Source: an uncultured cyanobacterium
GTDB lineage: Bacteria; Cyanobacteriota; Cyanobacteriia; PCC-6307; Cyanobiaceae
Assembly (NCBI GenBank): GCA_913047395.1
Contig: CAJWUF010000006.1
Location: forward strand, 1-39,547
Direction: 5' to 3'
DNA: 39,547 nt
Shown: piece by piece, positions 1-39,547 of the stretch
Position numbering within the stretch: position 1 is the stretch's first letter
Layout: the number at the start of each line of letters is the position of its first letter
Position numbers and translations under genes: made by a program
Notes under the pieces: model-generated
The model's database searches: none
What the model saw: only the letters and a program-made list of their open reading frames with translations
Told to the model about the DNA's origin: nothing

Positions 1-1649
1 CAGGGGATTGCATTCACTACATCGCGGAGTGTTATGCCGGGCTGTAGTGAGCCATGGAAACGCACTAATACAGATTCCGGCATATCGAGGGGCATCGCGC
101 CAATGGCGGCAGCAAAGGCCACGAGGCCTGAACCGGCGGGGAAGGAGACGCCTAGCGGGAAGCGGGTATGGCTGTCGCCACCTGTTCCAACCGTGTCTGG
201 CAACAGCATGCGATTGAGCCAGCTGTGGATGATCCCATCGCCTGGACGAAGCGCCACGCCACCGCGTTGTGAAAAGAAATCGGGTAGGTCCTTTTGTGTT
301 TTGAGGTCGACAGGTTTGGGGTAAGCGGCTGTATGGCAGAAGCTCTGCATGACGAGATCGGCAGAGAAGCCAAGGCAAGCCAGTTCCTTCATCTCATCTC
401 TAGTCATCGGCCCAGTTGTGTCTTGGCTGCCCACAGTGGTCATGATCGGTTCGCAATTGGTCCCAGGTCGTACTCCTTCGAGACCACAGGCATGTCCAAC
501 AATTTTTTGGGCTTGGCTATAGCCCTTGCCAGTGTCGGTAGGTGTGCCTGGTCGGATGAACAGATCCGATGCTGATAGTCCAAGCTTTGATCGCACCTTG
601 TCGGTAAGGGCTCGGCCAATCATCAATGGGATACGGCCACCCGCGCGTACTTCGTCGTTGATGGTGATTGGTTTGAGCACGAAGTGCGCCATTATTTCGC
701 CAGCGTTAGCTTCGCCAATGGCCCGTTCGATGGTGCCGGCATGAGGACGAATTGTGATTACATCACCGGTTTGTAGATCACTTACATCACATTCAATCGG
801 CAGAGCGCCCGAGTCTTCCGCTGTGTTGAAGAAGATCGGGGCGATCTTGCCGCCAAGGATTACGCCGCCGGCTCGTTTGTTTGGTATGTAGGGGATATCT
901 GCTCCGGTATGCCACAGCACAGAATTGATCGCCGATTTGCGTGAGCTGCCGGTACCAACTACATCGCCCACGAAGGCGACCGGATGGCCTTTGAGCTTTA
1001 GTTGGGCGATCGTGGCTAGGCCATTTGGATCGCGTGTCTCCAGCATGGCCAATGCATGCAGTGGGATGTCCGGTCTGGTGGTGGCATGGGTGGCGGGTGA
1101 TAGGTCATCGGTATTGGTTTCACCTTCCACTTTGAATACGGTGACGGTGATCTCTTTGCTCAGGGTGGCTTTAGAGGTAAACCATTCGGCAGTAGCCCAG
1201 CCGTCTATGACTTGCTTAGCGAAGCGATTGGTTTTTGCTAGCTCGATAACGTCATTGACAGCGTCGTAGACGAGCAGGGTGCGACTTAGACCTGAGGCGG
1301 CGCAGTCAGCTAGAACCTCGTTCTTGTGTTGAAGCAGCTCGATTAGAGCAGCAACGTTGTACCCGCCCACCATGGTGCCAAGTAATTGTGTGGCATCTAG
1401 GGGGGTAATTAGTGGGCTAATGGCAGTTCCATGGGCCACAGAGTTGAGCCAGGTTGCTTTCACGTAGGCGGCTTCATCTACTCCTGGTGGGATTCGCTCA
1501 CGCAGTAGGTGCAGCAATTCAGAGCCTTCCCCTGCTGGTGGGTTCTGCAATAGCAAGGTGAGGGCTTGGGTTTGCTCGGCAGTGAGGGGAAGGGGGGGGA
1601 TTCCCTGGGCCTCTCGTTCGGCAGCGAGCTGGCGATAAGCACTCAGCAT
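1..1649 (-). CDS. acnB: Aconitate hydratase B, N-terminal part (cut by window edge)
   Basis: Aconitase B interconverts citrate and isocitrate through cis-aconitate in central carbon metabolism. The minus-strand frame is open from an ATG at 1647-1649 to base 1, about 549 codons of a protein that is usually about 860 residues. The N-terminus reads MLSAYRQLAAEREAQGIPPL and is soon followed by PPGVDEAAYVKA, both typical of AcnB. Near the left edge LQPGITLRDVVNAIP is also family-typical. The visible part should cover the HEAT-like and swivel domains unique to AcnB. The cluster-binding cysteines lie in the C-terminal part, which is outside the window, so an intact active site cannot be confirmed. 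It is transcribed away from the DAHP synthase gene, with a shared upstream spacer of about 130 to 150 bp. Confidence 0.95.
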   Translation of the reverse strand, partial: MLSAYRQLAAEREAQGIPPLPLTAEQTQALTLLLQNPPAGEGSELLHLLRERIPPGVDEAAYVKATWLNSVAHGTAISPLITPLDATQLLGTMVGGYNVAALIELLQHKNEVLADCAASGLSRTLLVYDAVNDVIELAKTNRFAKQVIDGWATAEWFTSKATLSKEITVTVFKVEGETNTDDLSPATHATTRPDIPLHALAMLETRDPNGLATIAQLKLKGHPVAFVGDVVGTGSSRKSAINSVLWHTGADIPYIPNKRAGGVILGGKIAPIFFNTAEDSGALPIECDVSDLQTGDVITIRPHAGTIERAIGEANAGEIMAHFVLKPITINDEVRAGGRIPLMIGRALTDKVRSKLGLSASDLFIRPGTPTDTGKGYSQAQKIVGHACGLEGVRPGTNCEPIMTTVGSQDTTGPMTRDEMKELACLGFSADLVMQSFCHTAAYPKPVDLKTQKDLPDFFSQRGGVALRPGDGIIHSWLNRMLLPDTVGTGGDSHTRFPLGVSFPAGSGLVAFAAAIGAMPLDMPESVLVRFHGSLQPGITLRDVVNAIP

Positions 1650-1795
1650 GCGGATGATCCCTCGGCAGCGGTGATGTTCTCTCTATTGTTCTTTGTTGCC
1701 GATCTTGGCGGTAAAGAGATCGATATTGAAATGTCAGTACCTGGTGCTCTCACCTTGTTGATTCCCTAGCCTGTGTCGTGATGAATTTTGGCAAA

Positions 1796-2863
1796 ATGAC
1801 CACCACCTCCGACTTGCATGTGGTGGATACCAGGCCTTTGGTGTCACCCCTTTTGCTTCATCAGGAACTGCCGCTCGATGCATCGGCACTTAATACTGTT
1901 GCGGGCACTCGCAGGCGCATCAAGGCAATCCTGCGTGGTGAGGACCCACGATTGTTGGTGATCGTAGGTCCCTGTTCAGTGCATGACGTTGCTTCTGCAA
2001 GGGACTATGCCCATCAGTTGCAACCGTTGCGGCAACGATTTGCTGCCCAATTGGAGGTGGTGATGCGGGTCTATTTCGAAAAACCTCGTACCACCGTTGG
2101 TTGGAAAGGGTTGATTAATGACCCTCATCTCGATGGTTCATATGACATCAACACCGGTTTGCGGCGTGCTCGATCGTTGTTGCTGGACCTTGCTCGTGAA
2201 GGTATGCCAACTGCTACTGAATTATTGGATCCGGTTGTTCCTCAGTACATTGCTGATTTGATCAGTTGGACGGCAATAGGTGCAAGAACTACTGAGAGTC
2301 AGACCCATCGTGAGATGGCTTCTGGTTTGTCGATGCCGGTTGGTTACAAAAACGGTACTGATGGCAGTGCCAAGATTGCTATCCATGCGATGCAGGCAGC
2401 TTCAAGACCGCATCATTTTCTAGGCATCAATAGCGAGGGTCAGGCTTCGATTGTTAGTACTACTGGCAATCCTGATGGCCATCTTGTGTTGCGTGGAGGT
2501 AATGCCGGCACCAATTATCAGCTTGAAGCTGTGCAGGGGGTTGCAAAAGAACTAGTTAAGGATGGTTTAGTTGATCGTTTGATGGTGGATTGCAGTCATG
2601 CCAATTCCAGTAAGGACTTTCGGCGACAGTCGGAGGTGTTGCAGGCTGTCGCCACTCAAGTGAGTGAAGGATCCACCCACGTCATGGGAGTGATGTTGGA
2701 AAGTCATCTTGTTGAGGGCAATCAGAAATTATCTGAAGACCTTTCAACTCTTGTTTATGGCCAAAGCATTACCGATGCTTGTATCGATATAAGGACAACA
2801 TCAAATCTTTTGGAGGATCTGGCCGCGGCTGTGGCCTCGGTGACACTTACGCCAATAACTTGA
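1796..2863 (+). CDS. aroG: 3-deoxy-7-phosphoheptulonate synthase (DAHP synthase, class I alpha)
   Basis: This enzyme condenses phosphoenolpyruvate and erythrose 4-phosphate, the first step of the shikimate pathway to aromatic amino acids. Visible family motifs are VIVGPCSVHD near residue 57, MRVYFEKPRTTVGWKG near 90, TTESQTHREMASGLSMPVGYKNGT in the middle, LMVDCSHANSSKD and GVMLESHLVEGNQ towards the end. The length of 355 residues matches AroG/AroF/AroH proteins. The frame also has starts at 1778 (GTG) and 1781 (ATG). I chose the ATG at 1796 because the protein then begins MTTTSDLHVV, but none of the three has a strong ribosome binding site. Which aromatic amino acid inhibits it cannot be read from sequence, so the gene letter is only the family name. 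It converges with the next gene at a 9-bp gap. Confidence 0.93.
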   Translation: MTTTSDLHVVDTRPLVSPLLLHQELPLDASALNTVAGTRRRIKAILRGEDPRLLVIVGPCSVHDVASARDYAHQLQPLRQRFAAQLEVVMRVYFEKPRTTVGWKGLINDPHLDGSYDINTGLRRARSLLLDLAREGMPTATELLDPVVPQYIADLISWTAIGARTTESQTHREMASGLSMPVGYKNGTDGSAKIAIHAMQAASRPHHFLGINSEGQASIVSTTGNPDGHLVLRGGNAGTNYQLEAVQGVAKELVKDGLVDRLMVDCSHANSSKDFRRQSEVLQAVATQVSEGSTHVMGVMLESHLVEGNQKLSEDLSTLVYGQSITDACIDIRTTSNLLEDLAAAVASVTLTPIT

Positions 2864-2872
2864 GCCATTTTT

Positions 2873-3526
2873 TTAGGCACCAGTCATCCATGACCAGGTG
2901 AATGCAACTCCCATTGGCACTGTGAGGTTGTCGATACCCCAGCAACTTAGTTGCTCTAGCCCAACGGCAAGGCCAGTAACGGCGAAAATACGTAGTGGAT
3001 GGAAAGAAGCATCAACTATCAGATTCAGAGTGAATAGCAGAATGAGAGTTGTCACTGCCATTGTTAGTGTGCCTGCAAATGATTTGCGTTGACCCCATAT
3101 CATCCAGTTGGCAGAGTTCAGCTTGCGACCGATAAGGCCTGCAAAACCATCACCGAAAGCCATTACAAGTACTCCCGCGCACACTGCTACTGCGTTTTCT
3201 GGCCAGAACACAACAAGTAACAGGGTGATCGCTAGTCCGTAGGCCACTGTGCCGTAGCTACGACGATTTACGTCTTCAACCGCTGGTAGCAAGCGCCAAC
3301 GATGGTTAATTAGGATCAAAAAAGTAATCAAGATTGCCACTGGAATTGCCCAATCTGCTGGGATTCCAAGCCACCAGGCCAAAGGGATTACTGGGCCAGT
3401 GCCGATGTGAACTATTTTGCGACTTAGCTCTCGCTGGTTAGGCCAGCGAATTCTGCAAATCACAGCAATTGCAATTACTAAAGCTATCCAGCCGACAATG
3501 ACGACCAGAGAGTTGATGTATTCCAA
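2873..3526 (-). CDS. Phytol kinase / dolichol kinase-like integral membrane protein
   Basis: This 217-residue protein has several hydrophobic segments and belongs to the phosphatidate cytidylyltransferase-like / dolichol kinase / phytol kinase group. Family features visible are RELSRKIVHIGTGPVIPLAW near residue 35, a FGDGFAGLIGRKL motif near 125 and KSFAGTLTMAVTT just after it. In photosynthetic organisms the closest known function is CTP-dependent phytol kinase (VTE5 type), which salvages phytol from chlorophyll for tocopherol or chlorophyll. True CDP-diacylglycerol synthases are usually longer and carry a different C-terminal signature, so lipid synthesis is less likely. It lies 8 bp downstream of the sigma factor gene on the same strand, so co-transcription is possible. 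The substrate is inferred from the family. Confidence 0.75.
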   Translation of the reverse strand: MEYINSLVVIVGWIALVIAIAVICRIRWPNQRELSRKIVHIGTGPVIPLAWWLGIPADWAIPVAILITFLILINHRWRLLPAVEDVNRRSYGTVAYGLAITLLLVVFWPENAVAVCAGVLVMAFGDGFAGLIGRKLNSANWMIWGQRKSFAGTLTMAVTTLILLFTLNLIVDASFHPLRIFAVTGLAVGLEQLSCWGIDNLTVPMGVAFTWSWMTGA

Positions 3527-3534
3527 GCCTTGTC

Positions 3535-4566
3535 TCAGGCTGCTTGTTGGTGGTTGGTCATCATTCTTAGTTTGAGAATGGCTTTTGCTTCTAGCTGACG
3601 CACGCGTTCGCGTGAGACGCTGATTTGTCTACCGATTTCGGCAAGGGTGAGTGGTTCTTCACCATCAAGACCGAATCGCAATCGCAAGATCTTTTGCTCA
3701 CGTTCATTGAGTTGAGATAGCCACCCCCCTAGGTGTTCCTTTTGGATGCTGCGATCTAGGCCTTCCATTGGTTCGGCCCCATTGGGGTCTGGGATTAGTT
3801 CACCTAGTGTGCTGCGATCTTCTTCTCCGCGGGCGTGGGCATCGAGTGACGCGCAAGGGGCACTTTGAGCGATTAAGTCTTCAAGGTCTTGGGGCTCAAT
3901 TCCCATGGCATGAGCCAGTTCCAATCGATTGGGTTGACGTCCGAAGCGATGGGATAGTTCTCTTGAGATGCGCCGCATCTTGGAGAGTTTTTCACTGATA
4001 TGAATGGGAAGGCGGATCGTGCGAGCACTGTTGTCGATTGCCCTGGTCATTCCTTGACGAATCCACCAATAGGCGTAGGTGGAAAATTTGTAACCCATCG
4101 CTGGATCGAACTTGTCGACAGCACGTTCAAGGCCAATGGCTCCTTCTTGCACTAAGTCGAGAAGTTCCAGTCCTTGGTTTTGATATTTTTTAGCAACGCT
4201 AACTACCAGACGGAGGTTTGCGGCCATCATGCGGTCACGGGCGCGTTTGCCCATGCGGACTTTATGGCGTTGCCGTGAAGTGTGCTCTTCTGCTGGTAAT
4301 TCCAGCAATTCCTTCATGGCTTGCACGTGGTGGGCAAGTTCAATTTCCTCAGCGGCAGTGAGCAAAGGGATGCGTCCGATGCTGCTCAGGTAAAACCCGA
4401 TCGCATCAGTGGCTAAGCGACCACCTTGGCGTTGGCTACGGGATGATTGCCCGGCCCGAGTGCTTTTATTCGCTTTCTCTGCGCGCTGTTTAGAAGTGGA
4501 CGGCAATGCAACTTCTGACGAAGGTGTGCGAGAAGCATCCTTCGCAGATTCCAGAGGGATCCCCAT
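3535..4566 (-). CDS. Group 2 (type II) RNA polymerase sigma-70 factor
   Basis: A primary-like alternative sigma factor that directs RNA polymerase to promoters. The 343-residue protein has a short, low-complexity Ser/Lys/Arg-rich N-terminus of about 55 residues, then region 1.2 (DAIGFYLSSIGRIPLLTAAEE). Regions 2.1 to 2.4 include NLRLVVSVAKKYQNQGLELL, DLVQEGAIGLERAVDKFDP and YKFSTYAYWWIRQGMTRAI. Region 4 ends with LTLAEIGRQISVSRERVRQLE. The size and missing region 1.1 separate it from the larger housekeeping RpoD. The ATG at 4564-4566 is the second of two adjacent starts, GTG then ATG. An AGGAGG at 4575-4580 lies 8 nt before the ATG and 5 nt before the GTG, so either could be used. Cyanobacteria carry several such factors, and I cannot say which one this is. 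Confidence 0.93.
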   Translation of the reverse strand: MGIPLESAKDASRTPSSEVALPSTSKQRAEKANKSTRAGQSSRSQRQGGRLATDAIGFYLSSIGRIPLLTAAEEIELAHHVQAMKELLELPAEEHTSRQRHKVRMGKRARDRMMAANLRLVVSVAKKYQNQGLELLDLVQEGAIGLERAVDKFDPAMGYKFSTYAYWWIRQGMTRAIDNSARTIRLPIHISEKLSKMRRISRELSHRFGRQPNRLELAHAMGIEPQDLEDLIAQSAPCASLDAHARGEEDRSTLGELIPDPNGAEPMEGLDRSIQKEHLGGWLSQLNEREQKILRLRFGLDGEEPLTLAEIGRQISVSRERVRQLEAKAILKLRMMTNHQQAA

Positions 4567-4574
4567 CACCCTGG

Positions 4575-4580
4575 CCTCCT
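4575..4580 (-). promoter_or_regulatory. Perfect Shine-Dalgarno of the sigma factor gene
   Basis: The minus strand reads AGGAGG, complementary to the 3' end of 16S rRNA. It is 5 nt before a GTG and 8 nt before an ATG that follow each other in frame. This stands out because most genes here lack a strong ribosome binding site. It suggests efficient translation of this sigma factor. Confidence 0.7.
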
Positions 4581-4774
4581 AAATTAGATTTGCGCGGAAT
4601 TTAGCACTCATTGAGCTTAGAAACTCGCTTGATTCGAAAGTCTTTCGGTAGTCCAGGGAGTAATTAGTTGATTTATTGCTTCTAGGTAAAAACACTGTTT
4701 TTACATGCGGTTTTTCTTTATTTATGTAGTGATGAGCTTGTAGTAGCAGCCATAGTCCCGTGGTAGTTGGACTT

Positions 4775-6907
4775 TTACCCTGTCGGCATGCCTTGGCGCC
4801 AAAGGTTGATCAGCTGTTGCTGTGCACAACGTTCTTCACTTTTGGGTTGGCGCTGTAAAAAATTGCCATCACTTTGCATTTCCCATGCTTCGCGATTGTC
4901 GCTTAGATAGAGGTTCAAAAGCCTTCCTAGGCGTTCCTTTTGTTCCGGCTCTTCAATTGGAGTAATGGCTTCCACCCGTCGATCTAGGTTGCGTGGCATC
5001 CAGTCAGCACTACCTATATAGACCTCTGGGTTTTCGTCATTGGCAAACCAGAAGATACGGGAGTGTTCTAGGAAGCGGCCGACGATGCTGATAACACTAA
5101 TGTTTTCGCTGAGTCCTTTTCGCCCAGGATAGAGACAACACATACCGCGGATGATCAGTTCGATGCGAACACCTACCTGGGAAGCTTCGTAGAGCAGGGA
5201 GATGATGGCTGGATCCACCAGAGCATTCATCTTTGCGCGAATATGTCCTTTTCGACCTGCGCGGGCGTGTTCTATTTCACGGATGATCAGGGATTCCATC
5301 CCCTTGCGCAGGGTTACAGGTGCAACCAGCAATCGACGAAAGTTCTGTTGCTTTGAAAAGCCAGTCAGATAGTTGAATAACTCCACTAGATCTTGTCCTA
5401 GTTCTGGTCGTGCAGAGAGCAGGCCAATATCGGTGTAAAGCCTTGATGTTTTTGAGTTGTAGTTACCTGTACCGATGTGTACGTAGCTGCGTAGTCTTGC
5501 CTTTTCTTTACGCACTACCAGCACTGTTTTAGTGTGGGTTTTAAGTCCTAGAACGCCATAAACAACGTGCACTCCTGATTGTTCTAGATGTTTTGCCCAC
5601 TGAATATTATTGCCTTCATCGAAACGGGCCTTGAGTTCAACTAAAGCCATAACTTGTTTGCCGTTTTCGGCGGCACGGATAAGGGCTGCAATGATTGGCG
5701 AATCCTTGGATGTCCGATAGAGCGTCATTTTGATTCCCATCACTAGGGGATCGTCTGCAGCTTGGTTGATGAACTCTTCTACGGAGGTCGCAAATAGGTC
5801 ATAAGGGTGGTGCAGGAGAATATCTTTGCGACGGATAACTGAGAAAATATTTTCGAATTCCTCTTCTTTGATTGATTCGTCTTCCAGCATTCCTCGTTGA
5901 CTGCGGGCGAGCACTTTTGAGGTTTGCCCAATGTGGGGTTCGTCTTTAATTTGCTGTAGGGGTAGACGCATCAGCTCGAATAGATCATCTAGTCCCAATA
6001 GGCCACTGATGCGGTATAGATCTTTCTCTTCAACATCCATACCTTCAATCAACATCTCTACTACTCTTTGAGGCATTTCGTTTGTGACTTCTAGTCGCAC
6101 TACTTCCCCACCCATTCGCCTTTTGTGAAGGCCCTGCTCAATTGCACTCATAAGATCGTCTGCTTCTAGGTCTCTTAGCTCAAGGTCTGCATCGCGGGTG
6201 ACACGGAAGAAGTAGTGCTCTTCAACTTTCATTCCTGGGAAGAGCAGTTTGAGGTTGAAGGCCACTACCTGCTCTAGTGGAACTGCTGAAAGAATTGGTT
6301 CTGGCTCTATGCCACTGAGATCAGGAGGTATCTCTACGAAACGAGGCATCGTTTTTTGAGGAACCTTCACTCGAGCGAATTGCTGCTGGCCTGTTTCTGG
6401 ATCAAGGATCAGGGCAGCCACGTTGAGACTGAGATTGCTAACAAAAGGGAAGGGATGTGCCTGATCCACAGCCAGCGGTGTCAGCACCGGGAAAATTGCC
6501 GTCTGGAAGTAGTTGTCGATCCAGATGCGTTGTTGTTGTTTTAGTTGTTGATAGTCGAGTAGATGAACACCTTGATCGTTTAGCTGTTTTTTGAGGTGTT
6601 TGCGGTAGTGATTTTGTTGTTGCTCGATTAAAGGATCGAGGTGATCTCGGATCGTGAGTAGCTGTTGAAGCGGCGTTAGGCCGTCTTCGCTGGTTTTGCT
6701 AATACCGGCTTCCACTTGCGACTTGAGGGAGGCCACGCGAACCATGAAGAATTCGTCGAGGTTGTTGCTGAAGATGGCATTGAACTTTGCCTGCTCCAGC
6801 AGCGCGGTGCGCGTATCTAATGCCTGGGCAAGGACCCTTTTGTTGAAAGCTATCCAGCTGAGCTCTCGGTTGATATAGGGCTCTGGAGCTGCTGCTGGAT
6901 TAGCCAT
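4775..6907 (-). CDS. ppk1: Polyphosphate kinase 1
   Basis: Polyphosphate kinase builds inorganic polyphosphate reversibly from ATP, storing phosphate and energy. The 710-residue protein matches the PPK1 length. YINRELSWIAFNKRVLAQA and NLDEFFMVRVASL mark the N-terminal domain. YVHIGTGNYNSKTSRLYTDI contains the histidine that is phosphorylated during catalysis. FLEHSRIFWFAND contains the second conserved histidine, and YIGSADWMPRNLDRRVE is the C-terminal phospholipase-D-like segment. I chose the ATG at 6905-6907, giving MANPAAAPEPYINREL. An upstream in-frame start at 6949 would add 14 unsupported residues and nearly abut the MFS gene. The sigma factor gene lies 205 bp downstream on the same strand. 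Confidence 0.95.
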   Translation of the reverse strand: MANPAAAPEPYINRELSWIAFNKRVLAQALDTRTALLEQAKFNAIFSNNLDEFFMVRVASLKSQVEAGISKTSEDGLTPLQQLLTIRDHLDPLIEQQQNHYRKHLKKQLNDQGVHLLDYQQLKQQQRIWIDNYFQTAIFPVLTPLAVDQAHPFPFVSNLSLNVAALILDPETGQQQFARVKVPQKTMPRFVEIPPDLSGIEPEPILSAVPLEQVVAFNLKLLFPGMKVEEHYFFRVTRDADLELRDLEADDLMSAIEQGLHKRRMGGEVVRLEVTNEMPQRVVEMLIEGMDVEEKDLYRISGLLGLDDLFELMRLPLQQIKDEPHIGQTSKVLARSQRGMLEDESIKEEEFENIFSVIRRKDILLHHPYDLFATSVEEFINQAADDPLVMGIKMTLYRTSKDSPIIAALIRAAENGKQVMALVELKARFDEGNNIQWAKHLEQSGVHVVYGVLGLKTHTKTVLVVRKEKARLRSYVHIGTGNYNSKTSRLYTDIGLLSARPELGQDLVELFNYLTGFSKQQNFRRLLVAPVTLRKGMESLIIREIEHARAGRKGHIRAKMNALVDPAIISLLYEASQVGVRIELIIRGMCCLYPGRKGLSENISVISIVGRFLEHSRIFWFANDENPEVYIGSADWMPRNLDRRVEAITPIEEPEQKERLGRLLNLYLSDNREAWEMQSDGNFLQRQPKSEERCAQQQLINLWRQGMPTG

Positions 6908-6949
6908 TGAATGCCACGTTGTTGATTCTCTTTTTATGCAAATTAGCAA

Positions 6950-8233
6950 TCATGATTCTTGGAATCTTGTCTGCCCGCTGCTTCCAGGTAGGCCTCCTGC
7001 GACAAGGGCAATAACTCCCGCTAGTACGAGGCTGGCCAGCCAGAACGGACTGCGAGGGCCTATTTGGTCGTAGGCGAAACCTGCGACCGCTGCTCCAAGG
7101 AAGGTACCTAGACTCTGCAGGCTTTGAAGGCTACCGAGTACTGCCCCTTGGCCAGAGTTGTTGAGGCGTCTGGATACGAGGGCTCTCAAGCATGGAACTA
7201 CTAGACCTGTGCCAATCGCTAGTACCGATACGGCAGTGAATACAACAGAAATCGAATTTTGCTGATTAGCCAGGGGCAAAAGCAGACAGCCTGCAATGAC
7301 GAAGCCAATGCCAGCAATGGTGAGCCGCCATTCGCCGAAGGATTTGACCAGTGGTCCGATTAGCAGCCCTTGAACCACCATTGCGATCAGGCCTACAACT
7401 GCAAAGGTCAGGCTTGCCAAACTGACCGTCCATGAAAAGGTTTGCTTTAGGTAAAGCACCAGCACATTGGTGAAACCGTTGAATGCCATGAAGAACAGGA
7501 AGAAGGCCAGACAAAGGCGGCGTACTAGTTGATTGGCAAAGATCTGTGCTATCTGGGTGATGGGGTTGAGTTTGCTTTTGCTTGGTAGAGAATTGCGAGC
7601 TGCTGGCGGGTGTGTTTCGGGAAGGATATAGATCACAAGGAGCAAGTTGAAGACTGCAAAGGCTGTGGCGGCTAAACCAGGCAGAGCGATATTGATCTCT
7701 GCTAAGCGGCCACCGATAAAAGGGCCCAATATGAATCCGAGGCCGAAGGCAACGCCAATAAGACCGAATGCCTTTGCTCGGCTCTCAGGTGTTGAGATGT
7801 CGGCAAGCACCGCGGTGGCGCTACTTGCTGTGCCACCGCTAAAGCCATCGATGATTCGTGCTGAGAAGAGCAGGACCAGGGGAACAATGCCGAGCCAAGC
7901 GGCTGGCAGTATGTTCCAATCAATCCATACTGTGATAGCGAATAAGCCGAGTCCTATTACTGAGCCGGCAACACAAGCTGTTAAAACTGGTTTGCGGCCG
8001 AAGCGATCACTTAGAGCGCCAATCAGGGGAACCACGGCGAATTGAGCCAATGCATAAGTACCTCCGAGTAGCCCAAGGATGGTGCCGCTGTCTGTGAAGC
8101 GTCCTGGGAGGTATGGAAGTAATGGTAGTAAGACGGTTTCACCCAGGCGATCGTTCAACAGCGTGACGAAGGCACAGAGAAAGATGGGAATCTGTGGTCG
8201 GCGCAATTGGAAACTATTCAGGCTTACTGTCAC
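6950..8233 (-). CDS. Major facilitator superfamily transporter, TetA/drug-efflux-like
   Basis: A 427-residue protein with about 12 hydrophobic segments. The loop between the second and third segments carries GALSDRFGRKPVL, the MFS loop 2-3 signature (G-x-x-x-D-R-x-G-R-K). GFSGGTASSATAVLADIS and RAKAFGLIGVAFGLGFILGP are typical of tetracycline/multidrug proton antiporters, so export of a small molecule is the likely role. The substrate is unknown. The start is a GTG at 8231-8233 (GTG ACA GTA AGC). It is divergent from the acetyltransferase gene with a very short spacer, and its stop is 42 bp before the ppk1 start, so the two may be co-transcribed. Confidence 0.85.
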   Translation of the reverse strand: MTVSLNSFQLRRPQIPIFLCAFVTLLNDRLGETVLLPLLPYLPGRFTDSGTILGLLGGTYALAQFAVVPLIGALSDRFGRKPVLTACVAGSVIGLGLFAITVWIDWNILPAAWLGIVPLVLLFSARIIDGFSGGTASSATAVLADISTPESRAKAFGLIGVAFGLGFILGPFIGGRLAEINIALPGLAATAFAVFNLLLVIYILPETHPPAARNSLPSKSKLNPITQIAQIFANQLVRRLCLAFFLFFMAFNGFTNVLVLYLKQTFSWTVSLASLTFAVVGLIAMVVQGLLIGPLVKSFGEWRLTIAGIGFVIAGCLLLPLANQQNSISVVFTAVSVLAIGTGLVVPCLRALVSRRLNNSGQGAVLGSLQSLQSLGTFLGAAVAGFAYDQIGPRSPFWLASLVLAGVIALVAGGLPGSSGQTRFQES

Positions 8234-8256
8234 GATCCCATAGGGACTTGACGCTA

Positions 8257-8781
8257 TTGAATACTTCGCAGGCTCTTGTGACTTGTCGCCGCTTAAGACC
8301 TCTTACACAAGCTGATCATTTTGTTGTCAGGGAGATTTATGCCGATGCGATTGAATCTCAAGGAGTAGGCCTTTATTCCCCTGTTCAGATCAGTGCTTGG
8401 GCAGCTCTGGCTTGGTTGCCAGGTGTTCTTGACAGGCCGCTGTTAGAAGGAAGCGGGTGGTTGAGTATTGAGAACGATGAGGTTGAGGCATTTGCGCTTC
8501 GCTATCCCGCTGATCGCCTGGCATTACTTTATTGCCGGGGTAGGTCTGTTCGTTGTGGCCATGCCACTGCATTGCTTTTAAAGGTGGAATCAGAAGCCCT
8601 GCATGAAGGGTATGAAGTCTTGGTTGCGGAAGCCAGTTTGTATAGCCATCCCTTGCTGTTGAAATGTGGTTGGACTGTTAAAGGGCAGGAAGTTATTCAG
8701 ATTGGAGGTGTGAATTTTGATCGCTATCGCATGGAGAAAAAGTTGCAGTTAAGGCCTAACCAACGTTCGATCTCCAGATAA
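8257..8781 (+). CDS. GNAT family N-acetyltransferase
   Basis: GNAT enzymes transfer an acetyl group from acetyl-CoA to an amine. The frame shows the usual fold order: an N-terminal strand with CRRLRPLTQADHFVVREIY, a central strand near VEAFALRYPADRLALLYC, an acetyl-CoA loop resembling R-x-x-G-x-A (SVRCGHATALLLKVESEA), and a C-terminal part ending GWTVKGQE..RYRMEKKL. The open frame extends back to 8194, which would overlap the divergent MFS gene. I prefer a non-ATG start at 8257 (TTG) or 8278 (GTG). An AGGG at 8242-8245 weakly favours 8257. Its last 26 bp overlap the end of the convergent TrpD-like gene. The substrate is unknown. Confidence 0.75.
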   Translation: MNTSQALVTCRRLRPLTQADHFVVREIYADAIESQGVGLYSPVQISAWAALAWLPGVLDRPLLEGSGWLSIENDEVEAFALRYPADRLALLYCRGRSVRCGHATALLLKVESEALHEGYEVLVAEASLYSHPLLLKCGWTVKGQEVIQIGGVNFDRYRMEKKLQLRPNQRSISR

Positions 8782-9886
8782 TCAATTGATCAAGCTTGGT
8801 CTTGGCGGCACCTGATTTGAGGCATGCATCAGCCTGATGAATACCATCCGCGAGGTTGTCTGCCTGGCCAGAGAGCCAAAGGTATGTTCCAGCATTCCAG
8901 CGCAGGGGCTGACTTAATGGTCCACGATTATTCAGGGCTTCTAGGGCCTGTTTACTCCACTGTTCAATGTTGTTCCATTCAATGTCTTGATCAAAGCAGC
9001 CATGATCTCGAGGGTGGAGTACCAGTCGTTCAGGCTGACCTGCTTGAACCCAGCTCATCACGCAGGCGCGACTGATTGGCAGGTCTGTACTCCCTTCCAG
9101 CCCTTTAACAGTTATGAGACTCTTTTCACCTGCTAGCTCAAGTGCTTTCCAGGCTCGGTTTTCAGTGGGGGGGTGTACAAAGCCGCTGACGAGCAAATGC
9201 TCTCCTTGATGAGCTGTCCAGAGCAACTCCAGACTGGCCAATGGTGGTCGTTTGCCGATTTCGTCTCGATAACTGATCAGGCTTTCGGCTAGTGGGAAAT
9301 GATCCGGTTGGTAGATCAGTGCCAGACCATTGTTATTAAAGCCAGCTTCTACTTGATCCAGTGTCAGGCCTTTGAGCTCTAGGCCCAGAGCTTTGAATAA
9401 CTCTTCTGCTGTGACGCCGTATTTGACCGGCATGCGTCGGCCCCCTTGCAAGACGATTGGTTGGCCAGTGCTGAGCAGTACTAAGGCTGTAAGTGGATAG
9501 ATGGGGGCTGTTCTAGTGCGACCGTCGAAAGGCATCCCGAAGCAAACGGGTCTTTTCTGGCCAATGGCTGATTTCAGCTGGGGCCCAAGGGCTCTATAGG
9601 TATCGAGCATGCCGGTGAGCTCTTGGGGCTCTGGTCGACGAATGCGATGGGCGATTAGGAAGGCACCTATTTGAGCAGGGCTGGCTTGAGCTGTGAGGAT
9701 GAGATTTAAGGCTTCAGCAGATTCTTCACGGCTTAGGCCCTGACTGGTTTCTACACCACTTCCCACCTTGCCGAGGTGCGCTTTAAAGCGTTCACGGCCT
9801 GACAATTCGGGGCATGCACTCACGATTGATTGCCGGAACTCAACCGATAGTTCTTCAGCCACATGCTGTGCTGGAGTAGCGATCAC
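8756..9886 (-). CDS. Anthranilate phosphoribosyltransferase-like protein (TrpD2/YbiB-type)
   Basis: The 376-residue protein has the helical N-terminal domain of the TrpD / nucleoside phosphorylase III fold (LNLILTAQASPAQIGAFLIA, then RIRRPEPQELTGMLDTYRAL). It also has a recognisable KYGVTAEELFKALGL segment. However, the PRPP-binding glycine motif of true TrpD (GTGGD) is not present. The matching place reads CFGMPFDGRTRTAPIYPLTA. This fits the TrpD2/YbiB branch, known more for nucleic-acid binding than tryptophan synthesis, so I do not assign trpD. The start is a GTG at 9884-9886 preceded by AAGGA. An ATG five bases upstream is followed directly by a stop. Its stop overlaps the convergent acetyltransferase gene by 26 bp. 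Confidence 0.75.
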   Translation of the reverse strand: MIATPAQHVAEELSVEFRQSIVSACPELSGRERFKAHLGKVGSGVETSQGLSREESAEALNLILTAQASPAQIGAFLIAHRIRRPEPQELTGMLDTYRALGPQLKSAIGQKRPVCFGMPFDGRTRTAPIYPLTALVLLSTGQPIVLQGGRRMPVKYGVTAEELFKALGLELKGLTLDQVEAGFNNNGLALIYQPDHFPLAESLISYRDEIGKRPPLASLELLWTAHQGEHLLVSGFVHPPTENRAWKALELAGEKSLITVKGLEGSTDLPISRACVMSWVQAGQPERLVLHPRDHGCFDQDIEWNNIEQWSKQALEALNNRGPLSQPLRWNAGTYLWLSGQADNLADGIHQADACLKSGAAKTKLDQLIIWRSNVG

Positions 9887-10325
9887 TACATCCTTGTGAT
9901 GAGCCTGTCTGGCAAAGGCCTGATCTGGTTGGTTGCAATGAAGAAATCACTTAAAGGAGCGACTTATACTGTTTGCATATAATTAGTTTAGTGCTTGAAG
10001 CTATGAGAATCTTTTTCGAGATTATTATGTGGATATATTCGTAGTAGTTATTTGATTTTAAATCCATGTCTAGATGTTTTGATTAGATAGTGAATAGCCT
10101 TTGCTAGTGAACTGCCTTATAGGCCAGTATCTCAATTATTTAATAGGCTAGCTATCGAAATAATATATATAGCTTGGCTGTAAAGTCATCTACGTATAAC
10201 ATGCATAAAGATTTCTTCTTGGAGAGGTTTGATCTTTAATGGCGAAGACAGTGGGCAAGATTTTTGAGTACTCTTGCTAATAACACTTATGCGGTAAGAG
10301 TGGCCAGCGAAAATTGATTATGTGT
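9887..10325. other. AT-rich intergenic spacer, no supported gene
   Basis: This 439-bp stretch is clearly more AT-rich than its flanks and separates the housekeeping block from the nitrogen region. Only very short frames occur. Two begin ATG near 9938 and 10239, with 14 and 13 codons, and the second has GGAGAGG 11 nt before it. An imperfect inverted repeat (AGCTAT / ATAGCT) lies near 10150-10175. I find no tRNA-like fold, GTA-N8-TAC site or T-tract terminator. It could hold a small RNA or be decayed sequence. Confidence 0.5.
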
Positions 10326-11048
10326 TCATGATTGTGATCTGTATTGCAGCGTGAGTTGTTTAATGGCTAGATCTCGATTAGGGCCGTTAGGCAGACTTTG
10401 GCTGAGGTTGGTCAGGTTTGACTGACTACTGGGGGTGCCGATGCAGCCTAGGGCTAGCAAGGCAGCTCTTGCTGTATTTTTGGATCCTTGTCTTACTACT
10501 TCGGCAATACGGTCGCTGATGGCGACTCCATCGCGCCGTTGCAGAAGATGAATGGTTGCCAATACCACTCGTTCGCGTATGTCGTTGAGCAATTCCTCGC
10601 TGAGGTTCAGTAGATCGTCATCGTTGAGTTGGTATGCCTTGAAGCTCAGTAACTCCAGTCCGGCTAAGCGCATGGCTTCTGAAGGCTCACTTAAAATTGC
10701 TTTTAGAAGTGAGCTTGGCAATATGGCTCCCCAGCAAGTAAGTGCTTGCAGCACTTTCAGCTCTAGCTCTTTTCCATCTTCCAATTGTTGTATTAGCCAA
10801 TCTCTAGCTTGAGGTTGATGGCAGAGTCCGGCTGCATGAATTAGTTCTGGCTGTTTTCCGTGTTGTTTGAGCAGTACCTTTAATGTTGTCCAGCCTTGAT
10901 CAGCCAGTAAGCCGAGTTGTTCAGCTAGGGCTTTGCGTAAATCAGCAGAAAGGCTGAGGGAGTAAACCTCCCCCAGCCATTTCGGCTCCAGAGGAGCCTT
11001 GCGCACATTGTTGAGTCGTTCCCAGAGAACGGCTTCATCGCAGCTCAT
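10326..11048 (-). CDS. HEAT-like alpha-helical repeat protein in the nitrite gene cluster
   Basis: This 240-residue protein appears to consist almost entirely of paired helices, such as LRKALAEQLGLLADQGWTTL, EAMRLAGLELLSFKAYQL and NTARAALLALGCIGTPSS. That resembles HEAT / PBS-lyase HEAT-like repeats. It has no signal peptide, membrane segment or catalytic motif that I recognise. It begins 14 bp after the focA stop on the same strand, so it is probably the last gene of a nirA - small ORF - focA - HEAT operon. Context suggests a helper for nitrite uptake or nitrite reductase assembly. It may be the unnamed or nirX-type gene that accompanies nirA and focA in Prochlorococcus, but I cannot confirm that identity from sequence alone. 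Confidence 0.75.
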   Translation of the reverse strand: MSCDEAVLWERLNNVRKAPLEPKWLGEVYSLSLSADLRKALAEQLGLLADQGWTTLKVLLKQHGKQPELIHAAGLCHQPQARDWLIQQLEDGKELELKVLQALTCWGAILPSSLLKAILSEPSEAMRLAGLELLSFKAYQLNDDDLLNLSEELLNDIRERVVLATIHLLQRRDGVAISDRIAEVVRQGSKNTARAALLALGCIGTPSSQSNLTNLSQSLPNGPNRDLAIKQLTLQYRSQS

Positions 11049-11062
11049 GAATGTGTTTTAGA

Positions 11063-11965
11063 TCAGCGAGCACCCAGTTCGGCTGCTAGTTCACGCTCTA
11101 GCTTCTCATCATGAATCGTAGGCAGCACGTTGCCCATCTTGGTGCGATGGGTGCTGTAGAACAGCATGCCGATAAACACCATGCCTCCAACGATGTTGCC
11201 TAGGGTGACGGGAATGTAGTTCCAAATGATCACCTGACCAAAAGAAACGCCGGAGCCAAGTAAGGGGCCAGCGGTGTGCAGGAACATGTTCACCACGATG
11301 TGCTCCATTCCCATGGTTTGGAACGCGGTGATCGGTAGCCAACAGGCAAGGAGTTTGCCTGGCACGCTCTTGCTCACCAGCGCCATGGTTACGCCGAGGC
11401 ATACCAGCCAGTTAGCGATTAACCCACGCAAGAAGGCTAGGAAGAAACCAGTGCTGCCTAGATCCTGGTACTTCGTGACTACGTTGAGCTCATTCACTGC
11501 AGCAATTTTTGCAGCTATAGCTGGCCAGCCTTTACCGCCAGCAACAGGGTCAACAGACCAGCCGCTGGTGAGGCTGATGCTTATTAAGAGCGCTACTAGT
11601 GCGCAGCCGATGAAATTGCCGATCCATACCCAGGTCCAATTACGGAATGTGGCTCGCCACGTGCTTTTCCCGGCCCAGGTAGCCATTGGCAATAAGGCGA
11701 AGTTGCCAGTTACCAATTCCATGCCGAATAGCACGATGCTGGCAAAACCAAAGGGGAAGAGAACAGAGCCAAGGAAGGGCATCCCAGACTGAATGCCTAC
11801 GGTGATAGCTAGGCAGGTGGCTAGGCCAAGAATCGCTCCGGAGTAGAAACCACGTAGTAGCAGATTCTTGATACTGACATTTGATTTTTTGCCGCCGGCG
11901 GTAATCATGCCGTCGACGAGTTCATTAGGTAGGACGTAGTCCATCTGTGATGCATTTACATCCAT
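11063..11965 (-). CDS. focA: Formate/nitrite transporter family channel (nitrite uptake)
   Basis: FNT-family proteins are pentameric inner-membrane channels for small monovalent anions such as nitrite or formate. The 300-residue protein has about six hydrophobic segments. Family-typical stretches include SGAILGLATCLAITVG near residue 41, FGMELVTGNFALLPMATWAG near 79, FLRGLIANWLVCLGVTMAL in the middle and MGMEHIVVNMFL further on. The ATG at 11963-11965 gives MDVNASQMDYVLP. Lying next to nirA, nitrite is the likely substrate rather than formate. In picocyanobacteria this gene is known mainly from nitrite-using Prochlorococcus and some Synechococcus. Confidence 0.92.
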   Translation of the reverse strand: MDVNASQMDYVLPNELVDGMITAGGKKSNVSIKNLLLRGFYSGAILGLATCLAITVGIQSGMPFLGSVLFPFGFASIVLFGMELVTGNFALLPMATWAGKSTWRATFRNWTWVWIGNFIGCALVALLISISLTSGWSVDPVAGGKGWPAIAAKIAAVNELNVVTKYQDLGSTGFFLAFLRGLIANWLVCLGVTMALVSKSVPGKLLACWLPITAFQTMGMEHIVVNMFLHTAGPLLGSGVSFGQVIIWNYIPVTLGNIVGGMVFIGMLFYSTHRTKMGNVLPTIHDEKLERELAAELGAR

Positions 11966-12011
11966 GGCGTTTCTCGATGAGTTGAAGGTTTGTAGGGAAT
12001 GACGGACGGTT

Positions 12012-12155
12012 TTAGCCGCTGATGCGATTCATCAGGCGTGAGAAGAAGTCCTTGCTACCGCCTTCACGATTTATGGCAGGCTTCTCGCTTCCGCTGGTGC
12101 TTAACCAGTTGACGAAGCGAGAGAACAGATCACTAGATTTGGGAGACGATGTCAT
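12012..12155 (-). CDS. 47-residue small protein with two copies of the NirA C-terminal tail motif
   Basis: An ATG at 12153-12155 opens a 47-codon frame ending in TAA at 12012-12014, lying between the nirA stop and the focA start on the same strand. Residues 8-22 read SDLFSRFVNWLSTSG. Residues 34-47 read SKDFFSRLMNRISG. The NirA tail, residues 521-535, reads SDPLSRFMNWFSNLG, so the three segments are clearly related. The similarity is also visible in the DNA, which points to duplication of the nirA 3' end followed by selection or decay. The linker between the two copies is polar. No strong ribosome binding site precedes the ATG. It could be a genuine small partner protein or a relic of duplication. 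I know of no named family for it. Confidence 0.55.
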   Translation of the reverse strand: MTSSPKSSDLFSRFVNWLSTSGSEKPAINREGGSKDFFSRLMNRISG

Positions 12156-12192
12156 GGTGATAGATAAAAGAAAGGTGGTCAGGGACGGCCGC

Positions 12193-13821
12193 TTAATTTG
12201 ATGGGCTGTCGTTTTGGCCCAAGTTGCTGAACCAGTTCATGAAGCGTGAGAGAGGGTCGCTGGCTTGACTGGTGTCGTTGCGGGGTCGTGCGCCGAAGCG
12301 TTCGATAAGTAGTTCCCGCAGCACGCTTTTCAACTCGCTGTTAGGAATGCCTTTACGGTGCAGTTCCCCCACCCGGGCATCGGGGCCTTGGGTGCCGCCA
12401 AGGCTGAGGTCATAGGCCTCAACCATGCCTTTGCCTCCTTCAGGTGCACGGCTTTTGGTGCCTGTGAGTCCGATTGCACCCATGTAGGCCTGACCACAGC
12501 TGTTCGGACATCCAGTCCAATGGACCTTCAGTTCCTCTGGTAGCTCGAGCTCCTCATCAAGTTCACGGGCCATCTTTATGGCCTGATCTTTTGTATTGGT
12601 GAGGGCGAAGCTGCAGTAGGTGTTGCCGGTGCAGGAGACGGTGCCTGCGGCAAAGGAACCGGGTTCGAGCGAAAAACGTTGTAGTAGTGGATCAGCTCGG
12701 AAACTTTCCAGCTTGGTGCTGGCTAGACCCACCACGATTACGTTCTGGTCTTCTGTGAGACGAACCTCGCCACTGCCATAGTTAAGGCTGGCAATAGCGA
12801 GATCTTGGAGATCTTCTGCGCTTAGCCGGCCTACGGGTACATGCAGTCCGGCGTAGTGGAGCCCTTCTTGTTTTTGAGGGTGGATGCCGTAATGAGATCT
12901 TGGTTTGTCGTTGAAGATTGAGCCTGGATCAGGGGTGAGGGGCCCAAAACTCTCCTCCACCATGGTGCGAAAGTTTTCTAGGCCCACACTGTCGAGGTAC
13001 ATACGGAAGCGGCCCTTTGGGCGATTATTTCGCTCACCGTTGTCACGCCATAACTTCAGCATGGTTGCGGTCATGCGACAGATCTCATCTGGCTTTATCC
13101 AGGCGTTAAGAGGCAGTGCATAGTCGTTCATCTGGGAGGAGAGGATTCCTCCGAGCCAGACACCGAAACCCATTACTCCATCGCGCTCTACTGGATGAAA
13201 AATGATGTCGTTATGGAGAAGGAAGTTGTCGCGGGCACCTGCAACTGCGGTATTCCACTTGCGGGGCAGGTTGGAGAATTCATGGTTGCCTGCACCGTTA
13301 TTGGTGAGGAAGTTTTGCAACTCAATTGTGTATGGCCGTGTATCAACGATTTCAAGAGGATCGATTCCTGCTAGTGGATTTCCTGTGACGTTGCGGGGGT
13401 TATCAAAACCTGATTGAATTGTGTTAAGACCTGCCTCTTTAAGACGTCTAAGGATCTCTGGGAGGTCGCTGAGTAGAACACCACGAAGTTGTAGGTTCTG
13501 GCGGGTTGTGATGTCGCAACTACCATCATCGCCGTAGCGGCCCACGATTGAGGCCACTACTTTCAATTGTTGGCTATTTAGGACGCCATTTGGCACCCTG
13601 AGCCGGAGCATGAACTTGCCAGGTGTCTTGGGGCGCCAGAACATTCCGTACCATTTAAGGCGTAGTTCTAGATCTGTTTTGTCTACTTGCTCCCAGCCGA
13701 TCTTTGCAAATGATTCGATTTCAGAGCCAACTTCTAGGCCATCTTTGGCAGCCTTATTCTGCTCAATCTTATTTAGCTTTTTGCCTTCTATATATGGCTT
13801 TATAGGAGAAATTGTAGTCAT
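12193..13821 (-). CDS. nirA: Ferredoxin-nitrite reductase with C-terminal tail extension
   Basis: NirA reduces nitrite to ammonium with six electrons from ferredoxin, using siroheme and a [4Fe-4S] cluster. The cluster/siroheme cysteines are visible as C397 and C403 (CTGNTYC) and C438 and C442 (CPNSC). Other family motifs are DITTRQNLQLRGV near 103 and a TGNPLAGIDP stretch. At 542 residues it is longer than the usual roughly 510. The excess includes a tail after about residue 508, with SDPLSRFMNWFSNLG at 521-535, which recurs twice in the small ORF just downstream. The ATG at 13819-13821 gives MTTISPIKPYIEG. It is divergent from sirB-cobA, whose product pathway supplies siroheme. A weak NtcA-like site lies about 155 bp upstream. 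Confidence 0.96.
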   Translation of the reverse strand: MTTISPIKPYIEGKKLNKIEQNKAAKDGLEVGSEIESFAKIGWEQVDKTDLELRLKWYGMFWRPKTPGKFMLRLRVPNGVLNSQQLKVVASIVGRYGDDGSCDITTRQNLQLRGVLLSDLPEILRRLKEAGLNTIQSGFDNPRNVTGNPLAGIDPLEIVDTRPYTIELQNFLTNNGAGNHEFSNLPRKWNTAVAGARDNFLLHNDIIFHPVERDGVMGFGVWLGGILSSQMNDYALPLNAWIKPDEICRMTATMLKLWRDNGERNNRPKGRFRMYLDSVGLENFRTMVEESFGPLTPDPGSIFNDKPRSHYGIHPQKQEGLHYAGLHVPVGRLSAEDLQDLAIASLNYGSGEVRLTEDQNVIVVGLASTKLESFRADPLLQRFSLEPGSFAAGTVSCTGNTYCSFALTNTKDQAIKMARELDEELELPEELKVHWTGCPNSCGQAYMGAIGLTGTKSRAPEGGKGMVEAYDLSLGGTQGPDARVGELHRKGIPNSELKSVLRELLIERFGARPRNDTSQASDPLSRFMNWFSNLGQNDSPSN

Positions 13822-13975
13822 AAAATGTTCTTAAAAGGGTGTGGATAGAATTGATTATGTTTTGAAAGTGTAATTAGCACCCTCGTTCATCTTCGTCATT
13901 TGAGGCCATAGCACTTCAGAACGAATGGGATGCTGTTGCTCGAGCTATTAAGCCTTGAAGACGAGACCGTTAGTG

Positions 13976-13989
13976 GTATCAGATTGCAC
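13976..13989 (-). promoter_or_regulatory. Imperfect NtcA-like site upstream of nirA
   Basis: The minus strand reads GTG-N8-TAC, one base from the NtcA consensus GTA-N8-TAC. It is about 155 bp before the nirA start in the divergent nirA/sirB spacer. A possible -10 (TAATAG or TTAATA) follows about 24-25 nt downstream, slightly further than the usual 22-23. It is a plausible nitrogen-control site but not a clean one. Confidence 0.35.
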
Positions 13990-14023
13990 AAAATCGAGAA
14001 TTTGTGTGCAACTCCGGATTTGG

Positions 14024-14037
14024 TGTATTTAGATACA
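14024..14037. repeat. Perfect inverted repeat TGTAT-N4-ATACA in the nirA/sirB spacer
   Basis: The sequence TGTATTTAGATACA has perfect 5-base arms around a 4-base centre. It resembles an NtcA half-site pair but has GTA-N6-TAC spacing instead of N8. It lies midway between the divergent nirA and sirB-like genes and could be an operator for another dimeric regulator. No factor can be named from sequence alone. Confidence 0.35.
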
Positions 14038-14164
14038 TCCCGGTATGCAATTTTCCTTCTTTATGGCCCCTGCTTACGCATTTTTTGAGCTAATTCAGTA
14101 TTGGCGACCTACTTCTCCAAACCAGCGCATTGTGCCTTGCCTGAGCATTCGCCACACCCGGCCC

Positions 14165-14305
14165 ATGGCCGCCAAATCTCTTTCGAAATCGCTGTTGAAG
14201 CGTCTCGATTTGCTGGAATGTTGCCTGGCTTCTCGGCTAGTAGTGCGCAAGAGCGAACGCGGCTGCGCTCGATATCGACTGGATGCCATGGTTTTAGTGG
14301 GATAG
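14165..14305 (+). CDS. Possible small basic protein upstream of sirB
   Basis: An ATG at 14165 opens a 46-codon frame starting MAAKSLSKSLLKRLDLLECC and ending YRLDAMVLVG, stopping 11 bp before the sirB-like start. The same frame extends back to an ATG at 14045, giving 86 residues. It is basic and probably helical, and its codon use is not unlike that of the neighbours. Neither start has a good ribosome binding site, and overlapping frames on both strands are also open here. I recognise no family and treat it as a weak candidate. Confidence 0.3.
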   Translation: MAAKSLSKSLLKRLDLLECCLASRLVVRKSERGCARYRLDAMVLVG

Positions 14306-14316
14306 GGGAAACTGCC

Positions 14317-14991
14317 ATGACTACACCAGTTATCACTGCCCTAGATCCGTGGTCGTTGATACCGAACCGAGATGAGGATGGCATTAAGCGTGCTTTGCGT
14401 TTAATCGTTCATGGTCGTGCTGGCGGGGTAGTTCCCTCTTGCATTCGTGCCCTAGCAATGCAGGTTGAGAAACGTCGTGGCACCCCCGTTGAAGTGGAGG
14501 TTCTTACGGCTGCTCAGAGCCTTGAGCCGAGCTCAGATTCTCTGTGGTTAATTCCATTGTTTTTGCTACCTGGTGCTCATGTTCGTCAGGATGTGCCGGC
14601 GATTCGCCAGCGGCTTCAACAGCAGGGTGTTAACACCAGGTGGGTTCCTTTTTTAGGAGCCTGGCCAGCTTGGTGGTCACTATTGGAGGAGTGGGTGCAA
14701 CATCAGCGTTGCTGCAAAGGCAGCCCGGTACTGGTTCACCACCCCCTTCGCCAGGGTGTAGCTCATCGCTATTTGAATTTGTTGCAGCAGCGGTTGGCGG
14801 TGCCCATGCTCTCCTGGGAAAACTGGAATGCTTATGTCTGCGCAGCTACGAAGCCATATCATCCACTCCCCTTTGCTTTGGCGCCTAACCGGATGACGAA
14901 GACGTTGCGCGAGGCTGGGGGGATGTCATCTCTGCTTGAGATCGAGGTGTTTCGATTGGGTTTGGTCAATCTATTGACGGCATTACCATGA
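14317..14991 (+). CDS. sirB: CbiX/SirB-type sirohydrochlorin chelatase-like protein
   Basis: SirB/CbiX proteins insert iron (for siroheme) or cobalt into sirohydrochlorin. The 224-residue protein shows LIVHGRAGGVVP near residue 30, matching the chelatase HG-R motif. PLFLLPGAHVRQDVPAIRQRL near 85 matches the P-x-FLL-x-G-x-H-x-x-x-D motif with its metal-site histidine. HHPLRQGVAHRYLNLLQQ follows. Starting at the ATG 14317 (MTTPVITALDPWS) avoids an unconvincing 72-residue extension, and GGGGAAA precedes it. It overlaps cobA by 4 bp (ATGA), so the two are translationally coupled. Because it sits opposite nirA, iron insertion for siroheme is the likely role, but metal choice is inferred. Confidence 0.75.
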   Translation: MTTPVITALDPWSLIPNRDEDGIKRALRLIVHGRAGGVVPSCIRALAMQVEKRRGTPVEVEVLTAAQSLEPSSDSLWLIPLFLLPGAHVRQDVPAIRQRLQQQGVNTRWVPFLGAWPAWWSLLEEWVQHQRCCKGSPVLVHHPLRQGVAHRYLNLLQQRLAVPMLSWENWNAYVCAATKPYHPLPFALAPNRMTKTLREAGGMSSLLEIEVFRLGLVNLLTALP

Positions 14992-15797
14992 TCGGCCAAC
15001 AAGCTGGCACCGTGTATTTGGTGGGTGCAGGCCCTGGTGATCCAGATTTGCTCACCATCAAGGCCCATCGTTTACTTCGTCAGTGTGGTGCCTTGGTTCA
15101 CGATGCTCTAGTGCCCAAGCAAGTGCTTGATTTGGTATCTGAGTCTTGTGAATGTCACTTTGTTGGCAAACGTCGTGACCGTCATTGGCTTCCGCAAGTC
15201 AAGACCAATGAATTGCTTGTGGAATTGGCTCAGCGCCATAAATGTGTAGTACGCCTAAAAGGCGGTGACCCTTTTCTATTTGGTCGAGGAGCTGAGGAAG
15301 CAGCTCATCTGCATAGCAATGGGGTGCCGGTTGAGGTGGTTCCGGGGATTACGGCTGGGATTGCTGCACCGGCCTATGTGGGTATTCCGGTGACTCATCG
15401 CTCTGGTGGTAGTTCTGTCACCTTTGTGACAGGTCACGAGACGATCGATAAACAGCGGCCTCCTGTGAATTGGAAAGGTCTTGCCAGCGCAAGCGACAGT
15501 CTGGTGATTTATATGGGTTTGCATAATCTTGCTTATATCGTCGAAGAGTTGATAGCTGGTGGACTCCATCCAGCTACGCCCGCAGCTGTTATTCAGCAGG
15601 GCACTGTCGCCGGTCAGCGTTGTCTGAAGGCTCCCTTGCAACAGTTGGCTCAACAGGTGCAGAGCCAAGGATTGGCAGCGCCTTCGATCGTGGTTGTTGG
15701 TGCAGTAGTCGATGAACAGGTTGCAGCGTGTGCTCCTCAGCCGGCGGAGGCTGTGATGCCAATTTCATTTGAAAGTAGTTCTTCGTCAGTTCAGTGA
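14988..15797 (+). CDS. cobA: Uroporphyrinogen-III C-methyltransferase
   Basis: This enzyme adds two methyl groups from S-adenosylmethionine to uroporphyrinogen III to make precorrin-2, the branch point to siroheme and cobalamin. The 269-residue protein has GTVYLVGAGPGDPDLLT near residue 8, the SUMT signature VRLKGGDPFLFGRGAEEA near 90, and VEVVPGITAGIAAPAYVGIPVTHR. It is a stand-alone SUMT without the dehydrogenase/chelatase half found in CysG. It is coupled to the upstream sirB-like gene, so together they cover two of the three steps to siroheme. No precorrin-2 dehydrogenase gene is visible in this window. Confidence 0.94.
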   Translation: MIGQQAGTVYLVGAGPGDPDLLTIKAHRLLRQCGALVHDALVPKQVLDLVSESCECHFVGKRRDRHWLPQVKTNELLVELAQRHKCVVRLKGGDPFLFGRGAEEAAHLHSNGVPVEVVPGITAGIAAPAYVGIPVTHRSGGSSVTFVTGHETIDKQRPPVNWKGLASASDSLVIYMGLHNLAYIVEELIAGGLHPATPAAVIQQGTVAGQRCLKAPLQQLAQQVQSQGLAAPSIVVVGAVVDEQVAACAPQPAEAVMPISFESSSSSVQ

Positions 15798-15902
15798 GGG
15801 CAGCATGGAATTGCAGATCACCACAAATTGCAGCTTTGTTTAAAAGCGGTTATTTGGCTGACCTCTTTTTCTGTTCTATGTGGATTTCCTTCTTTGTAAG
15901 GG

Positions 15903-16439
15903 TTATTGACCAGAGGGACGGTCTTTGGATTCCTGTAAGCGTGGCAGAAGCTCGACAAGATTGCAGGGCTGGGTAGTGGCATCTAGTTGAGCTGCGATTA
16001 GTCGGTCCCAGGCTGTAGTTACTGCATCTAGAGATCCTGGTAACACGAAGACGAAGGTGCCATTTGCTAGCCCTGCCAGACAGCGGCTTTGCAGGCTGCT
16101 GGTACCGATCGTCTCGAAAGACAGCACCCTGAAAAGTTCACCAAACCCTTCAATTGTCTTATCGAGTAGTGGAGCAATTGCTTCAGGAGTGCCATCCCTT
16201 GCAGTCAGGCCCGTGCCTCCTGTTGTGATTACTGCTTGCACTGTTGGATCAGCAATCCATTGGCTGATTTGAGCGCGAATGGTGTAGCGGTTGTCAGGGG
16301 AGCAATTTCGTTGAGCTAATTTGTGACCAGCATCTTGCAGGCGCTCTTGTAAGGCATCACCACTGGGATCGTCTGCCAGAGTGCGGCTGTCTGAAATTGT
16401 TAATAGGGCGATTGTGATGGTCACGGGAAGCAAGACCAC
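15903..16439 (-). CDS. moaB: Molybdenum cofactor biosynthesis protein MoaB/MogA family
   Basis: MoaB/MogA proteins adenylylate molybdopterin before molybdate insertion. The 178-residue protein begins TITIALLTISDSRTLADDPS, the family N-terminus. It contains QAVITTGGTGLTARDGTPEA, the conserved GGTG-x-x-x-RD motif. GSLDAVTTAWDRLI lies near the end. The start is a GTG at 16437-16439. The convergent cobA ends 105 bp away. It is divergent from moaD with a spacer of about 45 bp, so the Moco genes probably share a promoter region here. Confidence 0.9.
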   Translation of the reverse strand: MVLLPVTITIALLTISDSRTLADDPSGDALQERLQDAGHKLAQRNCSPDNRYTIRAQISQWIADPTVQAVITTGGTGLTARDGTPEAIAPLLDKTIEGFGELFRVLSFETIGTSSLQSRCLAGLANGTFVFVLPGSLDAVTTAWDRLIAAQLDATTQPCNLVELLPRLQESKDRPSGQ

Positions 16440-16484
16440 AAACTTGGACGCTAGAACCAGGCCATTTCATCTAAACCTTTTTTG

Positions 16485-16739
16485 ATGCCCAACTCTCAGT
16501 CGTCGGTATTGAAGGTTCGCCTTTTTGCTTCATTACGGGAGTTGGCGGGTTGGCATGAGCGGACATTGATTCTTGCTGATCTTGACCAGTCCACGGCATT
16601 AGCTGTTTGGGAAGAGCTACAGCTGGGGCCATGGTTTCCAGGTCTGCGCATTGCCATCAATTGGCAGTTTGCTGAACCGGAGCAGAAACTTGTAGCTGGT
16701 GATGAGTTGGCCTTCTTGCCTCCGTTTACTGGTGGCTGA
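16485..16739 (+). CDS. moaD: Molybdopterin synthase small subunit MoaD
   Basis: MoaD is the ubiquitin-fold sulfur carrier that donates sulfur to precursor Z within molybdopterin synthase. The 84-residue protein has VRLFASLRELAGW near the start, and ends in LAFLPPFTGG. The C-terminal Gly-Gly is the thiocarboxylate site. The ATG at 16485 is preferred over a TTG three bases earlier. The moaE start overlaps its stop. Confidence 0.93.
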   Translation: MPNSQSSVLKVRLFASLRELAGWHERTLILADLDQSTALAVWEELQLGPWFPGLRIAINWQFAEPEQKLVAGDELAFLPPFTGG

Positions 16740-17166
16740 TGTTTGTATCCATGTAGAAGTACGTGCAGAGGCCTTTTTGCCTTGGAGCGAACTTGAGCAG
16801 TGGAGTTATGGAGATGCAGCTTTGGCTGTGTTTGTTGGTCGAGTTCGTGTCGAGGGCCAGAACGGGATCTCTATAGATGCCCTTGAAATCGAACATTATC
16901 CAGGCATGTGCGAAGCACGTATTACCAAGGATGCGGAGGTTGCCTTGGCAAGCCATGGTGCTAACTCTGTTTTGGTTTTGCATAGGGTGGGCAGGCTGAT
17001 ACCTGGTGAGGTAATCGTTCTGGTAGCGGTTACAGCTGATCGACGTGGACCTGCCCAGCGCTGCTGCTCTTCTTTATTGGAAGCTTTAAAGCATGAAGCT
17101 CCGTTTTGGAAAAGGGAATGGTCTGCTGAGCAGGGAATTTGGCTGGAGGGCAATACGCCTCTATAG
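16732..17166 (+). CDS. moaE: Molybdopterin synthase large subunit MoaE
   Basis: MoaE is the catalytic subunit that transfers two sulfurs from MoaD to precursor Z. Family features include ALAVFVGRVR (usual form: A-x-x-x-F-x-G-x-x-R), LEIEHYPGM near residue 52, LVLHRVGRLIPGEVIVLVAV near 80 and HEAPFWKRE near 122, which matches the conserved P-x-WK-x-E. The frame extends back to 16699. I chose the GTG at 16732, overlapping the moaD stop, because it gives about 144 residues. Its stop is 7 bp from the end of the convergent moeA gene. Confidence 0.93.
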   Translation: MADVCIHVEVRAEAFLPWSELEQWSYGDAALAVFVGRVRVEGQNGISIDALEIEHYPGMCEARITKDAEVALASHGANSVLVLHRVGRLIPGEVIVLVAVTADRRGPAQRCCSSLLEALKHEAPFWKREWSAEQGIWLEGNTPL

Positions 17167-17173
17167 AGAGGCT

Positions 17174-18469
17174 TTAAAAAATTGGTAGTTGAAGCAACTG
17201 AGCCCAGAGCTTGGTTCCAGGCTCAAGAATTTTCACTTCGGCAGGGATTTCTAGTAGTAGGTCTGCACCGCAGAGTGATCCAATACGTGAGGAGGATTGC
17301 GATCCATTTACTTTGGCTAGTAATACCCCATCTTTAGCTACCTCAAGGCGGGCACGGGCTAGTTCTGGTCTGCCTGGTTTGCGTTGCCATCCATCGGCCA
17401 AATGCACCATTAATCGTGGAGGGATTAATGGTTCTAGTAATCCCTCCAGTTGTTGGATGGCGGGCCACAGTAACTGCAGTGTGGTGATTGCAGCCGCCAC
17501 TGGATTTCCCGGGAGCCCAAAGAAAGGAACACGGTCACCAATCCAGCCAAACGCGAAGGGTCGTCCAGGTTTTAGGCATAGTTTCCAGAAGTCCACTTGT
17601 CCGAGTTCAGCCACTAAAGGGCGGATCCAGTCACTGTCTCCTACGGACATGCCGCCAGTACTCACCACCACGTCACAGGTACCTGAAAGTGCGATTAGAG
17701 CTGAGCGCAACGCTTCTGGTTTGTCGTTAACAACAAGGCGTTCGCTAAGTGGATAGCCTAAACGTGATAGTAACGTCTCTAGTAGCGTGCCATTACTTTC
17801 CCAAATAGCTCCTTCTAGTCGTTGACTGCCAGGAGCTACTAATTCATCACCACTGATGAGTAGGCCGATGCGAGGCTGTTGCCATACTTTTAGCTCTGTT
17901 AATCCGCAACTAGCAACGCGACCAAGATCTGCTGGTGTAAGACGAATGTGGGTGCCAATAATTTCTTGGCCTGCTGAAAGCTCATCATCGGCAGCTCGGA
18001 TCCAGGGATTTGGTGAGGCTTCTTTAACCAAAGTGAGAATGTCTCTGAAATTTTCTGCTTCTGCTTGATGGCACACTTGTGTGAGCTCTTGCGGCACCAC
18101 CCAGTCACTGCCATCAGGTACAGGTGCTCCGGTCAGGATGCGGATCGCTTCATTGGCTTTTAGCTTTTGCTCAAAGGCTGCTCCAGGGGATGAGCGTCCT
18201 ACTAAGTGCCATTGGTCACCGAGTTTCGGAATGGTCGCCTGGCCAAGGGCATAGCCATCCATGATTGAGGCCCGAAAACCAGGAACTGCTTCATTTGCAA
18301 GCACGGTTTCAGCGCTGACGCGGCCGAGGGCATTCAAGAGTGAAGCCTTTTCCCACGCACCTTCTGATCGAGCACGGCTGTTTTCGTGCAGTGCTAGCTG
18401 AATCCGTCTCAAGGCTTCTTTTAGGGGTAGGCCCTCTTGGCCAAAAAATTCCACCTCAGCAATGCTCAC
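17174..18469 (-). CDS. moeA: Molybdopterin molybdenumtransferase MoeA
   Basis: MoeA inserts molybdate into adenylylated molybdopterin, completing the cofactor for nitrate reductase. The 431-residue protein contains [12 protein letters not shown] near residue 67, matching the MoeA N-MDGYA motif. [13 protein letters not shown] near 268 and [27 protein letters not shown] in the next stretch are the MPT-binding and LPGNP motifs. The C-terminal domain IV is present. Its ATG overlaps the moaC stop by 4 bp (ATGA), so the pair is translationally coupled. Confidence 0.95.
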
Positions 18470-18957
18470 GCTTGGCTGTCATTTCGATTCCAGGCGCCAT
18501 TTCGACCTCCGTCTTTATGGATTAACTGAATCGAATCAATAGTCATGGCTGGATCCAAAGCCTTGAGCATGTCGAAAAGGGTTAGTAGCCCTACTGAGAC
18601 TCCAGTCAGGGCCTCCATCTCAACACCGGTTCTGTTGATGGTGCGACAACGAGTTTCTATCCTTAGGCCGGGCGATTGAGTTAGCGACTCTATTTTTACC
18701 TCCATGCCGCTAAGTGGTAGAGAGTGGCAAAGAGGTATCAACTCTGAGGTGCGTTTGGCAGCTTGAATTGCGGCCACCCGTGCCACAGCAAGTACGTCAC
18801 CTTTTGGTGCACGTCCTTCTAATACAACAGCGAGGGTTGCAGCCTGCATGTGAATGATTCCTTCAGCTATTGCTTCGCGACGTGTTTGGGGCCTATCGAC
18901 GACATCAACAATATGTACCTCATTGGCCTTGTTGAGGTGACTAAGGGAATCGCCCAT
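18466..18957 (-). CDS. moaC: Cyclic pyranopterin monophosphate synthase MoaC
   Basis: MoaC works with MoaA to convert GTP to cyclic pyranopterin monophosphate (precursor Z), the first Moco intermediate. The 163-residue protein shows [17 protein letters not shown] near residue 75 (usual form LIPLCHPLPL). [25 protein letters not shown] follows near 115. It ends with [14 protein letters not shown], close to the family K-x-GG-K/R-S/N-G. The ATG at 18955-18957 follows a weaker in-frame TTG. It heads a moaC-moeA unit. Two small ORFs and about 600 bp lie upstream. Confidence 0.95.
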
Positions 18958-19004
18958 CAAATTGGTGTAGGGCTAAAAGGTACTTTTGGCATAAACCTCG
19001 AAAA

Positions 19005-19205
19005 TCATGGTTGACCAAGGGTCTGCCATAGGGTTGCTTGGTGTGTGGTTACTGGTTCAACAACCGCGTTTGCCGCTGACGGTGCGGTGGCATTAGAGCG
19101 TAAAAGTTGCATGGCTAATGAGGCAACAACGAATGCACCAAGAAAACCGGTTGCAATCGATAATTGGCACCGTCTACTGGTCGGTGCACAGACTCGCAAG
19201 GCCAT
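19005..19205 (-). CDS. Candidate small single-pass membrane protein
   Basis: A 66-codon frame with ATG at 19203-19205. It has a short basic N-terminus with two Arg before a hydrophobic segment, residues 15-34 (LSIATGFLGAFVVASLAMQL). A small-residue-rich Ala/Pro/Thr/Val tail of about 30 residues follows. The pattern suggests an N-in anchor with a periplasmic or lumenal tail. A 69-codon frame on the opposite strand looks less protein-like. There is no clear ribosome binding site. It is 47 bp upstream of moaC on the same strand and 43 bp downstream of a second small ORF. I recognise no family. Confidence 0.45.
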   Translation of the reverse strand: MALRVCAPTSRRCQLSIATGFLGAFVVASLAMQLLRSNATAPSAANAVVEPVTTHQATLWQTLGQP

Positions 19206-19248
19206 GGCCTATGAGGAAAATTTCTACTTACTATGGAGTCAAAGCTGG

Positions 19249-19392
19249 CTATAGGACACCCATAGGGGTATGAAACGTTGCATAGTCATAGATGTCTATT
19301 GGGTTAGGAAGAGATTCATTCCCTAGCTGTTCAGACATCAACCAGCCGTGGGAGAGCCCTAAAAATGTTCCAAGGACGATAGCTAGAGGCAT
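19249..19392 (-). CDS. Candidate 47-residue small membrane protein
   Basis: An ATG at 19390-19392 opens a frame ending with TAG at 19249-19251. It starts MPLAIVLGTFLGLSHGWLMS, a hydrophobic helix, and continues with an acidic, aromatic tail (NPIDIYDYATFHTPMG). An in-frame GTG a few codons upstream could extend it to about 54 residues. The composition looks protein-like rather than random, and it lies in an otherwise unexplained gap between moaC and narM. No strong ribosome binding site is visible and I know no family. Confidence 0.4.
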   Translation of the reverse strand: MPLAIVLGTFLGLSHGWLMSEQLGNESLPNPIDIYDYATFHTPMGVL

Positions 19393-19573
19393 TAGAGGAC
19401 ATCTCGATTCCACACAATATTGGTCTATCTTTGAATTTAATTCGTCGCTGATTACACCAAATTAGACCTTGCAATCGATTGGCCATCAGTAAGATTTGCC
19501 TTTGGTTATTCTTGATACCAGATCAGCTTTGATAGGCTTTGACGCGAGCACCTTTGGTGCTCTCTGAAACTTG

Positions 19574-20041
19574 ATGACAACCATCTCTAATCAGGCTAAT
19601 CACTGTTTTGCTTTTGAGCTTGACTTTATTGGCACTTGGCGTTGCATTCCGCTCTGCGTTCGTCGCAAGTTGGATCTAATTGGTCTAAAACTAAAGCTGA
19701 GTCATTGGCTGGAGTTTAGTTATCAAGATCGTCAGCAATTGGTTGATTGGCCTGACGACAAAATTGCGCTGGAGGAGCTGCGTCAGTATCTGCGTATCTG
19801 CACAGGCAAAATGGTCGATGGTGAAGCTGTTTCTTTACTACCTGCCAGGGGTGAAGCGTGGCAGAACTCTGGCCTGATTCCTGAATTGTTGATTGAGGCT
19901 GCTGTTGGCCGACAGATTGTGTTGGATTTGAATCAATGGGCATTGTTGAGTGAATTGGAGCGCTTTGCGCTTTGCAAGTTGGTGCGTCCAGGTCACGATC
20001 ATCACAATCTCACCGCTGCCTTTATTGAGATATTGGCTTGA
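19574..20041 (+). CDS. narM: Nitrate reductase-associated protein NarM
   Basis: NarM-family proteins occur in cyanobacteria next to narB and are needed for nitrate reductase activity, probably in maturation. The 155-residue protein starts near FAFELDFIGTWRCIPLCVRR, the typical FEFE-x-DF-x-G-x-x-RCIP opening. KLDLIGLKLKLSHWLEFS follows, and a helical C-terminal half ends ..LTAAFIEIL. The ATG at 19574 is preferred over the TTG just before it. It converges with narB at a 25-bp gap, so it is transcribed independently of nrtP-narB. Confidence 0.88.
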   Translation: MTTISNQANHCFAFELDFIGTWRCIPLCVRRKLDLIGLKLKLSHWLEFSYQDRQQLVDWPDDKIALEELRQYLRICTGKMVDGEAVSLLPARGEAWQNSGLIPELLIEAAVGRQIVLDLNQWALLSELERFALCKLVRPGHDHHNLTAAFIEILA

Positions 20042-20066
20042 GCCACTGGCGCAATAAGTTCAGCTG

Positions 20067-22241
20067 TTACTTGCTAGCTTTGACGACGGATGTTGTAGCG
20101 GCTACTACCACTGCTGTGGCTTTTAGCTCTGGTTGCTTGGAAATTGGGCAGGCTTGCTCATGCATCAGAGTATTGACCTCGCAAGCTTTCTCCTGGCTGA
20201 ATCCCCAGTGCATTGGTAGGAACACTGAACCGACGCGAATCCGATTAGTAACCTTTACTTTGGCGGTGAGACTGCTGCGTCGAGATGTGATTGCTGCTTG
20301 GCTGCCATGCTTCACTCCAAAACGTTCAGCATCATCGGGATGGATTTCTAGTAGTGGTTCTGGGTGCATTGATTGCAGTCGTTCCACTTTTGCAGTGCGG
20401 GTCATGGTGTGCCATTGACCTAGATAGCGTCCCACCGTGAGTACCAACGGATAGGTTTCGCATGGAGGTTCTGCTAGGCCCAGGGGTTGTTCTGCCACAA
20501 AGGTGGCTCGACCTGAACTCGAAGGGAAACACCAATCTGTATACAGCCTCTTGGCGATAGAGCTGGGTTGACTTCCTTGTGGGAATGGCCATTGCTGAGG
20601 CCCTTGCTCTTGCAGCAGCTCATGACTTAGACCAGAAACATCACAAATCCTCCCGGCGGTGAGTGCTGTGAACTCGGCGTACACTTCTGCAGATGAGGCG
20701 TAGGAGAAGTGATCTTCGAAGCCTAGTCGACGTCCTAGTTCGGCAAATACCTGCCAGTCTGGTCGGCTTTCGCCATGACAACGTCGGTAGGCAGGGCAGA
20801 AAGTTATGCGTCGTTCTGAATTTGTCATCGCGCCTTCTTTCTCACTCCATTGAGCTGCTGGTAGGAGAAGGTGGGCGTAGTGAGTAGTTTCAGTGTTGGC
20901 ATACGCTTCACTTACTACTACGAGTGGACAGCGTTTTATTGCCGCTTTGACGCGTTCTAAGTTGGGTAGGCTTACCAGAGGGTTGGTGGCTGCTACCCAC
21001 CACAGGTCGAGTGCTCCACTCTCTATGGCCTCTACCTGTTGCCATGCTGTTAGTCCAGGTTTTGCCGCAATTGAACCAGCTTTCATCCTCCAGGCTTGCT
21101 CAATTTCTGCGCGGTCTTCGGCATTGGTTACATGCCGGTAGCCAGGTAGTAGATGGGCTAGACCTCCTGCCTCTCGCCCCCCCATCGCATTGGGCTGGCC
21201 TGTGAGTGAAAACGGACCGGCACCGGCTTTGCCGATCTCTCCAGTCATTAGATGCAGATTGATCAGTCCTCCTACGACAGCGGTGCCTTCGCGCCTTTGG
21301 TTGATTCCCATTGACCAAAGGCTGAGCACTCCGTTACTGCGTCCCCATAGACGAGCTAGCTCATGTAAATGTGTTTCGGGAATACCGCATATTGCGCTAA
21401 CGCGATCAGGTGTCCAGTTGGTCAATAATTTGGCATAGGCAGGGAAGTTATCGGTTGCGTTTTCGATGAAGTCGTTATCAAATTTGCTATTGAATAAGAG
21501 CAGATGACCGATGCCATGCAGTAGGGCCAGATCTGTGCCGGGTGATATGGAGATATGCAGATCTGCTGCCTTGCTGGTCTCCGTATTCCGTGGATCTACA
21601 ACTACAATGGAGACGTTGGTGGGTTGGCGCTTTTTGCGCTTGAGTAGTCGTTGAAATAACACTGGATGACATTCGGCAATGTTTGTTCCGATCAGGAATG
21701 CCACACTGCATTGGTCGAGATCTTCATAGCAACAAGGTGGGCCATCGGAGCCAAGGCTACGGGTGTAACCTGCCACCGCTGAGCTCATGCATAATCTGGA
21801 ATTGGCATCGAAATTATTGGTGCCTATGGCCCCTTTGAGCAGTTTTTGCGCGAGGTAGTAATCCTCAGTGTGAAACTGCCCTGAGCCATACATTGCAATG
21901 CCATCTGGACCTTTTGATTGGAGGGTTTTGTTGATGCGCTCCACGAGTAAATCGAAGCTATTTGCCCAAGAGATGGGTTTGAATTCTTCCTCCAGGCTTT
22001 CCCTGTAGAGAGGTTGGTAGAGGCGTCCTCTGGCTAGTGTTTGTCCCACAGTGGCGCCTTTAATACACACTTGGCCCAGGCTTGATGGATGACTTCGATC
22101 TCCGCGGGTTCCCCATATAGGCGTGCCTTCTGCATCGCGTCGGACGGCTTTACCAGGTTCAGCAGGTGGCAAGATTTCCAGACCGCAGCCCACGCCGCAG
22201 TAGGGACATTGACTGCGCACATTGGCAGGTTTCTCAGGCAT
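20067..22241 (-). CDS. narB: Assimilatory (ferredoxin-type) nitrate reductase
   Basis: NarB reduces nitrate to nitrite using ferredoxin, a [4Fe-4S] cluster and bis-molybdopterin guanine dinucleotide. The cluster cysteines are C12, C15 and C19 (CPYCGVGC) and C59 (GQVCIKG). NSRLCMSSAVAGYTRSLGSDG supplies the expected molybdenum-ligand cysteine. SLWSMGINQRREGT and FSLTGQPNAMGGREAGGLAHLLPG are typical of the Nas/Nap group. The C-terminal dinucleotide-binding domain is present (VGRYLGQWHTMTRTAKVERL, MHWGF). There is no FAD/NADH domain. The 724-residue length matches cyanobacterial NarB. It follows nrtP by 64 bp and likely shares its NtcA promoter. The gene looks intact. Confidence 0.96.
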   Translation of the reverse strand: MPEKPANVRSQCPYCGVGCGLEILPPAEPGKAVRRDAEGTPIWGTRGDRSHPSSLGQVCIKGATVGQTLARGRLYQPLYRESLEEEFKPISWANSFDLLVERINKTLQSKGPDGIAMYGSGQFHTEDYYLAQKLLKGAIGTNNFDANSRLCMSSAVAGYTRSLGSDGPPCCYEDLDQCSVAFLIGTNIAECHPVLFQRLLKRKKRQPTNVSIVVVDPRNTETSKAADLHISISPGTDLALLHGIGHLLLFNSKFDNDFIENATDNFPAYAKLLTNWTPDRVSAICGIPETHLHELARLWGRSNGVLSLWSMGINQRREGTAVVGGLINLHLMTGEIGKAGAGPFSLTGQPNAMGGREAGGLAHLLPGYRHVTNAEDRAEIEQAWRMKAGSIAAKPGLTAWQQVEAIESGALDLWWVAATNPLVSLPNLERVKAAIKRCPLVVVSEAYANTETTHYAHLLLPAAQWSEKEGAMTNSERRITFCPAYRRCHGESRPDWQVFAELGRRLGFEDHFSYASSAEVYAEFTALTAGRICDVSGLSHELLQEQGPQQWPFPQGSQPSSIAKRLYTDWCFPSSSGRATFVAEQPLGLAEPPCETYPLVLTVGRYLGQWHTMTRTAKVERLQSMHPEPLLEIHPDDAERFGVKHGSQAAITSRRSSLTAKVKVTNRIRVGSVFLPMHWGFSQEKACEVNTLMHEQACPISKQPELKATAVVVAATTSVVKASK

Positions 22242-22305
22242 TAAATCAGCACCTAATCAAGAGACAAACTTGGTGCGAGCTTCAGTTGAATACAGAGGTA
22301 CAGAC

Positions 22306-23853
22306 TTACGCCAGGGCAGCTTGGTCTTCGTGTTGCTCGGCAAAGGATGCTTTTGGTTCTTTGAGGAAAAAGCAACAAAGGAAGCCAACGATTAGGCCTG
22401 TAATTCCAAGAATTTGAAAGAAGCTGCTGTTGGATGTGGCAACGATGGTGGCGGAGGGATCTGTTGAATTGCCACTCATCCAAAACGGCAGCAGGCTGTA
22501 GATCGTGAGGTAGGCGACAGCACCAACGTTGCCGTAGGCACCCACCATGCCGGCAATTTGTCCAGTCACGCGGCGTTTAACGAGTGGCACCATCGCAAAA
22601 GTTGCACCACAGCCAGCTTGTACAAAGAAAGAACAAACCATGGTGAGCAGTACGGCGATAGCAAGACCGCTTGATCCATGAAATGTGCCTGGTTTGATCA
22701 GGCTCATAACGAGATATCCGATACCAAGACCGATTGTGAAAAAGCTCAAGGTGTTCTTGCGGCTGCCTAGATGATCGGAAAGTACGCCTCCACAGGGTCG
22801 GGCTACTAGGTTTACAAAAGCAAAGGATGAGGCAAGGATGCCTGCTGCGGCTTTGTGTAGATCAAAGGTGTTTTCGAAGAACGTTGGCAGCATCGATACC
22901 ACGGCCAGTTCTGAACCAAAGTTGACGATATAAGTGAGCTCGAGTATGGCAACCTGTTTAAATTCGTAGCGATCTTCTTTGGGGTAGATTTTTTGGCCAA
23001 GAATTAGATCACGGTTGGTACGGATGATGCCCCAGGTTTGGAAACCGAATAACAACAGCACCATTAGTAGAGCGATTATAAAACCATTGGCATCGAGAAA
23101 ATTAACTTTCTGTAGACGCCATGCGAGAATTGCGAGGATTACGGCAAAAGGAATATTCATACCTAGTAGATACCAAAGATCTTTCATAGAAGTAACTTCT
23201 AAGCCTGCTGTCTTGGCGGGTTTTTGATATTTTTTGCCAGGAGGAGTATCGGCTACACTGAAGAAATAAAATATTCCATAAATTGCAGAGATGATACCAG
23301 TTAAGGCAATTGCACCACGCCAGTTGATTACTGCTCCACCTATTTCAGCTCCACCGGCGAAAGAGAGCCAGCCAGCAATGATTACAAGTGTCAGCGCTGA
23401 GAATGCCGAACCGAAGTTGCCCCAACCTCCGTAGATTCCTTCGGCTAGGCCAATTTCTTTAGGCGGGAACCATTCAGCTACCATGCGGATTCCGATAACA
23501 AAGCCAGCACCCACTATTGAGAGCAGTAGACGAGCTACAACTAGTTGGTTGAAATTTTCAGCAGTTGCAAACATTAGGCAAGGAATCACTGAGAACACTA
23601 GAAGAGTGGAGTAAGTGATACGTGGGCCAAATTTATCGAGCAGCATTCCGATCAGAATGCGAGCAGGCACCGTTAGAGCCACATTGCAGATTGCCAATGT
23701 GCGGATTTGTGGAATATTTAAGCCAAGATCTGCCTTCACTGTGGTTGCCAGTGGGGCAAGATTGAACCAGACGATGAACGTTAGAAAAAAGGCGAACCAG
23801 GTGAGGTGGAGTGTTCGATACCTCCCCTGGAATGACCAGAGGTCGCCAAGCAT
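22306..23853 (-). CDS. nrtP: Nitrate/nitrite permease, NNP family of MFS (NrtP/NapA)
   Basis: NNP-family permeases carry nitrate and nitrite across the inner membrane. In marine picocyanobacteria this single-subunit type replaces the NrtABCD ABC transporter of freshwater species. The 515-residue protein has about 12 membrane segments. LDKFGPRITYSTLLVFSVIP lies at loop 2-3. GIRMVAEWFPPKEIGLAEGIYGGWGNFGSA carries the nitrate signature around residues 121-150. A second signature-like VGAYGNVGAV appears in the second half. A large central loop of about 100 residues (about 200-300) is usual for cyanobacterial NrtP. It heads a nrtP-narB unit with an NtcA box about 170 bp upstream. Confidence 0.94.
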   Translation of the reverse strand: MLGDLWSFQGRYRTLHLTWFAFFLTFIVWFNLAPLATTVKADLGLNIPQIRTLAICNVALTVPARILIGMLLDKFGPRITYSTLLVFSVIPCLMFATAENFNQLVVARLLLSIVGAGFVIGIRMVAEWFPPKEIGLAEGIYGGWGNFGSAFSALTLVIIAGWLSFAGGAEIGGAVINWRGAIALTGIISAIYGIFYFFSVADTPPGKKYQKPAKTAGLEVTSMKDLWYLLGMNIPFAVILAILAWRLQKVNFLDANGFIIALLMVLLLFGFQTWGIIRTNRDLILGQKIYPKEDRYEFKQVAILELTYIVNFGSELAVVSMLPTFFENTFDLHKAAAGILASSFAFVNLVARPCGGVLSDHLGSRKNTLSFFTIGLGIGYLVMSLIKPGTFHGSSGLAIAVLLTMVCSFFVQAGCGATFAMVPLVKRRVTGQIAGMVGAYGNVGAVAYLTIYSLLPFWMSGNSTDPSATIVATSNSSFFQILGITGLIVGFLCCFFLKEPKASFAEQHEDQAALA

Positions 23854-24019
23854 GAAGAGTCAAGATTATGTTAAATAAAATCTGGTTTCAGAAAGAATGC
23901 ACTCAGATTTTGAATGTGGAGCAAATGCGAGCCATGAAGGAATTACATCACTTCAAAGGCAATTTATGTGGTGTTGATAGCTACCGTTTTGCTGCTAACT
24001 GTTGTCAGCCACGAATAAA

Positions 24020-24033
24020 GTATATAGCGCTAC
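24020..24033 (-). promoter_or_regulatory. NtcA-binding site upstream of nrtP-narB
   Basis: The site is GTA-N8-TAC with no mismatch (GTATATAGCGCTAC on the plus strand). Read towards nrtP, exactly 22 nt follow before TAGCAG at 23992-23997, an acceptable -10 that lacks only the last T of TA-N3-T. Read towards mobA, no -10 is found at that spacing. The layout therefore fits NtcA-activated transcription of nrtP-narB, starting roughly 130 bp before the nrtP ATG. Confidence 0.7.
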
Positions 24034-24107
24034 ATATTTGCTGCTTATGGTGTGAACGGCTACGGAATGTTGTCACTGTTATCCCTTTAATACCAGTTGA
24101 ATAAAGT

Positions 24108-24707
24108 ATGTTGCGATTGCTACAGCAACGGTATCTATCTGCTTGTGTACTTAGTGGCGGGCAGAGCAGGCGAATGGGTCACGACAAGGCTCTGATGCCA
24201 CATCCTGCTGGTGGCACTTGGCTCAGTCATATCACTGGATTGCTAATAGAGCTTGGGCTGCCTGTAAAAGTGCTCAGCGGTCATCCAGGCCATCAGCAAC
24301 AGCTCTTGCTTGTGCCAGGGGTGGAAGTTTTCGTTGAACCACCTCCTTGGGATGGTCCTTTACAAGCTTTGAATCGCTTGCTCGAGCAGCATGAACAGGG
24401 CCCTTTATTTATGGCCCCGGTTGATATGCCCAATCTTCGGCTTGGCGCACTTCAGACTCTGATCTCCTCCTGGCAGCAACAACCCGATATTGCGGTAGTG
24501 GCTCATGATGGCCATAGGCTTCAGCCTTTATTGGGAATTTATCCTTTTGGCTCTCGATTACATAGGGTTTTAGTTGAGGAGTTGAGTCAGGGCAATAGCA
24601 GTTGGCACTACTGGCTTTCTCGTATTCCTTATCGGAGCGTGACATTACCAGCTATACAGCTACTGAATGCCAATAGTCAGGTTGATTTGGCTGCTTTACA
24701 GCGATGA
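24108..24707 (+). CDS. mobA: Molybdenum cofactor guanylyltransferase
   Basis: MobA attaches GMP to molybdopterin to make the guanine dinucleotide form used by NarB-type enzymes. The 199-residue protein has CVLSGGQSRRMGHDKALM near residue 13, the GG-x-S-x-RMG-x-DK nucleotide-binding motif. EPPPWDGPLQALNRLL near 75 and FMAPVDMPNL near 100 follow, the latter like the usual P-x-D-x-P motif. The start ATG at 24108 follows the NtcA-site-containing spacer. Its stop overlaps the moaA start by 4 bp (ATGA). Presence of mobA fits a need for bis-MGD in nitrate reductase. Confidence 0.9.
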   Translation: MLRLLQQRYLSACVLSGGQSRRMGHDKALMPHPAGGTWLSHITGLLIELGLPVKVLSGHPGHQQQLLLVPGVEVFVEPPPWDGPLQALNRLLEQHEQGPLFMAPVDMPNLRLGALQTLISSWQQQPDIAVVAHDGHRLQPLLGIYPFGSRLHRVLVEELSQGNSSWHYWLSRIPYRSVTLPAIQLLNANSQVDLAALQR

Positions 24708-25774
24708 GTAATTTCGTTGGCGTTAACGATGTCTTGGGAAGAGAATTAGGGAGTCTTCGTTTATCACTGACTTCACGTTGCAATCTTGCTTGTCCTTACT
24801 GTCAGCCTGATGGCCAGGAGCCCAAGGCGCTGTTGGATCAGGCACAACATCTGGCCTTGATTACTGCATCTTGCCTGTTAGGTGCTCAAACCCTGAGACT
24901 CACTGGTGGTGAACCCTTGCTTTGCGATGACCTGGAGCCTTTGCTTGCAGCAGTTCAGAGACGGCGGAGTCAGAAAACCAATCCTCTGAGCAATCTTCAT
25001 GAGCTAGCGCTTACTAGTAATGGGGTGTTGTTAACTGCAGCTCGCGCTAGATCTTTGCGTCAGGCAGGGTTGGATCGGATCACCATCAGTTTGGATGGAA
25101 CCGATGGAGCCAGCGTGGCTCAGATGAGTGGTTTACGTGGTGGAAGCGTTGCTGGGATCAAGGTGTTAGATCGTGTATTAGATGCTATTCAGGCAGCCCG
25201 CCAGGCGGGTTTTGATCCAGAGCGTGGCGATCTCAAGCTTAATAGTGTGATTCAACGTGGGCTCAACGAGCATCAGTTGCTACCTCTTGCTGCTTTGGCT
25301 CGTCAGCAGGGTATTGAGTTGCGTTTTATTGAATATATGGATGTGGGTAACAGTAATGGTTGGAAGCCGGAAGCCGTGGTGACTGCTGCAGAGATGGTGC
25401 AGCAGATTGAGGATTGTTGGCCCCTTGAGTTTATTGGTCGCTTGCCAGGTAGCACTGCTCAATCTTGGCGTTATCGCGATGGCGGTGGGTTGGTAGGTGT
25501 TGTTGCTTCTATAAGCCAACCCTTTTGCGGTGATTGCAATCGTTTGCGCATCACTGCTGACGGCACAGCTTTTACCTGTCTATTTGGCGCACAAGGTACC
25601 AGCTTGTTGCCTTGGCTTGTTCCTGAGCCGAATCTTGATGGTTTGATTCAGATAATGCAGTCGCTTTGGCAGCAACGCTTTGATCGCTATAGCGAGGAGC
25701 GCTTAAAGGCTGAGTCAGTTGGCATGGTTCCCACCTTGGTGGAGAAGCCTGCAATGGCCTATCTGGGTGGTTAA
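24704..25774 (+). CDS. moaA: GTP 3',8-cyclase MoaA (radical SAM)
   Basis: MoaA rearranges GTP in the first step of molybdenum cofactor synthesis. The radical-SAM cysteines are C26, C30 and C33 (CNLACPYC). The SAM-binding TGGEPLL follows near residue 67. The C-terminal cluster that binds the purine is represented by CGDCNRLRITADGTAFTC (C-x2-C-x13-C). The protein ends in Gly-Gly, the tail MoaA needs for activity. Length 356 is slightly above the usual 330. It is coupled to mobA and converges with ureC at a 33-bp gap. Confidence 0.95.
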   Translation: MSNFVGVNDVLGRELGSLRLSLTSRCNLACPYCQPDGQEPKALLDQAQHLALITASCLLGAQTLRLTGGEPLLCDDLEPLLAAVQRRRSQKTNPLSNLHELALTSNGVLLTAARARSLRQAGLDRITISLDGTDGASVAQMSGLRGGSVAGIKVLDRVLDAIQAARQAGFDPERGDLKLNSVIQRGLNEHQLLPLAALARQQGIELRFIEYMDVGNSNGWKPEAVVTAAEMVQQIEDCWPLEFIGRLPGSTAQSWRYRDGGGLVGVVASISQPFCGDCNRLRITADGTAFTCLFGAQGTSLLPWLVPEPNLDGLIQIMQSLWQQRFDRYSEERLKAESVGMVPTLVEKPAMAYLGG

Positions 25775-25807
25775 AGCTGACTTATATCTGATCTGTGTTG
25801 AAGCGTT

Positions 25808-27532
25808 TTAAAGCAGAAGATAACGCTGGGCCATTGGTAGTTCTTCTGCGGGTTCGCAGGTAAGTAATTCACCGTCGGCGAACACTTCGTATGTCTGTGG
25901 ATCTACTTTTACTTTGGGTAGGGCATCGTTGTTGCGCATCTCTGCTTTGCTGATGTTGCGTGTGTTAAGTACGGGAACACAGGAGCGTTGCAGTCCCAGG
26001 CTGTTGGGAAGATCTGCTTCTAAGGCAGCTTGGCTGAGGAAGGTTAGGCAACTTGGAGCCAAGGCTCGGCCGAAAGCAGCAAACATTGGTCGGCCATGAA
26101 CTGGTTGTGGTGTTGGTATGGAAGCGTTGGCATCGCCCATTTGAGCCCAGACGATCGAACCTCCTTTGATTACTAGCTCTGGCCGTACGCCAAAGAAACC
26201 TGGCTTCCAGAGCACTAGATCTGCCAACTTACCTACCTCGATTGAGCCAACATGGTTATTAATGCCGTGCGCAATTGCGGGGTTGATCGTTACTTTGGCG
26301 ATATAACGCTTAAGTCGGTTGTTGTCGTGTCGAGCACCGCGAGGATTAGCAGCATCCTCTGGCAGAGGACCTCTCTGCAGTTTCATCTTGTGAGCTGTCT
26401 GAAATGTTCGTGTAATTACTTCTCCTACTCTTCCCATGGCTTGAGAGTCACTAGCGATGATGCTGAAGGCGCCGAGGTCATGAAGGATGTCTTCGGCGGC
26501 GATTGTTTCGCGACGGATGCGCGATTCGGCAAATGCCACATCTTCTGGAATCGCTGGATCTAAGTGGTGGCACACCATGAGCATGTCGAGGTGCTCCTCC
26601 AAGGTGTTTCGTGTGTAAGGCCGGGTTGGATTCGTTGAGCTGGGTAGCACGTTGCTTTCACCACAGATTTTGATGATGTCTGGGGCGTGGCCGCCTCCGG
26701 CTCCCTCGGTATGGAAGGTATGAATAGTGCGGCCGCCGATAGCGCGGATTGTGTCTTCTACAAAACCTGCTTCGTTGAGGGTGTCGGTATGGATGCATAC
26801 CTGAACGTCGAAGCGATCTGCTACTGAAAGACAGCAGTCAATGGCTGCTGGTGTGGTTCCCCAGTCTTCGTGGAGTTTGAGGCCGCAGGCTCCAGCTAGT
26901 ACTTGCTCATCTAGCGCTTCAGCTGTACTGGCATTGCCCTTGCCGAAGAAGCCAAGATTTACAGGTAAGCCTTCGGCTGCTTGCAGCATGCGGCTGATGT
27001 GAAAGGCACCAGGCGTACAGGTCGTGGCGTTAGTTCCTGTTGCCGGACCTGTGCCGCCGCCAAGCATGGTGGTAACACCGCTGGCCAGGGCAGTCTCGAT
27101 TTGCTGTGGGCAGATGAAATGAATATGGCTGTCGATTGCACCGGCAGTAACGATGTGCCCCTCACCGGCAATGGCCTCAGTGCCTGGGCCGATCACAATG
27201 TCAACCCCGTCAGTGATGTCGGGGTTGCCAGCTTTGCCGATGGCAACGATTTGCCCGTCGCGTAGACCGATATCTGCTTTCACGATTCCCCACCAGTCGA
27301 GGATCAGGGCATTGGTGATTACGGTGTCAACAGCACCATTTGCGCGAGATTGTTGGGATTGCCCCATACCATCGCGGATCACCTTGCCTCCACCGAATTT
27401 CACTTCCTCTCCGTAGTTGGTGAAATCTCGCTCCACCTCGAGGATTAATTCTGTATCAGCCAGACGTATGCGGTCGCCTGTGGTGGGGCCGTAGGTTTCG
27501 GCGTAGGCCCGGCGATCCATTCGGTAGGCCAT
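25808..27532 (-). CDS. ureC: Urease alpha (catalytic) subunit
   Basis: UreC holds the dinuclear nickel site that hydrolyses urea to ammonia and carbamate. The 574-residue protein shows [19 protein letters not shown] with the HIH nickel ligands. [12 protein letters not shown] contains the lysine that becomes carbamylated and bridges the nickels. [17 protein letters not shown] and [16 protein letters not shown] give further ligand and substrate-site histidines. [20 protein letters not shown] covers the mobile flap cysteine and histidine. All key residues look intact. It lies 36 bp after ureB, in a ureD-ureA-ureB-ureC unit. Confidence 0.97.
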
Positions 27533-27568
27533 GGCAATGCAGTGAAAGGGATTAGGAGTAGAAGGTGT

Positions 27569-27886
27569 TTAGTCGAGTGGTCCGTTGATCAGACCGTTGA
27601 ACCCGAATACTTTGCGGTGACCAGCAAGGGGAACTAGACGTACGTCACGTTCGTCGCCGGGCTCGAAGCGGATAGCCGTTCCAGCGGGGATGTCAAGTCG
27701 CTTTCCGCGGGCGGCATCACGATCGAAGTGCAGTGCAGTGTTGGTTTCGAAAAAGTGAAAGTGGGAGCCAACCTGTACAGGTCGATCACCGCTGTTTGCT
27801 ACGCGCAGCGTGAGGGTTGCTCGGCTGCTGTTGAGTTCCAGCGTGCCGGGTTCAGGAATCAGTTCACCGGGGATCAACGGAGGCAT
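27569..27886 (-). CDS. ureB: Urease beta subunit
   Basis: This is the structural beta subunit of the three-subunit bacterial urease. The 105-residue protein begins [19 protein letters not shown], the family N-terminus. It contains [18 protein letters not shown] and later [21 protein letters not shown] and [13 protein letters not shown], all conserved. It is 10 bp downstream of ureA on the same strand. Confidence 0.96.
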
Positions 27887-27896
27887 AGCTATTGGC

Positions 27897-28199
27897 TTAG
27901 CGGATTGGGTTGTGAAGGGTTACTAATTTGGTGCCGTCAGGGAAGACGGCTTCTATTTGTACCTCCGGAATAAGTTCGGGAACACCGTCCATCACCTGCT
28001 CGCGAGTGAGCCAGGTGCTCCCTTCGGCCATTAGTTCTGCAACAGATTGGCCATCACGGGCTCCTTCGATCACCCGGAAGCTGAGCCAGGCCACTGCTTC
28101 CGGGTGGTTAAGCCGTAGGCCACGGTTTAGGCGTCTTTCTGCCAGAAGGGCGGCGGTGACGATTAGGAGTTTGTCTTTTTCCTGGGGACTGAGGTGCAT
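27897..28199 (-). CDS. ureA: Urease gamma subunit
   Basis: This is the small structural subunit of urease. The 100-residue protein begins [20 protein letters not shown] and contains [20 protein letters not shown] and [20 protein letters not shown], all typical of UreA. It starts 18 bp downstream of the ureD stop, so ureD, ureA, ureB and ureC probably form one transcript. Confidence 0.97.
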
Positions 28200-28217
28200 G
28201 GAAGCCAGGATTTCATT

Positions 28218-29177
28218 TCAGTGTGGCGAGGCAGCATGCTGCTGATGGGTTTTTGTGAACGTTTCTTCTGAGAATGTTCCATCTTCTTGCAGGGGCCATT
28301 CCCGTGGCGGCTGCGGAATGCTCAGTTTCCGCAGTTGGCGGGTGCGGGCCCAGAGGCGGGTAAACCAGTGGCGAGCGGCTTGGCTTGATGGCCCCATATA
28401 GCGGGCTACTAAACCTTGATTGAGGCCACCGCAAGCCATGGAACCATCCAGGTTTGCTCGATCCGTTCGGCAGCTTTTCAGCAGTTCCTTCATTACTTCG
28501 GAACTTAGGGGATCTGGTGCAGCCCACACGAAAGAGCCGAATACGGGTTGTTTTGCCATTCCGTGGAGGCTTTGCAGTACTTCGCTGTTGAGCTCTAGTC
28601 GATCAACTAGCTCCCAGTGGCGACCGTTTGGGGTTTCTCGACAGATCTCCAGGCTGGAGCGCCAGCAGCCTTCACCGAGTGTTTCTCCAGCGGCAGTGCG
28701 ACCTAGGCGCACCACTTCGGCAGATAAGAAGCTGGCTCCTGGTTGCAGATCAACCTGCATCCGTTGCTCGTAAAGGCCTCCTTCAAAGACCACCAGCTCC
28801 TGCGGCAACCATTCCAGGTCAGAGTTGGTTTCAAGTTCAAACTGACACTCTTGGTTTGTCCAACGCCCTTTGGGGTGTTGTTTCGAGCGGCCCACGGAGC
28901 CGTAAACCTTTTGCGCAGCTGCGCTGGTGAGCAGGCCTCGACTATTTGCCTTGGCTTTTACGTTCACACTTAGCTGATCACCCCCGACCAGGCCGCCTGC
29001 AGTGTGTAGCAGGGGTAGTTGGCATCGCCCATCTTCATCGAGCTTGGCTCGTAGAAGTTTTAATGGAGCTGTGCATTGGCTTTGATGCACACTTATTTGG
29101 GCTTGTAGGTCATCCCCAGTAGTCCGGCTGATTAATTGCAGGGAACATTTGCCGTGCCAGGGGCTGTCACCAGTCAT
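28218..29177 (-). CDS. ureD: Urease accessory protein UreD
   Basis: UreD is the scaffold that binds apo-urease and, with UreF and UreG, guides nickel into the active site. The protein shows LHTAGGLVGGDQLSVNVKAK near residue 60, the HT-x-GG-x-x-GGD family motif. LLTSAAAQKVYGS and WLPQELVVFEGGLYEQRMQV follow. I prefer the ATG at 29175-29177 (319 residues). An in-frame TTG at 29199-29201 would add eight residues. It is divergent from ureE with only about 80 bp between them, in which I find no GTA-N8-TAC site. Confidence 0.92.
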   Translation of the reverse strand: MTGDSPWHGKCSLQLISRTTGDDLQAQISVHQSQCTAPLKLLRAKLDEDGRCQLPLLHTAGGLVGGDQLSVNVKAKANSRGLLTSAAAQKVYGSVGRSKQHPKGRWTNQECQFELETNSDLEWLPQELVVFEGGLYEQRMQVDLQPGASFLSAEVVRLGRTAAGETLGEGCWRSSLEICRETPNGRHWELVDRLELNSEVLQSLHGMAKQPVFGSFVWAAPDPLSSEVMKELLKSCRTDRANLDGSMACGGLNQGLVARYMGPSSQAARHWFTRLWARTRQLRKLSIPQPPREWPLQEDGTFSEETFTKTHQQHAASPH

Positions 29178-29255
29178 CGGAGCACGTTGCCATAGGAGCA
29201 AGACTTAACTCTTTAGCAACACTCATAGAGGGAGAGGTCACAGTTAGGCAGGCTT

Positions 29256-29780
29256 ATGGTCATGAGCTTGCTCGATCATCGTTCTCTCGACACTGTTCCG
29301 GTGCTTACCCGCAGGATTGAAGCTGTTGGGGTAGAGGCTTGTATGGCGTTGCCTCTCACTGCTGAAGAGCGCACGCGCTTGCGGGGGCGTAGACGCACGG
29401 CTTGTGGTCAGTCCGTGTTATTGCAATTGCCGCGGCAGGGCCCATTGCGGCCTGGAGAGAGCCTTGCTGCGGAAGAAGGCCCAGCTCTGGTGAGGGTGGA
29501 AGCAGCTCCTGAGCAGCTGTTGGTAGTCAAGGCTGTTTCAGAGTTGGCCCTGCTCGAGGCTGCTTATCACCTTGGCAATCGACACGTGGCCCTGGAGTTG
29601 CGTACTCAGCAGCTGCGTTTGTTGGATGATTCTGTTTTGGCTGATCTGCTGCGTATGCGTGGTTTGCTGGTTGAATCTTTGGTGGACCCGTTTTATCCGG
29701 AGCCTGGGGCTTATGAAGTTGTCCATGGCCATGACCAACAGCAGCCCAGTCATGGGCATCAACATCATCATCACCGATGA
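29256..29780 (+). CDS. ureE: Urease accessory protein UreE, nickel carrier with His-rich tail
   Basis: UreE binds nickel and hands it to UreG for urease activation. The 174-residue protein has ERTRLRGRRRTACGQSVLLQ near residue 38, LVVKAVSELALLEAAYHLGN near 89 with the metal-site histidine of GNRH just after, and LLVESLVDPFYPEPGAY near 134. It ends in a histidine-rich stretch ([18 protein letters not shown]), which suggests extra nickel binding. A second in-frame ATG lies at 29262. Its stop overlaps the ureF start (ATGA). Confidence 0.93.
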   Translation: MVMSLLDHRSLDTVPVLTRRIEAVGVEACMALPLTAEERTRLRGRRRTACGQSVLLQLPRQGPLRPGESLAAEEGPALVRVEAAPEQLLVVKAVSELALLEAAYHLGNRHVALELRTQQLRLLDDSVLADLLRMRGLLVESLVDPFYPEPGAYEVVHGHDQQQPSHGHQHHHHR

Positions 29781-30445
29781 GCAGTCTTTCTTTGGTTCAG
29801 CTTGTTAGTCCGGCTTTGCCGGTGGGTGCATTCAGTTATTCCGAGGGTCTGGAATTATTAGTGCAACGTGAGAGTCTCAATGATCTAACCAACGTGGCTG
29901 AATGGCTCGAAGCTGAGTTAATTCGCGGTCAGGTGATCATCGAAGCGGCTGCTCTACGGCCACTGCGTCAGTCTTTGAGCAACTGGAAGTTCAGTGCTGA
30001 GCATGGCAATGATGTGCTCGATTGGGCTCATTGGTTGATTGCACTTCGAGATGCCTCAGAAGTGAGAGCGCAGCAGCAGCAGATGGGTCGATCTCTATTG
30101 CAGCTATTAGCTGATCTCGGTCATCCTTTGCCTGATGGTGGTTTGGATTTTGGTTGGCCAGTTGCTTGGGCTTGGGCTGGTTTGGTTTGGGAAATACCAC
30201 CTTTAGAGGTGGTACAGGGTTATCTCTATGGCTGGGTGGCTAATCAGCTCAGTGCTGCTGTACGTCTTGTTCCGTTGGGGCCTACTCAGGCACAAAGGCT
30301 GCAGCATCAACTGCAGCCTTTGATTGAAACCCAGGCCAGCAAATTGATTGATGCCGATCCACGTCAGCTTTGGTGCGGAGGGGTAGGTGCCTCTATGGCA
30401 CAGCTCTCCCATGCTGAGCTTTATTCGCGATTATTTCGGAGCTAA
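29777..30445 (+). CDS. ureF: Urease accessory protein UreF
   Basis: UreF joins UreD and UreG in the urease activation complex. The 222-residue protein begins [20 protein letters not shown], matching the conserved S-P-x-LP-x-G-x-F-x-Y-S-x-G-L-E opening. It continues largely helical, with [12 protein letters not shown] and [19 protein letters not shown] typical of the family. It overlaps ureE by 4 bp and ureG by 1 bp, so ureE, ureF and ureG are tightly coupled. Confidence 0.93.
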
Positions 30446-31059
30446 TGGCAAGCAAATTGCGATTGGGTGTAGCTGGCCCTGTGGGCTCTGGCAAGACGGC
30501 TTTGGTGGAGGCAATCTGTCGCCGTTTGCGAGATCAGTTTGAGCTTGCTGTGGTTACCAACGATATTTACACCCAGGAAGATGCTGAGTTTCTTACTCGT
30601 GTGGGAGCTCTAGAGCCTGAGCGTATTCGTGGTGTGGAAACCGGTGGCTGTCCTCACACTGCTATTCGTGAGGATTGCTCGATTAATCGTGCTGCAGTAG
30701 AAGATTTGGAGCGGAATTTTCCAGATCTAGATGTGGTTCTAGTTGAGAGTGGTGGTGACAATCTTGCTGCCAGTTTTAGCCCAGAATTGGTGGACCTCTG
30801 CATTTATGTGATTGATGTGGCTGCTGGCGACAAGATTCCTCGTAAGGGTGGTCCGGGTATCACTCGCTCAGATTTATTGGTCATAAACAAGATTGATTTG
30901 GCTGATCAGGTGGGGGCCAGCTTGGAGGTGATGGAGCGCGATACGACGCGAATGCGAGGAGAGCGGCCGTGGTGTTTTACCAATTTGCACAGCGGCCAAG
31001 GACTTGAGATAGTGCTGCAGTTTTTGTTGCAACAGCTACCAAATTCCGCTGGCCAATGA
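30445..31059 (+). CDS. ureG: Urease accessory GTPase UreG
   Basis: UreG is the SIMIBI-class GTPase that powers nickel delivery to urease. The 204-residue protein has the P-loop GPVGSGKT at residues 11-18. [13 protein letters not shown] follows near 38. [20 protein letters not shown] near 66 contains the metal-binding Cys-Pro-His. [13 protein letters not shown] near 148 is the NKxD guanine-specificity motif. It is the last urease gene, about 110 bp before the urtA leader. Confidence 0.97.
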
Positions 31060-31076
31060 TCAGTAGCTCGCACTGT

Positions 31077-31118
31077 GTATCAAACGCTACAGAACTCAGC
31101 TTGTCTGATCTTTACCTT
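31077..31118 (+). promoter_or_regulatory. NtcA-activated promoter of the urt urea-transport genes
   Basis: GTATCAAACGCTAC at 31077-31090 matches GTA-N8-TAC exactly and is flanked by T and A to give TGTA-N8-TACA. It is followed after exactly 22 nt by TACCTT at 31113-31118, which matches the TA-N3-T -10 box. That is the canonical class II NtcA promoter layout. The urtA ATG is about 50 bp further on. It predicts induction by nitrogen limitation (high 2-oxoglutarate). Confidence 0.9.
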
Positions 31119-31170
31119 CTCCAAGCCGCCGCAATAGGCGTGCACCATTTTCTGAGTGTCTAGGGTTTCG

Positions 31171-32481
31171 ATGAATTTTTCATTCTCCAAGCGCCTTGCG
31201 GCTGGCTTAGCCGCAACTGCTGTTGGTGTGAGCATTACTGCATGTGGTGGCGGTGGCGAAAAAAAGAGTGCCACCAAATGCGACGAGAACGGTGAGAATT
31301 GCACGGTCACGGTCGGCATCCTCCACTCCTTAAGTGGCACGATGGCAATCTCTGAATCCACCCTTGTGGACACTGAGAAAATGGCGATCGACGAGATTAA
31401 TGCCGCTGGTGGTGTTGAAGTGGATGGCAAAAAATACAAGATTGATTCCATCACTGAAGATGGAGCTTCTGATTGGCCAACCTTCGCTGAGAAGTCCAAG
31501 AAATTGATCGATCAGGACGGTGTTCCTGTTGTCTTTGGTGGTTGGACATCGGCAAGTCGAAAGGCAATGCTTCCGGTTTATGAATCCAAGGATGCGTTCC
31601 TTTACTACCCGATTCAATACGAGGCTCAGGAGTGTTCCAACAACATCTTCTATACCGGAGCCACTCCGAACCAGCAGTCAGAGCCTGCTACCAAGTTCAT
31701 GTATGAGAAGTCCCCTGCCGCTGGTAAGCCCTTCTTCCTGGTGGGTTCGGATTACGTCTTCCCCCGCACCTCCAACACCATCACTAAGTCACAAGTAGAG
31801 CAGCTTGGTGGCGAAGTGGTTGGTGAGGATTACTTGCCCCTTGGTAATACCGAGGTTGCGCCCATCATCGTCAAGATTAAAAAGGCCCTTCCTGATGGTG
31901 GCGTGATCATCAACACCTTGAATGGTGACCAGAACGTCGCCTTCTTTAAGCAGATCCAGGATGCCGGCATCACTCCCGCTAACGGTTACTACGTGATGAG
32001 CTACTCGATCGCAGAAGAAGAGATCAGCACGATTGGCTCTGAGTTCCTAGAGGGCCACTACGGCGCCTGGAACTACATGATGTCGATCGACACCCCGGCA
32101 TCGAAGAAGTTCGCTGCTGACTTCAAGGCCAAGTACGGCTCTGATCGTCAGGTAGCTGATCCCCAGGAGTCGGCTTACAACATGGTCTATCTGTGGAAGG
32201 CTGCTGTTGAGAAGGCCAATTCCTTCGACGACAACAAGGTGCGTGAAGCCCTGGTCGGCATCACGTTTGATGCACCACAGGGACCTGTGGAAGTAATGCC
32301 CAACCATCACCTGTCCCAGACTGTGAGGATCGGTCAGATCACCGCGGACGGACAGTTCGAGATCCTTGAGGAGACCGACGGCCCTGTGTCACCGCAAGCC
32401 TGGAATCAGATCCACCCAGATTCAAAGGGCTTTGCCTGTGACTGGACCGATGCCAACAAGGGCGGTAAGTACAAGCTCTGA
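31171..32481 (+). CDS. urtA: Urea ABC transporter, substrate-binding lipoprotein
   Basis: UrtA captures urea in the periplasm for the high-affinity UrtABCDE transporter. The ATG at 31171 gives a 436-residue protein with a signal peptide (MNFSFSKRLAAGLAATAVGV). A lipobox ends at C25 (ITAC), followed by a glycine-rich linker. The mature protein opens VTVGILHSLSGTMAISESTL and contains VPVVFGGWTSASRKAMLPVY and FYTGATPNQQSEPATKFM, typical of UrtA/amide-binding type I folds. Codon use is strongly C/G-ending, unlike ureG just upstream, which fits a very abundant protein. A terminator hairpin follows the gene. Confidence 0.95.
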   Translation: MNFSFSKRLAAGLAATAVGVSITACGGGGEKKSATKCDENGENCTVTVGILHSLSGTMAISESTLVDTEKMAIDEINAAGGVEVDGKKYKIDSITEDGASDWPTFAEKSKKLIDQDGVPVVFGGWTSASRKAMLPVYESKDAFLYYPIQYEAQECSNNIFYTGATPNQQSEPATKFMYEKSPAAGKPFFLVGSDYVFPRTSNTITKSQVEQLGGEVVGEDYLPLGNTEVAPIIVKIKKALPDGGVIINTLNGDQNVAFFKQIQDAGITPANGYYVMSYSIAEEEISTIGSEFLEGHYGAWNYMMSIDTPASKKFAADFKAKYGSDRQVADPQESAYNMVYLWKAAVEKANSFDDNKVREALVGITFDAPQGPVEVMPNHHLSQTVRIGQITADGQFEILEETDGPVSPQAWNQIHPDSKGFACDWTDANKGGKYKL

Positions 32482-32521
32482 TTTTTGCTTCCAGGCGTTT
32501 TAACTTCCTGGTGATTAATGG

Positions 32522-32550
32522 GAGGAGTCCTGAGATGGGCTCCTCTTTTT
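32522..32550 (+). terminator. Intrinsic terminator between urtA and urtB
   Basis: A 9-bp stem (GAGGAGTCC with GGGCTCCTC, one G-T pair) closes a 6-base loop and is followed by five T. It lies 41 bp after the urtA stop and 36 bp before urtB. Because urtBCDE has no other obvious promoter, it probably works as a partial terminator, giving more urtA than urtB-E transcript. Confidence 0.85.
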
Positions 32551-32585
32551 ATCGTTAACTTGAACTTGGTCTTTGACCTTCGCCC

Positions 32586-33740
32586 GTGCAACTGCTGTTT
32601 GAAAGCCTGTTCAACGGGGTTGCCATCGGCTCAGTGCTGCTGATGGCTGCCCTTGGATTGGCGATTGTTTTTGGCTTGATGGGCGTGATCAACCTCGCCC
32701 ACGGTGAGCTGATCATGCTTGGCGCTTACACTACTTACGTGGTGCAGCTGATCTTCAAGCTGCCTGCCCTGCAGCCTCTCTACAACGCCTACGTATTGGT
32801 GGCGATTCCGCTGGCATTCATCGTTAGCGGTGTTGTCGGAATCCTGTTGGAACGCACAGTGATCCGTCGACTTTATGGCAATCCACTGGAGACATTGCTG
32901 GCCACCTGGGGTGTCAGCCTGATTCTGCAGCAGTTCGTACGCAGTGTGCCGCTGGCTCAAGCCGCCGGTGTGATTCTTGCTCTTGTGATGGGTTTTGGGT
33001 TGCCGCTGCTGTTACCAGATCAGCTGTTGACTGGTCCTCGAGCTCGACTGGTTCGCGCCGGCAGCTGGGCTGTGTCCGCTCTAGGTGGTGTGCTGCTGGC
33101 CGGCGGTCTGGCATCGCAGATCAGTCAGATCGCTCGAGCCACATCACGGAATGTGGATGTGACGGCACCGAAATGGATGCGCGGTGGTATCGAGTGGATG
33201 GACATCACTTTCCCGGTGCCCCGTCTGGTGATCATCGTGATGACGATCATCGCTGTTGTCGGTGTTATCTGGTTTCTCAATCGCAGTGTCTGGGGGATGC
33301 GCATCCGCTCCGTCACCCAGAACCGCTCCATGAGTGATTGCCTTGGCATTCCAACTGACACTGTAGATGTGCTCACCTTTGGGATCGGCTCTGGCCTGGC
33401 CGGGGTAGCCGGGGTAGCCGTGTCACTGCTGGGTTCGGTGGGTCCGAATGTGGGCACCTCCTACATCGTGGGCTGCTTCATGGTGGTGGTGCTCGGTGGT
33501 GTGGGCAATCTGCTTGGCACCGTGATCGCTTCCTTCGCTATCGGTTTATGCACCGATCTAATCGGCGCCGGCCGCTTGCTCACGATCTGGCCCGATATGC
33601 CTGCTCCTCTGGAGCAGGTCGTCAGTTTCTTTGCCACCACAAGCATGGCTCAGGTGATGGTGTTCACCTTGATCGTGGTGCTTTTGCAGTTCCGTCCCGC
33701 GGGTTTGTTCCCGCAGAAGGGACGCATGGTGGAGGCCTGA
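32586..33740 (+). CDS. urtB: Urea ABC transporter, permease subunit UrtB
   Basis: UrtB is one of two LivH/LivM-type membrane subunits of the urea importer. The 384-residue protein starts with GTG at 32586 (QLLFESLFNGVAIGSVLLMA). It contains IVFGLMGVINLAHGELIMLGAY near residue 29, a hallmark of this permease family. SVWGMRIRSVTQNRSMSDCLGI near 237 is the ATPase-contact loop. GVGNLLGTVIASFAIGL lies near the end. A loop of about 40 residues around 180-205 precedes the second half. It is 4 bp from urtC. Confidence 0.93.
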   Translation: MQLLFESLFNGVAIGSVLLMAALGLAIVFGLMGVINLAHGELIMLGAYTTYVVQLIFKLPALQPLYNAYVLVAIPLAFIVSGVVGILLERTVIRRLYGNPLETLLATWGVSLILQQFVRSVPLAQAAGVILALVMGFGLPLLLPDQLLTGPRARLVRAGSWAVSALGGVLLAGGLASQISQIARATSRNVDVTAPKWMRGGIEWMDITFPVPRLVIIVMTIIAVVGVIWFLNRSVWGMRIRSVTQNRSMSDCLGIPTDTVDVLTFGIGSGLAGVAGVAVSLLGSVGPNVGTSYIVGCFMVVVLGGVGNLLGTVIASFAIGLCTDLIGAGRLLTIWPDMPAPLEQVVSFFATTSMAQVMVFTLIVVLLQFRPAGLFPQKGRMVEA

Positions 33741-33744
33741 TCTG

Positions 33745-34872
33745 ATGTTCCAAGCTTTTCAGCAACGTCGCTGGCCCCTCGTGCTGCTCTGGATCTTGAT
33801 CGTGGCAGCGATCGTGGCGGCACCGACACTGCTGCCTGTATTCCGGCTCAACCAGCTGGGTATGTTTCTGTCCCTATCGATCGTTGCCCTTGGCATTGAT
33901 CTGATCTGGGGGTTCACCGGTCTGCTCAGCCTCGGCCAGGGGATCTTCTTTGCTCTTGGCGGATACGCCGCAGGGATGTATCTGCAGCTCAATAGTTCTG
34001 CTGACAATCCCAACGGCATACCTGAGTTCTTCAGTCTTTACGGCGTTGATCGGCTGCCCTTCTTCTGGGAGCCCTTTCACTCCCCAGTGTTCACCCTAAT
34101 TGCGATCTGGTTGATCCCGGCGCTTCTGGCGGCCGTGCTTGGCAATCTGGTATTTCGCAACCGGATTAAGGGGGTCTATTTCTCGATTTTGACCCAGGCA
34201 GCACTGCTGGTGTTCTTCAACTTCTTCAATGGCCAGCAGAAGCTGATCAATGGCACCAACGGTCTTAAGACGGATGTGACCCAGTTGTTCGGTCAGATGG
34301 TGGGTTCGGCGGAGATGCAGCGCGGCTTCTTCTGGTTCACCGCCGTGATGGTCATCCTGGCCTGGATCTTCGTGCGCTGGGTGGTCCGGGGGCGTTTCGG
34401 CGATGTGCTGATCGCCATTCGTGATGACGAGCCACGGCTGCGTTTCACCGGTTTCAATCCCACCCTGTTCAAGACGATCGTGTTCGCAATCGCGGGGGGA
34501 TTGGCGGGGATTGGCGGTGCTCTCTTCACTGTGCAGTCGGGGATCATTTCGCCTCAAGAAATGAGTGTCCCAAAATCGATTGAGATGGTGATTTGGGTTG
34601 CGGTTGGTGGTCGCGGCACCCTCGTGGGTGCCATTTTCGGGACAGTGGCTATCCAGTTTGCTGAGACTTTTGTTAGCGAGGTCTGGCCCCAGAGCTGGCT
34701 TTTCTTTCAGGGGGCCCTCTTCATCCTCGTCGTGACAGTGTTGCCTGAAGGGGTGATCGGTTGGTTCAAGACCGACGGCCCGCGCAACTTGCTGTCCCGG
34801 GTTGGTCTGGCTCGCCGTCTTGTGACTTATCCCCAACTCGAAATCGATGGTCAGGATGAGGTGCAGCCATGA
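33745..34872 (+). CDS. urtC: Urea ABC transporter, permease subunit UrtC
   Basis: UrtC is the LivM-type membrane subunit of the urea importer. The 375-residue protein contains GIDLIWGFTGLLSLGQGIFFALGGYAAGMYL near residues 50-80. FGDVLIAIRDDEPRLRFTGF near 217 is the EAA-like ATPase-contact loop. VAVGGRGTLVGAIFGTVAIQ lies near 292. About eight to ten membrane segments are visible. It overlaps urtD by 4 bp (ATGA). Confidence 0.94.
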   Translation: MFQAFQQRRWPLVLLWILIVAAIVAAPTLLPVFRLNQLGMFLSLSIVALGIDLIWGFTGLLSLGQGIFFALGGYAAGMYLQLNSSADNPNGIPEFFSLYGVDRLPFFWEPFHSPVFTLIAIWLIPALLAAVLGNLVFRNRIKGVYFSILTQAALLVFFNFFNGQQKLINGTNGLKTDVTQLFGQMVGSAEMQRGFFWFTAVMVILAWIFVRWVVRGRFGDVLIAIRDDEPRLRFTGFNPTLFKTIVFAIAGGLAGIGGALFTVQSGIISPQEMSVPKSIEMVIWVAVGGRGTLVGAIFGTVAIQFAETFVSEVWPQSWLFFQGALFILVVTVLPEGVIGWFKTDGPRNLLSRVGLARRLVTYPQLEIDGQDEVQP

Positions 34873-35621
34873 GTTCTCCCCTATTGGAGTTGAGGCAGAT
34901 CACTGTCAGCTTTGACGGTTTTCTTGCTTTGCGGGATCTCAATCTCAGCCTGAAGCCAGGAGAATTGCGGGCTGTGATTGGTCCTAATGGCGCGGGCAAG
35001 ACCACGTTCCTTGACGTGATCACTGGCAAGCTCCGACCAACGGCAGGCGATGTTTTGTTCAAGGGCCGATCTCTTTTGAATAAGCCTGAACACAGGATTG
35101 CGCGCCTTGGCATTGGCAGGAAGTTCCAAAGCCCAAGGGTGTTCGAAAACCTGTCAGTGCGGGAAAATCTCGGCCTTGCTGTCAGTCTTCCAAAGCGACC
35201 TTGGTCATTGCTGACCACTGATCTAACGGCTACGCAGCGTGATCGCATTGATCATTTGATGGAGATTGTTGCGCTCCAGCAACGTGCTAACCAAATCGCT
35301 GGATCGCTCTCCCATGGTCAGAAGCAATGGTTGGAGATTGTCATGCTTGTGGGCCAGGCCCCTGATTTGCTGCTTGTTGATGAACCTGTCGCTGGCTTGA
35401 CCGATGAGGAGACTGATCTGACAGCAGATCTTCTCAAGTCTATTGCTGGTGATCACACCGTTTTGGTGATTGAACATGACATGGAATTTATTCGCCGTTT
35501 GCAGACTCAGGTGACTGTCCTTCATCAGGGATATGTCCTCTGTGAGGGCTCCATGGATGAGATCCAACGAGATTCGCGAGTCATTGAGGTTTATTTAGGC
35601 CGTAATGAAGAGGCTGTTTGA
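34869..35621 (+). CDS. urtD: Urea ABC transporter, ATP-binding subunit UrtD
   Basis: UrtD is the LivG-type ATPase of the urea importer. The 250-residue protein has Walker A GPNGAGKT near residue 38. The ABC signature region reads AGSLSHGQKQWLEIVMLV near 146, with LSHGQ in place of LSGGQ as is common in LivG proteins. Walker B is DLLLVDEPVAGLTDEE near 170. The switch histidine follows in VIEHDMEFI near 205. Confidence 0.95.
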   Translation: MSSPLLELRQITVSFDGFLALRDLNLSLKPGELRAVIGPNGAGKTTFLDVITGKLRPTAGDVLFKGRSLLNKPEHRIARLGIGRKFQSPRVFENLSVRENLGLAVSLPKRPWSLLTTDLTATQRDRIDHLMEIVALQQRANQIAGSLSHGQKQWLEIVMLVGQAPDLLLVDEPVAGLTDEETDLTADLLKSIAGDHTVLVIEHDMEFIRRLQTQVTVLHQGYVLCEGSMDEIQRDSRVIEVYLGRNEEAV

Positions 35622-35664
35622 TGATGAGATTTCTCCCTATGCAGTTCCTGATTCTTTTAAGCCA

Positions 35665-36372
35665 ATGACTTTACTCGAGATTCGTGGCCTGAATACCTAC
35701 TATGGAGAGAGCCATATCCTTCGCGATGTCGACCTCACGGTTAGCCTTGGTGAGATGGTTTGTTTGATTGGTCGCAATGGTGTTGGCAAAACCACGTTGC
35801 TGAAATCGTTGATTGGTTTGTTGCGGCCTCGCAGTGGTGAAATATCGCTTGAGGGAGTGCAGCTCGATCGGCAGCCACCTCATCAAAGAGCCCTTTCTGG
35901 TGTTGGTTATGTGCCTCAGGGGCGGGAGATTATTCCCCACCTGACTGTGAAGGAGAACCTATTGCTTGGCATGGAGGCATTGCCGGGTGGGCTTGGTCGT
36001 CATAAGCACATTGATCCTGTGGTGTTTGAGCTATTCCCTATTCTTCATGAGTTTCTGCCGCGTCAGGGCGGTGACCTTAGCGGTGGTCAGCAGCAGCAGC
36101 TGGCTATCGCCAGGGCTCTTCTTGGTAAGCCGAAATTACTCCTGTTAGATGAACCTACCGAGGGCATTCAGCCCAACATTGTTCAAGACATTGAACGAGC
36201 TGTTCGTCGCATTATTGCCGAAACAGGAATTGGCGTTCTTTTGGTGGAACAGCATCTGCATTTTGTTCGTCAGGCTGATCGTTACTACGCGATGCAACGT
36301 GGAGGCATCGTGGCCAGTGGCCCTACGAGTGACCTCAGCCAGGATGTTGTCGATCAGTTCCTAAGCGTTTGA
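35665..36372 (+). CDS. urtE: Urea ABC transporter, ATP-binding subunit UrtE
   Basis: UrtE is the LivF-type second ATPase of the urea importer. From the ATG at 35665 the 235-residue protein begins MTLLEIRGLNTYYGESHIL. Walker A is GRNGVGKT near residue 36, the signature is DLSGGQQQQLAIARAL near 137, Walker B is LLLLDEPTEGIQP near 156, and the switch histidine is in LLVEQHLHFV near 193. The frame is open back to an ATG at 35605 overlapping urtD. The shorter start matches family length, but the longer one would give translational coupling. After the stop, a hairpin-like TCGCGAAAGTTTGCGA at 36391-36406 has no T tract. Confidence 0.93.
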   Translation: MTLLEIRGLNTYYGESHILRDVDLTVSLGEMVCLIGRNGVGKTTLLKSLIGLLRPRSGEISLEGVQLDRQPPHQRALSGVGYVPQGREIIPHLTVKENLLLGMEALPGGLGRHKHIDPVVFELFPILHEFLPRQGGDLSGGQQQQLAIARALLGKPKLLLLDEPTEGIQPNIVQDIERAVRRIIAETGIGVLLVEQHLHFVRQADRYYAMQRGGIVASGPTSDLSQDVVDQFLSV

Positions 36373-36486
36373 TGATTAGTTTCAGGGTGATCGCGAAAGT
36401 TTGCGAGTGATCTTGTGGACCCTTGGGGTGAACGAAGCCGCCCCTTGCTATGAACGCCAGCGTATCTAGCTAGTAACGCAACAAAG

Positions 36487-37332
36487 TTAAGATCGTGTCG
36501 TCGATCGATGATTCAGCAGGGAGTGCCAGAGGCTATTTGGATCAGGCCAGCGGCTGAGGAGCTGATCATTCAGCTTGATGATCGGCCGGCAGCTGAGGCT
36601 GTTGATCAACAGCCATTGATCGCCTACTTCTGGTGTGGCTTCTAATTTGGCCTCTTGCAGTAGGCCTTGATCAAGCCCCTGTTGCCGCATCACGCCTGGC
36701 AGGCAGCCACTGCTGAGGCGGGGAGTGAGCCATTGATTTTTGCGCCTAACGATCAGGTTGGCTGCGCTGCCGCAACAGATCTCACCGGTTGTGCTGAGTA
36801 GCACGGCTTCATCGCAGCCCGCTATTTGAGCTTCCTGCCGGGCTTGGATACTTTGATTGTAGGCAAATGTTTTGCATTGGCTAATACGGCTATTGGCATT
36901 ACGCTGCTCATGGCAACTAATGAGAGCTGTTAGGGGATTGAAGCATGGTTCAGTTGGATTTAGTTCAAGCCAAAAGCGAGGCTTGGATGTTTCTTGTTGG
37001 CTTGAAGACAGGCCGATTCCCCGACCTGAGCCATTGCCCCGGCTCCAGTTCAGGCGAAGAGCGCCATTGCCATTGATTAGCTCGCATCGCTTTACAGCTT
37101 CTGCGATCAGAGCTGTGAGCTGGTCTGCTGATGGTGGCGAATCCATTTCCAGCAGGCTGGCGCTGGCCTGCCATCTGCTTAGGTGGGCATTCAGTAGCTG
37201 TGGATGTCCATCTAGGATCAGAATTGTCTCAAAGATTCCATCGGCAAGCTGCAGACCTCGATCACATAGTGGCAGCGCGAGTTCAGTGGTGGTTCCCCAG
37301 CTGCCATCGATCCAGGCGATCTGGTTTTTCAT
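36487..37332 (-). CDS. pabC: Aminodeoxychorismate lyase (class IV aminotransferase fold)
   Basis: PabC is a PLP enzyme that releases pyruvate from aminodeoxychorismate to give p-aminobenzoate for folate. The 281-residue protein has CDRGLQLADGIFETILILDG near residue 23. CKTFAYNQSIQARQEAQ near 153 contains the PLP lysine. DEAVLLSTTGEICCGSAANL near 173 is the class IV signature. Similar folds in branched-chain aminotransferases are possible, but coupling to pabB supports PabC. Its ATG overlaps the pabB stop by 4 bp. Confidence 0.9.
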   Translation of the reverse strand: MKNQIAWIDGSWGTTTELALPLCDRGLQLADGIFETILILDGHPQLLNAHLSRWQASASLLEMDSPPSADQLTALIAEAVKRCELINGNGALRLNWSRGNGSGRGIGLSSSQQETSKPRFWLELNPTEPCFNPLTALISCHEQRNANSRISQCKTFAYNQSIQARQEAQIAGCDEAVLLSTTGEICCGSAANLIVRRKNQWLTPRLSSGCLPGVMRQQGLDQGLLQEAKLEATPEVGDQWLLINSLSCRPIIKLNDQLLSRWPDPNSLWHSLLNHRSTTRS

Positions 37333-38666
37333 TGCAGTGCCTCTAGTAGGGGTAATAGTTTCCAGTTCAGCTCTTCTGCTTCGCTATAGGGATCGGAATC
37401 GCTCACGATGCCGCAGCCAGCATGGGCTCGTAATGTTGTTCCTTTAAGAAATAACGAGCGAATCAGAATGCTGCTGTCGAGTTGCCCGTCCCAGTCGAGA
37501 CGTAATAACGAACCGCAATAGGGTCCTCGTGCTGTCGGCTCTAGTTCGTGCAATCGCTGGCAGGCGCGTAGTTTGGGAGCACCGCTGATCGAACCTCCGG
37601 GCCAGCAGGCTTGTAATAGGTCCACCCAAGATTGGTTCGATCTAAGATTTCCTTTCACCACTGAGGTGAGGTGATGCACATGGGGATAGCTCTCGAGGCC
37701 TACCAATTGAGGCACGGAGATGGAGCCGGGTTGACATACTCGCCCTAGATCGTTGCGCAATAGGTCGACGATCATCACGTTTTCTGCGCGGTCTTTGCTG
37801 CTACAAATAAGATCAGCTGCAAGATCAGCGTCTTGGCTCTGGTTGGCGTGGCGAGGCCTGGTTCCTTTGATTGGTCGTGTTTCCACTTCCCCAGTCGGTT
37901 TTACCTGAAGGAAACGCTCTGGTGAAGCAGAGATCACGGCTTCACCGGCTGCAAAGCCTGCAGCTACAACTAGGCCGGCAAAGGGGGCCGGGCAGTGCTC
38001 ACGAAGTTTTTGGAACAAGTCAACGGTGAAGATACCTGGAGGAAACGTGGTGGTGCAACAAGCGCTGAGATTGGCCTGAAAAATATCGCCGCTGGCAATC
38101 CATTCTTGGATTTGTTCCACACCACTTGCATAGTCAGCTTTGTTGGTGAGCCATTGCCAAGCATCTACAGAAATTCCTAGCTGTGTTGTTGACGATTGCG
38201 ATGTTCTGTTGCTTTCGGGTGTGTTTTTAATTGGTTTTGCTTCTAGCCAGTCCACTAGCTCTTGCATTCGTTTGGGATCACATCCTTCAATCCACAGCTC
38301 CTGCTTTTGAAGGTCGAATCGCAGTACAGGGTCATGTCGCGCCATCCACAGAGTCGCCATCGAATCTGTTTCCCACGGATTTTTGGGTTCTATCCACGCT
38401 CCTGCCTCATAGCTAAGCCAGCCGCTCCAGTGGCCTGGTTCTAGATGACGCAACGCCTCGAAAGGGTTGCTGGAATCTTTTTCGCCAGGCATGCCACGGC
38501 AACAAATCTGATTAATGGGATCGACAGCCAGAGTCGCCCAGCGTCCGAGCTCACTGCCGTCTCCATCTAGCCACACCAGTCCTGCTTCTCCCCAATTATC
38601 GGCAAGTTGTTTCGCCAAAATTGCTGGTTCTTGCCAGCGGCAAAGCCGCCGCTTTGGAGAGATCAC
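37329..38666 (-). CDS. pabB: Aminodeoxychorismate synthase component I
   Basis: PabB aminates chorismate to aminodeoxychorismate with ammonia from a glutaminase partner. The 445-residue protein contains [12 protein letters not shown] in the N-terminal half of the catalytic domain and [20 protein letters not shown] near residue 265. The next motif is PIKGTRPR, where the lysine marks PabB rather than anthranilate synthase, which has [25 protein letters not shown] near 365 and [19 protein letters not shown] near 416 complete the site. It lies between queC and pabC with 4-bp overlaps at both ends. The glutaminase subunit is not in this window. Confidence 0.93.
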
Positions 38667-39343
38667 TTTCTTGGCCTGCTGCAGAGATCTGCTCTGCCAG
38701 CTTCTCTCAATGCAGCATCGCGTATGCGGCAGCTATCGCATACACCGCAGGATTGATCCCCACCGCTGTAGCAGCTCCAGGTTTTATCGATCGGTACTCC
38801 GAGTCGAAGTGCTTCTTGCACAATCTGTTTCTTGTTCCAATCAATTAAAGGAGCCCAGAGTTTGATCCCATTCCCCTCACGGCCAGCTTTATTGGCCAGA
38901 TCAGCCAAGGTCTGATAGGCCTTCAGATAGTCAGGTCTGCAGTCTGGGTAACCGGAGTAGTCCATTGCATTTATCCCTAACACCAGCCGATTGGCATTGC
39001 GGGCTTCGGCAAGACTGAGGCCAATGGCAATGAAGACGGTGTTGCGTCCAGGCACGTAAGTGTTGGGGATCACTCCGTCAACGACTCCTTCACTGGGTAC
39101 TGTTTGCGTTAGATCGGTGAGGGAAGAGCCTCCCCAACTTCCTAGGTTGACACTGATTACATGGTGTTCAGTGAGGCCCATGTGGGCCGCGAGCTCTTCA
39201 GCGGCTTGCAGTTCTTTGCGATGTCGTTGCCCGTAATCGAAGGATAGTCCGATCAGTTTTTGCCCAGCCTCTATGGCCAGGGCTGCGGCAGTAGCCGAAT
39301 CCAGACCTCCAGAGAGCAGGGCAATTGTTGTGGAGTCGGTCAT
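38663..39343 (-). CDS. queC: 7-cyano-7-deazaguanine synthase
   Basis: QueC makes preQ0 from 7-carboxy-7-deazaguanine using ATP and ammonia, on the route to queuosine in tRNA. The protein has the ATP-pyrophosphatase loop [15 protein letters not shown] near residue 8. [19 protein letters not shown] near 34 and [20 protein letters not shown] near 127 follow. Zinc ligands lie in [19 protein letters not shown] near the C-terminus. The ATG at 39341-39343 gives 226 residues, and an in-frame ATG at 39350-39352 adds three more. It is followed by pabB with a 4-bp overlap. Confidence 0.95.
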
Positions 39344-39389
39344 GCTGGACATCAGGTTTGGAATTTTAGCTAATCAGTAAGCGATTGCT

Positions 39390-39547
39390 TTATCGAACCT
39401 CTAACCATTTGTGCATCTGAACGCTTAGTCGCCACTGACGATGAGCCTTCACGAAGTTGATGGCTACTTGTTGCGCTTCAGGGTTGTTCCAACTTGGTTG
39501 GAGCAGCAGCAGCAGCTCATCGCCTTGGGCATCAGCTGATATGCCTC
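39390..39547 (-). CDS. queE: 7-carboxy-7-deazaguanine synthase, C-terminal end (cut by window edge)
   Basis: The minus-strand frame entering from the right edge encodes 51 complete residues, including DELLLLLQPSWNNPEAQQVA, and ends LSVQMHKWLEVR before TAA at 39390-39392. This C-terminus is typical of the radical SAM enzyme QueE, which makes the substrate of QueC. The next gene downstream, queC, begins within 50 bp, consistent with a queuosine operon. The radical-SAM cysteines are outside the window. Confidence 0.85.
   Translation of the reverse strand, partial: GISADAQGDELLLLLQPSWNNPEAQQVAINFVKAHRQWRLSVQMHKWLEVR

Follow-up and report, generated by a model that had tools for sequence, protein, structure and literature searches.

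In the AmtB–GlnK system, a channel and the soluble protein that sets its activity share an operon, and GlnK closes AmtB. According to the part of PMC4390861 used here, the NitM nitrite channels of MIT9313 and CC9311 were inactive alone in S. elongatus and became active after removal of their last 21 residues, and the NitM of CC9605, which naturally lacks this C-terminal segment, was active alone. The authors proposed an activator acting on the segment; that part of the report supplies a target and a predicted activator, identifies none, and does not discuss a small ORF. NirP1 of Synechocystis, a small protein of cyanobacterial nitrite assimilation, is 76–86 residues long, with three Trp and a single conserved Cys; it binds NirA and does not occur in Prochlorococcus or in most marine Synechococcus (PMC10907346). 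For LLI Prochlorococcus, the parts of two reports used here (PMC10470740, PMC6370341) describe type I NirA in strains with focA and a divergent type II NirA in strains without it, one of which, MIT0917, releases nitrite; those parts mention neither a C-terminal NirA tail nor a small protein. In WH7803, nirA, a small ORF (SynWH7803_RS12335), and nitM are co-transcribed, and the ORF was upregulated 194- to 239-fold (PMC9430850). Its product of 44 residues has two predicted helices, a function recorded as unknown, and noted similarity to NirA of CB0101 and NATL2A, and an origin in nitrite reductase was suggested; the report gives no family, focA linkage, motif repeat, tail analysis, or mechanism.

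The window (the whole 39,547-nucleotide stretch analyzed here, from an uncultured member of Cyanobiaceae) carries on its minus strand nirA (12193..13821), encoding a 542-residue ferredoxin-nitrite reductase (NF007125, E = 5e-263; Pfam NIR_SIR), and focA/nitM (11063..11965), encoding a 300-residue FNT-family nitrite channel identified by Pfam Form_Nir_trans (E = 5e-64) and by its linkage to the small gene described below. Between the two, the ORF listing places a 47-codon frame on the same strand (12012..12155), 37 bp downstream of the end of nirA, whose product, MTSSPKSSDLFSRFVNWLSTSGSEKPAINREGGSKDFFSRLMNRISG, is a two-helix small protein (SP). NirA ends in a tail that includes the motif SDPLSRFMNWFSNLG, starting at residue 521 (residues 521–535, 12217..12261, minus strand). 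The NCBIfam ferredoxin-nitrite reductase model (513 positions) stops at NirA residue 515, and the tail of approximately 27 residues is therefore extra. The first-pass annotation had pointed out the motif, the downstream ORF, and an enzyme unusually long by about the size of the tail, all of which were confirmed. Directly 3′ of focA lies a gene for a HEAT-repeat protein (10326–11048, minus strand), as in most nirA–SP–focA loci, and it is possibly a further member of the operon. The frequency of NtcA-type sites in the window was not clearly above expectation.

The SP of the window and that of WH7803 (L127) align as one family, whose members have 44–49 residues and are encoded directly upstream of nitM/focA. 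SynWH7803_RS12335 is the same gene, in the same place, with two predicted helices, co-transcribed and strongly induced (PMC9430850). The earlier belief that the ORF had not been described thus does not stand, as it is already known in one strain, WH7803; the literature searched contained no description of the SP family, of how it is tied to focA, of its repeated acquisition by NirA, or of the phage copies. SP resembles NirP1 in being a small protein of cyanobacterial nitrite assimilation; we rejected it as a NirP1 homologue, as it has 47 residues, no Cys, and one Trp.

The 47-codon ORF is a genuine and conserved gene. A profile search found intact SP frames in approximately 100 of 251 Cyanobiaceae genomes, and the alignment-based dN/dS pooled over 27 independent close pairs was 0.225 (bootstrap 0.17–0.30). 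The ratio was highest at the N-terminus (0.47) and lowest in the two motifs, namely helix 1 (DLFSRFVNWLS, residues 9–19, 12099..12131, minus strand; 0.17) and helix 2 (DFFSRLMNRIS, residues 36–46, 12018..12050, minus strand; 0.15), both of which follow the consensus D-x-F-S-R-x-x-N-x-x-S. The S, N, and W of helix 1 were kept in 94–99% of 95 sequences, and the D, S, N, and S of helix 2 in 99–100%, with its M also nearly invariant. AlphaFold predicted, at modest confidence (pLDDT 68), helices at residues 5–22 and 35–46 joined by a linker. The helices are amphipathic (moment 0.65–0.67), and their polar face (S, R/K, N) is conserved as well as the hydrophobic face. SP had no match in Pfam, NCBIfam, or PHROGs, and a PDB sequence search returned insignificant matches only. 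Outside Cyanobiaceae, a search of 386 genomes gave a single match (E = 8e-4), taken as chance, and a weak match in the genome of the window, on contig C14, was discarded as a chance antisense frame within argG. A second, unlinked two-motif SP protein is encoded in the genome of the window on contig C90 (L073 3692–3829). This old paralogue, which starts MDxFSAFxNWFS (L073, L072, L049, L051), is intact in this genome and two others; the unlinked paralogue of MIT0701 carries stop codons.

The similarity of the NirA tail to SP exceeded chance at both levels, the protein score being matched by none of 5000 shuffles and the DNA score by 0.05% of codon shuffles. Between the two SP motifs, the protein score was matched by 0.02% of shuffles, and the DNA did not align above chance (17% of shuffles equaled it). 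The proposal of a motif shared by the tail and both SP segments is thus upheld for the proteins; the accompanying statement that their DNA also aligns has to be limited to the NirA tail and SP motif 1, because the DNA of motifs 1 and 2 no longer aligns. A shared motif and locally alignable DNA would also be expected from a duplicated and decaying nirA 3′ end, the alternative raised in the first-pass annotation, for which disruption of the ORF in relatives or unconstrained substitution would have spoken. Nearly all relatives, across many genera, have an uninterrupted frame, and dN/dS is low. SP is also present where NirA is tailless, as an old paralogue, and as a phage-borne copy. Since the family is intact and under selection, both motifs are conserved, and the NirA tail shares the motif, the relic idea is refuted for the family, and we regard it as almost certainly wrong.

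A further point in favor of such a relic comes from LLI Prochlorococcus, where SP lies within a 203-bp unit that covers the NirA tail and the start of focA and is tandemly repeated in 1–3 copies; only the extra copies, which may be young, could be neutral. The LLI SP starts with a FocA-like peptide because the unit reaches the focA start. SP number varies among the tandem loci (L146 5554–5959 and L034 3193–3801).

Across the genomes, SP tracks focA. A separate SP gene beside focA was found in 99 of 117 focA-positive genomes versus none of 134 focA-negative genomes (Fisher 1e-51, uncorrected for phylogeny). In two of the remaining focA-positive genomes (G214, G049), the motif is confined to NirA, and the other 16 lack both forms, two of them at contig ends. 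SP is directly upstream of focA in the loci examined that have both (approximately 140 loci, many from the same species in two collections), and it adjoins focA even where nirA is set apart by other genes (L044, L045, L048, L052, L053). At least five genera (g5, g10, g30, g48, g56) include nirA-positive genomes without focA and SP beside genomes with both. As it is absent from nirA-positive genomes that lack focA, SP follows focA and not nirA. The tie to FocA suggested earlier is thereby stronger than could be known from one locus, and the reading centered on nirA does not hold. The linkage could also reflect transfer of an operon block instead of physical interaction, and the orphan SP paralogues, which sit away from focA, count against SP being a partner of FocA.

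These distributions bear on whether SP might regulate NirA directly, in function like NirP1, with the NirA tail as an intramolecular copy. The usual adjacency of nirA, the fusion of the SP motif to NirA, the published likeness of SP to NirA proteins (PMC9430850), and the lack of NirP1 in Prochlorococcus and most marine Synechococcus (PMC10907346) are all in keeping with such a role. However, the sole SP copy among focA-negative genomes is an unlinked paralogue in G122 (1/134, or 1/83 of those with nirA and without focA), and AlphaFold did not place the tail on NirA, albeit from a shallow alignment. We consider direct regulation of NirA quite unlikely.

The NirA tail is, on sequence evidence, the SP module in cis: the profile built from SP matched it genome-wide at E = 1.4e-7, in addition to the shuffle test. 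At least four lineages have a NirA with one or both of the motifs. The tail was recognized in 23 of 115 genomes with nirA and focA versus 0 of 83 with nirA and without focA (Fisher 1.6e-6, uncorrected for phylogeny), and all 23 tailed genomes are thus focA-positive. Its make-up differs among lineages, with motif 1 in LLIV and relatives, both motifs in LLI, and motif 2 in Synechococcus UW140, UW105, and AG-670-F04 and in Aphanocapsa. On the NirA tree, the tail state needs approximately six changes, and the independent pairs are too few for a sign test; the 23 genomes represent only a few independent gains, which is counted against the best explanation. In seven focA-positive loci (L042, L145, L148, L154, L192, L130, L164), a tailed NirA occurs without SP, and there the tail stands in for the missing protein. 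Among LLI Prochlorococcus, focA-positive NirA has the full module, and both tail and SP are missing from focA-negative loci, e.g., AG-402-O21 (L182); their tailless NirA is presumably type II. NirA of other low-light Prochlorococcus ends in an amphipathic-looking segment below recognition by the SP profile. Nitrate reductase was dismissed as the factor behind tails, as narB-positive genomes occur both with and without one. At G025 C4:7518–9047 (L080), NirA lies inside an open frame of 1296 residues, possibly a larger fusion. In the structure that AlphaFold predicted, from a shallow alignment, for a natural LLI NirA fusion, the tail was disordered (pLDDT 26–39) and undocked from the enzyme, as expected if the partner of the tail lies elsewhere.

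The FocA of the window ends with VLPTIHDEKLERELAAELGAR (11066..11128, minus strand), the conserved charged segment of alpha-cyanobacterial NitM, which, judged by its conservation, would be of the kind described as autoinhibitory in MIT9313 and CC9311 in the part of PMC4390861 used here. NitM homologues in other cyanobacteria lack this segment. Among the genomes compared, G071 and G221, which we take to be MIT9313 and CC9311, carry SP, and G215, presumably CC9605, lacks both the segment and SP. Both are also absent from a relative, G586 (likewise L136). In the genus of G215, 2 of 2 NitM proteins without the segment are also without SP or tail, and 19 of 21 with the segment keep one of them (p = 0.024), one of the 19 being a shortened SP frame (G587), with shared ancestry of the losses likely. 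The co-loss was probably a single event. The pairing of segment and SP holds for most genomes and for the CC9605-like ones and fails where a full-length NitM stands without SP or tail, namely in Ca. Synechococcus spongiarum (10 genomes of sponge symbionts), G023, G054, and G076, as well as in Synechococcus L117 and L120. SP is therefore not always needed, and for these exceptions either another mechanism is at work or the activation model fails. In the Synechococcus relatives L117, L118, and L120, focA is intact and SP is lost or, in L118 and L120, visibly decaying.

We tentatively propose, at somewhat less than an even chance, that the NitM channel opens on binding SP or the NirA tail, and that NirA is tethered when the motif is in cis. 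SP would work with the NitM/FocA of its own operon, each of its helices serving as an amphipathic recognition motif that would bind the cytoplasmic face of NitM. Binding would lift the block imposed by the charged C-terminal segment, and NitM would open only while the nitrite-assimilation operon is expressed. A tailed NirA would dock at NitM and license it, coupling nitrite entry to reduction. This arrangement would be like AmtB–GlnK in principle, although the proteins are unrelated and SP is proposed to open its channel, whereas GlnK closes AmtB. The activator reading is the simplest one to unite the focA linkage, the cis and trans copies, the autoinhibited NitM, and the co-loss in CC9605, and SP is the best candidate for the factor that switches NitM on. 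A functional motif common to an enzyme and a small partner, as first suggested, is borne out by the conserved family, its low dN/dS, and the motif on NirA.

Alternatively, along the lines of the first-pass annotation, the motif might serve simply as an adaptor, gathering NirA at NitM or on the membrane with no influence on channel opening. Docking of this type agrees with the same motif occurring in trans and, solely where focA is present, in cis on NirA, as well as with the amphipathic helices and the undocked tail, but most Synechococcus have SP and a NirA without a tail. With no tail, NirA cannot be recruited to the channel by SP there unless SP binds NirA as well; plain membrane binding is further at odds with the conservation of the polar face. 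Because the NitM C-terminus is known to be autoinhibitory, channel activation is the more specific hypothesis, and docking without gating appears unlikely. If SP helped the NitM pentamer to assemble or stabilized it, with no gate involved, the nitM neighborhood and co-transcription would fit equally. Yet full-length NitM was inactive without SP and active minus its 21 C-terminal residues in the part of PMC4390861 used here; since this truncation restores activity, NitM can assemble without SP, and we find an assembly role very unlikely.

Two IMG/VR contigs (57.5 and 81 kb) with identical loci encode an SP, MNSIKPSNDLFSRFVNWFSNSGSDYILADSKVGGKDFFSRLMNRISTM, near psbA (L217 3998–4144, IMGVR_UViG_3300037634_005704; and L216), and the 81-kb contig carries terminase, head, polymerase, and primase genes. 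No focA was found on these two cyanophage contigs. Because the phage keeps SP without its operon partners, we argue for an action of SP in trans, on proteins of the host, and the phage copy is a candidate new cyanophage auxiliary metabolic gene. Another viral locus (L215, IMGVR_UViG_3300026265_000014) has focA followed by nirA, with the NitM segment intact, a tailless NirA, and no SP recognized. Taken further, the activator reading makes the helix motif a transferable key (free SP, NirA tail, or phage copy) that unlocks NitM, so that nitrite is let in only when cell or phage can use it, a generalization that we hold to be somewhat doubtful.

How the autoinhibited nitrite channel is switched on in the ocean's most abundant phototrophs has been an open question since 2015, and SP is a specific candidate for this role. 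The phage SP may contribute to nitrogen supply while the host is infected. The presence of tail and SP versus neither is a molecular difference between nitrite-retaining and nitrite-releasing types of Prochlorococcus and, if the motif is indeed such a key, having or lacking the module would go some way to explaining which Prochlorococcus keep nitrite and which release it.
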